From Ruminiclostridium papyrosolvens DSM 2782 (GTDB lineage Bacteria > Bacillota > Clostridia > Acetivibrionales > DSM-1351): DNA of 64,000 bases. Under the pieces are notes generated by a model, which did not search any database, was not told the DNA's origin, and saw only the letters and a program-made list of their open reading frames with translations. Position numbers and translations under genes: made by a program. Below, piece by piece: positions 1-64,000 of this stretch. How positions within the stretch are numbered: the stretch's first letter is position 1; every line of letters begins with the position of its first letter. The stretch is from NCBI RefSeq assembly GCF_029318685.1, contig NZ_CP119677.1, positions 186,001 through 250,000 of the forward strand. The letters are read 5' to 3'.

Positions 1-1
1 A

Positions 2-439
2 AAGCAGACCGCTAAACAACTTGTAAAGGATATTGTATCTAAAAATCCTTTAAATTGTATTGTTGAAGTCGGTACGGTTTTAAACTACGAGACATCCAGA
101 GGTGAGACATTTAGATTTTCAAAGGTGATGGATATGAGGGCAACCTCATACACAGCTTCTTTTGCGGACACAGGTAAAAGGCCCGGAGAACCGGGGTTTG
201 GTATGACAGCTACAGGAGCGAGAGTAAGAAAGGGTATAATAGCAGTTGACCCCAGAGTAATACCCTTGGGAACAAGAGTATATATAGAAGTTCCCGGGAA
301 GGCAGCCGATTATGGATATGCGGTTGCGGCAGATACAGGAGGAGCAATAAAAGGCAACAAAATTGATGTATATCTGGAATCAGACGGACAAGTTGATTCC
401 TGGGGTGTAAGAAAAGTAAAAGTTTATATACTGAAATAG
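2..439 (+). CDS. 3D-domain cell-wall protein, YabE-like, 5' end outside window
   Basis: The reading frame is open from base 2, so the N-terminus lies before the window. The visible 145 residues begin with the end of a G5-like segment (VEVGTVLNYETSRGETFRF) and continue into a 3D domain. That domain carries the acidic residues that name the family, in AVDPRVIPLGTRVYIEV, AVAADTGGAIKG and NKIDVYL. Such domains resemble the MltA lytic transglycosylase barrel and sit at the C-terminus of YabE/Rpf-type wall-remodelling proteins. In Firmicutes yabE commonly lies just upstream of the rnmV-rsmA pair; here rsmA follows directly. The family call is solid; the exact enzymatic activity is inferred. Confidence 0.85.
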   Translation, partial: KQTAKQLVKDIVSKNPLNCIVEVGTVLNYETSRGETFRFSKVMDMRATSYTASFADTGKRPGEPGFGMTATGARVRKGIIAVDPRVIPLGTRVYIEVPGKAADYGYAVAADTGGAIKGNKIDVYLESDGQVDSWGVRKVKVYILK

Positions 440-494
440 GGTATTTACTTAGAAGGTATGTAAACAAAATAAAAAAAGTATTAAAGGGACTGTT

Positions 495-530
495 AGAGCT
501 AATCCAAGTTTATTGGATTAGCTCTTTTTC
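495..530 (+). terminator. Rho-independent terminator after the 3D-domain gene
   Basis: A perfect 13-bp stem (AGAGCTAATCCAA and its complement) with a 5-nt loop is followed by a run of T. It separates the 3D-domain gene from rsmA. Confidence 0.9.
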
Positions 531-635
531 TTTGAATATTGTAATAATTTCTCATTGAAAAGTCGAATATATTATTTGATGCTATTGTGTTATAATATTT
601 GACAATGTGTTAATTTAAAAGGTTAAGGAGTACCT

Positions 636-1493
636 ATGATTAAAAACAATACGTCTGAGATAATAAAAAAGCACGGGTTAAAGCTTACAAAGGCCTTGGG
701 CCAGAACTTTCTCACCGACTTTGGTGTAGTGCAAAGGATAGTTGACGCATCCGATATAGATAAAGATACTCTTGCAATAGAAATAGGGCCGGGTGTGGGA
801 AGTATGACCCGGGAATTGGCGGAAAGGTCTGCCGGAGTTGCTGCAATAGAGATAGACAAAAGGCTCATTCCTGCCTTGAACGATAATTTAAGTGACTATT
901 CAAACGTTAGTATAATCAACGAAGATATAATGAAAGCGGATATTGATGCAATTATAAAGAAGTACAAGGAATTATATAATGCAAAAAGCGTAAAGGTTGT
1001 TGCAAACCTTCCATATTACATTACTACGCCAATAATTATGCGTTTTCTGGAAGAAGTAAAAGGTGTTGACAAGATGGTTTTCATGGTGCAGAAGGAGGTT
1101 GCCGAAAGAATGGTTTCAGGCCCCGGTACCAAGGACTACGGAGCGCTTTCGGTAGCAGTACAGTTTTATTCAAACCCCAAAATAGTATTTGATGTTCCTC
1201 CACATTGTTTTATTCCTCAACCGGAGGTACATTCAACGATAATAGGGTTAGATATATTAAGCGAGCCTCCTGTGGAAGTCGCTGACAAAAACCTTTACTT
1301 CAAAATTGTAAAAGCCTCCTTCGGGCAAAGAAGGAAGACCCTTGTAAATGCACTGTCAAATTCAGGATTTTTTAATAAAAACAAAGAGCAGATTAAACAG
1401 ATAATTGCCGAAATGGGGTTAAATGAAAATATCAGAGGAGAAGTTTTAACGGTTGCACAATTTGCACAGCTTACAAATCTGATTATAAAATAA
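636..1493 (+). CDS. rsmA: 16S rRNA (adenine(1518)-N6/adenine(1519)-N6)-dimethyltransferase RsmA (KsgA)
   Basis: This 285-aa protein dimethylates the two adjacent adenines in the helix-45 loop of 16S rRNA, using S-adenosylmethionine, late in 30S assembly. The N-terminal KALGQNFL motif (around residue 20), the SAM-binding motif IEIGPGVGSMT (around 48) and the catalytic NLPYY motif (around 124) are all present. Length is typical of the family. AAGGAG lies a few bases before the ATG. It appears monocistronic, with a terminator on each side. Loss of this enzyme gives kasugamycin resistance in other bacteria. Confidence 0.96.
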   Translation: MIKNNTSEIIKKHGLKLTKALGQNFLTDFGVVQRIVDASDIDKDTLAIEIGPGVGSMTRELAERSAGVAAIEIDKRLIPALNDNLSDYSNVSIINEDIMKADIDAIIKKYKELYNAKSVKVVANLPYYITTPIIMRFLEEVKGVDKMVFMVQKEVAERMVSGPGTKDYGALSVAVQFYSNPKIVFDVPPHCFIPQPEVHSTIIGLDILSEPPVEVADKNLYFKIVKASFGQRRKTLVNALSNSGFFNKNKEQIKQIIAEMGLNENIRGEVLTVAQFAQLTNLIIK

Positions 1494-1507
1494 TAAAGTG
1501 CGCACTG

Positions 1508-1541
1508 ATAAGGCTATCAAAAAAGATAGTCTTATTTTTTT
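1508..1541 (+). terminator. Terminator after rsmA
   Basis: An 11-bp stem (ATAAGGCTATC pairing with GATAGTCTTAT, one G-U) with an A-rich loop is followed by seven or more T. Confidence 0.85.
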
Positions 1542-1600
1542 ATTTATATCATATATTTTTACTGTTAGGAGTAATCTGCTTAAAAAAGGAGAAATCTGCA

Positions 1601-2905
1601 ATGGGAAATGCATATGAAAGACAGTTTCATATATTTAAGATAATGGATAATAATTGGGAAAACCCCGGCGGATTTATTAAAGTTGAAATAAACGGTGATA
1701 ATACACGTTTTCAGCTCTCTCTGAATAATTTATCCGATAAAAGAGATTCCGACTTCGATTTATATGGTATACATAAAGATGATGATGTGCTGACATTTAC
1801 TGATATATGCAGGATACAGCCAATTAACGGAAGAATAGATATTAAAACAAATTTCCCCACTCATGAGATAGGCTCAAATAAGTTAAATGTACAGGATATA
1901 AATATCTACGCAGTAATATGCCGTAGTTCTGACAATAAAGAATCAGGGACGGTTAAGTGTCCTCTTGTGGTATATACAAAAGGAGAACGGGTGTGGAAGG
2001 AGGAATTTGAAAGGTTACAAGAACAGCCTCATGAGACAATTCCCATTAAAACACCTGAAACACGGGTTGAGGATACAGTTCAGCAAATATCGGAAGAAGA
2101 ACCTGAAACGGAGATTGATCTGACAGAACAAGAGGCTGCAATGGGTGAGACAGAGGTAATCAATATTCAGCCATGGAGTGTTATTGAGGAAGAGAACCGT
2201 GAAAACATCACTGAAACAGATGAACCGGAAAGTACGGAGCAGGAACGGGAGGAGGAACTTTCTGTAACTGACCTGTCAAGTAAGTTTCAGGGGAGTTTGT
2301 CAAGCGTATATCAAAGTTCTTATGAAGAAGACAGTGAGTCAGAGGAAGCGGAGGAGTCAGTAGAGTCAGTGGAGTCAGAAGAATCAGAAGAACCTCAGAA
2401 TGTATGGGATAGGATTCAGGAAGATTTTAATGATATTTCATCTATTAAAATAGAGGAAGAAGAGGAAGGGGAACAGCAGAGAGAGGACAGGGAACGATCC
2501 TTTAATATGCAGCTTTTGAAACAGGAGCTTGATAATAGCTTTGAGGAATATAACCCTTTCAGAACAAGGAACAGGAGCTTTAGATGGTGGAAGATTAACA
2601 GTCCGGGCTTTCTTAACAACATTCTTTTCAGAAACAATATTAAGACGTATCTTTTGTTTAACCCCAAGGTTATGCTTGCACATTATAAGTACAGGTATAT
2701 TATTCTTGGAATTAAAAATAGCAGACAGTCGGGCAGAGAAAAGCTCATATGCGGTATACCCGGCGTTTATAATATAGATGATAATCCTTTTAGCAGTGTA
2801 GGCAGCTGGGTACAAATGGAGGGCTTCAGGCCCAAATACGGAGCCTTTGGATACTGGGTTGTATTACTTGACCCAAGAACAGGAAAAATATCAAAAATGA
2901 ATTAA
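1601..2905 (+). CDS. Hypothetical protein with conserved ends and an acidic repeat linker
   Basis: The 434-aa protein has three parts. Residues 1-125 look like a beta-rich domain (FIKVEINGDNTRFQLSL). Residues 140-310 form a Glu/Ser-rich, probably disordered linker. Residues 320-434 are a conserved-looking Trp/Tyr-rich domain (KYRYIILGI, GVYNIDDNP, KYGAFGYWVVLL). I see no signal peptide or membrane segment, so it is probably cytoplasmic. GGAG precedes the ATG. The C-terminal pattern resembles uncharacterised proteins of spore-forming clostridia, but I cannot assign a function. The linker DNA contains 9-bp tandem repeats and may vary in length between strains. Confidence 0.8.
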   Translation: MGNAYERQFHIFKIMDNNWENPGGFIKVEINGDNTRFQLSLNNLSDKRDSDFDLYGIHKDDDVLTFTDICRIQPINGRIDIKTNFPTHEIGSNKLNVQDINIYAVICRSSDNKESGTVKCPLVVYTKGERVWKEEFERLQEQPHETIPIKTPETRVEDTVQQISEEEPETEIDLTEQEAAMGETEVINIQPWSVIEEENRENITETDEPESTEQEREEELSVTDLSSKFQGSLSSVYQSSYEEDSESEEAEESVESVESEESEEPQNVWDRIQEDFNDISSIKIEEEEEGEQQREDRERSFNMQLLKQELDNSFEEYNPFRTRNRSFRWWKINSPGFLNNILFRNNIKTYLLFNPKVMLAHYKYRYIILGIKNSRQSGREKLICGIPGVYNIDDNPFSSVGSWVQMEGFRPKYGAFGYWVVLLDPRTGKISKMN

Positions 2906-2980
2906 CAACAGGTGTTTTAAACCAATTAAGCAGGGTATATAATAGACATATTAATTTTTGATGAAATTGGAGGCAGGAAA

Positions 2981-3379
2981 ATGGCTATAAAATGGAGAGA
3001 CAGCCTTGCTATTGGAATAACTGAAATAGATGATCAGCACAAAAAACTTTTTGAAGCTATTGATAAACTATTCACAGCATGTATACAGGGAAAAGGAAAA
3101 GAGGAAGTAACCAATACCATTAAGTTTCTTGAGGATTATACAATAGTTCATTTTACTGATGAGCAGGAGATGCACAAAAAGTACAACTATCCTGAGAGAG
3201 ATGCCCACAGAAAGATACATGATAACTTTCTTAAAAGCTTTGAAAAACTAAAGGAACAGTTTGAAAATGAGGGAGCTAGTCCGCTTTTTATTTCGACAAT
3301 AAACAAGCAGGTAGTAGATTGGCTTATACAACATATTGGTAAGGCTGATAAGGCTTTTGCAGCGTTCGTAAAAGGTTAA
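2981..3379 (+). CDS. Bacteriohemerythrin
   Basis: This 132-aa four-helix protein binds O2 at a non-haem di-iron centre and probably senses or scavenges oxygen in this anaerobe. The ligand pattern is visible: His in DDQHKKLFEAID, HFTDEQEMHKK supplying His and Glu, RDAHRKIHDNF supplying two His, and WLIQHIGKADKAF supplying the last His and Asp. Length matches single-domain bacterial hemerythrins. GGAGG lies upstream of the ATG. It is flanked by an unrelated hypothetical gene and zapA. Confidence 0.94.
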   Translation: MAIKWRDSLAIGITEIDDQHKKLFEAIDKLFTACIQGKGKEEVTNTIKFLEDYTIVHFTDEQEMHKKYNYPERDAHRKIHDNFLKSFEKLKEQFENEGASPLFISTINKQVVDWLIQHIGKADKAFAAFVKG

Positions 3380-3445
3380 ACAAAAGTAATTATGGAAGTA
3401 TAATACATATATTCAACAATGTTTCAGCTTCCCGTAAGAATTTAT

Positions 3446-3475
3446 TTGCCGAATTATGGTGCTATATAGTATAAT
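3446..3475 (+). promoter_or_regulatory. Candidate sigma-A promoter for zapA
   Basis: TTGCCG and a perfect TATAAT are 18 bp apart, about 40 bp upstream of the zapA start. Confidence 0.55.
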
Positions 3476-3513
3476 TGAGGGTGTGGTTAGCAATTTGAAG
3501 GAGCTGATATGCC

Positions 3514-3951
3514 TTGACTGCAAAAAATAAGGTTGTTATACGTATAGCCGGCAAGGATTATACTCTGGTTGGAAGTGAGCCTGACGAATACATACAAAGG
3601 GTTGGCCTCTATATTGACAAGAAGATGAACGAGATAATGCTAAGAAACAGCAGCTTTAGCACGTCTTTGGCTGCGGTGCTTACGGCAATCAACGTAGGAG
3701 ACGATTATTTCAAGTCCAGAGGCAGAGAAATTTCCCTTGAAAAAGAGAAAGATGAACTCGTCAGCGAAATGGAAAAACTTAAGAGTGAAGTTGAACAACT
3801 GAGAGAGCAAAATCAAGAGTTGACCGTCAAAAACACATCTTTGCAGCTTGAATTGGCAAAGAGAGAAGCTGAACTTGGAGAGGTCAGAAACTCCATAAGC
3901 AGGGATAACCGGGTAGTCGCTCAGAAAAGCCTTGCAGAATATGACATGTAA
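3514..3951 (+). CDS. zapA: Cell division protein ZapA
   Basis: This 145-aa FtsZ-ring-associated protein bundles FtsZ protofilaments at the division site. The N-terminal globular ZapA domain is visible (KVVIRIAGKDYTLVGSEPDEYIQRV), followed by a long coiled coil of Glu/Lys/Leu heptads (residues 70-130) that mediates tetramerisation. The start is TTG, with GAAGGAG about 10 bases upstream; no in-frame ATG fits better. It is longer than Bacillus ZapA (about 85 aa) because of the extended coiled coil, as in other clostridia. Confidence 0.88.
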   Translation: MTAKNKVVIRIAGKDYTLVGSEPDEYIQRVGLYIDKKMNEIMLRNSSFSTSLAAVLTAINVGDDYFKSRGREISLEKEKDELVSEMEKLKSEVEQLREQNQELTVKNTSLQLELAKREAELGEVRNSISRDNRVVAQKSLAEYDM

Positions 3952-3972
3952 AAATAATTTGACTAATTGCAG

Positions 3973-4005
3973 GCCGGAGGAAGTATTAATTTCTCTGGCT
4001 TTTTT
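3973..4005 (+). terminator. Terminator after zapA
   Basis: GCCGGAGGAA pairs with TTTCTCTGGC (two G-U pairs) and is followed by six T. Confidence 0.75.
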
Positions 4006-4092
4006 AACGTTTAAATTCTATTTGGCAGGAAGGGTAATGTGTAACAAAGAATTATATAATATATATGAAAATAATTCTTTAAGGAGAAAGAT

Positions 4093-4968
4093 ATGAAAGT
4101 AATTTTTATATTTTTAGACGGTGTGGGAATAGGTGAAAAAGATAGGAAGGCAAATCCAGTGTATGCTACACAAAAGCAGGTGCTTGCCCGACTTATAGAT
4201 AATGCCAGATTTCAGGCTGATGCTTCAATGGGTGTGGAAGGTCTTCCTCAAAGCGCTACCGGGCAGACCGCCATATTTACAGGAGTAAATGCACCTAAGG
4301 TACTCAACAGACATTTAAGCGGACAACCCACCATTTCTCTTAAAAAGGTTATATATAAATCAAATATATTCAGCGAACTTGTAAAAATGGGTTATGAAGT
4401 TACCAGTTCAAACGTTTACCGGGATGAATATCTGGAAAACATGCTAAACGTAAAAGACAGGAAGCACAGGCCTTCAGTAACCTCTGTCATGAGCATGGCA
4501 GCCGGTATTGAATTTCGGACAGTGGATGAATTTATAAATGAAAACGGAGTATATCATGATATTACTGGAGAGACACTAAAGGAGTCAGGCTACGAGGTTG
4601 ATACCGTCACACCCAAGAGGGCAGCACAAAACCTGTACAGACTTAGCAGAAATTATGATTTTATTTTATATGAGCATTTTTTGACAGACATACAAGGCCA
4701 TAAAGCAGATTTTGATGAAGCGGTAGATTTAATAGACAGGCTGGACAACTTTTTTGAGGAGCTAATGAAACAGATGAACTTTGAAGAGGATGTTTTAATT
4801 ATGACCAGCGACCATGGTAATATTGAGGACGTGAGTATTCATACTCATACCATGAACAAGGTACCTGTGGTAGTATTGGGCAAAAAAGCGGAAAATATAA
4901 AGACAGAAGTTCATTCACTGACAGATATTATGCCCTTTGTCCTTGAAGTGTTTTCAAAAAACGGATAG
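4093..4968 (+). CDS. Alkaline-phosphatase-superfamily metalloenzyme (phosphoglycerate-mutase-like)
   Basis: The 291-aa protein has the metalloenzyme fold shared by cofactor-independent phosphoglycerate mutase and alkaline phosphatase. Metal ligands are visible in FIFLDGVGIG (Asp near residue 9), MTSDHGNIED and HTHTMNKVPVV. The likely nucleophile Thr is in SATGQTAIFTG. It is much shorter than GpmI (about 510 aa) and lacks the inserted transferase domain, so it is probably a phosphatase or phosphomutase-like enzyme of unknown substrate. GGAG precedes the ATG. Confidence 0.8.
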   Translation: MKVIFIFLDGVGIGEKDRKANPVYATQKQVLARLIDNARFQADASMGVEGLPQSATGQTAIFTGVNAPKVLNRHLSGQPTISLKKVIYKSNIFSELVKMGYEVTSSNVYRDEYLENMLNVKDRKHRPSVTSVMSMAAGIEFRTVDEFINENGVYHDITGETLKESGYEVDTVTPKRAAQNLYRLSRNYDFILYEHFLTDIQGHKADFDEAVDLIDRLDNFFEELMKQMNFEEDVLIMTSDHGNIEDVSIHTHTMNKVPVVVLGKKAENIKTEVHSLTDIMPFVLEVFSKNG

Positions 4969-5009
4969 TGAAACGCAGTAACTTATATGGATAATTTGGA
5001 GGTAGCAGT

Positions 5010-7508
5010 TTGGCTAAAAAAATAGAACTATTGGCACCGGCAGGGACATATGATGCCTTCTTGGCTGCAATAGAAAATGGGGCAGATGCAGTTTACCTTG
5101 GAGGTAAATTGCTTAATGCCAGACAGTTTGCAGGAAATTTTGATGAGGAACAGTTGGAAAAGGCATTGGACTACGCTCACACCAGAGATGCCAGTATTTT
5201 TTTAACTATGAATACTCTGGTTTTGGATTCGGAAATGCAGGAGGCTGTAGAATATGCCGCAAAGGCATACGAAATGGGGGTAGATGCCTTTATAGTACAG
5301 GATATGGGCCTTGCTGCAAACTTGAAAAAACTGATACCCGAAATTACACTACATGCCAGTACACAAATGACAATATACAGCATGGAAGGTATAAAAGCTC
5401 TTGAAGCACTGGGGTTTGACAGAATAGTACTTGCAAGAGAGCTGAATCTGGAAGAAATAAAAAGAATTTGCGGACAAACCTCTCTTGAAATTGAAGCTTT
5501 TGTTCACGGTGCTTTGTGTATATGTGTTTCAGGACAATGCTATATGAGCAGTATGATAGGAGGAAGAAGCGGTAACAGGGGGAAATGCGCCCAACCCTGC
5601 AGAATGCCGTATTCCATAAAGAAGGATGGCAGTGACTTAGGCAGCGGATATCTTATCAGCCCAAAAGACATCTGCTATATAGACCATTTATATGAACTTG
5701 TTGACGGAGGAGTAACTTCACTAAAGATAGAGGGACGAATGAAAAGTCCTGAATATGTGGCTTCTGTAGTTGGTACCTACAGGAAATATCTTGACTTGGT
5801 TTATGAGACAAAAGATATTACCGACAGCAAAATAGGTAGACATAAAGCATCTCAGGAAGATAGACACAAGCTGCTCCAAAGCTTTAATAGGGGTGGGTTT
5901 TCTAAAGGTTACCTTTTGGGCAAAACAGGGCCGGAAATGATGGCATACGAAAAACCAAAAAACTGGGGAACACCTTTAGGAAGTGTGGTTTTACAGGACA
6001 AAAGCGCAAATTCCGTTCTATTAACGCTTGAAAATACTCTTGGGATGGGTGACGGCATTGAAATATGGTCAGGCAGTAAGTTTCAGGAAAGTCCGGGAGG
6101 TATAATAACAAAAATAGTAAAGGACAAGAGATTGGTCAGGAAGGCCCAAAAGGGTGATACTGTTTGGGTATCAGTTATAAAGGGAAATGTTCAGAAAGGA
6201 AGCAGGGTCTACAAAACTTCCGACAAGGAAATGTTGGAGCAGGCTGCTGCAACCTATTCAAAAGGTAACAGAAAATCCATCATAAGAGCAAACTTTACCA
6301 TGAAATACGGACAAGTGCCTGTATTAAACTTACAGGATGCTTATGGAAACAGTGTTTCGGCATCGGGTGAGCAATTCCCTCAAAAGGCTGTAAACAAGCC
6401 CTTGACAAAGGAACGTATCCTTGAGCAATTGAAAAAAATGGGGTCAACGCCTTTTGATATAGCTGATATTAACCTTGACATTGATGAGGATGCCGTTATT
6501 CCTATAAGTGAGCTTAACAATATAAGAAGAAGTGCAGCTGAACAACTGGAGCAAAAAAGAATATTATCCTTTAAAAAGGAAGCAGCTAACTTTGATAAAA
6601 GAACATTTAATTTAAATTCATATTTCCCGGGAAATGTTAAAAAGATAAATAGAGATAAAAAAATATCTGCAATCTTTTATGATTACCCTTATGGAATGGA
6701 CTTTAAAGACTTGGACGTTGACAGAGTATATCTGCCCTTTACGGAAATAATGGGAAATGAGGGACTAAAAAGTATTCACCAGACGGAGAAGGAAGTATAT
6801 GCGTATATACCTGCTGTTATAAGGGGCAATTACACGGACATACTCAAAAAAAACCTGCAAAAGGTTTCTGAATTCGTTGACGGATTTTTGGCAGGGAGCC
6901 CTGCTGCTTATGAAATAATACGGGAAAAGTTGGGTAATAAGGTGCCGGTAATCGGTGACTTTACAATAAATATAATAAACAGTTATTCTTTGAATAAGTT
7001 AAAAGAGCTGGGATTCACCGGAGGGACAATCTCCTGTGAACTTAATATGCCTCAGATAACCCAAATGAAATATCCGGAGAATTTTGATACTGAACTTGTG
7101 GTATATGGTAAAGTCCCTGTTATGACCAGTGAGTATTGCCCTGTAGGTGGAAGCGTGGGCAAATGTGAACCCCGTAAGTGCGGTAATCTGTGTAAAAACG
7201 GTGTTTATAAGCTTAGTGACAGAAAGGGTGCGGAATTCCTCGTTAAAAGCGACTGTATTGACTGCCGTAGTACAATATTCAATTCAAATGTACTTTTTGC
7301 ACCCGAGCTTTCAGAGCAGATAAGCAAAACGGGGATTGAGCATATAAGGCTTAGTTTTGTTGATGAAACTGAAAAGGACATACGCGACATATGCTCCTTA
7401 TATGGAAGTTTGCTTGGACATGATAAAATAACACCGTATATGGAAAAACTGATTGAGAGGATTAAAGCTTCAGGCTTCACAAGAGGGCATTTCCAAAAGG
7501 GAGTATGA
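5010..7508 (+). CDS. U32 family peptidase/RNA hydroxylase, RlhA-like with DUF3656
   Basis: This 832-aa protein starts at TTG behind TGGAGG. It has the U32 signature (EAFVHGALCICVSGQC near residue 160) and nearby Cys residues (GKCAQPCRMPY) that, with those in the signature, could hold an Fe-S cluster. A DUF3656-type middle and a Cys-rich C-terminal region (CPVGG, CEPRKCGNLCKNG, CIDCRS) follow. U32 proteins of this length include RlhA, which makes 5-hydroxycytidine in 23S rRNA, while shorter relatives hydroxylate tRNA U34. A role in prephenate-dependent RNA hydroxylation is inferred from the family; older annotation calls it a collagenase-like peptidase. Confidence 0.88.
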   Translation: MAKKIELLAPAGTYDAFLAAIENGADAVYLGGKLLNARQFAGNFDEEQLEKALDYAHTRDASIFLTMNTLVLDSEMQEAVEYAAKAYEMGVDAFIVQDMGLAANLKKLIPEITLHASTQMTIYSMEGIKALEALGFDRIVLARELNLEEIKRICGQTSLEIEAFVHGALCICVSGQCYMSSMIGGRSGNRGKCAQPCRMPYSIKKDGSDLGSGYLISPKDICYIDHLYELVDGGVTSLKIEGRMKSPEYVASVVGTYRKYLDLVYETKDITDSKIGRHKASQEDRHKLLQSFNRGGFSKGYLLGKTGPEMMAYEKPKNWGTPLGSVVLQDKSANSVLLTLENTLGMGDGIEIWSGSKFQESPGGIITKIVKDKRLVRKAQKGDTVWVSVIKGNVQKGSRVYKTSDKEMLEQAAATYSKGNRKSIIRANFTMKYGQVPVLNLQDAYGNSVSASGEQFPQKAVNKPLTKERILEQLKKMGSTPFDIADINLDIDEDAVIPISELNNIRRSAAEQLEQKRILSFKKEAANFDKRTFNLNSYFPGNVKKINRDKKISAIFYDYPYGMDFKDLDVDRVYLPFTEIMGNEGLKSIHQTEKEVYAYIPAVIRGNYTDILKKNLQKVSEFVDGFLAGSPAAYEIIREKLGNKVPVIGDFTINIINSYSLNKLKELGFTGGTISCELNMPQITQMKYPENFDTELVVYGKVPVMTSEYCPVGGSVGKCEPRKCGNLCKNGVYKLSDRKGAEFLVKSDCIDCRSTIFNSNVLFAPELSEQISKTGIEHIRLSFVDETEKDIRDICSLYGSLLGHDKITPYMEKLIERIKASGFTRGHFQKGV

Positions 7509-7564
7509 GTATTTTAAAATGGTTTACATAAAGCGAATTAGATTATGGCTGGGGAGGAAATAGA

Positions 7565-8068
7565 ATGTCTGTTGAGATATTTATAGAATTGTGCAGAGAA
7601 GATGCAGTTTTACCCAAATACGCCAATCCGGGGGATGCGGGAATGGATGTTTATGCAGCGGAGAGTGCCGTAATTGCACCCGGGGAGACGGTTGTCGTAC
7701 CTACAGGATTAAAACTGGCAATACCGGAGGGCTACGAAATTCAGGTCAGACCCCGGAGCGGAATATCCTTTAAAACACCTTTGAGAGTCCCAAATTCACC
7801 GGGGACCATTGACAGCGGATATAGAGATGAGTTTGGTATAATTATTTCCAACAGTTCGGATATGGAGGTTCCCGACAACAGTGAGTCCCCCTTTACGTTG
7901 GATGAAAAAGAAAATCGTAAGGGAACATATATTATAAGAAAAGGCGATAGAATTGCCCAGATAGTTTTACAGGTTGTACCCAAAATGGAATTTACAATTG
8001 TTGATTCTGTCAGGGAAATAGGCAGTAACAGAGGCGGAGGCTTCGGCTCAACAGGAATTACAAAGTAA
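7565..8068 (+). CDS. dut: dUTP diphosphatase
   Basis: The 167-aa trimeric enzyme hydrolyses dUTP to dUMP and pyrophosphate, keeping uracil out of DNA and feeding thymidylate synthesis. All five motifs are present: PGDAGMDVYAA, RPRSGISFK, PGTIDSGYRDEFGIII, RIAQIVLQ and the C-terminal RGGGFGSTG arm. An insertion of about 20 residues (MEVPDNSESPFTLDEKENRK) lies between motifs III and IV and makes the protein slightly longer than usual. GGGGAGG lies upstream of the ATG. Confidence 0.95.
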   Translation: MSVEIFIELCREDAVLPKYANPGDAGMDVYAAESAVIAPGETVVVPTGLKLAIPEGYEIQVRPRSGISFKTPLRVPNSPGTIDSGYRDEFGIIISNSSDMEVPDNSESPFTLDEKENRKGTYIIRKGDRIAQIVLQVVPKMEFTIVDSVREIGSNRGGGFGSTGITK

Positions 8069-8100
8069 GCTTTTATATTTAATATAAGGAGGCTGATTTT

Positions 8101-9891
8101 ATTAAAGTTAATGGTAATATACAATCAATTAAGGACAGAATTCTTCATGAGTTGGAGGATTTATATGATAAAAAGTACGGTTCAAGAGACTTGGTTCCGG
8201 AGGAACTTGCCGTCACTATTTCCAGAATATCAGCGGAAATAAATCGGGAAATATCTGTTCTCATCAGCAGAAGGGGAGTAATAGCAGACATAAGCATTGG
8301 AGACAGCGGAACTGTTACTTTGCCACAGGTAGACGCAAGACGGGGAACGACAAGACTGTCCGCAATAAGATGTATTCATACCCATCCCAGCGGAGGAGGA
8401 ATGTTGTCTCAGGTAGACGTAAGCACTCTTCAGAAGCTGAGACTGGATACTATGGTAGCCATAGGGGTTGCAGACGGACAGCCTTCTGAGATTTATACAG
8501 GGTGTCTTAACCATGAGGAGGGCGTAGATATTTATGGGCCATTTAGCGTTGGGGATACCCGTCTTGGCTACATCTACAGAATAATAGAGGAACTGGACGC
8601 TACTGCAAAGAGCGAAATATATGAAAATGAAGAAGAAGCGGAGACTGCAATACTGGTAGGCTTGGAAACTTCCCAGAGCAGACTGGAAAACATAACCTCA
8701 AAGGATGCCCAGGAGTCTCTGGAGGAGCTTGAGGAACTGGCAAAAACAGCGGGGGCGGTAGTTGTAGACAAGGTATTGCAGAAAAAGCAAACTGAGGACT
8801 CTGCCTATTACATCGGAAAAGGCAAAATAGAAGAGCTTTCTTTGATGTGTCAGGCCAGTGATGTTCAACTGCTGATATTTGATGATGAGCTTTCAGGGGC
8901 TCAGATAAGAAATATAGAGGAAATGGTAAAGGTAAGAGTAATTGACAGAACAACCCTTATACTTGATATATTTGCCCAAAGAGCTGTTTCAAGAGAAGGT
9001 AAGCTTCAGGTAGAACTTGCACAGCTTAAATACAAACTTCCGCGACTAATGGGTATGGGAACTCAGCTTTCAAGGCTTGGAGGAGGTATAGGAACCCGAG
9101 GCCCCGGTGAAAAAAAGCTGGAGGTGGACAGAAGGCATATACGCCGGAGAATTACAGGTTTGGAGCAGGAATTGAAGCAGCTTGAGAAGAGAAGAGAGTT
9201 TTTGCGCAGCAACAGAACCAGCAATAATACTCCCGTAATAGCAATTGTAGGTTATACAAATGCCGGGAAATCAACGTTATTGAACAGGATGTGCGGTTCT
9301 GAGGTGCTTGTTGAAGACAAGCTTTTTGCAACCCTTGACCCATCTGCCAGACAGCTTACAATGAGCGACGGAAGAGAAGCAATACTCGTTGATACGGTTG
9401 GGTTTATCAGAAAGCTTCCCCACGACTTGATTGAGGCCTTTAAATCAACACTGGAAGAGGCAGTTCACGCAGATATGCTCTTGCACGTGGTAGATGCTTC
9501 AAACGAGAACGTTTCAATGCAAATATCTGTTGTAGAAAAGCTCCTTGAAGAATTGGGGGCTTCAACTAAAAACACCATTCTGGTACTTAACAAGCAGGAC
9601 TTGATAAAAGACGGCAGGAGAATCAGTACTGTGGGCTATTCGTCAGTTTGTGAAATATCAGCTTCTACCGGATTTGGCATAGAGCAGCTCTTGGAAAAGA
9701 TAACAGAAGGTTTTATGCATCAACTCAAGGAAGTAAACCTTCTGGTGCCGTATAATGACGGATGGGTAATGCCGTATATATACAAAAACGGGCAGCTGCT
9801 TGAACAGGAATATGAGGAAAGCGGGGTAAAGGTAAAAGCTCTGGTGAAGATAGAGAAAGTTGGCAAGCTAAAGGATTTTATTGTTGTATAA
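8101..9891 (+). CDS. hflX: GTPase HflX, with a JAMM-like N-terminal domain; probable ATT start
   Basis: HflX is a ribosome-associated GTPase that splits stalled or hibernating ribosomes. The HflX domain (GKGKIEEL, RTTLILDIFAQRA, GGGIGTRGPGEKKLE) is followed by a G domain with G1 GYTNAGKST, G3 DTVGF and G4 NKQD. The first canonical start is TTG at 8152 with no ribosome site. AAGGAGG at 8086-8092 points to ATT at 8101 and adds KVNGNIQSIKDRILHEL, which resembles other clostridial HflX N-termini. Residues about 90-120 contain HTHPSGGGMLSQVD, matching the HxH-x10-D pattern of JAMM/MPN metalloproteases. Confidence 0.93.
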   Translation: MKVNGNIQSIKDRILHELEDLYDKKYGSRDLVPEELAVTISRISAEINREISVLISRRGVIADISIGDSGTVTLPQVDARRGTTRLSAIRCIHTHPSGGGMLSQVDVSTLQKLRLDTMVAIGVADGQPSEIYTGCLNHEEGVDIYGPFSVGDTRLGYIYRIIEELDATAKSEIYENEEEAETAILVGLETSQSRLENITSKDAQESLEELEELAKTAGAVVVDKVLQKKQTEDSAYYIGKGKIEELSLMCQASDVQLLIFDDELSGAQIRNIEEMVKVRVIDRTTLILDIFAQRAVSREGKLQVELAQLKYKLPRLMGMGTQLSRLGGGIGTRGPGEKKLEVDRRHIRRRITGLEQELKQLEKRREFLRSNRTSNNTPVIAIVGYTNAGKSTLLNRMCGSEVLVEDKLFATLDPSARQLTMSDGREAILVDTVGFIRKLPHDLIEAFKSTLEEAVHADMLLHVVDASNENVSMQISVVEKLLEELGASTKNTILVLNKQDLIKDGRRISTVGYSSVCEISASTGFGIEQLLEKITEGFMHQLKEVNLLVPYNDGWVMPYIYKNGQLLEQEYEESGVKVKALVKIEKVGKLKDFIVV

Positions 9892-9961
9892 AATCACCAG
9901 TTAAGGTATTATAATATTAACAGACAACTAAATAAAAACTAAATTCTATCAGGAAGGGGTT

Positions 9962-10381
9962 TTGATTATGCTTGTTAGGAACTGTGCAGGTGGAGTGGTC
10001 TTTTCTGGAGAGAAAGTGTTTCTTTTAAAAAATGAAAAGGATGAATGGGTACTTCCAAAGGGGATTATTAGAAGCGGAGATTATCCCGATGAGGTAGCCA
10101 TAAAGAGAGTAAAGGAAGAAACGGGAATTGATGCCGAAATTATTTTAGCAGCAGGCAATACCAACTATGAATTTTTCTCTGTAACACGTCAACGTCCGGT
10201 TTGTAACAAGATTACCTGGTATGTAATGAAATCCCTTAATGATAATTTTCAAGTTAATAAAGAAGATAATTTCAGTGAAGGCGAATATTTTTCCATTGAA
10301 GAGGCTTTGGAGAAGATTACTTACAGTCAGGACAGAGCACTTATAAATTTGTCTTTTGCGAAATATAAAGAGCTGGCTTAA
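9962..10381 (+). CDS. Nudix hydrolase family protein, degenerate Nudix box
   Basis: This 139-aa protein starts behind GGAAGGGG; translation could begin at TTG/ATG 9962-9968. It has the Nudix fold and a Nudix box (GIIRSGDYPDEVAIKRVKEE). The canonical pattern is G-x5-E-x7-R-E-U-x-E-E-x-G-U. Here the first Glu is Asp and the RE pair is Lys-Arg, while the metal-binding EE and final TGI are kept. Relatives hydrolyse nucleoside polyphosphates. Activity could be changed or lost, so the substrate is unassigned. Confidence 0.85.
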   Translation: MIMLVRNCAGGVVFSGEKVFLLKNEKDEWVLPKGIIRSGDYPDEVAIKRVKEETGIDAEIILAAGNTNYEFFSVTRQRPVCNKITWYVMKSLNDNFQVNKEDNFSEGEYFSIEEALEKITYSQDRALINLSFAKYKELA

Positions 10382-10415
10382 CAGTAAGGTTAGAGTAATA
10401 TAATACAGTAAGTAT

Positions 10416-10447
10416 CAGCACTCCCGATTTTTGGGGGTGCTGTTTTT
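10416..10447 (+). terminator. Terminator after the Nudix gene
   Basis: CAGCACTCCC pairs with GGGGGTGCTG (one G-U) across a 7-nt loop and is followed by five T. Confidence 0.85.
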
Positions 10448-10520
10448 GGATATAGCCTGGGAATTTATTAAGAATAAGTTTACATAAAATGTTATGCCAC
10501 TAGCTACTTGGGAGGTTAAT

Positions 10521-11171
10521 TTGTTAGCTGAATACAAAACGATACTAAATACCGCTGAAGCGGAGTTTGAAGAAAAAAAGTCCAGATTTATTGCCAATGT
10601 CCGCCCTGTAACCTGTGAAGAAGAAGCACTGGAGTTTATCGAAGCAATGAGGTCAAAGTACTGGAACGCATCTCATAACGTATATGCCTACAGCATAAAC
10701 AACGGTACCTTGATACAGAGATACAGTGACGACGGAGAGCCTTCGGGAACAGCCGGTGTGCCTACTCTGGAAGTAATAAAACGTATGGGCTTACAGGACG
10801 CTGTGGTGGTAGTAACCCGCTATTTCGGAGGAACACTGCTGGGCGCCTCCGGCCTTATAAGAGCTTACAGCAAGAGTGCCTCCATGGGACTTGAAGCAGC
10901 GGAAATAGTTACCCGTAAGCTGTGTTATAACCTGAATATTATTATAGAATACACAATTTTCGGACGTCTTCAGAACATGCTTATTTCAAATAATAATATA
11001 ATAAAAGAAATCAGATATGAGCAGGATGTGGAGCTTTGTGTTCTTATAGAGGTTGGAAATGAGGAAAAACTTATGAAGGATATTGTAGAGGTTTCCAATG
11101 GAAGGGCTATCCAAGACCTTGCTGAAAAAACTTACATTACATTAGGCAGTGATGGAAGGTTGATTATTTAA
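10521..11171 (+). CDS. YigZ/IMPACT family protein
   Basis: I place the start at TTG 10521 because GGGAGG ends six bases before it. An upstream in-frame ATG at 10494 lacks a ribosome site. The 216-aa product then matches usual YigZ length. The N-terminal IMPACT (UPF0029) domain is clear: EKKSRFIANV, SHNVYAYSI, YSDDGEPSGTAGVP and VVTRYFGGTLLGASGLIRAY. A C-terminal ferredoxin-like DUF1949 domain follows. Relatives are linked to translational stress control in eukaryotes; the bacterial role is not settled. Confidence 0.9.
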   Translation: MLAEYKTILNTAEAEFEEKKSRFIANVRPVTCEEEALEFIEAMRSKYWNASHNVYAYSINNGTLIQRYSDDGEPSGTAGVPTLEVIKRMGLQDAVVVVTRYFGGTLLGASGLIRAYSKSASMGLEAAEIVTRKLCYNLNIIIEYTIFGRLQNMLISNNNIIKEIRYEQDVELCVLIEVGNEEKLMKDIVEVSNGRAIQDLAEKTYITLGSDGRLII

Positions 11172-11263
11172 CAAATAACTATTATAATTTATAATGGATT
11201 TTAATTGTAAAATAAAGCTTTAGCTTTTAAAAGAATATAAATAGGATTTATTAGGAGGTAAAC

Positions 11264-12010
11264 ATGTCAGGCCATTCAAAATGGGCGAATATTAAACGCC
11301 AAAAAGGTGCAGCAGATGCTGTCAGAGCTAAGATTTTTACTAAGCTGGGAAGAGAAATCCAGATAGCTGTAAGAATTGGGGGCGCTGACCCAAATGCAAA
11401 TTCAAAATTAAAGGATATTATCGCTAAGTGTAAAGCAAATAATATGCCTAATGATAATATTCAAAGAAGCATTAAGAAGGCATCGGGTGAAGCCGATGGT
11501 TCCAACTATGAAGAAATAACCTACGAAGGCTACGGCCCGGGCGGAGTTGCCGTTATATGCGAATGTACAACAGATAACAGAAACAGAACAGCCGGAGACC
11601 TGAGACATTATTTTGATAAATTCGGCGGAAACCTTGGACAAAGTGGCTGCGTTTCCTTCATGTTTAACAAAAAAGGCGTTATAGTTATTGAAAAGGATGA
11701 CAAGGTAAACGAAGAAGCCTTGATGATGGAAGCTTTGGATGCCGGAGCAGAGGACTTTGATTCAGATGACAACTGCTACGAAATAGTAACTGACCCTGCT
11801 GACTTTTCAGCTGTTCGTGAGGCGCTTGAAGCAAAGGGCTACGAATTTATTGAAGCAGAGGTTTCAATGATACCAACGACTACTACAAAGCTTACAGAAC
11901 CTGAACAGATTAAATTTATGGATAAGTTGATAGATGCCTTGGAAGACCTTGATGATGTGTCAAACGTTTACCATAGCTGGGAACAGGATGAAGAGGACGA
12001 GGAAGAATAA
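11264..12010 (+). CDS. YebC/PmpR family protein
   Basis: The 248-aa protein begins with the canonical [15 protein letters not shown] and has the three-domain YebC architecture with conserved [19 protein letters not shown] and [14 protein letters not shown]. Older work describes family members as DNA-binding regulators (PmpR). More recent work on YebC-type proteins supports a translation factor helping ribosomes through proline stretches. The acidic C-terminus (EQDEEDEEE) is typical. AGGAGG precedes the ATG. A bidirectional hairpin follows. Confidence 0.93.
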
Positions 12011-12019
12011 GATAATTAT

Positions 12020-12072
12020 ATTGCCAATTTTTAATCAGGTGTTTATAAGCCTGATTAGAATTGGCAATTTTA
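12020..12072. terminator. Bidirectional terminator between yebC and the DUF4846 gene
   Basis: A long imperfect hairpin pairs ATTGCCAATTTTTAATCAGG with CCTGATTAGAATTGGCAAT, with A/T tracts on both flanks. It serves two convergent genes and touches the stop codon of the minus-strand gene. Confidence 0.75.
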
Positions 12073-12966
12073 GTTTTCAAACCTCATGAGTTGGTTTTGG
12101 TTAAAATTCCATTCAGGGGTTTTTAACGAACTGCCAAAATTTGTTGAGTACCAAGGACTTAGAGCTTCATTTTCAGGGTTTTTAAGAATATGTATGCTCT
12201 GAGCCGGCATGTAGCTCTGTGCTGTCAAAAATATCTTTTCTCCTGTTTTTTTATTTTCTGCCATGTCGAGTACGATAACAGCATGGCCGGGAGTAGCACC
12301 TTTTAGAAACACATCTCCTATTTGCATGTTTTCTACAGGTTCTTTTTTCATTTCCTGTGAAAGAGACAGGGTTCCTGCGTATGCAAAGACCACATCCAGA
12401 TACTTTCTGAAACTGCTGTATTCTTTTGAATAATTTGCATTTTTCACCCAATAGGTGTTATTACCCTTAACTACAATTCTGTTTCCGTTCATCCATTTCC
12501 AGTAATCAGCATTAAAGCCGTTTGTAAGATTAAAGTGTATCCTTTTGTATAGACCCTGACTGTACAAATATTCAGCTCGCAATCTCATAACGGCATCAGC
12601 ACATTGCTGTAAATCTCTATTGCCCACATCAATATCAAGAACTGCAACATGTACATCCTTTTCCGTTACCTCACCATTGTAAAGTTGTATTTTTGTACCA
12701 TCCGGCTTCACGGGTAAAGCTCTAAGGTATTGACCAAAGGAGTTGTTTTCTGCAGCTATTCTTTCAAAGCCTTCAGGAACTCTGATTCTTTCTTGCACCG
12801 TTTTGCCGTTGGGGTTAATAATAATCTTGGGTTTTTCCTGTGCAGGAGAAGGGGTGACGGAGGCTTGCGTTGGTTCTTGGACAGTGCTTTTTGTGGTTTG
12901 AGCAGGATTTGAATTAGAACATGCCGTAAGCAAGAGCAGCAGTATGATAATTAATAGTTTTTTCAT
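12070..12966 (-). CDS. DUF4846 lipoprotein
   Basis: The 298-aa protein starts with a lipoprotein signal (MKKLLIIILLLLLTAC) whose Cys near residue 16 would be lipidated. A Ser/Thr/Pro-rich linker (residues 17-50) leads to a DUF4846 domain (RVPEGFERI, FGQYLRALPVKPDG, CADAVMRLRAEYL, FLKGATPGHAVIVLD). It is therefore an extracytoplasmic, membrane-anchored protein of unknown activity. AGGAGG precedes the ATG. It is convergent with yebC and divergent from the next AraC gene. Confidence 0.88.
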   Translation of the reverse strand: MKKLLIIILLLLLTACSNSNPAQTTKSTVQEPTQASVTPSPAQEKPKIIINPNGKTVQERIRVPEGFERIAAENNSFGQYLRALPVKPDGTKIQLYNGEVTEKDVHVAVLDIDVGNRDLQQCADAVMRLRAEYLYSQGLYKRIHFNLTNGFNADYWKWMNGNRIVVKGNNTYWVKNANYSKEYSSFRKYLDVVFAYAGTLSLSQEMKKEPVENMQIGDVFLKGATPGHAVIVLDMAENKKTGEKIFLTAQSYMPAQSIHILKNPENEALSPWYSTNFGSSLKTPEWNFNQNQLMRFEN

Positions 12967-13108
12967 TAGTTATCCTCCTATATTTATTGTACCAAATTTC
13001 CAAATTGTTGAAAACGTTAGACTATATTTTTGGAAAAAAAGTCGGACGGCTAAAATGTAGGTATGATATTATATTCTCATCTTAAGAGACTAAAGGAGTG
13101 CTTCTTTA

Positions 13109-14467
13109 ATGAACTACTATGAAAGAATTCAGAAATCCATTGATTATATTGAGAGTTGCCTTGAAAACAAGATTAACATAGATTTTGCAGCACAAACCGC
13201 ATATATGTCTTTGTCAAACTTTTATAGAATGTTTTTTGCACTCACAGGCCACTCGGTAAAAGAGTACATCAGGCTTCGCAGGATTAGTTTAGGGGCTTTT
13301 GAGTTACGAAACAGGGATACTTGTTTAATTGATATTGCAATAAAGTTTGATTTTGAAAGCGGAGACAGCTTTTCGAGGGCTTTTAGACGTGTAACAGGAT
13401 TTCTGCCCAGTGATTATAGGAAACAGAAAAGCTTGTACAACTTTGAGAGGATTGATATTATGGAAAAGTATTTTGATATTCAGGACAAAGAGCTTATTGA
13501 GAATTATCCCGACATAAAGGTTTTGAAAGAACTGGAGCCAACTCGTGCAGCGTATTTTTGCTATTATGGAAAAGAACCTGAACACCATGCTTTTGCTGTA
13601 ATGGCAGAATGGCTCAATAAAAATGGTCTTAATATAAATGAACAGAAGCTGCGTATTTTCGGATATAATAACCCCAATCCGTCATCTCCCAATGAAGAAG
13701 AATACGGGTACGAGGTTTGTGTTACTGTTGCAGATAATATAGTTGTAAATGATGACCTTGTAAAGGAAAAAATACTGGGTGGAGGGCTTTACGCTGTTAC
13801 AAACGTTAAGCGCGGACAGGATGGAGATATAGGGGGCGAAATTGTTAAGGCGTGGAACCGCTTTAAGAACTGGATTTCTGACAGCAAATATGTTTATGGA
13901 GGACACCAGTGGCTGGAAGAGCATTTGGGCTTTGATGACAATGCCAACCATATCGGCGGAATAGACTTATATATGCCTATAGCCTTAAAATCCAGCGATT
14001 ATGATATAACCAAAACTTTTGATTATGTAGATTCTATGTTGACGGCAACGTATACTGCAACCGGAAAAGATGCAGATGATAAGGCACGTGCTTTCTTTTT
14101 GAAATGGGCAGATTCCCAAGGTCTATTTAATGACGGCAAGACACACAGGTTTTTTGCTTACTATGACCATGAGAAAATAGGCCATAAGGACTTTTTCTAT
14201 AAAATCCATGTTACGGTGGATGAAGAATTTAGGACTGATAATCGGGATATTAAGCTGGAAGAGTTTACAGGCGGTTACTATGCCATAATGAAAGCAAAAT
14301 ACAGTTATAACGGCTGGGCATGGGGAGAGTTCCTTAAATGGTTATCTAAGAGTACGGAATTTGACTTGGGAAACTATTGGTTTTTTGAAGAATATAAGCT
14401 TAATAAACCTGAACTTGATATGGATACAGAGGTAGTTTTACATATGCCGGTAAAGCAAAAAGTGTAA
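13109..14467 (+). CDS. AraC family regulator with two GyrI-like effector domains
   Basis: This 452-aa protein has an N-terminal AraC double helix-turn-helix (residues 5-105: DFAAQTAYMSLSNFYRMFF, KFDFESGDSFSRAFRRVTG). Two tandem GyrI-like (SOUL/BmrR-type) ligand-binding domains follow, about residues 135-290 and 295-450, each with the YGYEV or FFYKI strand and a GG-Y-A loop. It probably senses a small organic molecule and controls the adjacent nitroreductase gene 13 bp downstream. Most family members carry one GyrI domain, so the duplication is notable. Confidence 0.88.
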   Translation: MNYYERIQKSIDYIESCLENKINIDFAAQTAYMSLSNFYRMFFALTGHSVKEYIRLRRISLGAFELRNRDTCLIDIAIKFDFESGDSFSRAFRRVTGFLPSDYRKQKSLYNFERIDIMEKYFDIQDKELIENYPDIKVLKELEPTRAAYFCYYGKEPEHHAFAVMAEWLNKNGLNINEQKLRIFGYNNPNPSSPNEEEYGYEVCVTVADNIVVNDDLVKEKILGGGLYAVTNVKRGQDGDIGGEIVKAWNRFKNWISDSKYVYGGHQWLEEHLGFDDNANHIGGIDLYMPIALKSSDYDITKTFDYVDSMLTATYTATGKDADDKARAFFLKWADSQGLFNDGKTHRFFAYYDHEKIGHKDFFYKIHVTVDEEFRTDNRDIKLEEFTGGYYAIMKAKYSYNGWAWGEFLKWLSKSTEFDLGNYWFFEEYKLNKPELDMDTEVVLHMPVKQKV

Positions 14468-14480
14468 GGGAGCGGTGGTA

Positions 14481-15338
14481 ATGCAGACATTTAGTTCTAT
14501 ATTGAAAAAACCCGATACGAAGGGCGGTTTGACTTTTATTGAGTTGCCTTTTAATCCTGCTAAAGTGTTTAATGTTAGTAAAGGGACTATAAAGGTTTAC
14601 GGTACTATAAACGGAGTGGAATACAGAAACAAGCTTATTTCCAGAGGAAACGGGCTTTATATAATGACCGTAGATAAAGCTCTGCAAAAAAGAATTGTCT
14701 TTACAGGTGAGGATTTGAAGATTGAAGTTACAATGAATCTTGATGAGAGTGCAATGCAAGGCTCCGGCAAGCGTGAAAATGTTGAAAAACATACTTGCGA
14801 TATGGACGTATTGACTGCTATTAAGACAAGAAGAAGCATTCGTATTTTTAAGTCAGAAGAAATTGAAAAGTCAAAAATACAAACAATTCTTGAGGCTGGA
14901 TTTTGCGCTCCAACAGCTAAAAACAAGCGTCCTTGGTATTTCATTGTAACACGCAATAAAGATTTCCTGACTAATCTGATTAAGGTGGACGCAGGACAAA
15001 GTAATTACTTACCACTTGCCTGTGCTGACTGCTGTATTATTGTTTGCGGGGACAAGAGTATTCAGGGTGTGACAGAATTTCTTTTAGAAGACTGCTCCGC
15101 AGCTGCACAAAATATGCTGCTTGCTGCCCATGGCCTAGGCTTGGGTGCCACATGGTGCAGCTTGCCCAGAGCAAGTAAAAGGAATAAATATGCTTGTGAG
15201 TTTTACAACTTGAGTGACAAGGTTATCCCATTAGCTATAATTGCTCTTGGCTATCCCGCCGAGGAAAAAGAATTTGCCCCGCGGTATGACGAAACAAAAG
15301 TACATTGGGAGATTGGGGAGGAGTACCCTGCAGAATAG
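14481..15338 (+). CDS. DUF1905-nitroreductase fusion protein
   Basis: I take ATG 14481 as the start because GGGAG sits 8 bases upstream; GTG 14475 is too close. The N-terminal 95 residues match DUF1905 (FIELPFNPAKVF, GTIKVYGTINGVEYRNKL). Residues about 110-285 are an FMN nitroreductase domain (IKTRRSIRIFKSEEI, AGFCAPTAKNKRPWYFIV, LGLGATWC). The enzyme probably reduces nitro- or quinone-type compounds with NAD(P)H. Its position between two AraC-GyrI regulators suggests response to a xenobiotic or redox-active metabolite. Confidence 0.85.
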   Translation: MQTFSSILKKPDTKGGLTFIELPFNPAKVFNVSKGTIKVYGTINGVEYRNKLISRGNGLYIMTVDKALQKRIVFTGEDLKIEVTMNLDESAMQGSGKRENVEKHTCDMDVLTAIKTRRSIRIFKSEEIEKSKIQTILEAGFCAPTAKNKRPWYFIVTRNKDFLTNLIKVDAGQSNYLPLACADCCIIVCGDKSIQGVTEFLLEDCSAAAQNMLLAAHGLGLGATWCSLPRASKRNKYACEFYNLSDKVIPLAIIALGYPAEEKEFAPRYDETKVHWEIGEEYPAE

Positions 15339-15404
15339 TGCACCAATTGACGGGATATATAATTCGGTCCATGTTAGACTGGTTATCGAAGGGAGGTTAT
15401 GCGT

Positions 15405-16277
15405 ATGAACTGGCTTGATAAGATGAATGAGGCAATTTGCTATGTAGAAGACAACTTAGCGGGAGAGATTGATTTTGACGAAGTTGCAAGGAAGGCATGT
15501 TGCTCAACCTATCATTTTCAGCGCATGTTTTCGTTTATTACAGAAGTACCGTTGTCTGAATACATCAGACGAAGACGGCTTACTCTTGCAGCGTTTGAAC
15601 TTCAGAACAGCAGTGTAAAGGTTATCGAACTTGCGTTTAAATATGGTTATGAGTCCCCTGACGCGTTTACCCGTGCATTTCAAAATCTGCATGGCGTTAC
15701 GCCCACTTCGGCGCGCGATATGGGCGTACAGCTGAAAGCCTATCCACGCATTTCCTTTCATATTTCGATTAAAGGAGATGTGGAAATGAATTACAGAATT
15801 GAAGAAAAGGAAAGCTTTTCAGTATTTGGTATTGATACAATTTTAAGTAAGGTAGATGGAGAATGTTATAAAAGAATACCTGAATTCTGGCTTAAATCAA
15901 TTGAAGACGGAACTGTGGAACGTATTTTAAAAGCGGCAGACGACGGAAAGCAGAATATGATGCTGAATGCTGCCATGTACGGACATGAAAATGACGGGAC
16001 ATACCATTATATGTTATGTCATAGAATTCCCCAAAAAGGTATTCCTGAAGGTTTTGTACAACTGGACATACCCAAACTGACGTGGGCTATTTTCCCTACA
16101 GAAGAGCATACCGAGGACAAAACCTCAGAAAAGGTGCAGGCAATATGGGAACGCATATATCCGGAATGGTTTCCCTCATCAGGTTACCAACATGCAGATG
16201 CACCTGAATTTGAAATGTACTATAAAGTGGGGGATAATAAATATATAGTAGAAATCTGGATACCGGTTTATAAATAG
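15405..16277 (+). CDS. AraC family regulator with one GyrI-like effector domain
   Basis: ATG 15405 lies 8 bases after GGGAGG and is preferred to ATG 15399. The 290-aa product has an AraC helix-turn-helix (residues 8-105: DEVARKACCSTYHFQRMF, YGYESPDAFTRAFQNLHG) followed by one GyrI-like ligand-binding domain (from about residue 125: YRIEEKESFSVFGIDTIL, WIPVYK at the end). It is related to the regulator at 13109 but has one effector domain rather than two. It probably co-regulates the nitroreductase. Confidence 0.88.
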   Translation: MNWLDKMNEAICYVEDNLAGEIDFDEVARKACCSTYHFQRMFSFITEVPLSEYIRRRRLTLAAFELQNSSVKVIELAFKYGYESPDAFTRAFQNLHGVTPTSARDMGVQLKAYPRISFHISIKGDVEMNYRIEEKESFSVFGIDTILSKVDGECYKRIPEFWLKSIEDGTVERILKAADDGKQNMMLNAAMYGHENDGTYHYMLCHRIPQKGIPEGFVQLDIPKLTWAIFPTEEHTEDKTSEKVQAIWERIYPEWFPSSGYQHADAPEFEMYYKVGDNKYIVEIWIPVYK

Positions 16278-16312
16278 AGTATTTTTTATTTATTCAAAAA
16301 CTTAAAAACACT

Positions 16313-16359
16313 CCGGCAATCAAAAAAACCCTGCTTATAGAAGAAGGTTTGATTGTCGG
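16313..16359. other. Stem-loop between convergent genes
   Basis: CCGGCAATCAAA pairs with TTTGATTGTCGG (one G-U) around a 23-nt loop. No good T-run follows on the plus strand; on the minus strand there is a weak one. It could be a weak terminator for the AraC gene at 16447-17310. The rest of 16278-16446 shows nothing I recognise. Confidence 0.4.
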
Positions 16360-16446
16360 AAGAAAGTTTTCCGTTTATGGTGTCAAGCTCCAGAACCAGT
16401 GGAAAGGTTAAAGATTATATCCATTATGTGAGAATTTTGCAAGGAA

Positions 16447-17310
16447 TTATATTCCGCTAAGCTTATGCTGATTTCGATATTCAACAGGGGTTGTATGCAT
16501 TGCTTTTTTATATACCTTTGTAAAATAATTGGCACAAGAGAAGCCACATGCTTCTGCAATTTTCTGAATGGACAGATTGGTATTCAAAAGTAGCTGCATT
16601 CCATGCTCCAGACGGAGGTTGGTTAAATATTGTACGGGGGAAATTCCTTTCTCCTTACAGAATTGTCTGGTTAAGTGGGAATAGGTAACACCTATCTCAG
16701 GACACATTTCTTCAAGATTTATTTGGTTTGAGTAGTTCCTGTTTATCCATTCTATTGCAGCAGCTACGTGAGGGCTTGCCTTTCGGGCAGTTGGAAATTC
16801 TATGTTTCGCAGTAAAGCAATCAGAAAGCGATAAAGCCATTCACTGCCCATATAGCGACCTAAGGGTCTTTGGCTGTGAAGGTTATTATATAATTCAAAA
16901 AAGTAACTGATGGGTAAACTGTCTATCCCTAATTCCATTACAGAGCCGGTTAGTTCACGGATACGATTAATAAAGGGTGCCGCGGCAGGTCCTGAAAAGT
17001 GTATATAGAAGAATGTCCAGCTATGCTCAGGAGCATCCTCAGATGAGGGAAGGTAGTATTTGCTTTCTTCGGGAAAGGATATTAAAAAGGCCCTGCCCTT
17101 TGTCAGCTTGTATCGTGTATTCCTGCTTTCATATATTCCATATCCGTCTAAGGTGTATTGAAAAAGGTAGCCATGGTAGTCCCTTGTTGAATTATCAAAA
17201 AGGTAGTTTTCTTTTTGTCTTGTTTCCAAGCCCAAATCTTTTATACTTAATGATTGTTCTCCTATAACGTCTGTACCAAAAAAACCGAAATTGCCTGATT
17301 TCCATGACAT
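16447..17310 (-). CDS. AraC family regulator with cupin-type arm, likely alpha-galactoside regulator
   Basis: The start is ATG 17310 behind AAAGGGG. This 287-aa protein has an N-terminal AraC_binding cupin (residues 40-140: YLFQYTLDGYGIYESRNTRY, GRAFLISFPEESKYYLP) and a C-terminal AraC helix-turn-helix (residues 190-285: EEMCPEIGVTYSHLTRQF, ACGFSCANYFTKVYKKAM). The divergent GH27 gene suggests it binds a galactoside and activates that gene, in the style of RafR or MsmR. The link is inferred from gene order. Confidence 0.88.
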   Translation of the reverse strand: MSWKSGNFGFFGTDVIGEQSLSIKDLGLETRQKENYLFDNSTRDYHGYLFQYTLDGYGIYESRNTRYKLTKGRAFLISFPEESKYYLPSSEDAPEHSWTFFYIHFSGPAAAPFINRIRELTGSVMELGIDSLPISYFFELYNNLHSQRPLGRYMGSEWLYRFLIALLRNIEFPTARKASPHVAAAIEWINRNYSNQINLEEMCPEIGVTYSHLTRQFCKEKGISPVQYLTNLRLEHGMQLLLNTNLSIQKIAEACGFSCANYFTKVYKKAMHTTPVEYRNQHKLSGI

Positions 17311-17433
17311 CAAAAAATTACCCCTTTCTGCAGATAACTACCCTTGTTGATGAAAAAGCCTAATAATATAATACTTTATATAGAGATTATTTCAAGGAAT
17401 GTATATCAAAATTTTACTTATGGAGAATAAATT

Positions 17434-18744
17434 ATGAATAAGAATAAGTTTGCTTTAACGCCACCAATGGGTTGGAACAGCTATGACTACTATGATACTA
17501 CCGTCAATGAGGAACAGGTTAAGCAAAATGCGGATTTTATGGCTGAAAACCTAAAGGATTATGGCTGGGAATATATTGTTGTGGATATATCCTGGTATAG
17601 CTGTGAGGCAGGTTATAAAAGAGATGAATTCCAGTATGTACCCTTTGGGAAAGTAGAGATTGATGAATATTCCAGACTGCTGCCATGTCCCGAGCGTTTC
17701 CCGTCCTCTGCTGACGGTGTGGGTTTTAAGCCTCTGGCTGATTATGTCCACAGTCTGGGGCTAAAGTTCGGGATTCACATTATGCGAGGTATTCCCAGAA
17801 TTGCTGCCCACAATCACATGAAGGTTTATGGCACTGATAAAACAGCCAACGAGATTGCCGACCCATATTCTATCTGTATGTGGAATCCTGATATGTATGG
17901 TTTAGAGGTAAATAAACAAGGGGCTCAGGAGTATTACAATTCCATTTTTAGTTTATATGCTCAATGGGGAGTGGATTTTATTAAGTGTGATGATATATGC
18001 AGACTTGATATGAAATCTGCGGAAAAAGAAATTGAAATGCTTTATAATGCTATCCAAAATTGCGGACGGCCTATGGTTTTAAGCTTGTCGCCGGGACCTG
18101 CCCATATAAATAAGGCATGGCACTATGAAAAATATGCGAATATGTGGAGAATTACAGATGATTTCTGGGATAGCTGGCCACTGTTAAAGAATATGTTTGA
18201 GAGATGCGAAATTTGGCAAAATCATGTTTCAGAAGGCTGCTACCCTGATTGCGACATGCTCCCTCTGGGGTTTATCGGCAAAGGCTTCGGTGAAGAACGG
18301 TTAACTAATTTCACAAAAGAAGAGCAGATTACTATGATGTCTCTTTGGTGTATCTTCCGTTCTCCTCTTATGGTTGGGGCAGAACTGACCAAGCTGGATA
18401 AGTGGACAATGGAGCTTATGACGAATAGCAAAGTATTGCGTCTTCTGACCCACTCCACGGGTGCAAAACAGATTTCAAGGGATGATAAGCAGGCCATATG
18501 GCTTTCAAGAGATACGCAGAAGGAGGCTTACTATCTTGGCCTATTCAATCTCAGCGACCAAGTCAGGAATATTCATATAACTCCTGAGGAGCTGGGGCTT
18601 GACGGCTTTAAAGGGTGTGTCTTTGAAGAGCTTTGGTGTAAGGACAGTATAAACAATGTCACTGAGATGCTTGAGGTAAATGTTGCTCCTCACGGGGCAA
18701 AACTGTTTGAAATTTCCATAAATATCCTTTATACTGATAGTTAA
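17434..18744 (+). CDS. GH27 alpha-galactosidase, cytoplasmic
   Basis: This 436-aa glycoside hydrolase family 27 enzyme removes terminal alpha-galactosyl residues, for example from raffinose-type or galactomannan oligosaccharides. The family start TPPMGWNSYD is present, as are the nucleophile Asp near residue 186 (FIKCDDIC) and the acid/base Asp near 242 (RITDDFWDSW). A C-terminal beta domain follows (residues 350-436). No signal peptide or dockerin is visible, so it acts on imported sugars. Regulation probably comes from the divergent AraC gene. GH27 members also include other alpha-glycosidases, so substrate is likely but not certain. Confidence 0.9.
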   Translation: MNKNKFALTPPMGWNSYDYYDTTVNEEQVKQNADFMAENLKDYGWEYIVVDISWYSCEAGYKRDEFQYVPFGKVEIDEYSRLLPCPERFPSSADGVGFKPLADYVHSLGLKFGIHIMRGIPRIAAHNHMKVYGTDKTANEIADPYSICMWNPDMYGLEVNKQGAQEYYNSIFSLYAQWGVDFIKCDDICRLDMKSAEKEIEMLYNAIQNCGRPMVLSLSPGPAHINKAWHYEKYANMWRITDDFWDSWPLLKNMFERCEIWQNHVSEGCYPDCDMLPLGFIGKGFGEERLTNFTKEEQITMMSLWCIFRSPLMVGAELTKLDKWTMELMTNSKVLRLLTHSTGAKQISRDDKQAIWLSRDTQKEAYYLGLFNLSDQVRNIHITPEELGLDGFKGCVFEELWCKDSINNVTEMLEVNVAPHGAKLFEISINILYTDS

Positions 18745-18764
18745 AGGGGAATAGGGGGGAATAG

Positions 18765-19133
18765 ATGAATGAAAAGAGGCCCATTATAATAACTGTAATT
18801 GCCGATTTAACTATTTTGGCTGCAATGTTTGCCATAGGAGCAACTATTTTCCCCGGATATTTTAAAAGTCTGGGATTTGAATTGAGCCCATTGCCCATTT
18901 ATTCAAGCAATGTTATGAGAATACTGCTGTGCTTTGTTAATATAACTGCGGCAGTTGGTTTATTGCTCCTTAAAAAATGGGGCTATCGGCTGACGATTAT
19001 TTATAGTGTTTTCTTTATGGCGGCAGATATTGTTTGGTGCTTGCAGCGAGGAAAATTTCCTCTTACTTCGGGTATGATTTTTTCGTGTATAATGCTATCT
19101 AATATCATATATTACAGAGAGCGATTTGTTTAA
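18765..19133 (+). CDS. Small four-helix membrane protein, unknown function
   Basis: The 122-aa protein has about four hydrophobic segments (IIITVIADLTILAAMFAIGA, NVMRILLCFVNITAAVGLLL, RLTIIYSVFFMAADIVW and a C-terminal one). It starts 20 bp after the GH27 stop, behind AGGGGGG, and could be co-transcribed with it. I do not recognise a family. The K-W-G-Y-R-L-T loop after helix 2 resembles small DUF-type membrane proteins with a KxWxW loop, such as the one at 25403-25987. Confidence 0.7.
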   Translation: MNEKRPIIITVIADLTILAAMFAIGATIFPGYFKSLGFELSPLPIYSSNVMRILLCFVNITAAVGLLLLKKWGYRLTIIYSVFFMAADIVWCLQRGKFPLTSGMIFSCIMLSNIIYYRERFV

Positions 19134-19190
19134 GGGAAAGCGCAAAAGCCAGACGGTCTGATACTTCAATAAAATCAGGAGGTGCTTATT

Positions 19191-19477
19191 ATGTACAAAA
19201 TTCCATTAATTTCATCAGTAATGTTATTTTTTCTAGGATGCATTACTTTAGGCGGCGCTATGATTTGTTCAAAAATTTTGCCACAAATTTTTAAGATTTA
19301 TTTAATGACACATCCTGTAAATTATAGTGAAGGTATGCTGCAAGTAAATTTAACAGATGTTTATTATTAGCCCTTGCAGAACTTATACTTGGTGCAATTG
19401 GCTATTTGTATTACAAAAAAAAGCCTAAAGCTAAACCTTATTTAACAACCTTATGTGGGTGTGAAAAAACTGAATAA
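19191..19477 (+). pseudogene. Frameshifted small membrane protein gene
   Basis: ATG 19191 follows AGGAGG. The first frame encodes a hydrophobic segment (ISSVMLFFLGCITLGGAMIC) and stops at 19370. From about 19359 another frame continues without a gap (LLLALAELILGAIGYLYYKK) and ends with a Lys-rich tail at 19477. One extra T in the TTT run at 19359-19363 would join them into an intact protein of about 95 aa with two membrane helices. This is either a true frameshift or a sequencing error in a homopolymer. Confidence 0.65.
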
Positions 19478-19546
19478 GAAATCAATGATATTAAGGAGCT
19501 TATGAAAATCAAGAAGAAACCTGTGAAAAATAGATTTTTTAGTATA

Positions 19547-19558
19547 TATCTGCAGATA
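19547..19558. repeat. Palindrome box 1, TATCTGCAGATA
   Basis: The perfect 12-bp palindrome lies 32 bp beyond the stop of the distal precursor gene. About 22 bp of context (TATA before, GATTTT after) is identical to box 2. Confidence 0.8.
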
Positions 19559-19590
19559 GATTTTTACTTTTAATATTGTCTTATGAGATA

Positions 19591-19791
19591 TTAGTAATTT
19601 GCACTAACACAATTACCGCCACAGCAATACTTACAGCTAGCCACACAGCTAGCACTACACCCACCACCACAAGCAGCAGTACACCTATCAACACAGCCAT
19701 ACATACAGGTATAATCACAAGCACTACAAGCATATCCTGATATATCTTGCCTTGATTTACCTATTTTTTTATTAGAGAACAGACGTTCCAT
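19591..19791 (-). CDS. CXXX-repeat RiPP precursor peptide 1
   Basis: The 66-aa peptide starts behind a perfect AAGGAGG. Residues 1-21 form a leader (MERLFSNKKIGKSRQDISGY), nearly identical to that of the neighbouring peptide. The rest is a core with 12 Cys, nearly all spaced as C-x3-C (CMYGC, CVDRC, CTAAC, CGGGC, CSASC, CVASC), ending CKYCCGGNC. Conserved leader, variable Cys-repeat core and an adjacent radical SAM enzyme mark it as a RiPP substrate, probably cross-linked by thioethers. I recall a family described as CXXX-repeat radical SAM peptides that fits. The mature activity is unknown. Confidence 0.85.
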   Translation of the reverse strand: MERLFSNKKIGKSRQDISGYACSACDYTCMYGCVDRCTAACGGGCSASCVASCKYCCGGNCVSANY

Positions 19792-19864
19792 ATTAACACC
19801 TCCTTATTTATGTTGTTTAGATTTATAAAGAAAAGGTATATAAATGCCAGAATTAAAGGGTATA

Positions 19865-19876
19865 TATCTGCAGATA
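19865..19876. repeat. Palindrome box 2, TATCTGCAGATA
   Basis: The same 12-bp palindrome lies between the two precursor genes, 44 bp past the stop of precursor 2 and 74 bp before the start of precursor 1. Confidence 0.8.
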
Positions 19877-19920
19877 GATTTTATCCTATATTCTGGACTT
19901 ATAATTAATAATTATGTAGG

Positions 19921-20124
19921 TTACATACCTGAAGTAGTAACGCAATTATACCCACATGAATACCCACAATGTGTTTGGCAACCAGTATTACAATTAACAT
20001 AACAACCACCAGTACAACCACCATAACAACCGGAACATGTACCATCACAAACATTGCAAAATGCGTATCCACTTATATCCTGTCTTGGCTTACCAATTTT
20101 TTTATTAGAGAACAAACGATCCAT
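19921..20124 (-). CDS. CXXX-repeat RiPP precursor peptide 2
   Basis: The 67-aa peptide starts behind GAGGAGGGG. Its leader (MDRLFSNKKIGKPRQDISGY) differs from that of precursor 1 at two positions, while the core differs widely. The core has 11 Cys spaced mostly C-x3-C (CYGGC, CTGGC, CYVNC, CNTGC, CQTHC, CGYSC, CGYNC) and ends VTTSGM. This leader/core contrast is typical of duplicated RiPP substrates diverging under selection. It is the first of the two precursors in the operon direction. Confidence 0.85.
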   Translation of the reverse strand: MDRLFSNKKIGKPRQDISGYAFCNVCDGTCSGCYGGCTGGCYVNCNTGCQTHCGYSCGYNCVTTSGM

Positions 20125-20158
20125 AATAAACCCCTCCTCAATATATTGTTTTAATATC

Positions 20159-20170
20159 TATCTGCAGATA
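20159..20170. repeat. Palindrome box 3, TATCTGCAGATA
   Basis: The third copy lies 35 bp upstream of the precursor 2 start, with its asymmetric flank (AGATAGAT side) inverted relative to boxes 1 and 2. A TATAAT lies about 20 bp upstream of it on the minus strand, so an operator or internal promoter is possible. Confidence 0.75.
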
Positions 20171-20198
20171 TAAATATGAGCAAGTATTATATCACTAA

Positions 20199-20489
20199 CT
20201 ATTTGGTCAGAATTATTTCACAGGTTTGAAAATCTATATTCCACTTATGTCCATCTATGTTTTTCCATGTGTACTTTTCATACATTTTGTCCCACCATGC
20301 CTGCATATGATACTTGACTTTTCCTAATTCGGTTATCATTTTCTCCTGCATTGTTTCTTTTTGCTCAGCTGAAAGCAAATCACTCTCAAGAGTAGCTGCA
20401 AGCTCTTCAATTCCGAGCTTTCTTTCAAAAAGAACCAGCATTTCATTTTTTTCCTCTTCAGTGACAATTCCAACTACTTCTCTATACAT
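20199..20489 (-). CDS. Small RiPP-cluster protein (CXXX-repeat modification system type)
   Basis: The 96-aa soluble protein has an acidic helical N-terminal half (EEEKNEMLVLFERKLGIEEL, LLSAEQKETMQEKMITELGK) and an aromatic C-terminus (MQAWWDKMYEKYTWKNIDGH). It lies 18 bp after the radical SAM gene and 75 bp before precursor 2, in one operon. I recall a small accessory family in CXXX-repeat peptide systems with this size and position; I infer that it helps recruit the leader or stabilise the maturase. No catalytic motif is visible. Confidence 0.7.
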   Translation of the reverse strand: MYREVVGIVTEEEKNEMLVLFERKLGIEELAATLESDLLSAEQKETMQEKMITELGKVKYHMQAWWDKMYEKYTWKNIDGHKWNIDFQTCEIILTK

Positions 20490-20507
20490 GTTAATAACTT
20501 CCTTTCA

Positions 20508-22634
20508 CTATATTTTTAATAGCTTTTCCAACGGGTCGTTATAGTCAATTTCGCTTAATGTATTTTCAAATTTATAGAAGCTGTATTCTTTGAGTTTTCT
20601 TTGAAGATTCATAGAATGTTCTCTTTCTATGTGGCTTAGCTCACACTGTATTTTAGAAGGTATATTTATTTCATTTGTCATTTTTTTGTTCAGATACTTG
20701 CATCTGTTGCAGTTATAAACATCACAGAGTGAGCATATGGGGGAATTTTCGAGTTTGAGCAGTTGGTCATTTTTTATATTTATTCCGTCAATGATATTTC
20801 CTATATGGCAGTCAGGGTCATCAAAGTAAAAGGCAGGACATATATAGATTCTTCCATTGGGTGCAAGTGAAAATGTATTGGTACCTGCGTCACAGTTTTT
20901 CATAGATTTTAAATTCCAAATGTCAGTTAGTACATTTATTTCAAGTTCCTCACCCTGTGCGTATTTTTCAGCAATAAAATCAACTATTTTATTTAACTGA
21001 GTTCTATACTCCTGAACATCTTGGGCGTTCCAGTCATTAATATCTTCAAGCTCGAGATTTATTCTGTATACTGTACCTGCAAGCTGTTCTATTAATTCAT
21101 ATAAGTTATGTATATTGTACCTGTTAAGCAGTAATATGCCGGGAGCTTCTTCATCGGGATTGTCTGCACAGTTGTCATACACTGAAATGGCATTTCCGGC
21201 TTGTCCCGCTTTATCAATAGTAAGGTATTCCTTTATATTTGCTTCATCTAGTCCCTGTGGTGTGCCAAGAAAGACAGGTGTATAGCCGTTTTTCTCACAA
21301 AATGTGATACCTTGTTTTAATAATTCAGGAGTCATGATATTTTTAGTAGACTTTGTGTTTCTATAGGAACAATGGGGTGTTATGTTGTCTGAAGTTATAA
21401 ATTGCAAATATCTCTTTTTTTCATGCTCTCTATCCGCTGACAATTTTGTTCTTTCAGAAGGTAAGCCCGTTAGTTTTTCAAACTTTTCCCAGAAATATTT
21501 GTTTGCCCGTACAGTTGCTTTATGCATATTGCATAAATATGTAGCCCTTTGATAAATAGTATCAGTGTCTGCCATGTCGTAATTACAGCCCTGACACCAT
21601 GCGCAGCCACTTGCCACTTCACACTTTACACATTCCAGAGAACTTTGAGTTTTCAGACTTAATGCATGAAAGGGTCTTAGTTTGTCCTGATTAATCCCGC
21701 TGTCGGCATTTCCTACGCATATTGCTTTCTTGTTATTCAAACTAATAGTATAGAACCTTATGCATGGAAAAAAGTTACCGTCACAGTCAATTGCCAGCAT
21801 TTTACCTGCACCGCAATAATTTTTATTAATCTCTTCTTCTGTGAGAGGGTTACCTATGTAGGGGTCAAAGAATCTTACAGAGTATTTATCCCACAGCTTA
21901 TTTTCAAGGACATAGTCAGCAAGCTCTCTGAGCTGTTGCTCCATAATAAGGTCGTCGCCCTCTTTCCAGACATCCTCAAACACCACATTTGCAGCTACAG
22001 ATTTTATGCCTATATCCCAAAGGCTGATAATACTGTCTTTAAGATATGGAATATCGTCATGAGCAAAGGTTGCCTTTGAAGAGGAGGCTGGAAATTGACT
22101 AAGCCAGAGAGGTACATTTTTAATTACATCGTCATAGGAGCCGCTACCATCGGGCTTTACTCGCTGTAAGTCATGTTTTATCTTGTTTCCGTCTACACTC
22201 AAACCTATAGAGAGGTGAGCTATATTTTTTTTAATATATTTCTGAACCGCCGGAGTACCGTAAAGAAGGCCATTGCTGGAGAAGGATAATCTGTAGCTGT
22301 TGAACCAAGGATGGTCAAGTAGGAACATCTGCTGCTTGATATAGTCCGTTATTCTGTCTACCAGTTCTATTTCTACAAAAGCTTCTCCTCCTATGAATTC
22401 CCATACTACTGACTTATCATTAAAGGTATCCCTTTCTGAAAGTAAGTAATCTACGACCTTTTTAGCTGTTTCAAAGGTCATTTTTTTTAAGCTGTTTTTC
22501 CCTGTCATATAGCAGTATTTACAGGCAAGGTTACAATCCTCTGTCACACAAAAGGTTATAGTTTTTGGCTTGCCATCCAAACCATTCCATACAGGATTTA
22601 AATTTCCCATTTTGATTTCAGTAATGCTTTCCAC
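20508..22634 (-). CDS. Radical SAM peptide maturase fused to a second Cys-rich maturase domain
   Basis: This 708-aa protein starts at GTG, seven bases after AAGGAG. C34, C38 and C41 (CNLACKYC) form the radical SAM 4Fe-4S motif, followed by a SAM-binding GGEA region. A SPASM-like Cys cluster lies near residues 270-370 (NYCGAGKMLAID, CVKCEVASGCAWCQGC). Residues about 400-708 form a second module with its own SPASM-like cluster (NCDAGTNTFSLAPNGRIYIC, CSLCDVYNCNRC), which I think matches what are elsewhere separate CXXX-repeat maturase proteins. It probably installs thioether cross-links on the two downstream Cys-repeat peptides. Confidence 0.88.
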   Translation of the reverse strand: MESITEIKMGNLNPVWNGLDGKPKTITFCVTEDCNLACKYCYMTGKNSLKKMTFETAKKVVDYLLSERDTFNDKSVVWEFIGGEAFVEIELVDRITDYIKQQMFLLDHPWFNSYRLSFSSNGLLYGTPAVQKYIKKNIAHLSIGLSVDGNKIKHDLQRVKPDGSGSYDDVIKNVPLWLSQFPASSSKATFAHDDIPYLKDSIISLWDIGIKSVAANVVFEDVWKEGDDLIMEQQLRELADYVLENKLWDKYSVRFFDPYIGNPLTEEEINKNYCGAGKMLAIDCDGNFFPCIRFYTISLNNKKAICVGNADSGINQDKLRPFHALSLKTQSSLECVKCEVASGCAWCQGCNYDMADTDTIYQRATYLCNMHKATVRANKYFWEKFEKLTGLPSERTKLSADREHEKKRYLQFITSDNITPHCSYRNTKSTKNIMTPELLKQGITFCEKNGYTPVFLGTPQGLDEANIKEYLTIDKAGQAGNAISVYDNCADNPDEEAPGILLLNRYNIHNLYELIEQLAGTVYRINLELEDINDWNAQDVQEYRTQLNKIVDFIAEKYAQGEELEINVLTDIWNLKSMKNCDAGTNTFSLAPNGRIYICPAFYFDDPDCHIGNIIDGINIKNDQLLKLENSPICSLCDVYNCNRCKYLNKKMTNEINIPSKIQCELSHIEREHSMNLQRKLKEYSFYKFENTLSEIDYNDPLEKLLKI

Positions 22635-22649
22635 CTTATCACTCCTTTT

Positions 22650-23342
22650 TTAAAGTGCCTTTAGTAATTCTTCTCTGGCTTCCTCATATGGAAGATTTTT
22701 TTTATCCTTTATTATTCGGGCTAAATGGCCTGATATATAGGCTGCCGACAGACTTGTGCCTCTGACATTTTTTATGTCTTGTATGTCTTGCAAGCACTCT
22801 ATACCTTCAATTCCTGAAGGTGCATAGAAAAAACCCTGTTTATATGAATATTGCATACAATCGTCAAAGCTGTCTGCCTTTACACCAATAACGCCTTTAA
22901 GATAAGCAGGATAGGAAACTTTTCCCGAGTTTTCAGCAGCAGCTACCAGAGTTATATTAAGTCTTTTTGCCTCTTTAACTATTTTTCTTAAAGGGAAAAT
23001 ATACCTTTTTTTTACAGTACCCAGACTCATATGTATGATATCAGGCTTATAGTCAAATACCTGACTTAAGGAATATGCAAGTATTCTTCCGTCTGACGAC
23101 AGGTTCTCGTCAAGGATATTTACACTTATTAGCTCAATATCACTGCATATATGACGTATTATTGCAGCTATTATTGTGCCATGAAGATTCCTCACCGGCA
23201 GAGTATTGTTCTCTTTTATATATCCTTTAATGTTGACGCTATAACCGGTTGAGTGTATTACATTCTTATTCAAATTGCATATCTGTGTGTTTATCCCACT
23301 GTCAATTATGGCAATCCTGATTTTCCTGTCCGATTCCTCTAT
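22650..23342 (-). CDS. Compact S8 (subtilisin-like) peptidase of the RiPP operon; possible ATA start
   Basis: The catalytic triad is Asp in IAIIDSGI, His in NLHGTIIAA and Ser in GTSLSAAYISG (D14, H54 and S197 of 230 residues). The first canonical start, TTG at 23273, would lose the catalytic Asp. Upstream the frame is open only to just after the exporter stop codon. AGGGAGG there sits seven bases before an in-frame ATA at 23342, which I take as the likely start. There is no signal peptide or propeptide, so it is cytoplasmic and probably cleaves the precursor leaders. Confidence 0.85.
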   Translation of the reverse strand: MEESDRKIRIAIIDSGINTQICNLNKNVIHSTGYSVNIKGYIKENNTLPVRNLHGTIIAAIIRHICSDIELISVNILDENLSSDGRILAYSLSQVFDYKPDIIHMSLGTVKKRYIFPLRKIVKEAKRLNITLVAAAENSGKVSYPAYLKGVIGVKADSFDDCMQYSYKQGFFYAPSGIEGIECLQDIQDIKNVRGTSLSAAYISGHLARIIKDKKNLPYEEAREELLKAL

Positions 23343-23343
23343 A

Positions 23344-25119
23344 TCAAATCACCTCCCTGCTATTTTCATTTATTAGCTCCACCTCAGCTTGGTACAGATG
23401 CTTGTACACTTTATTGGTATGGATTAGTGAATGGTGATTTCCTCGACCAACTATTTTTCCGTTTTCTAATACATATATGACATCGGCTTCTATTATCGTT
23501 GAAAGCCTGTGAGCTATCAGCACTACGGTACAATCCTCAGCTAGGGCATCAATTGCTTTTTTTATGTAAAATTGAGATTCATTATCTAAAGAAGAGGTTG
23601 CCTCGTCAAATAGTATTATCTTTGATTTTTTTAACAAGGCTCTTGCTATAGCTATTCTTTGTTTTTGTCCCCCTGAAAGATTCACACCGTTTTCTCCCAC
23701 GATAGAGTTATATTTATTAGGCATGGATTCTATATATTCATGTATATATGCCTTTTTACAGGCATTTTCTATTTCCTGCTGAGTAGCATCGGGGTTTGCA
23801 AGCAACAGATTCTCTTTTATGGATATCATAAACAGAACAGGTTCTTGACGTACTACGGATACGTGCCTGCGTAAATCTTCTTCCTTGATTTCATTCAGGT
23901 CTGTGTGGTCAATGAATATATTCCCATTACAGGGCTGGTAAAGGCGCAGCAATAAATTGAAAATGGTAGTTTTGCCGCTTCCGCTGCTTCCTACTATGGC
24001 TGTCCTGCTTTTGGACGGAATATTTATGGTAACGTCATCCAGTACGCTTACCTGATTATCATAACTGAAGGAGACATTTTTAAAATTAATTTCACCGGTT
24101 ATATTGTGAATGCTTTTTTCACCAATTTCTTCATGTGAATAAGACAGCCCGTCTATTAAGAAAAATATTCTTTCAAGGGAGTTCATAACCTGCTGTAAAT
24201 TGAGATTAAATTTGCTTATGCTTAAAAGAGACCCTGAGAATTGTCCGGAGTATGAATTGAAGGCAATAAAATACTTTATGTTTAGTGAGCCGTTTACAAC
24301 GAATACTCCTCCTACAAAAACCACGGCGATACTGGTTAAATGGTTTACAATGTCTGAAAGTGCCTGAGATTTTGCACCAAGCAATATTACGGCTACTATC
24401 ATTTCTTTTAATTTGTTTGCAACCTTTATAAATGCTTCAAACTTGTATTTTTTTATTCCTAAGCTTTTTACTTCCCTTATACCCCAAATGGTTTGTCCCG
24501 ATTCACTATAGTATTTGTCATTGACTTGGGATAAATTTTTGTTGCCTGCCCTGATTTTTTTGCCATATTTATTAAAGATTAAAAAAGTTATTGGGAAAGT
24601 AATTACAACGATTAAAGCCAGTTTAACGCTTATGGTAAACACGGTTATTCCCACTGCTATAAGCCGTATCACATCAACAACAGAATTTATAAGAGTTCCT
24701 GTGATAGCATTTGCAACCTCACCTGAATCTCCATGTAATCTGGACATTAGTTCACCATTATTTAGTTCATCATAAGCTTTTACGGGGAGGTCAAGAATGG
24801 CTTTGTACATATCCCTTTTTAAGTCGAATATTATATTTTGGTTTAGTGAAGAAAAGACATAAGATTGTAAATATGAAAGAATACTTGCAAGAATCCCGAA
24901 TATCAGAGTGTAAACTATATTAGGGATAGCTGAATCAATACTTTTTTTGAAAAAACTGTCCAGTATTCCACCCCAAAAAAGAGGCTGTACTATTCCTATT
25001 CCTATGCTGCCGAGTATACATACAAAAGCCAGTATGAACTTGGTTTTATATGAAAATACATATTTTAAAGCTCTTTTAAGCAATTTTATATCTTCTTGTT
25101 TGAAAAATTTTATCTTCAT
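23344..25119 (-). CDS. ABC-type peptide exporter (fused membrane and ATPase domains)
   Basis: This 591-aa half-transporter has about six transmembrane helices (residues 20-310) and a C-terminal ATPase with Walker A GSSGSGKTT, signature LSGGQKQR, Walker B ILFDEAT and H-loop AHRLST. It lacks an N-terminal C39 peptidase domain, so leader cleavage must come from another protein; the S8 peptidase overlapping its stop codon fits. It is the first gene of the operon and probably exports the modified peptides. A sigma-A promoter lies about 140 bp upstream. Confidence 0.9.
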   Translation of the reverse strand: MKIKFFKQEDIKLLKRALKYVFSYKTKFILAFVCILGSIGIGIVQPLFWGGILDSFFKKSIDSAIPNIVYTLIFGILASILSYLQSYVFSSLNQNIIFDLKRDMYKAILDLPVKAYDELNNGELMSRLHGDSGEVANAITGTLINSVVDVIRLIAVGITVFTISVKLALIVVITFPITFLIFNKYGKKIRAGNKNLSQVNDKYYSESGQTIWGIREVKSLGIKKYKFEAFIKVANKLKEMIVAVILLGAKSQALSDIVNHLTSIAVVFVGGVFVVNGSLNIKYFIAFNSYSGQFSGSLLSISKFNLNLQQVMNSLERIFFLIDGLSYSHEEIGEKSIHNITGEINFKNVSFSYDNQVSVLDDVTINIPSKSRTAIVGSSGSGKTTIFNLLLRLYQPCNGNIFIDHTDLNEIKEEDLRRHVSVVRQEPVLFMISIKENLLLANPDATQQEIENACKKAYIHEYIESMPNKYNSIVGENGVNLSGGQKQRIAIARALLKKSKIILFDEATSSLDNESQFYIKKAIDALAEDCTVVLIAHRLSTIIEADVIYVLENGKIVGRGNHHSLIHTNKVYKHLYQAEVELINENSREVI

Positions 25120-25210
25120 GATTTAGTCCCCACATTTACCTTTTATATCTACAAAAAAACAGCGTAAACCAGACTGACTAAACTAAGGTGTGTATTAGTA
25201 AATATTAATT

Positions 25211-25234
25211 AGGATGCATGATAGGATGCATTAT
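25211..25234. repeat. 12-bp tandem direct repeat in the RiPP operon leader
   Basis: AGGATGCATGAT is followed directly by AGGATGCATTAT, 11 of 12 identical. It lies between the promoter -10 and the exporter start, so it could be an operator for an unlinked regulator. Confidence 0.5.
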
Positions 25235-25260
25235 TTGTATAATATTTACACTTTATAAAT

Positions 25261-25289
25261 AATTTACCATGTAGAGAGATAAATGTCAA
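25261..25289 (-). promoter_or_regulatory. Sigma-A promoter for the RiPP operon
   Basis: On the minus strand TTGACA (25289-25284) and TAAATT (25266-25261) are exactly 17 bp apart. A transcript would start near 25254, leaving an untranslated leader of about 135 nt before the exporter. Confidence 0.65.
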
Positions 25290-25402
25290 ATTATGAGATT
25301 GTTTAAATACTTGACTAGTAACATGATTTTAAATATTCCAAACATCAATGAACGGAAACTACTGCCTTTTGTAGGTTTAAGGATTCTCCGGGGCTAACAC
25401 CT

Positions 25403-25987
25403 TTAGCTTAAGAGATTACTTATATGGCCTAAAATAGTATTCAGAAAAATAAATGCTAAAGCTATTCCAAAACAAATTAAAAAGTTTCTTTTTTTAGATG
25501 AAATGTCCTTTTTAAAGCTGGTATACACTTGATTATCATTAAGATATAAAAGAACTATAATCGATATAGCCAAAACATATAGACTGTTTAAAATAAAATC
25601 AAACTCACGTAAAAAAAGTGTATCCTCACCAATTCCTAATACAAAAATTTTAGTGTATAGACCAAATAGGAAAGTAACAAATTTTTGTATTAATAAAAAG
25701 AAAAAGAAGGATACACTCAACCACCACGACCAACTTTTCATTCTAAGTATGCCAATTCCTGCAATAATATTGGTTAAAACTAAAATTGCAGAAATCCCAA
25801 GAGATATATATGCTGCTGCATCTATTACGGCTTTATTTAAAAAATCATCATTAATATGCAGACTATTTCTTATATTTATTAACTGTTGAATTATATAAAA
25901 GACAGCAATAAAAAAGTGTGCTATTGCTAAAAAACTAATTGGTAATTTTGAATTTTTTGATCTGTTAATTTCAGTGTAAATATTCAT
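25403..25987 (-). CDS. Integral membrane protein, unknown function
   Basis: The 194-aa protein has about five hydrophobic segments (FLAIAHFFIAVFYIIQQLI, AAYISLGISAILVLTNIIAG, WWLSVSFFFFLLIQKFVTF, LNSLYVLAISIIVLLYL, NFLICFGIALAFIFLNTI). The loop ILRMKSWSWWLS between helices 2 and 3 resembles small clostridial membrane proteins with a KxWSWW motif. It lies upstream of the RiPP operon promoter on the same strand but is separated by 283 bp, so an immunity role is possible but unsupported. Confidence 0.7.
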   Translation of the reverse strand: MNIYTEINRSKNSKLPISFLAIAHFFIAVFYIIQQLINIRNSLHINDDFLNKAVIDAAAYISLGISAILVLTNIIAGIGILRMKSWSWWLSVSFFFFLLIQKFVTFLFGLYTKIFVLGIGEDTLFLREFDFILNSLYVLAISIIVLLYLNDNQVYTSFKKDISSKKRNFLICFGIALAFIFLNTILGHISNLLS

Positions 25988-26224
25988 TTAGATTTACCCC
26001 TTTTAAGTTTTATTTTGTACATACGATTCACAACAATATATGACAACTTTTGACATATATTCATAATTATAATGGAGGAAATTAATTAATGCAATAAAAG
26101 TAACGTAGTGTAACGTTGTAAGCTATAAAGCGTGGATAATCCTGAATATATAATTTCCAAAACAGTAACAAATTTACAAATTAATGTTATAATATTGTTT
26201 ATATAATTCTAAAGGAGGAAAAAT

Positions 26225-26743
26225 ATGTTTAGGATGAAACGTTTGTTATTGGTCATTATTACAACGTTAATTTTCACAATGGCATTTTCCACAATGGCGT
26301 TTGCAATAGACGCAAATGCAGTTTCTCAAAGTCAAAATTCCGGGAATTCAGTTGCAGCATCTGCTTATTGGTATCATCAGATAATATCTGATAAACCGCT
26401 CTATCTGCACGATGCGAATACAGATACCTGGTATGACAGTGTAAAAGGTACCGTTGATATCAAGTGGACAAATCTTATACCCATCTTTAATTCCTTAACT
26501 GCTGATTTACAGGTCTACGATGCTACATACCAATTTACTCTGGTTACAACTGAGAGTTGTTCTTCGGATTCTATTAAGGGTACTTTTAATATCAAGAAAA
26601 ACGGGGTAGTGGTTGCAGCAAATATCAGAGGCGAGCTTTACGGGATAAATTTAGCAGAGGGTGATTATTTCAAATTTTATTCTGATGATATGAATTGGCA
26701 TTTCAGTGCATATATCACCAATCGAATTGATGGAGCAATTTGA
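26225..26743 (+). CDS. Secreted protein, unknown function
   Basis: The 172-aa protein has a signal peptide (LLLVIITTLIFTMAFSTMAF, cleaved near AFA-ID, about residue 28). The mature part looks beta-rich (KPLYLHDANTDTWYDSVKG, ADLQVYDATYQFTLVTTES) and ends HFSAYITNRIDGAI. No anchor, dockerin or repeat is visible, so it is probably released. AAAGGAGG precedes the ATG and a strong terminator follows, so it is monocistronic. I do not recognise the fold. Confidence 0.8.
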   Translation: MFRMKRLLLVIITTLIFTMAFSTMAFAIDANAVSQSQNSGNSVAASAYWYHQIISDKPLYLHDANTDTWYDSVKGTVDIKWTNLIPIFNSLTADLQVYDATYQFTLVTTESCSSDSIKGTFNIKKNGVVVAANIRGELYGINLAEGDYFKFYSDDMNWHFSAYITNRIDGAI

Positions 26744-26768
26744 TATTGAGGAAGAGCAATAATAAAAA

Positions 26769-26811
26769 GGGTGCCGTTGTAAAATATAATTTTTACAAAC
26801 GGTGCCCTTTT
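26769..26811 (+). terminator. Terminator after the secreted protein gene
   Basis: GGGTGCCGTTGTAAAA pairs with TTTTTACAAACGGTGCCC across a short AT loop, followed by TTTT. Confidence 0.85.
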
Positions 26812-26839
26812 ATCAAGCTATTGTCATACAAATATAAAA

Positions 26840-28525
26840 TTAAATTTTAAAAATTGCTATTGAAGACTGCAACTCGTCAGCAAGTTCTGCTAATGATTGT
26901 GCGGAAGCTGTGATTTCTTCCATTGTTGCAACCTGTTCCTCATTTGCAGCAGAATTGTCCTGACTTAGTATTGCTCCTTCTTCTGCTGCCTTTCTGATTG
27001 TTTCGGAAAATGAAACGAATGCCTGACTCTGGGAGGAAACAAGTTCTATAGAGGCCATAACATCTTTAACCTTACTATTCACATTTGTTACGTCGCCTTT
27101 AATAGCTTGGAATGTTTCGGCAACATGCTGCGTTTTAGCAAAACCGTTTTTAACTTTCTCATTGCCTTTATTAATTGATATGACTGCATTTTCTGTTTCA
27201 CTTTGAATTTCCTTGACGAATTGAGCTATTTGTGTGGCTGAAACTTTAGACTGTTCAGCAAGCTTGCGAATCTCTTCTGCAACAACAGCAAAGCCCTTTC
27301 CTTGTTCACCTGCACGGGCCGCCTCAATTGCTGCATTTAGCGCAAGAAGATTTGTTTGTTCTGTAATACCTGTAATAATCTCAACAATGTTTCCAATTTC
27401 TTTTGAATGTTCTCCCAACTTTCTTATTACAGTTTCAGAATCACTAACAGTGGTGGTTATATCATTCATTTGATCAACAACGTCATTTATGGTGATAATT
27501 CCATGTTCGGAAGCTGAAAAAGCCTTATCCGACAAAGTGTACATTTCTTTACTATTATCCGAAATTTGCTGTATATTCGTAGACATTTCCTTTATTGTTT
27601 CGGTTGATTGTTCAATGCTTCCTAACTGTTCTTCAGCCCCTGAAGCGCTTTTTTGAGTAGCTTCGGCAATTTGTTCATTTGCTTTTGTACATTGTTCTGC
27701 ACTGGAGGTTAATTCTTCTGAAGAAGCTGCAACTTGTGTGGATACGTCACTCACTTTTGACAGAATATCTCTCACATTTGCAACCATTTTATTTAAAGAA
27801 GTTACCAATACGCCGATTTCATCCTTTCTTTTAATATTTAAAGGTTCAACGGTCAAGTCTCCATCGGCTATTCGGTGCAGTGTGTTTGTAACTTTCTTTA
27901 CAGGTGATGATATGCTCTTAATCAAAAGAAATGATGTTAATATAGTAACAAGTAGTGCGATTATGCTGATTATTATAATAAGATTGTTGCTGTTGGCCTT
28001 TACGTTCATTACATCATTCCAAGCATCATTTGTTAACTTGTCTATATCATTTTTGATTTTACCATGAGTTTCACGGAAACTGTCAAACAGTCGTTTGCCA
28101 TCCTCCATTTTTGAACGTGCCTCATCTAATTTTCCCTGTTTGGCAAGAGAAATCTCTGATTCGTAATATTTTTCAATTGAGTCAATCTTTGGTTTTGCTT
28201 CTGCTATAAGCTGTGACATAATAGGGTGACCGTCAAGCCTTGAGTCAATATCTGTTAAATTTATTTTAATATCATTTTTCCCGATGTTGTATGCATCAAG
28301 AAATTTTTCATCTCCTGATACAAGATATCCGCGTACTCCGGTTTGCTCATTAACTAACGCAGTTAATAAATCATCTGCTGCACGACCTAAAGGAATAGAA
28401 TCTGTTATAAGAGTTTCTGCCTGCATTTTCAAGGAGCTAGTTGCATAAAGATTTGTCCCAACAATTGCTGTCATTAATATTAATACTAATACATAACTTG
28501 CTATAAGCTTTTTTGCTACTGACAT
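26840..28525 (-). CDS. Methyl-accepting chemotaxis protein with CHASE3 sensor
   Basis: The 561-aa chemoreceptor has an N-terminal membrane helix (residues 8-28), a helical CHASE3-like extracellular sensor (residues 35-180, with [17 protein letters not shown]), a second membrane helix (about 185-205), a HAMP domain ([12 protein letters not shown]) and a signalling hairpin whose tip carries [20 protein letters not shown]. It would control flagellar behaviour through CheA/CheW, encoded elsewhere. AGGGACACCT before the ATG on the coding strand gives a plausible ribosome site. Ligand unknown. Confidence 0.93.
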
Positions 28526-28650
28526 AGGTGTCCCTCCATAAGGAATTATATTTTTCTTTGAAGATTAGCTTCGAAATAATTATCGGCAAATTTATACATT
28601 ATGTTAACTATATTGTTTATTAAACAATACATGACAGGATTTGTTGTAGA

Positions 28651-28679
28651 TTGACACTAAAAGTAATTGCTGGTACTAT
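28651..28679 (+). promoter_or_regulatory. Sigma-A promoter for the 28741 gene
   Basis: TTGACA and TACTAT are 17 bp apart. The TTG of the -35 box also opens an in-frame extension of the gene, but transcription would start downstream of it, which supports the ATG at 28741. Confidence 0.65.
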
Positions 28680-28740
28680 ATGGGATACATTATGTGTTAC
28701 CTTCTCATATATTAAAGTGAACAGGAAAGAGGTTAAAAAT

Positions 28741-29292
28741 ATGAAAAAGAAAATTTACGTTACTATTTTGCTTCTTTTATCTGCATTTGCAGCTATATTT
28801 GTATGGTCATATACACCAAAACCTATTAGCTTAGAGTACCAGGCAGTTCAATATTCGGCAGAAGATAATAGTTATACCAAAGACATAAAAATAAAAGTCA
28901 AAGGTAAGTTATATAATGGTATATTTAGTAAACCAGTTTATAAAGGTGTTATCGCTATTGACGGATATGACTTCACAAAGAAATATGAGTTAATTCCAAT
29001 TATTTTTCACCCTAAAATCAGCAACGGGATTGGTTCACTTACTTATACTACTGTTATTAACGGAAAACCTGTACTTGAAATGTTAGGGTCAATTCGGATA
29101 ACTGATAATTTTAAGTCCATATATATTGAGGTATGTAACCCAAAGGATAAAGGCACAGTTATTTCTGCTCCGGCAAAAACATTGCAGGATGCTCTAAAAA
29201 TTTCACATATTTTTAACGGGGCAAGTACAGATAATCCTGAGAAATCTTCGCAAATAACCGCTAAGATAAATCTTTCACTCGGTAATCAATAA
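28741..29292 (+). CDS. Membrane-anchored or secreted protein, unknown function
   Basis: Translation probably starts at ATG 28741 behind AAAGAGG, giving 183 aa. The N-terminus is a signal peptide or uncleaved anchor (IYVTILLLLSAFAAIFVWSY). The rest looks like a beta-sandwich (ISLEYQAVQYSAEDNSYTKD, KIKVKGKLYNGIFSKPVYKG) with a C-terminal KINLSLGN. I see no catalytic motif or named family. It is monocistronic and precedes the PadR gene by 125 bp. Confidence 0.78.
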   Translation: MKKKIYVTILLLLSAFAAIFVWSYTPKPISLEYQAVQYSAEDNSYTKDIKIKVKGKLYNGIFSKPVYKGVIAIDGYDFTKKYELIPIIFHPKISNGIGSLTYTTVINGKPVLEMLGSIRITDNFKSIYIEVCNPKDKGTVISAPAKTLQDALKISHIFNGASTDNPEKSSQITAKINLSLGNQ

Positions 29293-29346
29293 GCCCTTGA
29301 TTAAAAAATTCAGAATATAGGGACATTGCTAATCCAAAAACAAATC

Positions 29347-29375
29347 TTGACATAATATAATACTTAAGTTAATAT
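29347..29375 (+). promoter_or_regulatory. Promoter of the padR-oxidoreductase operon
   Basis: TTGACA and TAATAT are 17 bp apart. The -10 box overlaps the first bases of a perfect 32-bp palindrome. Confidence 0.7.
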
Positions 29376-29404
29376 ATCAATGTGATATATATCACATTGA
29401 TATA
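29373..29404. promoter_or_regulatory. PadR-type operator, perfect 32-bp palindrome
   Basis: The half-site TATATCAATGTGATAT is followed by its exact inverse. It contains ATGT and ACAT arms, as known for PadR operators, and covers the -10 region and start site, so bound repressor would block transcription. The ribosome site follows directly. Confidence 0.75.
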
Positions 29405-29416
29405 GGAGGGCGTCCG

Positions 29417-29986
29417 ATGCCAAAAATTAATAAAACAAAATACGCTATTCTGGGAGTACTTAGTATGAACCCAGGGTCGGGATATGATATAAAGAAGTTC
29501 TGCGATAAAGGAATTTCCTATTTTTGGAATGAAAATTTCGGACATATCTACCCCGTGTTAAAACAGATGGAAGTGGAAGAGCTAATAACCAAAATTGCTG
29601 AACAAAATGAAGGAAAGCCCATGAGATATGTTTATTCCATAACACCTAAAGGATGGGAAGAACTGACAGAGTGGCTGATGCAGCCACCAGAAAACACTCC
29701 TGCACGTCTTGAGCTGCTTTTAAAGCTTACTTTTGCCAAAAATATTCCTGAAAATAACGTTATTGAGCAAATGGAGAAAATAAAGCAAAAGCATATACAA
29801 CGGTTGGAACAATATGAGGAAATGGAAAAGGAGTTTAATTCTAATGAAAAGACACGGTTGGATAGGGGTTACCCATATTGGCTGGCTACACTCCGTTATG
29901 CAATTCATGATGCAAGGTTTAGAATTCAATGGTGTGAAGAAACCATTCAGAATATAAGGGAACATCAAAAAATGCTAAATAATTAA
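29417..29986 (+). CDS. PadR family transcriptional regulator
   Basis: The 189-aa regulator has the PadR winged helix at residues 8-85 (KYAILGVLSMNPGSGYDIKK, GHIYPVLKQMEVEELITK, RYVYSITPKGWEELTEWL) and a C-terminal helical dimerisation domain with a coiled coil (IKQKHIQRLEQYEEMEKEF). This is the two-domain (Vir-type) PadR class. GGAGG precedes the ATG. It is 21 bp upstream of the FAD oxidoreductase and probably represses both genes through the palindrome in its own promoter. Confidence 0.92.
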   Translation: MPKINKTKYAILGVLSMNPGSGYDIKKFCDKGISYFWNENFGHIYPVLKQMEVEELITKIAEQNEGKPMRYVYSITPKGWEELTEWLMQPPENTPARLELLLKLTFAKNIPENNVIEQMEKIKQKHIQRLEQYEEMEKEFNSNEKTRLDRGYPYWLATLRYAIHDARFRIQWCEETIQNIREHQKMLNN

Positions 29987-30007
29987 CATTTTTGGAGGCA
30001 GAATATT

Positions 30008-31423
30008 ATGCAAAAAAAAATAATCATAATTGGTGCTGGAATTGCCGGATTATCTGCGGGCTGCTATGGACAAATGAATGGATATGAAACCCAAATATTT
30101 GAAATGCACTCCGTTCCGGGAGGTCTTTGTACTTCATGGGACAGAAAGGGTTATAGGATAGATGGATGTATTCACTGGCTTATGGGTGCAAATCCCGAAA
30201 GTATGTTTTATGAGACTTGGAACGAGTTAGAAGCTTTCAAGGGAAAAGAACTTCTGTATCATGATTATATAATGCATATTGAAAATAGCGAGGGTAAAAA
30301 GTTAATCATGTATTGCGATATTGATAAACTGGAGACCCATTTGATGGAGTTATCTTTTCAAGATAGCGAGGTTATTCGAGAGTTAACTGATGCTGTCAGA
30401 AAGTTTAAGGATATCCACACAGCTTCAAAGGATGAAAGTTTAGTGAAATACTCTAAAGTTACTATGCATGATTTCGTGCAACGGTTTAAAGATCCATTTC
30501 TAAAAGAGGCTCTGCTTGCTTTTGCGCCAAAGGGAAATTCGGTATTTTCATTAATCTTCCAATTAGCAATATACAATAATAAAGATGCCTGCTGGCCGGT
30601 GGGAGGTTCTTTGGAGTTTGCCAAGGGGATTGAAAAAAGGTATTTGGAACTTGGCGGTAAAATACAATACAAATCTATGGTAGATGAAATCATTGCCGCA
30701 AATGACAGGGTGACAGGTATAAAGCTTACTGACGGATGTGTACATACTGCCGATTTTGTGGTTTCCGCAGCAGATGGATATTCAGCCATTTTTGAAATGC
30801 TCAAGGGGCAATATATAAATGAAGAAATAAAAGCTTTATACGAAAGCAAAAAAGTATCCAATACATCTATTCAGATTTCTCTTGGGGTGAATTGCGACCT
30901 GTCCAGGTATCCATACTGTATAAATATGATGTTGGAAAACTCGGTGCAAATTGGGGGAGTGGAAAATTCACAGCTTTTGATAAAGAATTACTGTTTTGAC
31001 AAGACTTTAAGCCTACCTGGTAAATCAGTTGTCACATCGTTAATTTTTACTGATTATGAGTATTGGGAAGAGCTATACAAGAACTCTGAGAATTATAAGG
31101 CTGAAAAGAAAAAAATAGCTGATTGGTTTATATGCCTTTTTGAAAAAAAATACCCCGAAGCAAAAGGAAAAATTGAAGTAGTGGATGTGGCTACACCCAT
31201 TACATATTATCGGTATACTCATGTGTGGCAGGGAGCATACTGTGGGTGGAAAGCTCCTGCACAAAAGATTCCAAATGTATTGCCGGGTCTTTTGGGTTTT
31301 TATCTTGCAGGTCAATGGACTCAGACAACAGGGGGCCTTCCAACGGCTGTAATCACCGGAAAAGGCAGCATTATGCGTATATGTAAGCAAGACGGGAAGA
31401 ATTTTTTGAGTAAATGCTCCTAA
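30008..31423 (+). CDS. Phytoene-desaturase-like FAD-dependent oxidoreductase
   Basis: The 471-aa protein has an N-terminal FAD-binding Rossmann motif (IIIIGAGIAGLSAGCYGQMN) followed by GGLCTSWDRKGYRIDGCIHW, the pattern of CrtI/CrtO-type desaturases and all-trans-retinol saturase relatives. A C-terminal FAD motif (LLGFYLAGQWTQTTGGLPTA) completes the fold. Substrate is unknown; no carotenoid genes lie nearby, so it may act on another hydrophobic compound. It forms an operon with padR, which suggests induction by a small hydrophobic or phenolic effector. Confidence 0.88.
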   Translation: MQKKIIIIGAGIAGLSAGCYGQMNGYETQIFEMHSVPGGLCTSWDRKGYRIDGCIHWLMGANPESMFYETWNELEAFKGKELLYHDYIMHIENSEGKKLIMYCDIDKLETHLMELSFQDSEVIRELTDAVRKFKDIHTASKDESLVKYSKVTMHDFVQRFKDPFLKEALLAFAPKGNSVFSLIFQLAIYNNKDACWPVGGSLEFAKGIEKRYLELGGKIQYKSMVDEIIAANDRVTGIKLTDGCVHTADFVVSAADGYSAIFEMLKGQYINEEIKALYESKKVSNTSIQISLGVNCDLSRYPYCINMMLENSVQIGGVENSQLLIKNYCFDKTLSLPGKSVVTSLIFTDYEYWEELYKNSENYKAEKKKIADWFICLFEKKYPEAKGKIEVVDVATPITYYRYTHVWQGAYCGWKAPAQKIPNVLPGLLGFYLAGQWTQTTGGLPTAVITGKGSIMRICKQDGKNFLSKCS

Positions 31424-31479
31424 TACAAAGCTACAAAGAGATTTGCTATTAATGTTCAAAATTTATAGCAGTTATATAT

Positions 31480-31525
31480 GAAAATGGGTTTAATATCAGA
31501 CAATTTAAATATTAACCCCATTTTC
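31480..31525. terminator. Bidirectional terminator after the oxidoreductase gene
   Basis: GAAAATGGGTTTAATAT pairs with ATATTAACCCCATTTTC around a 12-nt loop and lies between convergent genes. Confidence 0.75.
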
Positions 31526-31540
31526 TGCTGTACCTTTCAA

Positions 31541-31828
31541 TTATTTTTTAACTTTACCTTTAAGGACTTCTCCTATTGCAGTTATTATAGTAAGGAGTCC
31601 AAATAAGACTACTAATAAATAACCTAAAAAATAGAGAATTGCAGAAAATTTTTCGAAAAAGTTTGTGTTTATAATACTATAACTTGTAGCATTTTCAAAT
31701 AACGATACACACATGAACCCAATTCCAATTAAAAAGATTATAAAAAAGCTTAAATATTTTTTTATAGAAATCACATCCTTATTGTTTTCTAATGGTAAGA
31801 TCGTTATACGTTGATCTATATTTCTCAA
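31541..31828 (-). CDS. Small membrane protein with two helices
   Basis: The 95-aa protein has two hydrophobic segments (KYLSFFIIFLIGIGFMCVSL and ILYFLGYLLVVLFGLLTIIT) and a basic C-terminus (LKGKVKK). It is convergent with the oxidoreductase operon. I see no strong ribosome site before the ATG and no recognised family, so coding status is likely rather than certain. Confidence 0.6.
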   Translation of the reverse strand: MRNIDQRITILPLENNKDVISIKKYLSFFIIFLIGIGFMCVSLFENATSYSIINTNFFEKFSAILYFLGYLLVVLFGLLTIITAIGEVLKGKVKK

Positions 31829-32060
31829 TTTTGCATTAACATATCCGGTACAAAAAAATTACTCCTTTGGTAATTTTATTATTGTTTATAATATTTTCAA
31901 AATTGTTAACATTATATTTTTAATTTAATTCTACATAATATGGTGATTCAATTGTTCGCAATAGCTTGATATCAAAGTTGAATTGTTATGGAAATATTTT
32001 ACATTAGTTAGTAAAAGTTATATATTATATATATACTTATTATTTTAGGAGGTACTTCAA

Positions 32061-33134
32061 GTGACTAAAAAAATGAAACTCAGAACTCTAGGTGTATTGC
32101 TAATAATATTAAATTTGCTATTCTGCAATGTATATGCTTCTAATGACAGTTTTAAGCAGTCAGATGTTCAAAACGATTCAATTAAGAATTTAAGTATTGA
32201 AAGCCAGCCTATACTAAAAAATCTTGATTTAAAGAAACTTCGCAGTGAAATTGATAAATCCAACAGTGATTTGAAATCAAAGGAAAATAATAAAACAAAA
32301 AACACACAGGATATTTCTTACAATATTAATTCTTTAGTATCAGCTGAAGTGTATACTCCTTTCATTAATTTCCTGGATCAACAATTTACCAACATGCCAA
32401 ATACACCGGGAAATGCTAGTATAGAGGAAACTTTCTCCAGAATAAAACAAAGCAACCCTACTATTAATTATTCAAGTAATTATGTAATAGATTCGGTATA
32501 TCTTTTAAGTACAACAATCAATGGTGTAAAACAGGATTATTATGCAATGGAAATAGTTTATCCTTTTAGTGTTTATCCTGGAGGCCCCGTAATTGGAGAT
32601 CACGGCTTAATTATATATAATCAGAATTATAAGAGCCATCCTTTGTATGATAATGGACGCTACAGCAAAGGGTTTAATGGGATAACCTACGGCAGCGGAA
32701 ATACATATAATGGTCTTTCCATCAGAGCCGGAATTATTAGTGCATATGTACCTATCCAAAAGTATTCACATACAGAATTTGGGGAGTATAGGACATTCTA
32801 TTTATTTGATTTTTTTAACCCAGCCATAAGTAAAATAATTGATGGCGGATACGATCCAACAGGAAATAAACCATACTTTGTAAGCTGGGTATCTTGTGGT
32901 AACAGAATTATATATGGAAGGGCATCATGGTATTCAGATGGAAGCGGCTATAATGAATTATATAGGGTCGATAGAATACTTGGGAATCAAATTTCCAATA
33001 ATAATATATTATTTTTGTCAAACAATGAATTCGAAATTGGTACTGCGTTAACATATGATTCATATCAATTTAATTCAACAATTGGTGATGGAAAAATATA
33101 TCTTATAGACTTAAATACACTACAATTCAGTTGA
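32061..33134 (+). CDS. Secreted protein, unknown function
   Basis: The start is GTG 32061, about 7 bases after AGGAGG. The 357-aa product has a signal peptide (LRTLGVLLIILNLLFCNVYA, cleaved near residue 27), a Lys/Asn/Ser-rich helical linker (residues 28-95) and a large probably beta-rich domain (residues 100-357) rich in Tyr, Gly and Asn (GDHGLIIYNQNY, NGITYGSGNTYNGLSIRAG). No dockerin, glycosidase motif or anchor is visible. It may be a surface or extracellular binding protein; function unassigned. Confidence 0.8.
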   Translation: MTKKMKLRTLGVLLIILNLLFCNVYASNDSFKQSDVQNDSIKNLSIESQPILKNLDLKKLRSEIDKSNSDLKSKENNKTKNTQDISYNINSLVSAEVYTPFINFLDQQFTNMPNTPGNASIEETFSRIKQSNPTINYSSNYVIDSVYLLSTTINGVKQDYYAMEIVYPFSVYPGGPVIGDHGLIIYNQNYKSHPLYDNGRYSKGFNGITYGSGNTYNGLSIRAGIISAYVPIQKYSHTEFGEYRTFYLFDFFNPAISKIIDGGYDPTGNKPYFVSWVSCGNRIIYGRASWYSDGSGYNELYRVDRILGNQISNNNILFLSNNEFEIGTALTYDSYQFNSTIGDGKIYLIDLNTLQFS

Positions 33135-33275
33135 TAGTACAAAAAGAAATCTACAACTTTCCATGATTTTTTTAATATTATTATGGAATTGTGGGGACTG
33201 CACACTATTAATTGGTATGCAGTATTTCTTTATTCGAACATCCTTTTAATTCGCAATAGCCTGAAAAGCCAACAT

Positions 33276-33315
33276 ACAAAAAGAACGAAGACTTATCCTC
33301 GTTCTTTTTGTGTAA
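33276..33315 (+). terminator. Hairpin downstream of the 32061 gene
   Basis: A 13-bp stem (ACAAAAAGAACGA and its exact complement) encloses a 10-nt loop. U-rich bases lie within the stem, so it can end transcription from either side. The rest of 33135-33456 shows nothing else I recognise. Confidence 0.6.
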
Positions 33316-33456
33316 TTAGTTCTTTTATCAAGATTTGATATCAAAGGTATAGAATAAATTACAAAATACTACAATCAAATATATCGAATATAAATTCATT
33401 ATACCGAGCATTCGATTGTTTTAAAGAATTTGAGTAAGCTCAAATGTGAATAAGTC

Positions 33457-33809
33457 TTATTCATAAACAGTCTTTCCTGTGTCAGAAACCAAATAGCGAG
33501 CTAATGTTTCTGTCATATTTGGTTCATAGGGGTCTATATAAGCAATTCTTATTACGTAATATTTTTTATTGTTTAACGTGGTAGTATCCCAATATTGAAC
33601 CTCATAATTTGGGGCAGGTTCTTCGATTGTCCCATCAGCAAATAAACCCTTAATAATTTTTACAGCTTTTGAGCCAGTAATTGTACTACTTGCTGAGATA
33701 CTTGTTACAGAATTGTCCTTAATAGTAGCTGCACTACTACCAATTGTTAGTGCTGCGAAAATTGATGTTACTACAGCTAGCCCAATGATTTTTTTGAGAT
33801 GCTCTTCAT
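33457..33809 (-). pseudogene. Frameshifted small secreted protein gene
   Basis: AAGGAGG precedes ATG 33809, but that frame stops after ten codons. The next frame over is open for about 110 codons, starting inside a signal peptide (KKIIGLAVVTSIFAALTIGS) and ending near YLVSDTGKTVYE at 33457. Adding one base to the A7 run at 33789-33795 restores a 117-aa secreted protein. The mature part includes APNYEVQYWDTTTLNNKKYY. It is either a real loss-of-function frameshift or a homopolymer sequencing error. Confidence 0.7.
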
Positions 33810-33958
33810 AAATAAAACCTCCTTAGTTTTTAAATAAATAAGACCATACATAATTTAAAAATATGTAAAAATATGTAAATTATATTAGTGATTTTTCAAG
33901 GTCGCTGATTAGAGCGTAAAATGAAAAAGTAAATACAACAATAGAAGGAAAATGTGTA

Positions 33959-34549
33959 ATGAAGGAACGGAGCAGTAAAATGATTTCTTTTGCAGTAGTA
34001 TTGGCAATTATATTATCGACAACAGGTAATACATTCTCATATATGCGATTGGGTAAAGGTAAAATAAGTGGTGGAGCGAAAGGCCTCTTATATTACATAG
34101 ATAGCTCTGCAAGTGAATATTCAGATTCAATTAATTATGGTATTCAGTATTGGAATAACAAGGTAAGCACCGTATCAGTGGCAAGGACTGACGAACAATC
34201 TTATTCAAGGTGTGACGTTTATTGGGGGAGTTATTTTCCTTCTAATTCAGGTGTTATTGCACAAACATATTTAAAATTAAACAATATCGATGCTAGTTAT
34301 GATACTGACTGGTACTGGTGTGAAATTAAACTAAATAGTCAGGTTTTTAAATACTATGCTGATAAAACACAGACTGGTTTGTCCTATTTCGATAGAATAG
34401 GCACTGCGTGTCACGAGTATGGTCACTTTTTAGGGCTTTGGCATGTTTCTGATAAAACTGCAATTATGTCTCAATTAGGGGATGGCCGCACGGCAGGGAG
34501 TCCATCCGCTGATGACATCGCAGGAATAAAAGCAATCTATGGATCATAA
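33959..34549 (+). CDS. Matrixin-type (M10) zinc metalloprotease, secreted
   Basis: This 196-aa protein has a short signal peptide (MISFAVVLAIILSTTGNTFS) and a metzincin zinc motif, HEYGHFLGLWH, with ligands H152, H156 and H162 and catalytic E153. The Met-turn (TAIMSQL) follows eight residues later, as in matrixins. There is no haemopexin, dockerin or long propeptide, and I see no obvious cysteine switch. It probably degrades extracellular protein. The lipoprotein gene starts 14 bp after its stop, so the two are likely co-expressed. Confidence 0.87.
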   Translation: MKERSSKMISFAVVLAIILSTTGNTFSYMRLGKGKISGGAKGLLYYIDSSASEYSDSINYGIQYWNNKVSTVSVARTDEQSYSRCDVYWGSYFPSNSGVIAQTYLKLNNIDASYDTDWYWCEIKLNSQVFKYYADKTQTGLSYFDRIGTACHEYGHFLGLWHVSDKTAIMSQLGDGRTAGSPSADDIAGIKAIYGS

Positions 34550-34562
34550 AGGAGGAAGTAAA

Positions 34563-35300
34563 ATGAATAAGAATGTATTAATGAGTGCTTTTTTAGTGGT
34601 TGCATTGGGCATTTCACTTGGAGGTTGTTCTTCTAATATGGAAACATCTGAGATGGCTTCAAGTGGAAAAACAACCACGGTAGCTTCAAATGACAAAGTA
34701 AACGAAGTAACAAAAAATACAAATGCTGATGAGAAGAAAACTCGATACATTTCAACCTCTTTAGACAAAATTAAAACATATTCCGATTTGAAATCGTTAG
34801 AAGCTGCGCCTTATGTGTTTACTGGTGTATGTATTTCACCACAACCTGTTTTTCAAAATAATACGCTTTATACATTATCAAAACTTAAATTAACAGAGGT
34901 GTTTAAAGGAAATTTGAGTGCAGGAGATACAGTATCAGTTGTTGAAATTGGAGGTAGAACTACTTATGGAGAATATAAAAAAGAATGTAATATTACTAAA
35001 AAGTCTTTTGAAGTAGTTGATGATAGTATTCCTGATGATTACAATGTTGTTGTCGGGACAGATGGATTTTTCCCTTTAGAAAAGGACGATGAAGTTCTCC
35101 TTTTTGTCGGAGATACCAGTGGATTTTTGAAAGACTTCAATGAACCGTTGTTTGATATTATTGGAGCATATGATGGTAAACTATATCCGTCAGGTAAAGA
35201 TGCTTATTCACAAAATAGTCCTTCATCAACAGATGTACGAACTTTTGCAAATAACACCTTGAAAATTAGTAAGGAAGAACTTAAGGCATTAAGTAAATAA
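34563..35300 (+). CDS. Lipoprotein, unknown function
   Basis: ATG 34563 follows AAAGGAGG by seven bases; the in-frame ATG at 34539 overlaps the protease gene and lacks a ribosome site. The 245-aa product has a lipobox (VVALGISLGGCSS), a Ser/Thr/Lys-rich linker and a soluble domain with an OB- or beta-barrel-like look (LKLTEVFKGNLSAGDTVSVV, FFPLEKDDEVLLFVGD). Many clostridial proteins with GDTVxVxExGG and a later DEVLLF pattern are uncharacterised. Coupling to the matrixin suggests a partner or inhibitor role, which is speculative. Confidence 0.8.
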   Translation: MNKNVLMSAFLVVALGISLGGCSSNMETSEMASSGKTTTVASNDKVNEVTKNTNADEKKTRYISTSLDKIKTYSDLKSLEAAPYVFTGVCISPQPVFQNNTLYTLSKLKLTEVFKGNLSAGDTVSVVEIGGRTTYGEYKKECNITKKSFEVVDDSIPDDYNVVVGTDGFFPLEKDDEVLLFVGDTSGFLKDFNEPLFDIIGAYDGKLYPSGKDAYSQNSPSSTDVRTFANNTLKISKEELKALSK

Positions 35301-35486
35301 ACTGCAAATTGTTTATAGATTTTTGTTCTTTGGATAAATCAATTCTTGGAATATATTAGGGAGCTGGGGCTTAGTTTTCTTGCCTGCAACATAAGAAGAG
35401 CGATAAATATGGTATGGTAGGAGTTAAGAAGTTAATTGCAGCAATGTAGGGGGGTATTCCATAGCTTTTCTCTAAAAAATAAAAAG

Positions 35487-35531
35487 GACATTAATTTTGA
35501 AATTTTTCTTCAAAATAGTGTCCATTTTTTT
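35487..35531 (+). terminator. Terminator-like hairpin downstream of the lipoprotein gene
   Basis: GGACATTAATTTTGAA pairs with TTCAAAATAGTGTCC with one bulge, followed by a run of T. Confidence 0.7.
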
Positions 35532-35543
35532 ACTTGTAAAACG

Positions 35544-35573
35544 CTGAAAAGCCTGATAAATCAGGCTTTTCAG
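35544..35573. terminator. Perfect hairpin just outside the integrated element
   Basis: CTGAAAAGCCTGA pairs with its exact complement around TAAA, eight bases before the left attachment repeat. It was probably the tRNA-Ser terminator before insertion, because it lies just 3' of the tRNA remnant on the minus strand. Confidence 0.6.
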
Positions 35574-35581
35574 ACAAATTG

Positions 35582-35640
35582 TGGCGGAGAGAGTGGGATT
35601 CGAACCCACGGTGAGTATTACCCCACACACGATTTCCAGT
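35582..35640 (-). repeat. Attachment-site repeat, distal copy of tRNA-Ser 3' half
   Basis: The 59 bases from the anticodon loop to the encoded CCA are identical to the functional tRNA gene. Identity ends within the anticodon loop, where tyrosine recombinases often cross over. Confidence 0.9.
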
Positions 35641-35737
35641 TCTACCGGAACGATTTCAGCCTGTATAACCGAGTATGTCCTAATGTCTTGCAATCCGCTT
35701 TTTTCTAAGGTTAGATGCTATTTGTATGTTAATCAGT

Positions 35738-35762
35738 ATCACCATGCATAATGGTGATTTTT
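35738..35762. terminator. Short hairpin inside the left end of the element
   Basis: ATCACCAT pairs with ATGGTGAT around a 5-nt loop, with TTTTT after it. No gene is visible in 35641-35835 otherwise. Confidence 0.5.
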
Positions 35763-35769
35763 GCCGTCC

Positions 35770-35787
35770 GTTGTCAATTTGTTGTCA
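35770..35787 (+). repeat. Left arm-type repeat of the element
   Basis: GTTGTCAATTTGTTGTCA, 18 bp, matches the copy at 40380-40397 at 17 positions. Each contains two GTTGTCA units 11 bp apart, like integrase arm sites. Confidence 0.55.
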
Positions 35788-35835
35788 GGTTGTTATTGAT
35801 GATATTGTATAGGTTTTTATCCCATATTGGTACAC

Positions 35836-37275
35836 TTATTCACCCAGTATCATTCTCTCGACCTTAGCTTTGGCTTCCTCGATTTCCTGTGCTGCTTCTA
35901 GCTGAAGGCTCTTAGCTCTTGCCCTTATGTCAGCCACGTGTTCAGCAATTTCTTCCTGTTTACTTCTCAATGGAAGAGGAATGAGCTGGTGCAAGTATTC
36001 ACTCATAATGAGGTTACGAATACCATTTGTCTGGCTCTGCATGGCATCAGTCAACTTATTATTATGCATGGTTTTCAAGAACTGAAATATGTATCTACTG
36101 TCAACGTCATCCCGAATACGGATTTTATGAACAAAATTACTATATGCTATGTTGCCGACCCCCAGAATATCTGTATCAATTATACCTATTCTTCCAACTG
36201 GCTGGTCATCACTACCTCCAGACTTCTCTATAAGCAAGTCTCCTTTTTGTACGTCCATACGCCCTAACTTGCGATTATTTATACACCTAAGTTTTATTCT
36301 ATCATTTCTTAGATTTAGGTTATATTGGTTGTCGAATTCAGTAGCTCTTATCACAGTACATTCTGTATAGTCATTAGGATTAGTAACTTCTTTTGTATCA
36401 AGACCCCAGTCTCCACTTGCCTGATGTGTAATAAGTACCCTTAATTCAGCTTTGTCCAAAGCGCAGGATTCAACAGCAGCAAATAAATCCTGATAGAACT
36501 TTGAATATTTCTTAGGGTCAAACCTGCTTCCTGTAACTTTCTTAAAAGGAGTGAAGAAAGTTCTTTCTGCCAACGTATTTTCTTTAGGTTGAGGTAATTG
36601 GATACCTAATTGTGACAAAACATAGTTGTCGATACTCGCCAGAAGTTGTTGTGCATCATTTTCCTTAGATTTTCTACTAACATGAGCGCTATCCATTAAT
36701 GCAACGATTTCATTCTGAATATCTAGGTCTGGAACCGGAATAAGTATCCTCTTAACTTCACCAGTATTTAATTCTGGTCTTGTAGACTTATTACCCCAAC
36801 GGTATATCTGTTTATTCCCGATTGTCGATTTTAGTATGTGCTTCAAATAGCTTGGATTAATGTTATTCTTACACCTAATTGTTACAGAATGTGAAGTGAT
36901 ATTACCTTCTACCAGTCTTTCTGGAAATACTGCTGAATAGCCCAAAATGGCTCCTGCTTTGGTAAGGATTACATCCCCCGGAAGAACTCTACTTCTTTTC
37001 AGTTCTCTTTGCTTATCAGGAGATATTCTAACAAGCCCTTCATCTGGTATTTCACCAGTTTTCACGTCTGATACTCTTATAACTGGAATACCTTCACTTC
37101 TGTAGTCTTCAACCTTGAGTTGAGTGCCAAATGGTCCATCAACTACTTTAAGACTTATATCTCTTACTGTATATACAGGATACTTCCCATGATTAAGTCT
37201 ATCGATGAATGCTACAATTTCTGGTCTATAAAATACAGTGTCATATCGCCCTTCCAATTCGCCCCGACCAATCAT
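35836..37275 (-). CDS. Restriction-modification specificity subunit (HsdS-like)
   Basis: The 479-aa protein has two target-recognition domains, about residues 30-205 and 240-445. Each is followed by a conserved helix (IQNEIVALMDSAHVSRKSKE and QEEIAEHVADIRARAKSLQL) that sets the spacing between half-sites, as in type I S subunits and BcgI-type B subunits. It recognises a bipartite DNA sequence for the upstream methylase-nuclease, 29 bp away on the same strand. No clear ribosome site precedes ATG 37275, so translation may be coupled. Confidence 0.88.
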   Translation of the reverse strand: MIGRGELEGRYDTVFYRPEIVAFIDRLNHGKYPVYTVRDISLKVVDGPFGTQLKVEDYRSEGIPVIRVSDVKTGEIPDEGLVRISPDKQRELKRSRVLPGDVILTKAGAILGYSAVFPERLVEGNITSHSVTIRCKNNINPSYLKHILKSTIGNKQIYRWGNKSTRPELNTGEVKRILIPVPDLDIQNEIVALMDSAHVSRKSKENDAQQLLASIDNYVLSQLGIQLPQPKENTLAERTFFTPFKKVTGSRFDPKKYSKFYQDLFAAVESCALDKAELRVLITHQASGDWGLDTKEVTNPNDYTECTVIRATEFDNQYNLNLRNDRIKLRCINNRKLGRMDVQKGDLLIEKSGGSDDQPVGRIGIIDTDILGVGNIAYSNFVHKIRIRDDVDSRYIFQFLKTMHNNKLTDAMQSQTNGIRNLIMSEYLHQLIPLPLRSKQEEIAEHVADIRARAKSLQLEAAQEIEEAKAKVERMILGE

Positions 37276-37304
37276 AAAAACATTGTTGCTATCAAAGTCG
37301 GGGC

Positions 37305-39518
37305 TTATGCGAAAAAAGAGTCAGTGCCATTAATGATAGCCTGTATGAATTTGTATAGCTCCTTGGCAATTGGTACAAGCTCATTGTTGCCAGTCTCACG
37401 CCCGGTGGCATCATAACCTATATCTTCAGCTATTGCCATGAAGATAGGATAGTTGTTGAGCTTGTCCTTCACAAGTCCTGTATATTCATCACTGAGGTTC
37501 TCCTTAATGTTAGAGATACGCTCGTTAAATTCCTCAGTGGTTTCTTTCTTCCAAGATTGGAAGCTCTCTGATTTTTCGTACTCCTTGACTTTCTCCTTAT
37601 GTCCCTTAGTAAGCTGGCGTTCAATATCCTTGGTGTGGTTTCCTTGGGCCCTCAAGGCTTCGATGTGACTTACAAAAGCCTCTTCCATTTCCTGCTTTGT
37701 TACGTCACCCCTCTTCAATATTGTTTGCTTCTCCTGCTCCAAGGCAGTAATTGCAGCACCATATTCAGGCTTGTCAAAAGTTTTGTCCTGCAAGGACTTT
37801 TTGATAGCACGGATTGTAGCAGTGTCTTTCTCTGAAAGCTTATACAGGAACAACACAGAACTTTTAACCCCTGCACCATTAGCTGTAAAAGCAGTCTGGG
37901 GCATGGATACCACTGCAATTATACGATACTTTTCTTCAATCCAGTCACGGACATACTGCATACTGGAGTTTGTAAGGATACCGTCAGGTATAACAATGGC
38001 AAGAATACCACCATCATGTAGGTACTGGTGGCACCTTTCAATAAACAGAATTTCAGAGCTTTGGTTGTCTCTTGGACTGTTCAAGTCCACGTTTTTGAGT
38101 TTTGCTTCTATCCAATCAATACTCTTGCAACCAAGCTCAAAATCTTCAATATAACGGTGTTCAGAGTATTTAATTGTAGATCCAAAGGGGGGATTGGTTA
38201 TAATAAAGTCAAACCTATTCTTTTTAAAGCCCGGATTCTTAGTGGTTTCACTGAGTTTGTCGATACCCTCAAGTCCGTCAAAAGCAACAACGTTGGTATG
38301 ACCATCATCGTGAATAATCATGTTCATTTTAGCTGTCCTAGCTATACTCTCTGAAATCTCCACTCCATATAGCCGCTTCTCGGCAAAGTCATGCCAGAAG
38401 TTCCAGTGTTCTTTTGAATCCTTGGAGAAATATCCTTCCTCTGCTTTCTGGTCAGCAATATTTCTAACCTTATCCAAAGCATAGAGAAGAAAGCCTCCTG
38501 AGCCGCAGGAAGTGTCCAGAACGACAGATTCGTTTGTAATAGGTAATGATTCTACTATAAACTTAACTATGTTCCTCGGTGTAAAATATTGCCCAAACTC
38601 TCCACGGAAGAAAGAACCCATAAAAGTTTCAAATGCTTTACCTTTACTATCAAGGTCAGTAGCGGTCAGGTTTACTTTAGCAAGGTAGCCAACAACCGTT
38701 TCAAGCTCTTTGGCATTTAAGCGTATATCATCCCTGAACACCTCTGGGTCTTTAGCCTTACCTTTGTTGTAGATGCTCTTTATCCTCTGTAATAGCTTGT
38801 CAGTTGCTTCCCCGGTAAATACCTGAAAGTTGTAAGGCTCACCATTCTTCCTCAGAGTCCTTTCATCCCATAGCTTGCAGAATATAACCTTGTCAAGTTC
38901 ATCAAACGCTTCAGAAGGATTTCTCTTTCCTCCAGCCCAAAGAGCATCATGGGCCTGTCTAAAAATCCTTGTCAAATCCTGTTCGCTAACTTTCTCAAGC
39001 TCAAAGCCATCCTTACCGCCTTTAATGTACTTGGCAACCAATAGCTCGCTACTTCCAAACACCGGAATATCTGCTATCTTATTAGCTTCGCGCTCCATAG
39101 GCTTAAAATCTGATACATTAAAATATGCTGACTTGATGCCTGATGTTACCCAGAGGAACTTGGCTCTCAGAGAATTTGTATTGCCAAATCCCTGCTCTAT
39201 AGCCTGTATGAACTCAGCATCTGTAATTTCTTCTTGCTTACACTCTACCACTATGTATGGGTCTTTGCGGCTATCATCATTGTAGACTACAATGTCAGCA
39301 AGGTTGCTGGGTGTCCTTAATGGGACTATAGCCTCCAGTACAATCCTTGCCGGATGATACCCATAATTAAGAATAAGCTCAAGGTATGTTTTGACTCTTA
39401 CATGTTCTTCTGGGTCTGTGTATCTATACCTCTTGTTCTGGTGTATATAAAGTACGTTCTTCCTATCATCGTCGAATTTGATTAGCCCTTTGGCTAAACC
39501 TTGCTCCAATATATCCAT
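37305..39518 (-). CDS. Fused nuclease-domain N6-adenine DNA methyltransferase (type I-like/IIB)
   Basis: The 737-aa protein has an N-terminal HsdR_N-like nuclease domain (residues 30-160) with a PD-(D/E)XK-like core (ADIVVYN and IVVECKQEE). Residues 270-600 are an HsdM-like methylase with FGQYFTPRNIV, SAM motif DTSCGSGGFLLYAL and catalytic ITNPPFGS. A helical C-terminus follows. One polypeptide with nuclease and methylase plus a separate S subunit resembles BcgI-type type IIB systems. No HsdR translocase gene is present in the element. Whether it cuts DNA is inferred. Confidence 0.87.
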   Translation of the reverse strand: MDILEQGLAKGLIKFDDDRKNVLYIHQNKRYRYTDPEEHVRVKTYLELILNYGYHPARIVLEAIVPLRTPSNLADIVVYNDDSRKDPYIVVECKQEEITDAEFIQAIEQGFGNTNSLRAKFLWVTSGIKSAYFNVSDFKPMEREANKIADIPVFGSSELLVAKYIKGGKDGFELEKVSEQDLTRIFRQAHDALWAGGKRNPSEAFDELDKVIFCKLWDERTLRKNGEPYNFQVFTGEATDKLLQRIKSIYNKGKAKDPEVFRDDIRLNAKELETVVGYLAKVNLTATDLDSKGKAFETFMGSFFRGEFGQYFTPRNIVKFIVESLPITNESVVLDTSCGSGGFLLYALDKVRNIADQKAEEGYFSKDSKEHWNFWHDFAEKRLYGVEISESIARTAKMNMIIHDDGHTNVVAFDGLEGIDKLSETTKNPGFKKNRFDFIITNPPFGSTIKYSEHRYIEDFELGCKSIDWIEAKLKNVDLNSPRDNQSSEILFIERCHQYLHDGGILAIVIPDGILTNSSMQYVRDWIEEKYRIIAVVSMPQTAFTANGAGVKSSVLFLYKLSEKDTATIRAIKKSLQDKTFDKPEYGAAITALEQEKQTILKRGDVTKQEMEEAFVSHIEALRAQGNHTKDIERQLTKGHKEKVKEYEKSESFQSWKKETTEEFNERISNIKENLSDEYTGLVKDKLNNYPIFMAIAEDIGYDATGRETGNNELVPIAKELYKFIQAIINGTDSFFA

Positions 39519-39681
39519 GTATAAACCTCATTCCTCGAGTTGTCATTTGAATTTACTTCAGTATATCATAAAGGTTCTTCATGTTACAGTATAACGTTTT
39601 AATGTCTGAATTTCAGTAACGACTATTTGAAAAATAGCCATATATGAACAAAGTCACATACGGCTACTTAGTAGGTTTCAT

Positions 39682-40029
39682 CTACTTTCTTGGGGTTCTT
39701 TTTGGGAAACCGAAGTTGCCAATAATTAAGTCTGATACTAATTTTACTGTGTAAAACGAGCCAATGGACATCCACCAAAAGAAGGTTCCCCATACTGCAA
39801 GAACTATTGATGATACAACGCGGTTTGGAGAGTTTGGCATAACAGTTATAACCACGGAAAAGAGCACTACTGTTATCCCAGTCCATATTTGACTCCTAAG
39901 CCAAATGAAAAGTCGCTTTTGTATAGTTGGAAAATAGTCCCTCAATCTCTCAAATATTGGACTCTCCTGTAATGTTATAAGAAGTGTAAGGAATACACCA
40001 AGCACACCTATTATAATAGAAGCAAACAT
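39682..40029 (-). CDS. Small membrane protein of the element, unknown function
   Basis: The 115-aa protein has about three hydrophobic segments (MFASIIIGVLGVFLTLLI, IWTGITVVLFSVVITVM, VVSSIVLAVWGTFFWWMSI) and a basic tail. Its start codon coincides with the point where the truncated integrase begins, which suggests its insertion or a deletion removed the integrase N-terminus. I see no clear ribosome site. Confidence 0.6.
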   Translation of the reverse strand: MFASIIIGVLGVFLTLLITLQESPIFERLRDYFPTIQKRLFIWLRSQIWTGITVVLFSVVITVMPNSPNRVVSSIVLAVWGTFFWWMSIGSFYTVKLVSDLIIGNFGFPKRTPRK

Positions 40030-40326
40030 GATTATACGCCAATTTCACCAGGCAGGTTCAGCCACAACTTCAAGTATTTGCTTGAAAAGCTGGGGTTTCA
40101 GCATATTAGGTTCCATGACCTTCGGCACTCATGCGCCACTCTGATGCTTAGTCTGGGTGTTGATTTAAAGGTGACCTCGGAAATGTTAGGACATTCAACA
40201 ATAAGTATTACCGCTGACCTGTACAGCCATGTGCTTGCAAAGATGCAAAAGTCAGCAGCCAACAAAATAGATGTTGCATTTTCAGTTAAGCCCGGTGAAC
40301 AAGGCGGTGATAATACGGGGGAGTAA
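40030..40326 (+). pseudogene. Tyrosine recombinase/integrase, C-terminal fragment
   Basis: The frame is open from about 40030 and encodes the end of a phage-type integrase: TPISPGRFSHNFKYLLEKLG, then HDLRHSCATLMLSLGVD with the Arg-His box, MLGHSTISIT with the second His and ADLYSHV with the catalytic Tyr. The N-terminal DNA-binding domain and the first catalytic Arg are absent. It lies between the small membrane gene and tRNA-Ser, where the integrase of such an element is expected. It is most likely nonfunctional. Confidence 0.88.
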
Positions 40327-40379
40327 TACTCAATTCCAATAAGAATATTGCTGTATCATTGAGTATCATTTAATATCGT

Positions 40380-40397
40380 GTTGTCATTTTGTTGTCA
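40380..40397 (+). repeat. Right arm-type repeat of the element
   Basis: GTTGTCATTTTGTTGTCA is the near-identical partner of the repeat at 35770-35787, in the same orientation, 58 bp from the attachment site. Confidence 0.55.
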
Positions 40398-40454
40398 AAA
40401 TGCCATCCAAACATAAAACAAGGACTATAGGTGAAAACCTGTAGCCCTTCATTT

Positions 40455-40513
40455 TGGCGGAGAGAGTGGGATTCGAACCCACGGTGAGTATTACCCCACA
40501 CACGATTTCCAGT
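40455..40513 (-). repeat. Attachment-site repeat, tRNA-proximal copy
   Basis: These 59 bp, part of the functional tRNA-Ser, are identical to 35582-35640. Confidence 0.9.
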
Positions 40514-40545
40514 CGTGCGCCTTAGACCAGCTCAGCCATCTCTCC
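40455..40545 (-). tRNA. tRNA-Ser (anticodon GGA)
   Basis: The 91-nt gene has acceptor arms GGAGAGA/TCTCTCC, an anticodon stem-loop CACGA-CTGGAAA-TCGTG giving anticodon GGA (reads UCC/UCU), a long class II variable arm (TGTGGGGTAATACTCACC) and a T arm with GTTCGAATC. The CCA end is encoded. Its 3' half is the integration target of the element to its left. Confidence 0.95.
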
Positions 40546-40581
40546 ATAAAAATATTCAGTTCGCTTTTAAACTGCCTTTTT

Positions 40582-40610
40582 ATTTTACATTAGGTCATGC
40601 TGAATGTCAA
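40582..40610 (-). promoter_or_regulatory. Promoter of tRNA-Ser
   Basis: On the minus strand TTGACA and TAAAAT are 17 bp apart, ending 37 bp before the tRNA 5' end. Confidence 0.75.
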
Positions 40611-40657
40611 CAAAAAAGTGAACCGCATTATTTATACTATGTTAACACTATATTTGC

Positions 40658-40687
40658 AAAAAAAAATGGACTTGCTTTAACAAGTCC
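40658..40687 (-). terminator. Terminator after the HD-GYP gene
   Basis: On the minus strand GGACTTG pairs with CAAGTCC around a 6-nt loop, followed by nine T after one A. Confidence 0.8.
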
Positions 40688-40730
40688 CTAGGAGTATGTA
40701 TGTTAATTTAAATTGCTTTCAGTTATACAA

Positions 40731-42017
40731 TTACAATGCGTGAAGATTGAATTCTTCATCGAACTCAGGGAAGATTTCATTACAGCTTTGGAAAACAATC
40801 TCCTGAGAAGTACGTCTTATGTCGTTTATTTCCTCAATATTTTGATTTAGACAATGCTTTACATCATAATCGAGAGTACTTACACCATTAATAAGTTTAA
40901 CCGTATCTTTAAGGGACATGGCATGTCGGTATGGTCTTTCTTCCGTAAGGGCTGTGAACATGTCACTTACAGCCAGTATTCTGGAGCCAAGGTCAAGACT
41001 TTTGGAGTCCAAACCAAAAGGATAACCCGTACCGTCAAGTTTTTCATGATGGAATGCTGCCCAGTCACGTACTTTTCCCAACCCGGGAATTGAATCCAGT
41101 ATACGGTAGGTATAATATGTATGTGATTTCATAAGGCTAAATTCATAGTTGTCTAATGACCCTGGTTTTTCTAAAATACTTTCCGGGATACACAGTTTAC
41201 CCAAATCATGCATTAGTCCTGCAGAATGCATCAGTCTGCTGTCGCAATCAGAAAACCCCAATTTGGAGGCCAAAGCACTTGCACTGGTAGCAACACCTAT
41301 TGAGTGAGTAGCCGTAAATTTACTTCTGAAATCTATAATTCTGTGGGCGATATCCGCATACTGAATTAAAAGCTCACTATTAATATAAACCTTGTGTGGG
41401 GACATTATTTTGCGTATCTGCCCCTCAAGATAAGTCGAGGTAATATCGAACCAAAAATAAGGTTTTGAAGCAACATTCTCAAACGCATCAACTGCCATTG
41501 GCATAAACATTATATCTTTGCCGTTGCGAATCATTTTACTTATATATTTTTTCTGCTGCAAGATTTCCTGGTTAGGATTTATCAATATATCAATTCTATC
41601 TGCTAAATGGAGTATATGGCTGAACTTTGGTATCTTACAGGATTGAAATCGTTTGTGAGATATCTCTTTCCAAAAAACATGGTGATATTTAATAATTTCT
41701 GCAGCAGACCTTAATTCTTCTGCATCACGAAGGATAAACCAACCTTTATACCCGTGTGAATGCCTATTGAAAAAGGAATTCCCAAATTCAAACTCAAAAA
41801 TGGAACTCCTCTCAATCAAATTAACTGCGCCGCAATCGTGAAGCAATCCGGCCAGTACTAAATCCTTTATCTCATCTTCTGAATAACCCATCTCTTTTGC
41901 GATACAATAAGAGATATATGCAACTCTCTTGTGATGATTTGAAATATTAGGGTTTATCAAATCAATTGCGCTCGATAGGGCTATAATAATATCTATAATC
42001 GGTATGTATTGATCCAT
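40731..42017 (-). CDS. Two-HD-domain protein with C-terminal HD-GYP (c-di-GMP phosphodiesterase type)
   Basis: The 428-aa protein has an N-terminal HD domain (residues 25-150: NHHKRVAYISY, LLHDCGAVN, KYHHVFW) and a C-terminal HD-GYP domain (residues 235-400: ATHSIGVATSA, LMHDLGKLCIP, HHEKLDGTGYP, DMFTALTEERPYR). The HD-GYP metal and GYP residues are intact, so it probably hydrolyses cyclic di-GMP. No membrane segment or receiver domain is visible. The N-terminal HD may be regulatory. Confidence 0.88.
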   Translation of the reverse strand: MDQYIPIIDIIIALSSAIDLINPNISNHHKRVAYISYCIAKEMGYSEDEIKDLVLAGLLHDCGAVNLIERSSIFEFEFGNSFFNRHSHGYKGWFILRDAEELRSAAEIIKYHHVFWKEISHKRFQSCKIPKFSHILHLADRIDILINPNQEILQQKKYISKMIRNGKDIMFMPMAVDAFENVASKPYFWFDITSTYLEGQIRKIMSPHKVYINSELLIQYADIAHRIIDFRSKFTATHSIGVATSASALASKLGFSDCDSRLMHSAGLMHDLGKLCIPESILEKPGSLDNYEFSLMKSHTYYTYRILDSIPGLGKVRDWAAFHHEKLDGTGYPFGLDSKSLDLGSRILAVSDMFTALTEERPYRHAMSLKDTVKLINGVSTLDYDVKHCLNQNIEEINDIRRTSQEIVFQSCNEIFPEFDEEFNLHAL

Positions 42018-42222
42018 TTTTCACCTCGAAATATGTAAAAAAATGATACAATTTGTCTTCCAAGGATATCTTACTACAAAATATGACAAAAGAAAACAAA
42101 AAAATCTAAAAATTTCAATACATTTCTTCAATTAGTAATAATTAAACAAAACATAGTTAATAATTCATGTAAAATATAGTATAATTCTTATAATATTAAA
42201 AACTTATATGAAAGGTGAATTT

Positions 42223-42936
42223 ATGCTTACAATAAGTAATTTATCCAAAACATACAAAGGCGGTAAAAAAGCAGTAGACAATCTGACTCTGGAAATTAAA
42301 AAAGGTGATATATATGGATTTATAGGACACAATGGTGCGGGAAAGACAACAACCATAAAATGCGTAACGGGAATTCTGGAATTCTCGGAGGGAGATATTC
42401 GTATTGATGGTAAATCCATAAAGACAGACCCACTGGAATGTAAGAGGAGGATTGCATATATTCCTGATAATCCTGACCTTTATGAAAATATGACAGGAAT
42501 TCAATATCTGAATTTTATTTCTGATGTTTTCGCTATTTCTGCAGAAGAGAGAGAAAAATCTATCAAACAGTACGCAGACATGATGGAACTTACGGCAAGT
42601 CTGGGAGATTTGATTTCTTCTTACTCTCATGGAATGAAGCAAAAGCTTGCCATTATTTCGGCACTGGTTCATAACCCAAGCCTGTATATAATGGATGAAC
42701 CTTTTGTTGGACTTGACCCAAAGGCGGCACATACTCTTAAAGAGCTAATGAAAGAAAAATGCAGACAGGGAAGTGCCATTTTCTTTTCAACCCATGTTTT
42801 AGAGGTTGCGGAGAAGCTCTGTAACAAGATAGCTATTATAAAGGATGGCAAGCTTATTACCAGTGGTGAAACTGACACGGTAAGAGGAAACAGCTCACTT
42901 GAGCAAATATTTTTGGAGTTGATAGATAATGAATAG
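42223..42936 (+). CDS. ABC transporter ATP-binding protein
   Basis: I take ATG 42223 as the start; the upstream ATG at 42208 precedes the AAAGGTGA ribosome site. The 237-aa ATPase has Walker A GHNGAGKTT, signature SHGMKQK (a degenerate LSGGQ), Walker B LYIMDEPF and H-loop FFSTH. This ABC-2/exporter-type pattern fits drug, lantibiotic or lipid exporters. It overlaps the downstream permease gene by 8 bp, so they form one transporter. Confidence 0.9.
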   Translation: MLTISNLSKTYKGGKKAVDNLTLEIKKGDIYGFIGHNGAGKTTTIKCVTGILEFSEGDIRIDGKSIKTDPLECKRRIAYIPDNPDLYENMTGIQYLNFISDVFAISAEEREKSIKQYADMMELTASLGDLISSYSHGMKQKLAIISALVHNPSLYIMDEPFVGLDPKAAHTLKELMKEKCRQGSAIFFSTHVLEVAEKLCNKIAIIKDGKLITSGETDTVRGNSSLEQIFLELIDNE

Positions 42937-44527
42937 TGTATTTTATTTGATTAAAGCAAACATAATTAATTCCTGGGGAATAAACAAGGCACTAAAGTCA
43001 AAATCAGGGGCAGAAAAGGTAAAGACTGCCTTGCTGGGTTTACTTATAGTGTATGCTTTTTGTATGCTGGCTTTCAGTATGATTATGTTGTTTTACCCTT
43101 TGGGTAAGGTTCTTAAAGAGTTGAATTCTCTGGAGCTGCTTATAGGAAGCTCTATTTTGTCAACTACTCTGTTCTCGCTTTTTATGAGTATATACAAAGT
43201 ACCGGGATATCTGTTTTCTTTCAGAGATTTTGATTTACTAATGTCTCTGCCTGTAAAACCATCTGCAGTACTTGCAAGTAAGATGATTTTTGTTTATCTT
43301 TCCAATCTTGCCATAAGTGTGCTTATTGGAATTCCTTCACTGGTCATTTACGGGATAAACACACATGGTGGATTTATGTACTATGTATTTGTTGTCGTGA
43401 CAACATTGTTTGTTCCTCTTATACCAATATCCATAGGTGCTGTTTTGGCCTATATACTGGGACGTATATCCTCAAAGTTCAAGTCTACTAATGCTTTAAT
43501 GCTGATAGGCACCTTTGTTATTATTATTGCATGTATGATTCTGCCGAACATGATTAGAGGAATTAATCAGGAGCAGGTTCAGAATGCTATTCCTGCTGTA
43601 TCCGGAGTGATAAAAGTTCTTTTCTGGACGAACCTGTATATTAAAGCATTAAGCAATACAAATATTTTGTATCTCGCAGCCTTTTTATTGGTTAGCGTGG
43701 CGGTCTTTGGGGCGTTTCTGTTTATATTCTCCAGAGGCTTTAAAACTATTAATTCCAAAATGTCGGAAAAATACAAAGCATCCAATTACAAGGTCACAAG
43801 GCTAAAGGCTTCAGGGGTTATGAAAGCATTATATGTGAAGGAATTGAGATTTTATCTGTCTTCTTATATATATGTAACCAATACAGCGGTGGGTGTAATA
43901 ATGATGTTGGTCTTTTCAGTGGCAGTTGCATTTTTTGGAAGGGATAAGGTTGCGAAGATGCTGGAACTCCCAATGGCCGGCTCTTATATAGCCCCGGTGA
44001 TTGCTCTGGTTTTTGCCTTCTGTATCAGCTTCACCTGTGTTACAGCACCATCAATTTCCCTTGAGGGAAAAGGTCTTTGGATAATAAAATCTCTTCCTTT
44101 AAAAGTAGAAAATATTCTTTGGAGTAAAATACTCCTTAATCTGACTCTGACTGTTCCGGCTGTTATTATAAATATCTTGATTGTGGAATTTACTTTCAAA
44201 ATGAGTGCGCAAACGGTAATTGTTCTGTTTCTGCTCTCGTTGCTATATTGTATAATCACTCCTATAATTGGTATTTTGGTAAACCTGTACTTCCCAAAGC
44301 TTGAGTGGACTTCACAGGTTGCAGTGGTAAAGCAAAGCGCAAGTATTTTAGTGACAATGCTTACAAGTGTTATAACCGTGGGAGTTCCTGTGCTTCTGTT
44401 TATGATTATAAAGCCTTCTGACACTAATCTGTTTATGGAAATAGTTTGTGTTGCTTTGGCTGTATTGGCATTTATACTTATAAAAGCGTTAAGCACCGTA
44501 GGCGTTAAAAAGTTTAAGGAATTATAA
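42929..44527 (+). CDS. ABC exporter membrane subunit
   Basis: The 532-aa protein has about 12 hydrophobic segments (KVKTALLGLLIVYAFCMLAF, LAISVLIGIPSLVIYGI, ALMLIGTFVIIIACMIL, PVIALVFAFCISFTCV and others). The motif FRDFDLLMSLPVKPSAVLAS near residue 95 and its partner KGLWIIKSLPLKVENILWSK near 385 indicate an internal duplication typical of putative ABC exporter permeases. Its gene overlaps the ATPase gene. The transported compound is unknown. Confidence 0.87.
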   Translation: MNSVFYLIKANIINSWGINKALKSKSGAEKVKTALLGLLIVYAFCMLAFSMIMLFYPLGKVLKELNSLELLIGSSILSTTLFSLFMSIYKVPGYLFSFRDFDLLMSLPVKPSAVLASKMIFVYLSNLAISVLIGIPSLVIYGINTHGGFMYYVFVVVTTLFVPLIPISIGAVLAYILGRISSKFKSTNALMLIGTFVIIIACMILPNMIRGINQEQVQNAIPAVSGVIKVLFWTNLYIKALSNTNILYLAAFLLVSVAVFGAFLFIFSRGFKTINSKMSEKYKASNYKVTRLKASGVMKALYVKELRFYLSSYIYVTNTAVGVIMMLVFSVAVAFFGRDKVAKMLELPMAGSYIAPVIALVFAFCISFTCVTAPSISLEGKGLWIIKSLPLKVENILWSKILLNLTLTVPAVIINILIVEFTFKMSAQTVIVLFLLSLLYCIITPIIGILVNLYFPKLEWTSQVAVVKQSASILVTMLTSVITVGVPVLLFMIIKPSDTNLFMEIVCVALAVLAFILIKALSTVGVKKFKEL

Positions 44528-44570
44528 GAAATAGAAATATGCCCTGAAACATGGATTGGGGGGACTCAGG

Positions 44571-45386
44571 ATGAGCAGTTTTTATGAATTCATCATCTAT
44601 CTTACTGTATATAGCTTTATAGGGTGGATCTGCGAGGTCGTATACTGCTCAATATTATCTAAAAGGATAGTAAACAGAGGGTTTCTTGCAGGCCCTGTTT
44701 GTCCTGTATACGGTTTTGGTGCAATACTGATAATCTTTTTACTGGAACCTGCTAAATCCAGTATACCCGTAATTTTTCTTGCAGGACTTGCACTTACCAG
44801 TATACTGGAGTATATAACGGGCTGGATGTTAGAGATGTTTTTCAGTGCAAAATGGTGGGACTATTCAAACAAAAGATTTAACCTTAACGGACGTGTATGC
44901 CTTAAAAATTCGGTTTTATTCGGACTAATGTGCGTTATACTGGTTAAGGTTCTGCATCCTGCAATAACTAATGCTGTTTTGCTAATCCCAGAAATATGGG
45001 TAAGGGTATCCGGGATAGCGCTGTTTGCAGCGTATGCAATTGATATGTTATTTACCGTAAATACTCTGGTGAATCTCAATGAGCGACTCAAAAAGCTGTA
45101 TGAATTTACAGAGGACTTAAAAAAGAATGGAGAGCTGCTGGAATGGTTTAATGAGAGGGAGCTGTTCAAAAGCTTTGAAAAACTTCGGCTTTTAGCTGAG
45201 GAAGGCAGAAACGAGCTGAATCTCATGTTTAAAGAGAAGTTTGAGGCTCTAAGTCAGAAAAGAGGCAGCGGACACCGTTTGATTAAAGCCTTCCCTAATA
45301 TGAAAAGTATAAAATATGAAGAACAGCTTAACCATCTTAAAGCTATGTTAAGGCAACTAAGGGAAAAGGCCGGAGGAAAGCATTGA
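44571..45386 (+). CDS. Putative ABC transporter permease, CmpB family
   Basis: The 271-aa protein starts at ATG 44571, and GGGGGGA lies about 9 bases upstream. It has five membrane helices in the N-terminal 170 residues with the CmpB-type motif FIGWICEVVYC, NRGFLAGPVCPVYGFGAI and ILEYITGWMLEMFFSAKWWD. A cytoplasmic helical tail follows. Family members are called putative ABC transporter permease subunits without experimental support. It lies 43 bp after the exporter pair and may join that operon. Confidence 0.85.
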   Translation: MSSFYEFIIYLTVYSFIGWICEVVYCSILSKRIVNRGFLAGPVCPVYGFGAILIIFLLEPAKSSIPVIFLAGLALTSILEYITGWMLEMFFSAKWWDYSNKRFNLNGRVCLKNSVLFGLMCVILVKVLHPAITNAVLLIPEIWVRVSGIALFAAYAIDMLFTVNTLVNLNERLKKLYEFTEDLKKNGELLEWFNERELFKSFEKLRLLAEEGRNELNLMFKEKFEALSQKRGSGHRLIKAFPNMKSIKYEEQLNHLKAMLRQLREKAGGKH

Positions 45387-45408
45387 TTAAATGCTTTCTA
45401 GGCCTTTT
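45364..45408. terminator. Bidirectional terminator overlapping two gene ends
   Basis: AAAAGGCC...AAAGCAT pairs with ATGCTTT...GGCCTTTT around TGATTAA. It includes the last codons of both convergent genes. Confidence 0.75.
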
Positions 45409-47002
45409 GAAGCTTGTATTCGGCAAAGGATATCCCCACAACCTTCTTAAAACACTTTACAAAGTAGTTGGGGTCTGGGATTCCAATCATTTGTGCCAGT
45501 TGATATGCCTTTAAATCCTGTTCCTTTAGCATTGATTTGGCATTATCAATCCTTATTTTTGTCAGGTACTCTGAAAAAGTAATGCCTGTACTTTTTTTGA
45601 ATATACGGCTTAAATAACTTGAATTAATATAAAACTTATCTGCAACAACCTTCAATGTAAGGCTATTGTCACTATAGTTCTCATCTATATAGTTTTTTAT
45701 TTCGTCTACAATAGACTTGCTCTTGTTGCTCAGGGCCTCTGATATAAGGGACGCAGCTTTTTCTATTATACCTAAAATAGTAAATTCTATATCTGTATAC
45801 TTTTCAAGTTTGAAAATATCCAGCAAAAAGTCACCGGATAGTGAAAAGGCTCCTGCAAAAGGAATTTTCATTTCAGAAAGAAGCTCCTTTATATAGTTGC
45901 ACATATTTATTGAAAATATCTTTACTGCGTCAAGATTATTTATATTTTCCCTTGTATAGTTGTATAAAACCTTTCTGGTGATTTCCATAGCTTTAGCTGT
46001 TGCCCCGGATTTTATTGCGAGTTTCATATTATTAGTCAGAGAACTGTGGTCAAATGTTGTAACGTTGTCAAATTCACTCATCTGGGAATCAGCGTAAACT
46101 ATTTCTTCTCCGGTAATATAGCATAAGTTTAATGCATTGAGTGCTTGACGGTAGGATTTACATACGTTGTCAAGGGAGTGTACCTCAAGGCCTATACCAC
46201 AGGATACTGATGCTGAAAAGTGTTCTCTGAAATAGAGAGAGGCATGTTCGGAAACATCGCTTAATGAAATTGATTTATCATTATTCAGTAACACTATATT
46301 GTTTTGAATGTCCGTAAAGACATAGGCAATACTGTTTTTGAAATACAAGTCCTTAATATAGCTGCGGCAGTTTTCCAGAAGCAACTGTCTTTCAAGATTG
46401 GTATATTTGTTCTTGTCTATTCCTACATTAATAAGTGATACCTGATACAGATTATAATCCGTATCAAACTTTATATCCATCATATTAAGTTCATCAGGCT
46501 GAAAGGTAAAATTTATGTTTAAAATAAGGTCATTAAGAACCTTGTTCTGAAAAACCATAATATTGCTTTGCATATACTGGTGAGAAAGTTCCAGTTTGCC
46601 TAAACGTTCTCTGGTTTCTCTTATGCTGCTTCCTACCTTTGAAAGAACTTCATAAATGGTAGCCTTGTTAATAGGCTTCAATATAAAGTCTGATACTCCT
46701 ATGGAAACTGCATTTTGTGCATAAGAAAACTCATCGTGTGCCGTGAGAATAATAACGGAAATATCAGGGTGCCCTTCCTTTATGTTTTTACTAAGGGTTA
46801 ATCCATCCATATAGGGCATCTGAATATCGGTAATAACAATGTCCGGGGTTAGCTCATCCAGCATATCAAGGGCTTCAAGTCCGCTGGTGGCATCACCTAC
46901 AGCTTCCATTCCCAGCTCAAGCCAGTTAATGGATAATTTTAAAAGGTCCCTTGTATTGCTTTCGTCATCAACTATCATAACTTTCAAAGGTTTATCAGTC
47001 AT
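45398..47002 (-). CDS. AraC-type response regulator (YesN-like)
   Basis: The 534-aa regulator has a receiver domain (residues 6-125) with acidic pocket VDDE, phospho-acceptor D59 (VITDIQMPYMDG) and Lys in FILKPINK. A middle region of unknown fold (130-420) leads to a C-terminal AraC helix-turn-helix (430-530: VVADKFYINSSYLSRIFKK, MIGIPDPNYFVKCFKKVVG). Its start overlaps the kinase stop by 8 bp. It probably activates the divergent sugar-uptake operon. Confidence 0.93.
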   Translation of the reverse strand: MTDKPLKVMIVDDESNTRDLLKLSINWLELGMEAVGDATSGLEALDMLDELTPDIVITDIQMPYMDGLTLSKNIKEGHPDISVIILTAHDEFSYAQNAVSIGVSDFILKPINKATIYEVLSKVGSSIRETRERLGKLELSHQYMQSNIMVFQNKVLNDLILNINFTFQPDELNMMDIKFDTDYNLYQVSLINVGIDKNKYTNLERQLLLENCRSYIKDLYFKNSIAYVFTDIQNNIVLLNNDKSISLSDVSEHASLYFREHFSASVSCGIGLEVHSLDNVCKSYRQALNALNLCYITGEEIVYADSQMSEFDNVTTFDHSSLTNNMKLAIKSGATAKAMEITRKVLYNYTRENINNLDAVKIFSINMCNYIKELLSEMKIPFAGAFSLSGDFLLDIFKLEKYTDIEFTILGIIEKAASLISEALSNKSKSIVDEIKNYIDENYSDNSLTLKVVADKFYINSSYLSRIFKKSTGITFSEYLTKIRIDNAKSMLKEQDLKAYQLAQMIGIPDPNYFVKCFKKVVGISFAEYKLQKA

Positions 47003-48764
47003 TTTTACCCTCCTCTAAAGGAATTTTCAGTGTTATTTTAGTACCTGAATACTTACTGCTCTCTACCATATATATTTCATCAGTGCCGTAATGTATCTTC
47101 AAACGCTGTATTGTCCCTCTTAGCCCAAAACTGGCTTGATTTCCTGCAAGATTTTCATCCGATATACTGTTTATTTCCTGCTCATCCATTCCTACACCAT
47201 TATCTTCAACTGATAAAATGAGGTAACCTTCATTAATATGTGCTGATGTTTTTATATATCCGGGTTCACCGCTGGGCCTGATACCGTGATAGATACTGTT
47301 TTCCACTAACGGCTGGAGTATATTTTTGAGTATTCTTATTTGGTTTGTATCAGGAGAAATATTGTACTCGTCGCTAATCATCTCACCATACCGTAGCTTT
47401 TGAAGCAACAGGTAATTCTGTATCTGACGCACTTCATTTTCTAAGCTGATAACCTCTGAGCCCTTGCTAAGGCTGATTCTGCAAAAGCTTCCAAGGGCAT
47501 TAACTGCTTCATAAACTGTTTGGTTGTTGCCGGATAATGCCAGATAAGCAATATTATCGAGAGTATTGTATAAAAAGTGTGGCTTGATTTGTTCATTCAG
47601 AACATCCAGCTCAAATTTACGCTTTTTCTTTTCTTCGTTTATAAGCTTAATTATCAAATTATTTATTTCCATAATCATCAGATTGTAGTTGTTTTTCAGT
47701 TCGCCTATTTCATCATTTCCGGTATTGTAGCTTACCCGCTTGAATACACCATTTGCTACACCTTGCATTGAGTTAATAAGCTTCTTAATAGGCGAAGTTA
47801 TAAAGTTTGCGGTAAACAGCGAAGCCACTATAAATAAAAAGATAGTTATTCCAATGAAAAACACATACAACAAATTAAGTGTCTGAATTACAGGCGACTT
47901 AGAAGACAGACTGGTACAGCTTATTATTTTCCAGCCTGTATTAGGCATGACGGACTTGAACACAAGTAATCTTTTGCTATCAATGGATATTATATCCTCA
48001 TAATCAGATGTTTTCACAAGGTATGGATTGTACATCTCATAGGCAGCATCGTTTTTAATAACCGGATTATTATTTGCATCCAGAATTATAAAGGATGAAC
48101 CGCCGTTTTCACCGGTTTCATTAATTACCTCTGAAAGGCTGTCCTGTGAAATGTTCAATACCAGTACTCCAATTGGTTTCAGACTGTCAAGATCGTTTAA
48201 GATTCTCATTACGGAAACAAGGTTTTTCCCGGAATAGGTTTTTAGGGTGTTTTCAGCATTTATAGCTATTTTATATCCACCGTTGAGCTTTACAAGCTCA
48301 TCAAACCATGGTGCCGCTTTAACATCTTCAACACTTGAAACTGTAAGGTTTTTGTTGGTTCTCAGTACTGAGCCGTATAAGTCATAAAGATAAATTGAAT
48401 CAATATTAGGAAAGGTTATGTGAATGTTGAACATAACCTCGTTTGCACTTTTAGTCAAGCTGCGAGAAGGATTATCCGATGCAAGATATGCCCTTATAAG
48501 TGAGCTTGTAGTCATCATCTTGGATACGTTATTTGCATTGTCAATCAGTGTATTAATATTTGTACGTATAAGCTCCGTTGTCTCATGAGAACGTTGACGG
48601 ACCTGACTTAGTGTTTCGGTTTTTATTATATTGACATAAATGACTGCACTGATTATTACATAGAAAAGCATAAATACCATAAAGATAATAAGCATTTTGC
48701 TTCTAATAGATGTATTTAAAAATACCTTTTTAATTGTTTCCATAATATTCTTTAAATATTTCAT
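46995..48764 (-). CDS. Sensor histidine kinase (YesM/LytS type)
   Basis: ATG 48764 follows GGAG by six bases; earlier in-frame starts lack a ribosome site. The 589-aa kinase has two membrane helices (about residues 20-40 and 285-310) framing an extracellular Cache-like sensor, then HAMP (ITSPIKKLINSMQGVANG), a HisKA_5-type box with His in IKPHFLYNTLDNIA and an ATPase domain (VENSIYHGI, VEDNGVGM, GLRGTIQRL). It pairs with the adjacent AraC-type regulator and probably senses extracellular oligosaccharide, perhaps with the binding protein. Confidence 0.93.
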   Translation of the reverse strand: MKYLKNIMETIKKVFLNTSIRSKMLIIFMVFMLFYVIISAVIYVNIIKTETLSQVRQRSHETTELIRTNINTLIDNANNVSKMMTTSSLIRAYLASDNPSRSLTKSANEVMFNIHITFPNIDSIYLYDLYGSVLRTNKNLTVSSVEDVKAAPWFDELVKLNGGYKIAINAENTLKTYSGKNLVSVMRILNDLDSLKPIGVLVLNISQDSLSEVINETGENGGSSFIILDANNNPVIKNDAAYEMYNPYLVKTSDYEDIISIDSKRLLVFKSVMPNTGWKIISCTSLSSKSPVIQTLNLLYVFFIGITIFLFIVASLFTANFITSPIKKLINSMQGVANGVFKRVSYNTGNDEIGELKNNYNLMIMEINNLIIKLINEEKKKRKFELDVLNEQIKPHFLYNTLDNIAYLALSGNNQTVYEAVNALGSFCRISLSKGSEVISLENEVRQIQNYLLLQKLRYGEMISDEYNISPDTNQIRILKNILQPLVENSIYHGIRPSGEPGYIKTSAHINEGYLILSVEDNGVGMDEQEINSISDENLAGNQASFGLRGTIQRLKIHYGTDEIYMVESSKYSGTKITLKIPLEEGKND

Positions 48765-48803
48765 ATATAACTCCGTAAAAATGCAAATAATAGTTTCAAA
48801 TGA

Positions 48804-48829
48804 GCGTATCAATTTATTATACCATACGC
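48804..48829 (-). promoter_or_regulatory. Extended -10 promoter and inverted repeat for the kinase-regulator operon
   Basis: On the minus strand TGGTATAAT (48824-48816) is a good extended -10. It lies inside an inverted repeat, GCGTAT at 48804-48809 and ATACGC at 48824-48829, which could be an operator. Confidence 0.5.
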
Positions 48830-48933
48830 AAATTAAAGATTGACATAACGTTATAGTGAGTGTTGTGTAAATATTTCGAAAATAGGATTAGAGGCGGATT
48901 GAGGCAATTCTATGAGTAAAAATAATGCACAAT

Positions 48934-48977
48934 TATAGGTAACCATTTTACGTTTACTTTATGCAACATTACCTATA
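48934..48977 (+). promoter_or_regulatory. Candidate operator upstream of the sugar-binding protein gene
   Basis: TATAGGTAA at 48934-48942 and its exact inverse TTACCTATA at 48969-48977 have 26 bp between them (about 3.3 helical turns centre to centre). The right arm is about 38 bp before the gene start. This suits a dimeric AraC-type response regulator. Confidence 0.5.
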
Positions 48978-49014
48978 TTATTACCATATCACATTATTTC
49001 AAGGAGGAATAAGG

Positions 49015-50334
49015 ATGAACAAAATGTCAGTGGCAAAAAGAGGAGCAGCATTTATACTGGCGGGAGCATTAACAGTAGGAATGGTGGCATGCGGAAAGAA
49101 TACAACAAGTAACAATTCAGCAGGAACATCTAGTAATGCAGGTGGTAATAATGCTAAAAATGTAGAGCTGAAATTCAGTCATATTTGGGGTTCAGCATCA
49201 GACCCGTTTACAGCTTCAGCTAAGAAAGTTATCGACGACTATGAGAAGGCAAATAAAAATGTAAAGATTAAGGTCGACACTAACGAAAATGAAGCATACA
49301 AAACAAAGATTAAAGCAATGGCAGCAGCAAATGAGCTTCCTGATATTTTCTCTACATGGGGCGGCGGTTTCTCAGAGCCATTCGTTAAGTCAAATTCAGT
49401 AGTAGCCCTTGATGTGAGCGAAGATATGAAGAGCAAGATGGTTAACGGTGCATTAACCAATGTAACTTATGATGGAAAGGTATACGGATTACCGTTCTTC
49501 CTTTCATGTGGAGCATTGTTTGTAAATACAGAACTTTTTGAAAAGAATAGTGTGAAGGTTCCTACTACCTGGGAAGAACTTCTTACAGCTGTTAAGACTT
49601 TTAAGTCCAAAGGAATAACTCCTATGGCTGTTTCAGGTAAGGACAAATGGACAATAGCAATGTACTTTGACGTAATGGCATTAAGAGCTGCAGGACCTGA
49701 AAAGGTAACAAAAACTCTTACAAAGAAAGGTTCATTCAAGGACCCTGAATTCCTGAATGCAGCTAATAGATTTAAAGAAATGATTGATGCAGGAGCATTC
49801 TCAAAGGGAGCTGCCGGAGTATCAAATGATGAAGCTGAAGTACCATTCTTTGAAGGAAAGATACCAATGATGTTCAAAGGTAGCTGGACTGCAGGTAAAG
49901 CAGGTTCAAAGGATTCAAAGGTTGCAGGTAAAATCAAGGCAATATCCTTCCCATCAATTCCGGGCGGGCTTGGAAATCCAAAGCAGTTTACAGGCGGAGC
50001 TGTTGACGCTGTAATGGTAAGTGAAAATTCAAAGAACAAAGAAGAAGCATTGAAGTTCCAGAAGTACTTTGCTGAAAACATGTCAAGGGAATCATACCTG
50101 TCAGGTGCTTCAATGCCTGCATGGAAAACAGACGTTGACGAAAGCAAGCTGAATCCTTCACTTGTTGATGTAGTTAATCTTACAAAAGATGCTGAATCAT
50201 TCACAATATGGTGGGATACACTTCTTGCAGGTAAAGATACAGAAACCTATCTGAATGCTTTACAGGAATTGTTCATGGGTTCAAAAACTCCTCAACAGTT
50301 CGTTGATAGCTTACAGACGATTTACGGTAAATAA
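49015..50334 (+). CDS. Sugar ABC transporter substrate-binding lipoprotein
   Basis: ATG 49015 follows AAGGAGG. The 439-aa family 1 extracellular solute-binding protein has a lipobox (GALTVGMVACG), a Gly/Asn/Ser linker and the two-lobe fold (KFSHIWGSASDPFTASAKKV, ELPDIFSTWGGGF, GKVYGLPFFLSCGALFVN). It captures an oligosaccharide at the membrane surface for the two permeases downstream. Location beside a GH3 gene suggests xylo- or cello-oligosaccharides; specificity cannot be read from sequence alone. Confidence 0.93.
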   Translation: MNKMSVAKRGAAFILAGALTVGMVACGKNTTSNNSAGTSSNAGGNNAKNVELKFSHIWGSASDPFTASAKKVIDDYEKANKNVKIKVDTNENEAYKTKIKAMAAANELPDIFSTWGGGFSEPFVKSNSVVALDVSEDMKSKMVNGALTNVTYDGKVYGLPFFLSCGALFVNTELFEKNSVKVPTTWEELLTAVKTFKSKGITPMAVSGKDKWTIAMYFDVMALRAAGPEKVTKTLTKKGSFKDPEFLNAANRFKEMIDAGAFSKGAAGVSNDEAEVPFFEGKIPMMFKGSWTAGKAGSKDSKVAGKIKAISFPSIPGGLGNPKQFTGGAVDAVMVSENSKNKEEALKFQKYFAENMSRESYLSGASMPAWKTDVDESKLNPSLVDVVNLTKDAESFTIWWDTLLAGKDTETYLNALQELFMGSKTPQQFVDSLQTIYGK

Positions 50335-50349
50335 TCAAGATTAATAAAA

Positions 50350-50401
50350 GGCGTCCATTTGTTTGCTTGAGTCAATAACACATGGCAGGGAAATGGACGC
50401 C
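50350..50401 (+). other. Intercistronic stem-loop between binding-protein and permease genes
   Basis: GGCGTCCATTT pairs exactly with AAATGGACGCC around a 30-nt loop, without a T-run. Such hairpins often protect the upstream mRNA and let the binding protein be made in excess over the permeases. Confidence 0.6.
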
Positions 50402-50449
50402 AAATTATATGAACATATTAAATATATTTTATAGAAGGAAGTGAGTTTG

Positions 50450-51331
50450 GTGGATAGAGTTTTAGGCAATAAGAAGGCAATAGTATTTTTCCTGTTTCCG
50501 GCTCTGGTTGTATTTATTGGATTAATAATAATACCTATCATAATGTCAACGTACTACAGCTTTCAGGATTGGTCGGGATTTGGCAAAGGTACTTTTATAG
50601 GTCTGCAAAACTATAAAGGACTTCTTTCTGATCCAATATTCGTCAAAGCAGCAGTAAATTCATTAATTTTGGCAGTTGCATCAGTATTTATTCAGCTTCC
50701 GATTTCGTTACTTTTAGCTCTGATACTTGCAAAAGGTGTTAAGTTTGAAAAGAGCTTAGTAACTATCTACTTTATACCGGTTATTATTTCTACAGTTGTT
50801 ATCGGACAGCTATGGATGAAAATATATAACCCTGATTATGGAATACTTAACTTATTATTAAAAACAGTAGGTTTGGGATCTTTTGCATCAGAATGGCTGG
50901 GTGATCCCAAAAGAGCATTGGTTGCTACATTTATTCCAATAATATGGCAGTATATCGGATATCATATGCTCTTAATGTACGCAGGTATAAAATCTATTTC
51001 CACTGATGTCTTTGAAGCGGCAGTAATTGACGGCTCTTCTTGGTGGAACACATCTATGAAAATAACAATACCGATGTTGAAGCCTGTATTAAATGTATCA
51101 GTTATATTTGCTGTTACAGGCGCACTGAAAGTATTTGATCTTGTATATGTTTTGACAGGCGGAGGGCCTGCACACGCAAGTGAAGTTATAGGCACATATA
51201 TGGTAAGTACAATATTTAAAGGCAATCAGTACGGGTACGGTAGTGCAATGGCTGTATTTGTAATCCTTGAATGTTTTGCCTTATCCATTCTTGTAAGTCT
51301 ATTGTTCAGAGAAAAGGAGGCAGCGAAATGA
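50450..51331 (+). CDS. Sugar ABC transporter permease 1
   Basis: GTG 50450 is about 8 bases after GAAGGAA and is preferred to GTG 50441. The 293-aa MalF-type permease has six membrane helices and the EAA loop (EAAVIDGSSWWNTSMKITIP) that docks the ATPase. It ends in an ATGA overlap with the second permease gene. No ATPase gene lies in this cluster, so it probably uses a shared MsmX-like ATPase encoded elsewhere. Confidence 0.93.
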   Translation: MDRVLGNKKAIVFFLFPALVVFIGLIIIPIIMSTYYSFQDWSGFGKGTFIGLQNYKGLLSDPIFVKAAVNSLILAVASVFIQLPISLLLALILAKGVKFEKSLVTIYFIPVIISTVVIGQLWMKIYNPDYGILNLLLKTVGLGSFASEWLGDPKRALVATFIPIIWQYIGYHMLLMYAGIKSISTDVFEAAVIDGSSWWNTSMKITIPMLKPVLNVSVIFAVTGALKVFDLVYVLTGGGPAHASEVIGTYMVSTIFKGNQYGYGSAMAVFVILECFALSILVSLLFREKEAAK

Positions 51332-52182
51332 GTGACATAGTTCAGGGCAGAAGTTCAGGATTTCCACTATCAAAAATCCTTATGTACGCAGCACTTTTCA
51401 TAGTAGCGGTCATTCAGCTGTTTCCACTGTATTGGATGTTCTCCTTCTCATTAAAGGATAATGCAGAAATTTTCGGGGGAAACCCTATAGGACTTCCGTC
51501 AAAATGGCTGTGGTCAAACTACAGTAGTGCTTTGTTGCAGGGTAATGTAGGACAGTATTTCGTTAACAGTGTAATTGTAACGGTGGCAACCATTGCTCTT
51601 ACAAGTATAATAGCGGTTATGGCTTCATATGCATTGACCAGAATGGTATTTAAACTTAGAAAGCCTTTAAATTCCTTTTTTATACTTGGCCTTACAGTTC
51701 CTCTGCATTCGGCACTTCTTCCTATATTCATAATGCTGAGGAATTTAAAGATGGTTAACTCCTACTGGGCGCTGATAGTTCCTTATACTGCTTTCGCAGT
51801 ACCCATGGCGTTATTGATTTTTTCAGGCTTTATGAGTTCTATTCCAAGAGAAATGGAAGAGGCTGCTTGTATTGACGGCTGCAGCATTTATAAAATATTT
51901 TTCTCAATCATACTTCCTCTTATGAAGCCCGCAATTGCCACGGTTACTATCTTTACATTCCTGCAAGCATGGAATGAGCTGATGTATGCTGTAGTTTTCA
52001 TAAGCGATGCAAAATACAAGACACTAACAGTTGGTATCCAGTCTCTGGCAGGACAGTATACGACAGAGTGGGGACCCATAGGCGCAGGTTTGATGGTTGC
52101 CACTATTCCAACTCTTATTATATATGCGGTAATGAGCAAAAAGGTTCAGGACAGTCTTGTTGTTGGTGCAGTAAAAGGCTAA
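51328..52182 (+). CDS. Sugar ABC transporter permease 2
   Basis: ATG 51328 follows AAAGGAGG and overlaps the preceding stop by 4 bp. The 284-aa MalG-type permease has six membrane helices (ILMYAALFIVAVIQLFPLYW onward) and an EAA loop (EEAACIDGCSIYKIFFSIIL). It completes the importer channel with permease 1. The C-terminus (KKVQDSLVVGAVKG) is typical of MalG-like subunits. Confidence 0.93.
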   Translation: MSDIVQGRSSGFPLSKILMYAALFIVAVIQLFPLYWMFSFSLKDNAEIFGGNPIGLPSKWLWSNYSSALLQGNVGQYFVNSVIVTVATIALTSIIAVMASYALTRMVFKLRKPLNSFFILGLTVPLHSALLPIFIMLRNLKMVNSYWALIVPYTAFAVPMALLIFSGFMSSIPREMEEAACIDGCSIYKIFFSIILPLMKPAIATVTIFTFLQAWNELMYAVVFISDAKYKTLTVGIQSLAGQYTTEWGPIGAGLMVATIPTLIIYAVMSKKVQDSLVVGAVKG

Positions 52183-52194
52183 AAAGACTTTATA

Positions 52195-52240
52195 ATATCA
52201 CTCAGTATCCTGTATAATAGGATACTGAGTGATATTATAT
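52195..52240 (+). terminator. Strong hairpin between permease 2 and the GH3 gene
   Basis: ATATCACTCAGTATCC pairs with GGATACTGAGTGATAT around a 9-nt loop. The following sequence is AT-rich but not a pure T-run, so it may be a partial terminator. Confidence 0.65.
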
Positions 52241-52277
52241 ATTAATCGCATAAATTGCGGATTGTGGAGGTTAGAAA

Positions 52278-54416
52278 ATGGATAAACCGAAATATTTGGA
52301 CAAAAGCCTTTCTTTTAAAGAAAGAGCAGCCGATTTAGTATCAAAAATGACTTTGGAAGAAAAAGCTTCACAACTTAGGTACGATGCACAACCTGTAGAA
52401 AGACTGGGAATTCCAAGATATAACTGGTGGAACGAGGCTTTGCACGGAGTTGCAAGAGCAGGTGTTGCAACAGTATTTCCGCAAGCAATAGGAATGGCTG
52501 CAATGTTTGATGATGAATTTTTGGAGAAAATTGCAGATGTAATTGCGACAGAGGGAAGAGCTAAATACAATGAGAGCGCAAAAAAAGGTGACAGGGATAT
52601 ATACAAAGGTATAACCTTCTGGTCACCTAATGTCAATATATTCAGGGACCCAAGGTGGGGCAGGGGACATGAAACCTACGGGGAAGACCCATATCTGACT
52701 TCCAGACTTGGAGTTGCATTTGTAAAAGGTTTGCAGGGAGATGGAAAATACCTTAAAACTGCTGCCTGCGCAAAGCACTATGCCGTTCATAGCGGACCGG
52801 AGGATGACAGACATTTCTTTGATGCCATTGTTTCACAAAAGGATTTGTATGAAACATATCTGCCAGCTTTTGAAGCACTCGTAAAAGAAGCTAAAGTAGA
52901 ATCTATAATGGGAGCCTACAACAGAACCAACGGAGAGCCTTGTAACGGAAGCAAAACCCTCTTGAAGGATATTTTAAGAGACGGATGGGGCTTCGATGGA
53001 CACGTTGTTTCAGATTGCTGGGCAATAAAGGATTTCCATGAAGGACACGGAGTTACAAAAACACCAACTGAGTCTGTGGCACTTGCTCTAAAGAGTGGAT
53101 GTGACCTTAACTGCGGAAATATGTATCTTCTTATTCTTCTTGCACTTAAAGAAGGCTTAATTACAGAGGAGGATATTGACCGTGCAGCTATCAGACTTAT
53201 GACAACCAGAATGAAGCTGGGTATGTTTGACGATGACTGTGAGTTCGATAATATTCCTTATGAATTAAATGACTCTGCAGAACACAATAAGATTTCACTT
53301 GAAGCTGCAAAAAAATCAATGGTATTACTTAAAAATGACGGATTATTGCCATTGGACAGCAAAAAGATTAAAAACGTAGCTGTTATCGGGCCAAATGCAG
53401 ACAGCAGTTTAGCACTAAGAGCCAACTACAGCGGAACTCCATCTCAAAATGTTACTATTATTGAAGGTATCCGTAAAAGGGTTTCCGAGAATACAAGAGT
53501 GTGGTATGCAATGGGAAGTCACCTTTTCTTGAACAGAGATGAAGATCTCGCACAGCCTGATGACAGGTTGAAAGAGGCTGTTTCTGCGGCGGAGAGAAGT
53601 GATGTGGTTGTCCTGTGTCTCGGACTTGACGCTTCAGTAGAAGGAGAACAGAACGATCAGGGTACCGTTATACTGGATGCTGGCGGAGACAAGGCTGATT
53701 TAAATCTGCCTGAATCCCAGAGAAATCTGCTTAATGCAGTTCTTGCAACAGGTAAACCTACAATTGTAGCATTGCTCTCAGGAAGTGCATTGTCAATCGG
53801 AGATGCAGCCGACAAGGCAGCAGCCATAGTTCAGTGCTGGTATCCGGGCGCAATAGGCGGTCTTGCATTTGCAGAAATGATATTCGGAGATTATTCTCCT
53901 GCCGGAAGACTTCCGGTTACCTTCTATAAATCAACAGAAGAGCTTCCTCCATTTGCAGACTACTCAATGGAAAACAGAACATATAAGTTCATGAAAGGCG
54001 ATGCATTGTATCCTTTCGGATTTGGATTATCCTATACAAGTTTTGAGTACTCCAATATGGTATGCCCTCAGACTGTAAATAACGGAGAAAACCTGTCTGT
54101 ATCAGTAGATGTTCAGAATACAGGAAGTGTTGACTCAGATGAAGTTGTGCAGGTATATATAAAGGATATGGACGCTTCAGTAAGAGTTCCTAAATACAGC
54201 CTTTGCGGCTTTAAACGAATTCACCTAAAGAGCGGCGAAAAGAAGACCGTTACTTTTGAAGTAGCTTCAAATGCAATGAGCATAGTTGACGAAGCAGGAA
54301 AACGTCATATCGAAAATGGTGAGTTTACATTATATGCAGGCGGGTCACAACCTGACAAGGTAAGTGAAAGCTTATCCGGCAAAAAGCCATTGGAAGCATC
54401 CTTCAACGTTAAGTAG
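52278..54416 (+). CDS. GH3 beta-glycosidase (beta-xylosidase/beta-glucosidase), cytoplasmic
   Basis: The 712-aa family 3 enzyme has the barrel domain with NWWNEALHGVAR, KHYAVHSGPE and the nucleophile D246 in GHVVSDCWAI. The second domain carries a Glu-rich acid/base loop (DASVEGEQND), and a fibronectin III-like domain ends the protein. No signal peptide is present, so it hydrolyses imported oligosaccharides. The NWWNEALHGVAR motif is common in xylan 1,4-beta-xylosidases, but GH3 specificity varies. GTGGAGG precedes the ATG. Confidence 0.93.
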   Translation: MDKPKYLDKSLSFKERAADLVSKMTLEEKASQLRYDAQPVERLGIPRYNWWNEALHGVARAGVATVFPQAIGMAAMFDDEFLEKIADVIATEGRAKYNESAKKGDRDIYKGITFWSPNVNIFRDPRWGRGHETYGEDPYLTSRLGVAFVKGLQGDGKYLKTAACAKHYAVHSGPEDDRHFFDAIVSQKDLYETYLPAFEALVKEAKVESIMGAYNRTNGEPCNGSKTLLKDILRDGWGFDGHVVSDCWAIKDFHEGHGVTKTPTESVALALKSGCDLNCGNMYLLILLALKEGLITEEDIDRAAIRLMTTRMKLGMFDDDCEFDNIPYELNDSAEHNKISLEAAKKSMVLLKNDGLLPLDSKKIKNVAVIGPNADSSLALRANYSGTPSQNVTIIEGIRKRVSENTRVWYAMGSHLFLNRDEDLAQPDDRLKEAVSAAERSDVVVLCLGLDASVEGEQNDQGTVILDAGGDKADLNLPESQRNLLNAVLATGKPTIVALLSGSALSIGDAADKAAAIVQCWYPGAIGGLAFAEMIFGDYSPAGRLPVTFYKSTEELPPFADYSMENRTYKFMKGDALYPFGFGLSYTSFEYSNMVCPQTVNNGENLSVSVDVQNTGSVDSDEVVQVYIKDMDASVRVPKYSLCGFKRIHLKSGEKKTVTFEVASNAMSIVDEAGKRHIENGEFTLYAGGSQPDKVSESLSGKKPLEASFNVK

Positions 54417-54445
54417 TATTTAATGCAAGTTTAAGTTTATACACA

Positions 54446-54477
54446 TTAAATGCGGGTCCTTCGGGACCCGCATTTAA
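54446..54477. terminator. Bidirectional terminator with UUCG loop
   Basis: A perfect 14-bp stem (TTAAATGCGGGTCC and its complement) is closed by a TTCG tetraloop. It serves the convergent GH3 and SDR genes. Confidence 0.85.
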
Positions 54478-54511
54478 CATTTTAAGTATAAAAAATTATA
54501 TAATTAATAAT

Positions 54512-55291
54512 TTAAACAATGGAACCGCCGCCGTCTACAACAATGAATTGTCCCTGAACGTAGCTGGAAGCATCGCTTGACAGATACAATATTGTACCGT
54601 TAAGTTCGCCCTTGTTTCCGGGTCTTCCTGAAGGATTCAGAGTATTATATTTTACAAGGAACTCATTTGATTTAAACAGAGTATCGCTGGTCATTTCACT
54701 TTCAAACAGTGCCGGTCCTATGGCATTAACCGTAATTCCATATCTGGCGTAGGATGCCGCCATTCCCTTTGTCAAACCAAGCACGGCTGATTTTGATGAA
54801 TTATAGGAATGTCTTATAAACGTGTCAAACTTGTCCGCAACAATAGCATTTACCGATGCAATATTTACAACTTTTCCATATCCCTGCTCTTTCATTTGAG
54901 GGATGATATATTTGCTCATGAGAAATATACTTTTCACATTTGTATCAAAGGACTGATTCCACGCTTCAACAGACATGGAGTCAACTCCTCCTTGTACTGC
55001 AATACCTGCATTGTTCAAAAGGATATCAATATGTCCGAACTCCTTCAGCACTGTATCTACAGCTGATTTTACATTTTCTTCCTGAGTCACGTCACAGCTG
55101 ACAGCAACAACTTTTCTGCCTGTTTCCTTTTCTATTTTTTCCTTTACATCCTTTAACTTTTCTGCTCTTCTTGCCAAAATAGCCACATCCGCTCCTGCAT
55201 GTGCATATGCAAAGGCAGCATCTGTTCCAATTCCGGAACTTGCTCCTGTTACTACGGCTACTTTTCCTGTTAAATCAAATGTGTTTGCCAT
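54512..55291 (-). CDS. SDR family oxidoreductase, gluconate 5-dehydrogenase-like
   Basis: The 259-aa classical short-chain dehydrogenase has the cofactor motif TGASSGIG, NNAG, and the catalytic Ser (ASVNAIV), Tyr and Lys (YNSSKSA). It ends with the typical SSYVQGQFIVVDGGGSIV. ARRAEK after the second strand suggests NADP(H) preference. Closest-looking relatives are gluconate 5-dehydrogenase and 3-oxoacyl-ACP reductase-like SDRs; substrate is uncertain. GAAAGGACACGGGAT precedes the ATG. Confidence 0.88.
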   Translation of the reverse strand: MANTFDLTGKVAVVTGASSGIGTDAAFAYAHAGADVAILARRAEKLKDVKEKIEKETGRKVVAVSCDVTQEENVKSAVDTVLKEFGHIDILLNNAGIAVQGGVDSMSVEAWNQSFDTNVKSIFLMSKYIIPQMKEQGYGKVVNIASVNAIVADKFDTFIRHSYNSSKSAVLGLTKGMAASYARYGITVNAIGPALFESEMTSDTLFKSNEFLVKYNTLNPSGRPGNKGELNGTILYLSSDASSYVQGQFIVVDGGGSIV

Positions 55292-55355
55292 ATCCCGTGT
55301 CCTTTCTTCAATTCATATATTTTTATTTTTTACCAATGCAAGGATAGCTAAGTTA

Positions 55356-55361
55356 ATTATA
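55356..55361 (-). promoter_or_regulatory. Extended -10 promoter of the SDR gene
   Basis: On the minus strand TGG-TATAAT forms an extended -10, 65 bp before the start codon. The -35 is weak. The remainder of 55292-55623 is AT-rich and shows no RNA structure I recognise. Confidence 0.45.
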
Positions 55362-55623
55362 CCAAATGTGCAGGAATACTGAACATAAAACTTTTACATA
55401 TTATTATCATTATTTGATTATAAATATAACAGGTTACATAAAAATGAAAAAATTTTATTATTTCGCTTAAATTATTGGTATATTTTTCTTTAATTTAGAT
55501 AATTTATATGTATCGGGAAAAAGTATATAATTGGTTTTAATAATCCAAATGTAGTTAATTAATGAAGATAGTGTAGCTTTAGGTGTCCGTATAATAGGGC
55601 AGGGCTGTATAAAAGGAGAATAA

Positions 55624-56154
55624 ATGGGGATGTACTGGTATATACTTTTTGTTAAATCTGGTAGAGAACAGCGTGTACAGCAATACATGAATAAAATAGC
55701 TGATAATGAAACAGCTAATCCATTTATTCCATTGCATGAATTCCTGATTAAAATTTCAGGGGTGGTAAAGAGAGAACTAAAACCTTTATTCCCGGGGTAT
55801 GTTTTTGTGGAGTCGGTAATGCCGGGGGATGAGTTCCTTAAAAAACTGAACAGTAGAATACACTCATCGAGTGACATAGTTAAAGTATTAAAATATTCCG
55901 ATACTGAGATAGAGGTCAGGGAGTCTGAAAAACAAATGCTCCTTAACTTATGCAATAAACGACATTGTATTGAATCCTCCAGGGGTATTATAAGAGGGGA
56001 CAGAATATATGTAACAAACGGACCTCTAAAGGGACGGGAAAGCATAATAAGAAAAATAAACAGGCATAAAAAGCAGGCTTTGATAGAGATGGATTTTATG
56101 GGAGACAAAAGAATTGTAAACGTAGCACTGGAAATCGTAGAAAAGGTACAATAG
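55624..56154 (+). CDS. NusG-family antiterminator, LoaP-like
   Basis: The 176-aa NusG paralogue has an N-terminal NGN domain (YWYILFVKSGREQRVQQYMN, LKPLFPGYVFVES) and a C-terminal KOW domain (GDRIYVTNGPLKGRESIIRK) ending INRHKKQALIEMDFMG, the form seen in LoaP. LoaP proteins promote readthrough of terminators in long biosynthetic or polysaccharide operons and act on RNA hairpins near their target promoter. AAAAGGAG precedes the ATG. No long operon follows here, only a MetRS-like gene, so the target is unclear. Confidence 0.87.
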   Translation: MGMYWYILFVKSGREQRVQQYMNKIADNETANPFIPLHEFLIKISGVVKRELKPLFPGYVFVESVMPGDEFLKKLNSRIHSSSDIVKVLKYSDTEIEVRESEKQMLLNLCNKRHCIESSRGIIRGDRIYVTNGPLKGRESIIRKINRHKKQALIEMDFMGDKRIVNVALEIVEKVQ

Positions 56155-56225
56155 TTTTTATGTTTACTATTATTATACGTGGCGGATTTATGGTAATAAT
56201 AAGGTGTATCAATAAATGTTAGTAA

Positions 56226-56275
56226 CCTGTAAATGCTTATAATCATGAGTTTGAACGACATTATTAGTTTACAGG
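56226..56275 (+). other. Inverted repeat between the LoaP-like and MetRS-like genes
   Basis: CCTGTAAA at 56226-56233 and TTTACAGG at 56268-56275 could form an 8-bp stem with a 34-nt loop, 86 bp before the next gene. A role as antitermination target is speculative. Confidence 0.3.
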
Positions 56276-56361
56276 GCAGATAAATAGTGATACAATTAGC
56301 TAAAAATAAACAGATAAATGTAATCTGTCACAAATTATGGTATTAAGGAGATTTCTATTGT

Positions 56362-58398
56362 ATGAATGATCAGAAAGGAAAAAGTACTAATTCAATAGAT
56401 GAATTTGACATAACAAATTCAAGACCAAAGTTCCCTAAACGTGCTATCGTAACCGCAGGAATGCCATATGGAAATAAAGAACTTCACCTGGGACATATCG
56501 GTGGGGTTTTTATTCATGCCGACACTTATGCACGTTTTCTTAAAGACCGTATCGGAAAAGAAAATGTAATATTTGTATCGGGTACTGACTGCTATGGCTC
56601 TCCTATATTGGAGTATTATCGTAAATTGGTTGATGGCGGGTCTTTTGATGGTACTATAGATGAATTTGTTACGTATAATCATAAAAAACAAAGAGAAGTA
56701 CTTGATTCATATCAAATTGATATAAGTATTTTTGCAGCTTCTGCCTTGGGACGTGCGGCGGAAATTCATCAAAAAGTTTCTTCTGATTTTATAAATAAGC
56801 TCTATTCAAACGGACATCTTAAAAAGATTACAACATCCCAGTTCTATGATACGGAACTTGATGTTTTTCTCAATGGCCGTCAGGTTGTGGGACAATGTCC
56901 TATTGCCGGATGTTCCTCAGAAAGAGGCTATGCAGATGAATGCTCACTGGGACACCAGTATATGCCCATAGATTTAATTAATCCTAAGAGTACTCTTTCA
57001 GGTAAAAAGCCTGAAATGAGAGATGTAACCAACTGGTACTTTGAACTTGACGAATTTCATGATTTTCTTACCCAGTGGGTAAGCCAGTTGGAAATGGACA
57101 AAAGCTCCAGAAAATTCGTAATTAAAAGCATAGGAGAGTTTTTAGAACCGCCTGCAATATATGTAAAGAGAGATCAGATGGAAGTGGTGGAGTCTATAAA
57201 GGATAAACTCCCTGAGTATGACTTGAGTGATGAGAAAAACAAGTCATCAGTACTTCTGGTATTTAAAAATCTTTCACAGAGAGAAGCAGCTTGTCTGATA
57301 CTTGCTGAAAACGGTATCCGTTTCCGTACGGGAAAAACCCTTGTACCTTTCAGATTGACAGGTAATGTTTCATGGGGAGTTCCTTCACCTGTATTAGAGG
57401 ATATGAAGGACTTAACCATATGGGTGTGGCCGGAATCACTCTGGGCTCCTATATCGTTTACAATGACATATCTGGAGCAGCAGAAGGCAGACTCAAATGC
57501 ATGGAAGGATTGGTGGTGCTCTAAAGAGGCACAGGTATATCAGTTTATTGGTGAGGATAATATATATTTCTACGGGCCTGTAGAAATGGCTATGTTTATG
57601 GGATGTCAGGGAAAAGAGGTATCAGCTGATCCTCCTGAAGGCGAACTGCAGCTGCCAAAACTGATTTGTAATAACCATGTATTATTTTTAAATAAAAAAG
57701 CAAGCAGCAGTAGTGAAGTCAAGCCGCCAAAGGCTGATGAACTGCTTAACCACTATACCTTTGAGCAATTAAGAGCTCATTTCCTTAGCCTTGGATTAGG
57801 TATTAAAAGTGTAGGTTTCCAGCCTAAACCCTTCAATCCTAATGCCAATGAAAAGGACAGCGACCCTGTACTAAAAGAAGGAAACCTACTGGCAAATGTA
57901 TTTAACAGGGCAGTAAGATCGTGTTTTTATACCGCACAGAAGTATTATGACGGTAAAGTACCTGTTGCTGAAGTAAGCAGTGAGATTCTTGAGGAATCAA
58001 AAAAGACCATTATTGAGTTTGAGAGATTGATGTACAAAACAGATTTTCATCTGGTTATGAGTCTCATGGACAGCTACATCAGAAATATTAACAAGTATTG
58101 GTCAAAGTATATTAAACAGTCAGAACAGGATAATGATGATGCACTCAGAACAAAAGTATTGGTTGACTCATTGCATATGGTAAGAACAGCAACTGTTCTT
58201 ATGCATCCTATTGCACCTAAGGGAACAGAGATGATACGAGAGTATCTCAACCTTGGCGAAGAGTTCTGGAATTGGGAGCGTATATTTGATACTATTTATG
58301 ATTTTATGGAGGACCCTGAAAATCATAAACTCAAGTTCCTTGAACCAAGAGTGGATTTTTTTGAAAAGCACCCAAGTCAGTTGCAGGAAAAAAGTTAA
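56362..58398 (+). CDS. Methionyl-tRNA synthetase-like protein lacking KMSKS
   Basis: The 678-aa class I synthetase-fold protein has the MetRS start (AGMPYGNKELHLGHIGG, HIGH motif at 42-45), VSGTDCYGSPI, a zinc-knuckle-like segment (CPIAGCSSERGYADECSLGH) and the tryptophan-rich IYFYGPVEMAMF region. Where MetRS has KMSKS it reads LFLNKKASSSS (about residue 444). It also has an insertion near residues 275-350. Activation of Met should be weakened, so it may be a paralogue with another role or a divergent second MetRS. AAGGAG precedes the start. Confidence 0.85.
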   Translation: MNDQKGKSTNSIDEFDITNSRPKFPKRAIVTAGMPYGNKELHLGHIGGVFIHADTYARFLKDRIGKENVIFVSGTDCYGSPILEYYRKLVDGGSFDGTIDEFVTYNHKKQREVLDSYQIDISIFAASALGRAAEIHQKVSSDFINKLYSNGHLKKITTSQFYDTELDVFLNGRQVVGQCPIAGCSSERGYADECSLGHQYMPIDLINPKSTLSGKKPEMRDVTNWYFELDEFHDFLTQWVSQLEMDKSSRKFVIKSIGEFLEPPAIYVKRDQMEVVESIKDKLPEYDLSDEKNKSSVLLVFKNLSQREAACLILAENGIRFRTGKTLVPFRLTGNVSWGVPSPVLEDMKDLTIWVWPESLWAPISFTMTYLEQQKADSNAWKDWWCSKEAQVYQFIGEDNIYFYGPVEMAMFMGCQGKEVSADPPEGELQLPKLICNNHVLFLNKKASSSSEVKPPKADELLNHYTFEQLRAHFLSLGLGIKSVGFQPKPFNPNANEKDSDPVLKEGNLLANVFNRAVRSCFYTAQKYYDGKVPVAEVSSEILEESKKTIIEFERLMYKTDFHLVMSLMDSYIRNINKYWSKYIKQSEQDNDDALRTKVLVDSLHMVRTATVLMHPIAPKGTEMIREYLNLGEEFWNWERIFDTIYDFMEDPENHKLKFLEPRVDFFEKHPSQLQEKS

Positions 58399-58475
58399 CC
58401 ATAACGCATAAAATTTTCAGGAACCTGTCAGAATAAAAACTGAAATGCAATATAATTATTCGGAGGCAAAAGATA

Positions 58476-58586
58476 ATGTCAAAAAAACAACAGCCTGATC
58501 AAAGAAAGGCGAGAGTTAAGACAGGTGCCGGACAGGTTCCCAATCCCGGTCAGAAGACCAATACAGAAGTTACAACTCCAAAGTAA
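58476..58586 (+). CDS. 36-aa basic peptide gene
   Basis: ATG 58476 follows CGGAGG by about nine bases and a terminator lies 15 bp after the stop. The peptide (MSKKQQPDQRKARVKTGAGQ, then VPNPGQKTNTEVTTPK) is hydrophilic, basic and probably disordered. Its own ribosome site and terminator support expression. Family and role are unknown. Confidence 0.65.
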   Translation: MSKKQQPDQRKARVKTGAGQVPNPGQKTNTEVTTPK

Positions 58587-58600
58587 ACTCTGAATTTTAA

Positions 58601-58640
58601 AAAGGCAAAACCAGCTCACCGCTGGTTTTGCCTTTTTCGT
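58601..58640 (+). terminator. Terminator after the 36-aa peptide gene
   Basis: A perfect 15-bp stem (AAAGGCAAAACCAGC and its complement) with a TCACC loop is followed by T. The rest of the gap to 58878 is AT-rich; I see no purine riboswitch. Confidence 0.88.
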
Positions 58641-58878
58641 TTTTCCTCTGATATAACTGAAATATTTACCACAGACATTTTTATATTTAAAGCCATATTG
58701 AAACATAAAAAAGTTTATTTTAAAGAATACTGTAAATAAGCTTGATAATCGTAATAATTATGATACAATATTTCTGTATTTTTGACAATATTATTCAAAA
58801 TACGCCATAATACTACTTTGTTTTTACAAAACAATGGTAATTTAACACTATGGCGAAATGATTTCAGGAGGGGAAATA

Positions 58879-60309
58879 ATGAGTTTTTTTGAAAGGCAAT
58901 TCAAACTAAAGGAGAGCGGAACTAACGTTGCCACTGAGGCAATGGCTGGATTCACTACCTTCTTTACAATGGCCTATATAATTTTTGTAAACCCCACGAT
59001 TTTAGGGCAGACAGGTATTCCTAAAGGTGGAGTTTATGTTGCAACAATACTTGCAGCAGTTGTAGGAACTCTTATTATGGGGCTATTTGCAAATGTGCCA
59101 TATGCACAGGCTCCGGGTATGGGATTGAATGCATTCTTTACCTTTACGGTTGTATTCGGACTGGGTTACACTTGGCAGCAAGCTATGGCAATGGTGTTTA
59201 TCTGCGGTATCATAAATATAGTTATTACGGTAACACAGATAAGAAAGTTGATTATCAAGGCGATTCCTGAATCCCTTCAATTAGCCATCGGTGGTGGTAT
59301 CGGATTATTTATCGCTTATATAGGTTTTAAAGGTGCAGGATTTTTAAAGTTTACATCTGAAGGAAAGGCTTGGGCTCCTCTGAAAATCTTAGGAGACGAT
59401 CCCAAAGCCGCTACTGTTGTAGCAGACGGAGCTAACGTAGTTCCGGCGTTTGTAAATTTTACAAGCCCTGTTGCACAGGTGGCACTGATTGGACTTATAA
59501 TAACAGCTGTTTTGATGATTCTTAAATTTAAAGGGGCCATATTGGCAGGTATAATTGCATCTACACTAATAGGTATTCCTTTACATGTAACTGACATTTC
59601 CATGTCCTCGTCATACAAGGTTGCGGACGTTGCTCAAACAGCATTTAAAATGGACTTTGTGGGTTTGTTCAGTGATCCGGGGAAATTGGCTCTAGTTTTG
59701 GTAACAATTCTTGCATTCAGTTTATCAGATACCTTTGATACAATAGGAACTTTCATCGGGACAGGCCGTAAAAGCGGTATATTCGATGATAAGGATGAAG
59801 CTGAGCTTTTTGCGGGAAAGGGCTTCAAGTCTAAAATGGACAAGGCACTTTTTGCAGATGCCATTGCTACATCTATTGGTGCGGTATTCGGTACATCAAA
59901 TACAACAACATATGTGGAGAGTGCAGCAGGTATAGGTGCCGGAGGAAGAACCGGCCTTACCTCGGTATTTACCGCCTTACTGTTTGCTTTGTGTCTGTTG
60001 TTTGCACCTGTTGCAGGAGTGATTCCGGCAGCTGCCACTGCACCTGCTTTGATAATAGTAGGTGTACTGATGATGGGAAGCTTTGCAAAGATTAAATGGG
60101 ATGATTTTGATGAAGCATTGCCCGCATTCTTTACAGCTGCAATAATGCCATTTGCATACAGTATTTCAAGTGGTATCGCTTCCGGATTCATTATGTATGT
60201 GGTTGTAAAGATATTCAAAGGAAAGGCAAAGTCCGTACATCCGGTTATGTACATTGTAACGGGACTCTTTGTACTAAACTATGTAATAACTGCGTTGCTT
60301 AAACTTTAA
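58879..60309 (+). CDS. NCS2 family purine permease (AzgA/PbuG-like)
   Basis: ATG 58879 follows AGGAGGGG. The 476-aa membrane protein has about 13 hydrophobic segments and AzgA-type motifs: AGFTTFFTMAYIIFVNP, APGMGLNAFFTFTV, SLSDTFDTIGTFIGTG and GTSNTTTYVESAAGIGAGGR. These place it with proton-driven adenine/guanine/hypoxanthine permeases. No purine riboswitch is visible in its leader, unlike many Firmicutes pbuG genes. Confidence 0.93.
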   Translation: MSFFERQFKLKESGTNVATEAMAGFTTFFTMAYIIFVNPTILGQTGIPKGGVYVATILAAVVGTLIMGLFANVPYAQAPGMGLNAFFTFTVVFGLGYTWQQAMAMVFICGIINIVITVTQIRKLIIKAIPESLQLAIGGGIGLFIAYIGFKGAGFLKFTSEGKAWAPLKILGDDPKAATVVADGANVVPAFVNFTSPVAQVALIGLIITAVLMILKFKGAILAGIIASTLIGIPLHVTDISMSSSYKVADVAQTAFKMDFVGLFSDPGKLALVLVTILAFSLSDTFDTIGTFIGTGRKSGIFDDKDEAELFAGKGFKSKMDKALFADAIATSIGAVFGTSNTTTYVESAAGIGAGGRTGLTSVFTALLFALCLLFAPVAGVIPAAATAPALIIVGVLMMGSFAKIKWDDFDEALPAFFTAAIMPFAYSISSGIASGFIMYVVVKIFKGKAKSVHPVMYIVTGLFVLNYVITALLKL

Positions 60310-60451
60310 TTATATATATTCCCCCACTTTTACTTCCTTTGTATGAACGGTTATATAATAAGACTGTTCGTACAAGGGTAGTTTTTTTGTACGCTGTATT
60401 ATAAAATATATAAAACTTAATATATATGGAAAATGGAAAGGAAACTTGTAT

Positions 60452-61411
60452 ATGCCGTTAATTGATATGCCATTGGCAGAATTGAAAAAGTATAATGGAA
60501 TTAACCCATGTCCCCCGGATTTTGATGATTACTGGACTAAGGCAAAAGAAGAACTGGCAGCCGTTGATTCAAAGGTTGAACTTGTTCCGTCTGATTTTCA
60601 GGTGCCTTTTGCAGAGTGCTTTGACTTGTACTTTACAGGGGTAAGAGGAGCAAGGGTACATGCTAAATATTTACGTCCAAAAGGCGGGAGTGAACCACAC
60701 CCTGCAATACTGCAATTCCATGGTTACACAAGCAATAGTGGTGACTGGAATGACAAACTGAATTTCGTTGCTATGGGGTACTCTGTTGCAGCACTTGATG
60801 TACGTGGTCAGGGAGGCTACTCAGAGGATTCTGGCTGTGTAAAGGGTGACACTGTACATGGACATATAATGAGAGGGCTGGATGATAGGCCGGAAAATAT
60901 GCTTTTCAGACATGTTTTTCTGGATGCTGCTCAACTGGCTAAAGTTGTAATGTCAATGGAGGAGGTTGACGAGAACAGAGTGGGAGCTATGGGATTTTCA
61001 CAGGGAGGAGCTTTGACACTTGCATGTGCAGCGTTAGAACCTCGTATAAAGAAGCTTGCACCTGTTTATCCGTTTCTGTGTGACTATAAAAGAGTTTGGG
61101 AAATGGATCTGGCAAAGGATGCCTATAACGATATCAGGGACTACTTCAGATTCTTTGATCCCCTTCATGAGAGGGAAGACGAAGTGTTTGAAAAACTGGG
61201 ATATATAGATTTACAATACCTTGTGAAACATATAAACGGGGAAGTTCTTATGAGTGTAGGTCTGATGGATAATATATGTCCTCCATCAACACAGTTCTCC
61301 GCTTATAATAAAATAACTTCCAAAAAACAAATGCTGATATACCCCGATTACGGTCACGAGAATATTCCTACCGTTATGGATAAAATATATCAGTTTATGC
61401 TGGAACTTTAA
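60452..61411 (+). CDS. CE7 acetylxylan esterase/cephalosporin-C deacetylase
   Basis: ATG 60452 follows AAAGGAAA. The 319-aa alpha/beta hydrolase has the CE7 hallmarks: RGQ (DVRGQGG), nucleophile S183 in GFSQG, the Asp in MDNICPPST and His in the HE motif (YGHENIP). CE7 enzymes remove acetyl groups from xylo-oligosaccharides and form hexamers. No signal peptide is present, so it acts on imported acetylated oligosaccharides, complementing the GH3 enzyme and the sugar importer. Confidence 0.92.
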   Translation: MPLIDMPLAELKKYNGINPCPPDFDDYWTKAKEELAAVDSKVELVPSDFQVPFAECFDLYFTGVRGARVHAKYLRPKGGSEPHPAILQFHGYTSNSGDWNDKLNFVAMGYSVAALDVRGQGGYSEDSGCVKGDTVHGHIMRGLDDRPENMLFRHVFLDAAQLAKVVMSMEEVDENRVGAMGFSQGGALTLACAALEPRIKKLAPVYPFLCDYKRVWEMDLAKDAYNDIRDYFRFFDPLHEREDEVFEKLGYIDLQYLVKHINGEVLMSVGLMDNICPPSTQFSAYNKITSKKQMLIYPDYGHENIPTVMDKIYQFMLEL

Positions 61412-61417
61412 AAAAAG

Positions 61418-61464
61418 AGGCGCCCGGCCTGTGCAAGTGTAATAATAAGCCGGGTGCCTTATCT
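61418..61464. terminator. Bidirectional terminator after the CE7 gene
   Basis: AGGCGCCCGGC pairs with GCCGGGTGCCT around a 20-nt loop, between convergent genes. Confidence 0.75.
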
Positions 61465-61470
61465 ATTATA

Positions 61471-62571
61471 TTATGCCATATTGAAGAAGTAATCGTCTAT
61501 TTTAAGCTTTAAATCATGGTTGATTTTATCGATTATGTCATAATCAATTGCATCTATGTATATATTTTCAAGGTCGTCGTTAAGATCTTTAGCTTTGGAA
61601 AGGTAATGCGTACCTTCACGGATTATCCCTTTATATCTGGAGGTTATATCCTCAAGCTGTGTCTTAAACTCCTCATCTGTACCGGGTTTAATTGCATAGG
61701 AGTATATATCAATAACTCTATCTGTATACTTAGAAGGAAAATACTCATGAGGTGAGGTGCTGTCAAATACAGCGGTGGATAATTCTCTGATAATAACCAT
61801 GTCAAGGCTGTCGGGATCAAAGCCACAGTGATATATCTCTACATCAAAACCTCTGTCTTTTGCCGACTGTGCAATTCTTTTCAGCATGGTTGATTTTCCC
61901 GAACCGGGTCTGCCCTTAATGAAATACCTGTTTGATATATGAGCGGTAAGGTCCATAACAAAATCCACAGACCCCTTAGGAGTAGCACCTCCAAAGAATC
62001 TGTTCTTAACACCGGCCTGTTTATCCTGATAATTACTGCCCACTATAGTATTGATGGTCTCTTGGGTAATTTCATTCATTTTATTAAAATCAATATTCGC
62101 AATGTATATCTTTTCCCACTCATCGTGAACAGTTAAGGCCTGTGAGAAGAGCTTATAGGCACTTTCATAACACAAAGCAATTTGTTTGTTAATTTTAAGA
62201 ATATCATCTTTTAGGGGAATTAGCTTTTTGCTGTCCCAGGCAGTTCCAAGGTTTATGTACTCTTCAATGGCTCCCGGGGCTCTGGGTTCTACCACGTGAG
62301 GAAAGGTTCCGTCTACAACGCCTATCCCCAAAGTAGGGAGAATAATACCATCCACAGAGCTATTGTCACAGGGGGAATGAATGTACTCTACGTCAAAACC
62401 TCTGTTGTACCATTCCTTGCCGAGCCTTTTCATAAGGGTAGATTTTCCGGTAGCGGGGCCTCCTTTTAGAATAAAAAGTCTGTCCAGATAATTAATATTG
62501 TCGTCCAAGTAATTTACAAATCCCTTCGATGAGTTTGCGCAGGCATAATAGTTAATAATTTTTGCACACAA
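61471..62571 (-). CDS. Tandem P-loop ATPase, PRK06851-like
   Basis: I favour TTG 62571, eight bases after AAAGGTGG; GTG 62583 overlaps the ribosome site. The 366-aa protein is an internal duplication. Each half has Walker A (GGPATGKSTLMKRLG and GRPGSGKSTMLKRIA) followed by a similar RGFDVE strand and a conserved His (YIHSPCD and IYHCGFD), then a Pro-His pair (GTFPHVVEP and TSPHEYFP). Family members are conserved in spore-forming Firmicutes with no established function. Confidence 0.85.
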   Translation of the reverse strand: MCAKIINYYACANSSKGFVNYLDDNINYLDRLFILKGGPATGKSTLMKRLGKEWYNRGFDVEYIHSPCDNSSVDGIILPTLGIGVVDGTFPHVVEPRAPGAIEEYINLGTAWDSKKLIPLKDDILKINKQIALCYESAYKLFSQALTVHDEWEKIYIANIDFNKMNEITQETINTIVGSNYQDKQAGVKNRFFGGATPKGSVDFVMDLTAHISNRYFIKGRPGSGKSTMLKRIAQSAKDRGFDVEIYHCGFDPDSLDMVIIRELSTAVFDSTSPHEYFPSKYTDRVIDIYSYAIKPGTDEEFKTQLEDITSRYKGIIREGTHYLSKAKDLNDDLENIYIDAIDYDIIDKINHDLKLKIDDYFFNMA

Positions 62572-62897
62572 AAAACACTCCACCTTTCAATAACTTGGAT
62601 ATTATATTTTAGAATATGCAAATACTAGTAATATTGCTAAACCTACCAACTAAAAATAACCACTTTAGCCAGGTGTGTCATGAAATATGTATAGCTAAAA
62701 CACTTCGTTTTTATAACTAAGAAATTACATTGTATGTAAATATAAACATGTAAAAATTAGCTGTATGCCTTGAATTTACTTATAATAAAAGTAAAAAGTA
62801 AATAATTATACTTTTGTATGAATATATATACATGAAATATTAAAATTTAAAAGTTGCATATTTTCATTAAAAAATAAAAATGTGACAAAAACATGTG

Positions 62898-62926
62898 TTG
62901 AAATTTATACAACTGTATGTTAAGAT
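62898..62926 (+). promoter_or_regulatory. Candidate sigma-A promoter of pckG
   Basis: TTGAAA and TAAGAT are 17 bp apart and would give a leader of about 115 nt. The rest of 62572-63046 is very AT-rich and shows nothing else I recognise. Confidence 0.55.
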
Positions 62927-63046
62927 GGTTAGTGAAAAAATTATCAAATAATTCGCTTAACTGAAATACTGAATAGTACCGTGTTAATCACAAATACTAC
63001 TCATTGATAGCAGTATATTTTTTTATAAATTGAAGGGAGAATTATA

Positions 63047-64000
63047 ATGACTACAAACAAGAAATTAGAAGCTTGGGTTAAAGAAATTGCCGACATGTGT
63101 CAACCAGACCAGATTTACTGGTGTGATGGTTCTCAGGAAGAAAACGATCGTCTTTTAAAAGAGATGGTGGATTCCGGATTGGCTAAACCTTTAAATCCTG
63201 AAAAGCGTCCTGGATGCTACTCTTTCAACAGTGATCCTTCTGACGTTGCCCGTGTTGAGAACAGAACATATATTGCTTCAAAGTCAAAAGAAGAAGCAGG
63301 ACCAACTAACAACTGGATTAATCCTGATGAATTGAAAGAAACTATGAAAGGTCTCTACAAAGGTTGTATGAAGGGAAGAACAATGTATGTAATTCCTTTC
63401 TCAATGGGACCTATAGGTTCAACAATATCAAAAATCGGTGTTGAAATCACTGATAGTGCATATGTTGTTGTTAACATGAGAATCATGACTCGTATCGGAA
63501 CAAAGGTATTGGAAACACTCGGTGACGGAGAATTCGTACCTTGCTTGCATTCAGTAGGAGCTCCTCTTGCAGAAGGCGAAAAAGATACTAAATGGCCTTG
63601 CGCACCAATCGAATCAAAATATATCAGCCATTTCCCAGAAGAAAAGACTATATGGTCATACGGTTCAGGTTACGGCGGAAATGCTTTACTTGGAAAGAAG
63701 TGTTTTGCTCTTCGTATAGCATCTGTTATAGCTCGTGAAGAAGGCTGGTTGGCTGAGCATATGCTTATCCTCAAGCTCACTGATCCTAAGGGTACTGTTA
63801 AATATATCTGCGGTGCTTTCCCAAGTGCTTGCGGTAAGACTAATCTGGCTATGCTTGTTCCAACAATTCCAGGATGGAAAGTTGAAACAATCGGTGACGA
63901 TATAGCTTGGATGAAGTTCGGAAAAGATGGCAGATTGTATGCTATCAACCCTGAAGCAGGTTTCTTCGGAGTTGCTCCTGGTACATCAATGGATTCAAAT
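63047..64000 (+). CDS. pckG: Phosphoenolpyruvate carboxykinase (GTP), 3' end outside window
   Basis: The first 318 codons are present and the frame runs off the right edge. GAAGGGAG precedes the ATG. The substrate region ([20 protein letters not shown]) and the GTP-type P-loop ([14 protein letters not shown]) identify the GTP-dependent class, distinct from ATP-type PckA. It interconverts oxaloacetate and PEP. In cellulolytic clostridia lacking pyruvate kinase activity it often runs toward oxaloacetate in the malate shunt; that role here is inferred. Codon use looks biased as in highly expressed genes. Confidence 0.95.

Follow-up and report, generated by a model that had tools for sequence, protein, structure and literature searches.

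A probable CXXX-repeat RiPP operon in Ruminiclostridium papyrosolvens with its own S8 peptidase and ABC exporter

Introduction

The genome of Ruminiclostridium papyrosolvens DSM 2782 carries a compact gene set which we read, with a probability of roughly 0.78, as a CXXX-repeat RiPP operon belonging to the TIGR04118 (AC3_0185) branch, whose peptides would be cross-linked, trimmed and exported by the proteins encoded beside them. It lies in the window analyzed here, a stretch of 64,000 nucleotides (contig NZ_CP119677.1, positions 186,001 to 250,000). On the minus strand, a promoter is followed by genes for an ABC exporter, an S8 peptidase, a radical SAM (rSAM) maturase, a helper, and two precursors (Table 1). 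The gaps between successive genes, from the exporter to precursor 2, are 1, 15, 18, 74, and 129 nt, the first of which is counted from an AUA codon at 23342. This is the unidirectional arrangement with short gaps that a sequence-only reading of this DNA had described, and every part of it was found in the stated order. The same reading called the operon “complete”: the parts are indeed present, but the term is slightly strong, given that profile scans of three neighbouring genes recognized no immunity gene. Being compact and equipped with its own peptidase and exporter, the operon is a good place to look for a first CXXX-repeat product and its cross-links.

Table 1. Features of the operon, in positions of the window.
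Feature	Position	Strand	Basis or remarks
Promoter	25261..25289	-	TTGACA, 17 nt, TAAATT; TG ahead of the -10
ABC exporter, 591 aa	23344..25119	-	PF00664 147.7 bits, PF00005 114.1 bits, both above cut-off
S8 (subtilisin-like) leader peptidase, 230 aa from AUA	22650..23342	-	Open frame; PF00082; QhpE model
CXXX-repeat maturase, 708 aa, GTG start	20508..22634	-	Profile matches, half-by-half comparison
TIGR04116 helper, 96 aa	20199..20489	-	TIGR04116 profile
Upstream arm (U), which contains palindrome TATCTGCAGATA and precedes precursor 1	20152..20172	-	Sequence search and folding
Precursor 1, 67 aa	19921..20124	-	TIGR04118
Downstream arm (D) between the precursors	19863..19883	-	95% complementary to U over 21 nt
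Precursor 2, 66 aa	19591..19791	-	TIGR04118
Downstream arm (D) after precursor 2	19545..19564	-	95% complementary to U over 20 nt

The promoter is conserved in a related genome, G007, and dN/dS against this relative is about 0.13 for the exporter, peptidase, and maturase genes, all three of which are under purifying selection. It should be mentioned that promoter-type sites across the region are no more frequent than in shuffled sequences (33 versus 32.8 expected), and a terminator scan of the region likewise gave no excess over shuffles.

Membership of the CXXX-Repeat Family

Assignment to the CXXX-repeat class, originally a recognition from motifs, is supported by the curated cut-offs of the NCBIfam CXXX-repeat models (TIGR04114-TIGR04119). 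The rSAM protein scores 555.8 bits with TIGR04115 (cut-off 350) and 322.2 bits with TIGR04119 (cut-off 150), the helper 111 bits with TIGR04116 (cut-off 50), and precursors 1 and 2 score 93.9 and 52.5 bits with TIGR04118 (cut-off 35). The maturase, helper, and precursors thus all exceed the cut-offs of that system, whereas the S8 peptidase and the ABC exporter are not among its models. The gene set belongs to an already named family and is not a new class. None of 14 control genomes has a TIGR04115 match above the cut-off, and the matches below it, found in 10 of the 14, are unspecific.

The profile search also bears out the resemblance of the 708-aa protein to peptide maturases, and related genomes that keep the enzyme tend to keep the precursors: among 61 surveyed loci with both maturase halves (the R. 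papyrosolvens locus included), a CXXX-repeat open reading frame lies no more than 4 kb away on the same strand in 52. The combination of exporter, S8 peptidase, fused maturase, and precursor occurs at 12 of these loci, and at nine, again including this one, the order is exporter, S8 peptidase, maturase, helper, and precursor. The original family paper is that of Haft and Basu (J Bacteriol, 2011). In the open-licence literature, which takes in few subscription papers, we found no paper with the family accessions or the phrase “CXXX repeat peptide”. Wider combinations of terms returned no product paper there either, so that the earlier statement that the product lacks a description is not contradicted.

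A Maturase with an Active and a Degenerate Half

The maturase begins with an active rSAM-SPASM half (residues about 24-381), to which a second, degenerate half of the same kind (about 404-707) is fused; the latter contains the TIGR04119 region. A profile comparison of the two halves gave a probability of 97.7 (E 1.8e-12), and ten column-shuffled decoys of the comparison reached at most 0.7. Across 42 aligned proteins, CX3CX2C is present in every N-half and in no C-half; seven SPASM-type cysteines are found in all 42 N-halves and in 41 or 42 of the C-halves. In other words, the C-half is a degenerate rSAM-SPASM copy without the SAM-cluster motif. Its retained cysteines would serve two auxiliary clusters, and its probable role is to hold the substrate, to pass electrons, or both. 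This architecture offers a testable case for the extra clusters of some rSAM enzymes.

The closest solved maturase, by sequence and by fold, is CteB (5WGG/5WHY); the sequence match begins only at CteB residue 93, and the operon maturase therefore has no counterpart of the N-terminal domain of CteB. The rSAM-SPASM fold is common to CteB, PapB, and the operon maturase, but the last adds a degenerate half and acts beside precursors without regular Asp/Glu acceptors. A report on PapB (PMC10470005) describes the substrate thiol as bound at an auxiliary cluster and intermolecular electron transfer as necessary.

The helper has a predicted fold of a strand, a helical hairpin, and two strands (mean pLDDT 95.8), and this model has no PDB match at E <= 0.001. 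A PqqD-like role was rejected for it on account of its lack of a Pfam match and its different predicted fold; the Pfam lists to E 10, from which filters drop most weak matches, hold no PqqD-type domain for either the maturase or the helper.

The S8 Peptidase and Its Probable AUA Start Codon

The peptidase had previously been called from a TTG codon, which makes it too short: the resulting 207-aa protein lacks the strand with the catalytic Asp. The reading frame is open upstream as far as 23345, no usual start codon precedes the catalytic Asp, and an AUA codon follows a Shine-Dalgarno sequence at a distance of nine bases. Initiation at this AUA is the most likely reading. An AUA at Shine-Dalgarno spacing was seen in six of the 16 S8 genes examined (a relative in genome G005, only 28% identical, was excluded from the count). 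Against this start, the Shine-Dalgarno sequence ahead of the ATA in G007 is weaker (GGATG) and an in-frame TTG lies further on. Experimental precedent for an AUA start comes from Staphylococcus aureus (PMC13009471). With the upstream stretch, the score rises from 45.8 to 63.6 bits for PF00082 and from 116.3 to 128.7 bits for the QhpE model, of which positions 1-208 of 219 are matched. QhpE is the best family match of the protein, below the equivalog cut-off of that model (165). Because the upstream frame is open and the catalytic motifs Asp (IAIIDSG), His (HGT), and Ser (GTS) are present, a truncated or dead peptidase was rejected. The point matters for annotation: gene calls restricted to ATG, GTG, and TTG remove the catalytic Asp here, so that the peptidase resembles a dead fragment.

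The peptidase might instead result from ribosomes shifting into the +1 frame as the exporter gene ends (AGG GAG GTG ATT TGA TAT), in the manner of prfB, which would yield an exporter-peptidase fusion. ATT TGA is indeed directly preceded by a Shine-Dalgarno-like stretch, and the +1 frame enters the peptidase frame at GAT ATA. However, R. hungatei also has an ATA at Shine-Dalgarno spacing, and its sole exporter match within 7.5 kb is distant and on the opposite strand, while a paralogous locus (L015) has ATG at the identical spacing and no exporter gene upstream. We consider such a frameshift unlikely, and retain initiation at the AUA as the more probable reading.

Relatives of this peptidase are rare, being found in eight of 58 genomes of the order and four of 391 genomes of the class (E <= 1e-20, source genome counted), and the gene is mainly confined to one branch of the maturase tree. 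An operon that unites an rSAM maturase with an S8 leader peptidase and an ABC exporter recalls QhpD, QhpE, and QhpF, the rSAM, suicidal S8 peptidase, and ABC components of quinohemoprotein amine dehydrogenase maturation (PMC7876137). The likeness has limits: the similarity of the S8 protein and the maturase is below the cut-offs, the substrate here is a CXXX-repeat peptide and not an enzyme subunit, and the flavoprotein QhpG is absent from the operon.

Precursor Peptides and a Putative Pathway

Both precursors have Cys at every fourth residue, and from the first CX3C onward they contain 21 cysteines between them. A leader end of the type D[VIT]x[GA][YHN], a pattern written post hoc after the precursors had been inspected, is present at all 14 S8 loci and at none of 38 precursor-bearing loci without S8. 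This association comprises only two independent contrasts on supported branches, too few for significance; for ABC versus Tat-like leaders, zero or one of three contrasts is informative. Outside R. papyrosolvens, five of seven S8-type precursors reach the TIGR04118 cut-off of 35, and the remaining two score 28.8 and 32.2 bits.

In what we infer to be the order of events, the leader (LFSNKKIGK...QDISGY) would recruit the maturase, and the N-terminal rSAM-SPASM half would form thioether cross-links from the repeated Cys, with the loss of two hydrogens per link, assisted by the helper as a scaffold. The QhpE-like peptidase would then cleave the leader off in the cytoplasm, near D-x-x-G-Y as the candidate site, and the ABC protein would export the core. 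Initiation at AUA probably limits the amount of peptidase, and cross-linking would therefore precede cutting. A bolder version is rather doubtful as a whole: that the AUA-rationed peptidase (AUA and Shine-Dalgarno being kept in three clostridial genera) ensures full cross-linking before cutting, and that the degenerate maturase half serves within the enzyme as an electron relay or as a ratchet for the substrate, its two extra Fe-S clusters replacing the outside redox partner of PapB.

The thioethers themselves are presumed. Asp/Glu, the acceptor of PapB and QhpD, occurs in only two of 18 CXXX units here when all three X positions are considered, in 19 of 134 at S8-type loci, and in 222 of 804 across all precursors counted. 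The R. papyrosolvens precursors do not show the Cys-X3-Asp/Glu pattern: in a CXXX chain, each Cys is followed four residues later by another Cys. These counts weigh against the view that the maturase makes Cys-Asp/Glu thioethers of the PapB/QhpD type, as in a ranthipeptide. PapB (NF047865) is indeed the best model match behind the two CXXX models, at 189.6 bits, and QhpD (TIGR03906) scores 107.8 bits, but both fall short of their cut-offs (340 and 453), and this view seems unlikely.

The mature product is probably a secreted, antagonistic peptide. Its cores are 50-56% identical to the G007 precursor, a divergence that fits antagonism but equally relaxed constraint. A Cys-rich peptide that serves in signalling, housekeeping, or metal binding, to which we give about one chance in three, would agree with the many cysteines and with neighbours lacking a recognized immunity gene; variable cores beside a conserved leader, the several precursors at many loci, and a dedicated exporter speak for antagonism. 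The exporter has membrane and ATPase domains, and a peptidase domain is absent from its Pfam matches.

Palindromic Arms around the Precursors

Three palindromic arms flank the precursors. The exact palindromic 12-mer occurs three times in the 5.03-Mb genome, always at this locus, and a general repeat element as its source was rejected. At the corresponding locus lie two of the three copies in G007 and the single copy in G010; G006, which has no S8-type locus, has three copies elsewhere, and G004, which has such a locus, has no copy. The core ATCTGCAGAT was not found in the remaining S8-type loci. In the cip-cel operon of Ruminiclostridium cellulolyticum, probably of the same genus, inter-cistron stem-loops set transcript stoichiometry through selective RNA processing and stabilization (PMC10311766); here, by contrast, the stem predicted by computed folding would span the precursor cistrons.

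The arms might act as DNA, either as an operator for a binding protein or as a site of recombination, rather than as an RNA stem, a reading whose chance falls just short of even. In its favour, the core common to the arms is perfectly palindromic as DNA, and arm pairs across species lose little stability compared with own pairs (means -25.1 versus -27.0 kcal/mol), so that covariation is weak; U even pairs slightly better with the D arm of G007 (-27.2) than with its own (-26.9). An RNA stem is favoured by the predicted minimum-energy fold, in which U and the last D pair to enclose the precursors in three species, and by arm complementarity that reaches past the palindrome and varies between species.

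Conservation of the operon

The operon is a real, intact, and conserved member of an already known family. The sequence-only reading had described a promoter, an ABC exporter, an S8 peptidase, a 708-aa radical SAM (rSAM) protein, a 96-aa protein, and two small Cys-rich ORFs, all in one direction with short gaps; this layout was confirmed, with gaps of 1–129 nt. Its assignment to the CXXX-repeat class was likewise borne out in NCBIfam, where the rSAM protein matches both maturase models (TIGR04115 and TIGR04119), the 96-aa helper falls in TIGR04116, and both precursors fall in TIGR04118, all above cut-offs.

The same-genus relative G007 carries the corresponding operon at a nearly identical chromosomal position and keeps the promoter (TTGACA-17-TAAATT). 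The dN/dS values against G007 are 0.072/0.564 for the ABC gene, 0.092/0.685 for the S8 gene, 0.091/0.730 for the rSAM gene, and 0.147/1.004 for the helper gene. G007 has a single precursor; compared with it, our two give 0.403/0.913 and 0.309/0.920 across the aligned portion, and 0.11/1.415 and 0.148/1.019 across the first 20 codons. The enzymes and the leader are constrained, and the precursor cores vary. The 194-aa protein encoded directly upstream, which had no match in a family search, is probably outside the operon, because G007 carries a different ORF (329 aa) there.

A TIGR04115 protein above cut-off is present in 5 of 11 genomes of the genus. The window's genome has two further such loci, L015 and L016 (at 4.29 and 4.32 Mb), which lie ~27 kb apart and differ in their leaders; no exporter-type ABC gene was found within 7.5 kb of L015. 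Five other rSAM maturase-like matches (73–122 bits) fall below the TIGR04115 cut-off, and two are still weaker.

Locations of the operon and related features (G000 denotes the window's own genome)
Feature	Location	Strand	Content
CXXX-repeat operon	window 25289-19591	minus	
Palindromes and precursors	window 19543-20172		
194-aa protein	window 25403-25987	minus	membrane-like
L015	G000:C1:4284000-4303000		S8 peptidase, maturase, helper, two precursors
L016	G000:C1:4303001-4322000		maturase, helper, two precursors, ABC gene; no S8 gene
rSAM maturase-like match	G000:C1:1799216		
rSAM maturase-like match	G000:C1:3587939		
rSAM maturase-like match	G000:C1:435499		
rSAM maturase-like match	G000:C1:760854		
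rSAM maturase-like match	G000:C1:1641092		
S8 gene, Desulfosporosinus metallidurans	L087:6362-7037		ATA start; spans two frames close to contig end

Leaders and export in related loci

We surveyed 84 loci, namely the best 80 of 393 relatives together with the window, L015, L016, and G007. Both maturase halves occur in 61 of them, 50 fused and 11 split, in a set biased to relatives of the fused query; contig ends cut some of the other 23. Among these 61 loci (best 80 of 393 plus four), the helper is found in 57 and an S8 peptidase in 14, and the expectation that relatives keeping the enzyme also keep precursors held in 52, where a CXXX-repeat ORF lies nearby. ABC, S8, fused maturase, and precursor stand together in 12, nine of them in the window's gene order.

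Within the same survey (best 80 of 393 plus four), and with leader patterns defined only once the sequences had been seen, a D[VIT]x[GA][YHN]-type leader end (N accepted in place of D) marks 14/14 S8 loci versus 0/38 S8-less precursor-bearing loci. Tat-like leaders occur in nine loci, none with a same-strand ABC gene within 4.5 kb (in L067, an ABC gene lies on the opposite strand), and 19 of the other 29 S8-less precursor-bearing loci have an M-x-x-SKI-type leader, all 19 with an ABC gene. The Tat-like loci, seven with a split maturase (L058, L061, L062, L065, L066, L067, and L069) and two with a fused one (L035 and L055), come from Pseudomonadota, Planctomycetota, and Selenomonadales records. 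Of seven S8-type precursors from other loci, five reach the TIGR04118 cut-off and two fall below it; both SKI-type precursors tested have no TIGR04118 match, and the single Tat-like one tested reaches the TIGR04117 cut-off instead.

The maturase tree requires four changes in S8 versus a shuffled mean of 12.8 (0/500 shuffles as low), and S8 and leader type give only two independent contrasts on supported branches, both concordant. Our reading is of three leader-and-export modules around one maturation core. Two S8-type loci, L021 and L068, from metagenome-assembled records titled Bacteroidales and Bacteroides fragilis, are nested among clostridial ones, through either transfer or misbinning.

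A general Cys-Asp/Glu cross-link chemistry is unlikely from precursor composition, because the CXXX units with Asp/Glu number 2/18 in the window, 19/134 in S8-type loci, and 222/804 overall (82 precursors). Across all precursors, the commonest features are Gly in the second X position (37%) and Ser/Thr in the third (45%).

The start of the S8 peptidase

Three features deserve follow-up, the first being the probably AUA-started peptidase, which resembles QhpE, the suicidal S8 leader peptidase of an rSAM/S8/ABC pathway (PMC7876137). The S8 frame of the window has no ATG, GTG, or TTG between the upstream in-frame stop and the codon for the catalytic Asp. The main rival to an AUA start is that the S8 protein is made via a prfB-like +1 frameshift out of the ABC gene. 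As for the AUA start, an ATA lies nine bases 3' of GGAGG (GGAGGTGATTTGATATA), and the S8 gene of the paralogous locus has ATG at the matching position (GGAGGTGATTTACTATG). With the upstream stretch added, the Pfam S8 match scores 63.6 instead of 45.8, and the QhpE match 128.7 instead of 116.3.

Among 16 distinct S8 genes (Pseudobacteroides included, the distant G005 protein left out), ATA stands at Shine-Dalgarno spacing 7–9 in six: those of the window, G007, R. cellobioparum, R. hungatei, Maledivibacter, and Desulfosporosinus. Four of the six lack any usual start codon between the upstream stop and the Asp; the sole one in R. hungatei is a GTG three codons ahead of the Asp, and G007 has a TTG ten codons ahead, with a weaker Shine-Dalgarno. 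The remaining ten carry an ATG (nine) or a GTG (one), 22–23 codons ahead of the Asp in three. Starts at AUA and AUU behind a strong extended Shine-Dalgarno are reported in Staphylococcus aureus, with expression about 10% and up to 30% of that from AUG (PMC13009471).

An active and a degenerate half in the maturase

The second feature is the active-plus-degenerate maturase. Its N-half is nearest to the thioether maturase CteB by sequence (8e-46) and by fold; the sequence match starts only at CteB residue 93, past CteB's leader-binding domain. Residues 1-395 and 400-708 match each other by profile with a probability of 97.7 (E 1.8e-12); none of 10 column-shuffled decoys exceeded 0.7. The CX3CX2C motif is present in 42/42 N-halves and 0/42 C-halves; Cys422, aligned with its middle Cys, is retained in all 42 C-halves, as are the seven SPASM-type Cys of this half except C581 (41/42). 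Given the profile match, the lost motif, and the retained Cys, TIGR04119 reads as a portion of a degenerate rSAM-SPASM domain. About five Fe-S clusters are predicted per maturase, whose structure model has a mean pLDDT of 88.7 and a pTM of 0.73. Another thioether maturase, PapB, requires intermolecular electron transfer between turnovers (PMC10470005); the C-half may serve as a built-in electron relay. The helper was modelled with high confidence (pLDDT 95.8), and no PDB entry matched the model at E <= 0.001.

Palindromic arms around the precursors

The third feature is the bracketed precursors. The palindrome TATCTGCAGATA has three exact copies in the 5.03-Mb genome, all adjoining the window precursors, and the copy 5' of precursor 1 is inverted relative to the two copies after the precursors. 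It is a fair guess, by analogy, that these arms could allow more precursor output from a single transcript, since mRNA processing under stem control occurs in the cip-cel operon of R. cellulolyticum (PMC10311766). The arms are 95% complementary across 20–21 nt, and the minimum-energy fold joins the first and last arms in the window, G007, and R. cellobioparum; the best duplexes are -26.9, -28.1, and -26.0 kcal/mol, respectively, and the shuffled minima -15.9, -21.5, and -23.2 kcal/mol (200 shuffles each). The mean stability of own-species arm pairs is just slightly greater than that of cross-species ones, and one cross pair is more stable than its own-species counterpart.
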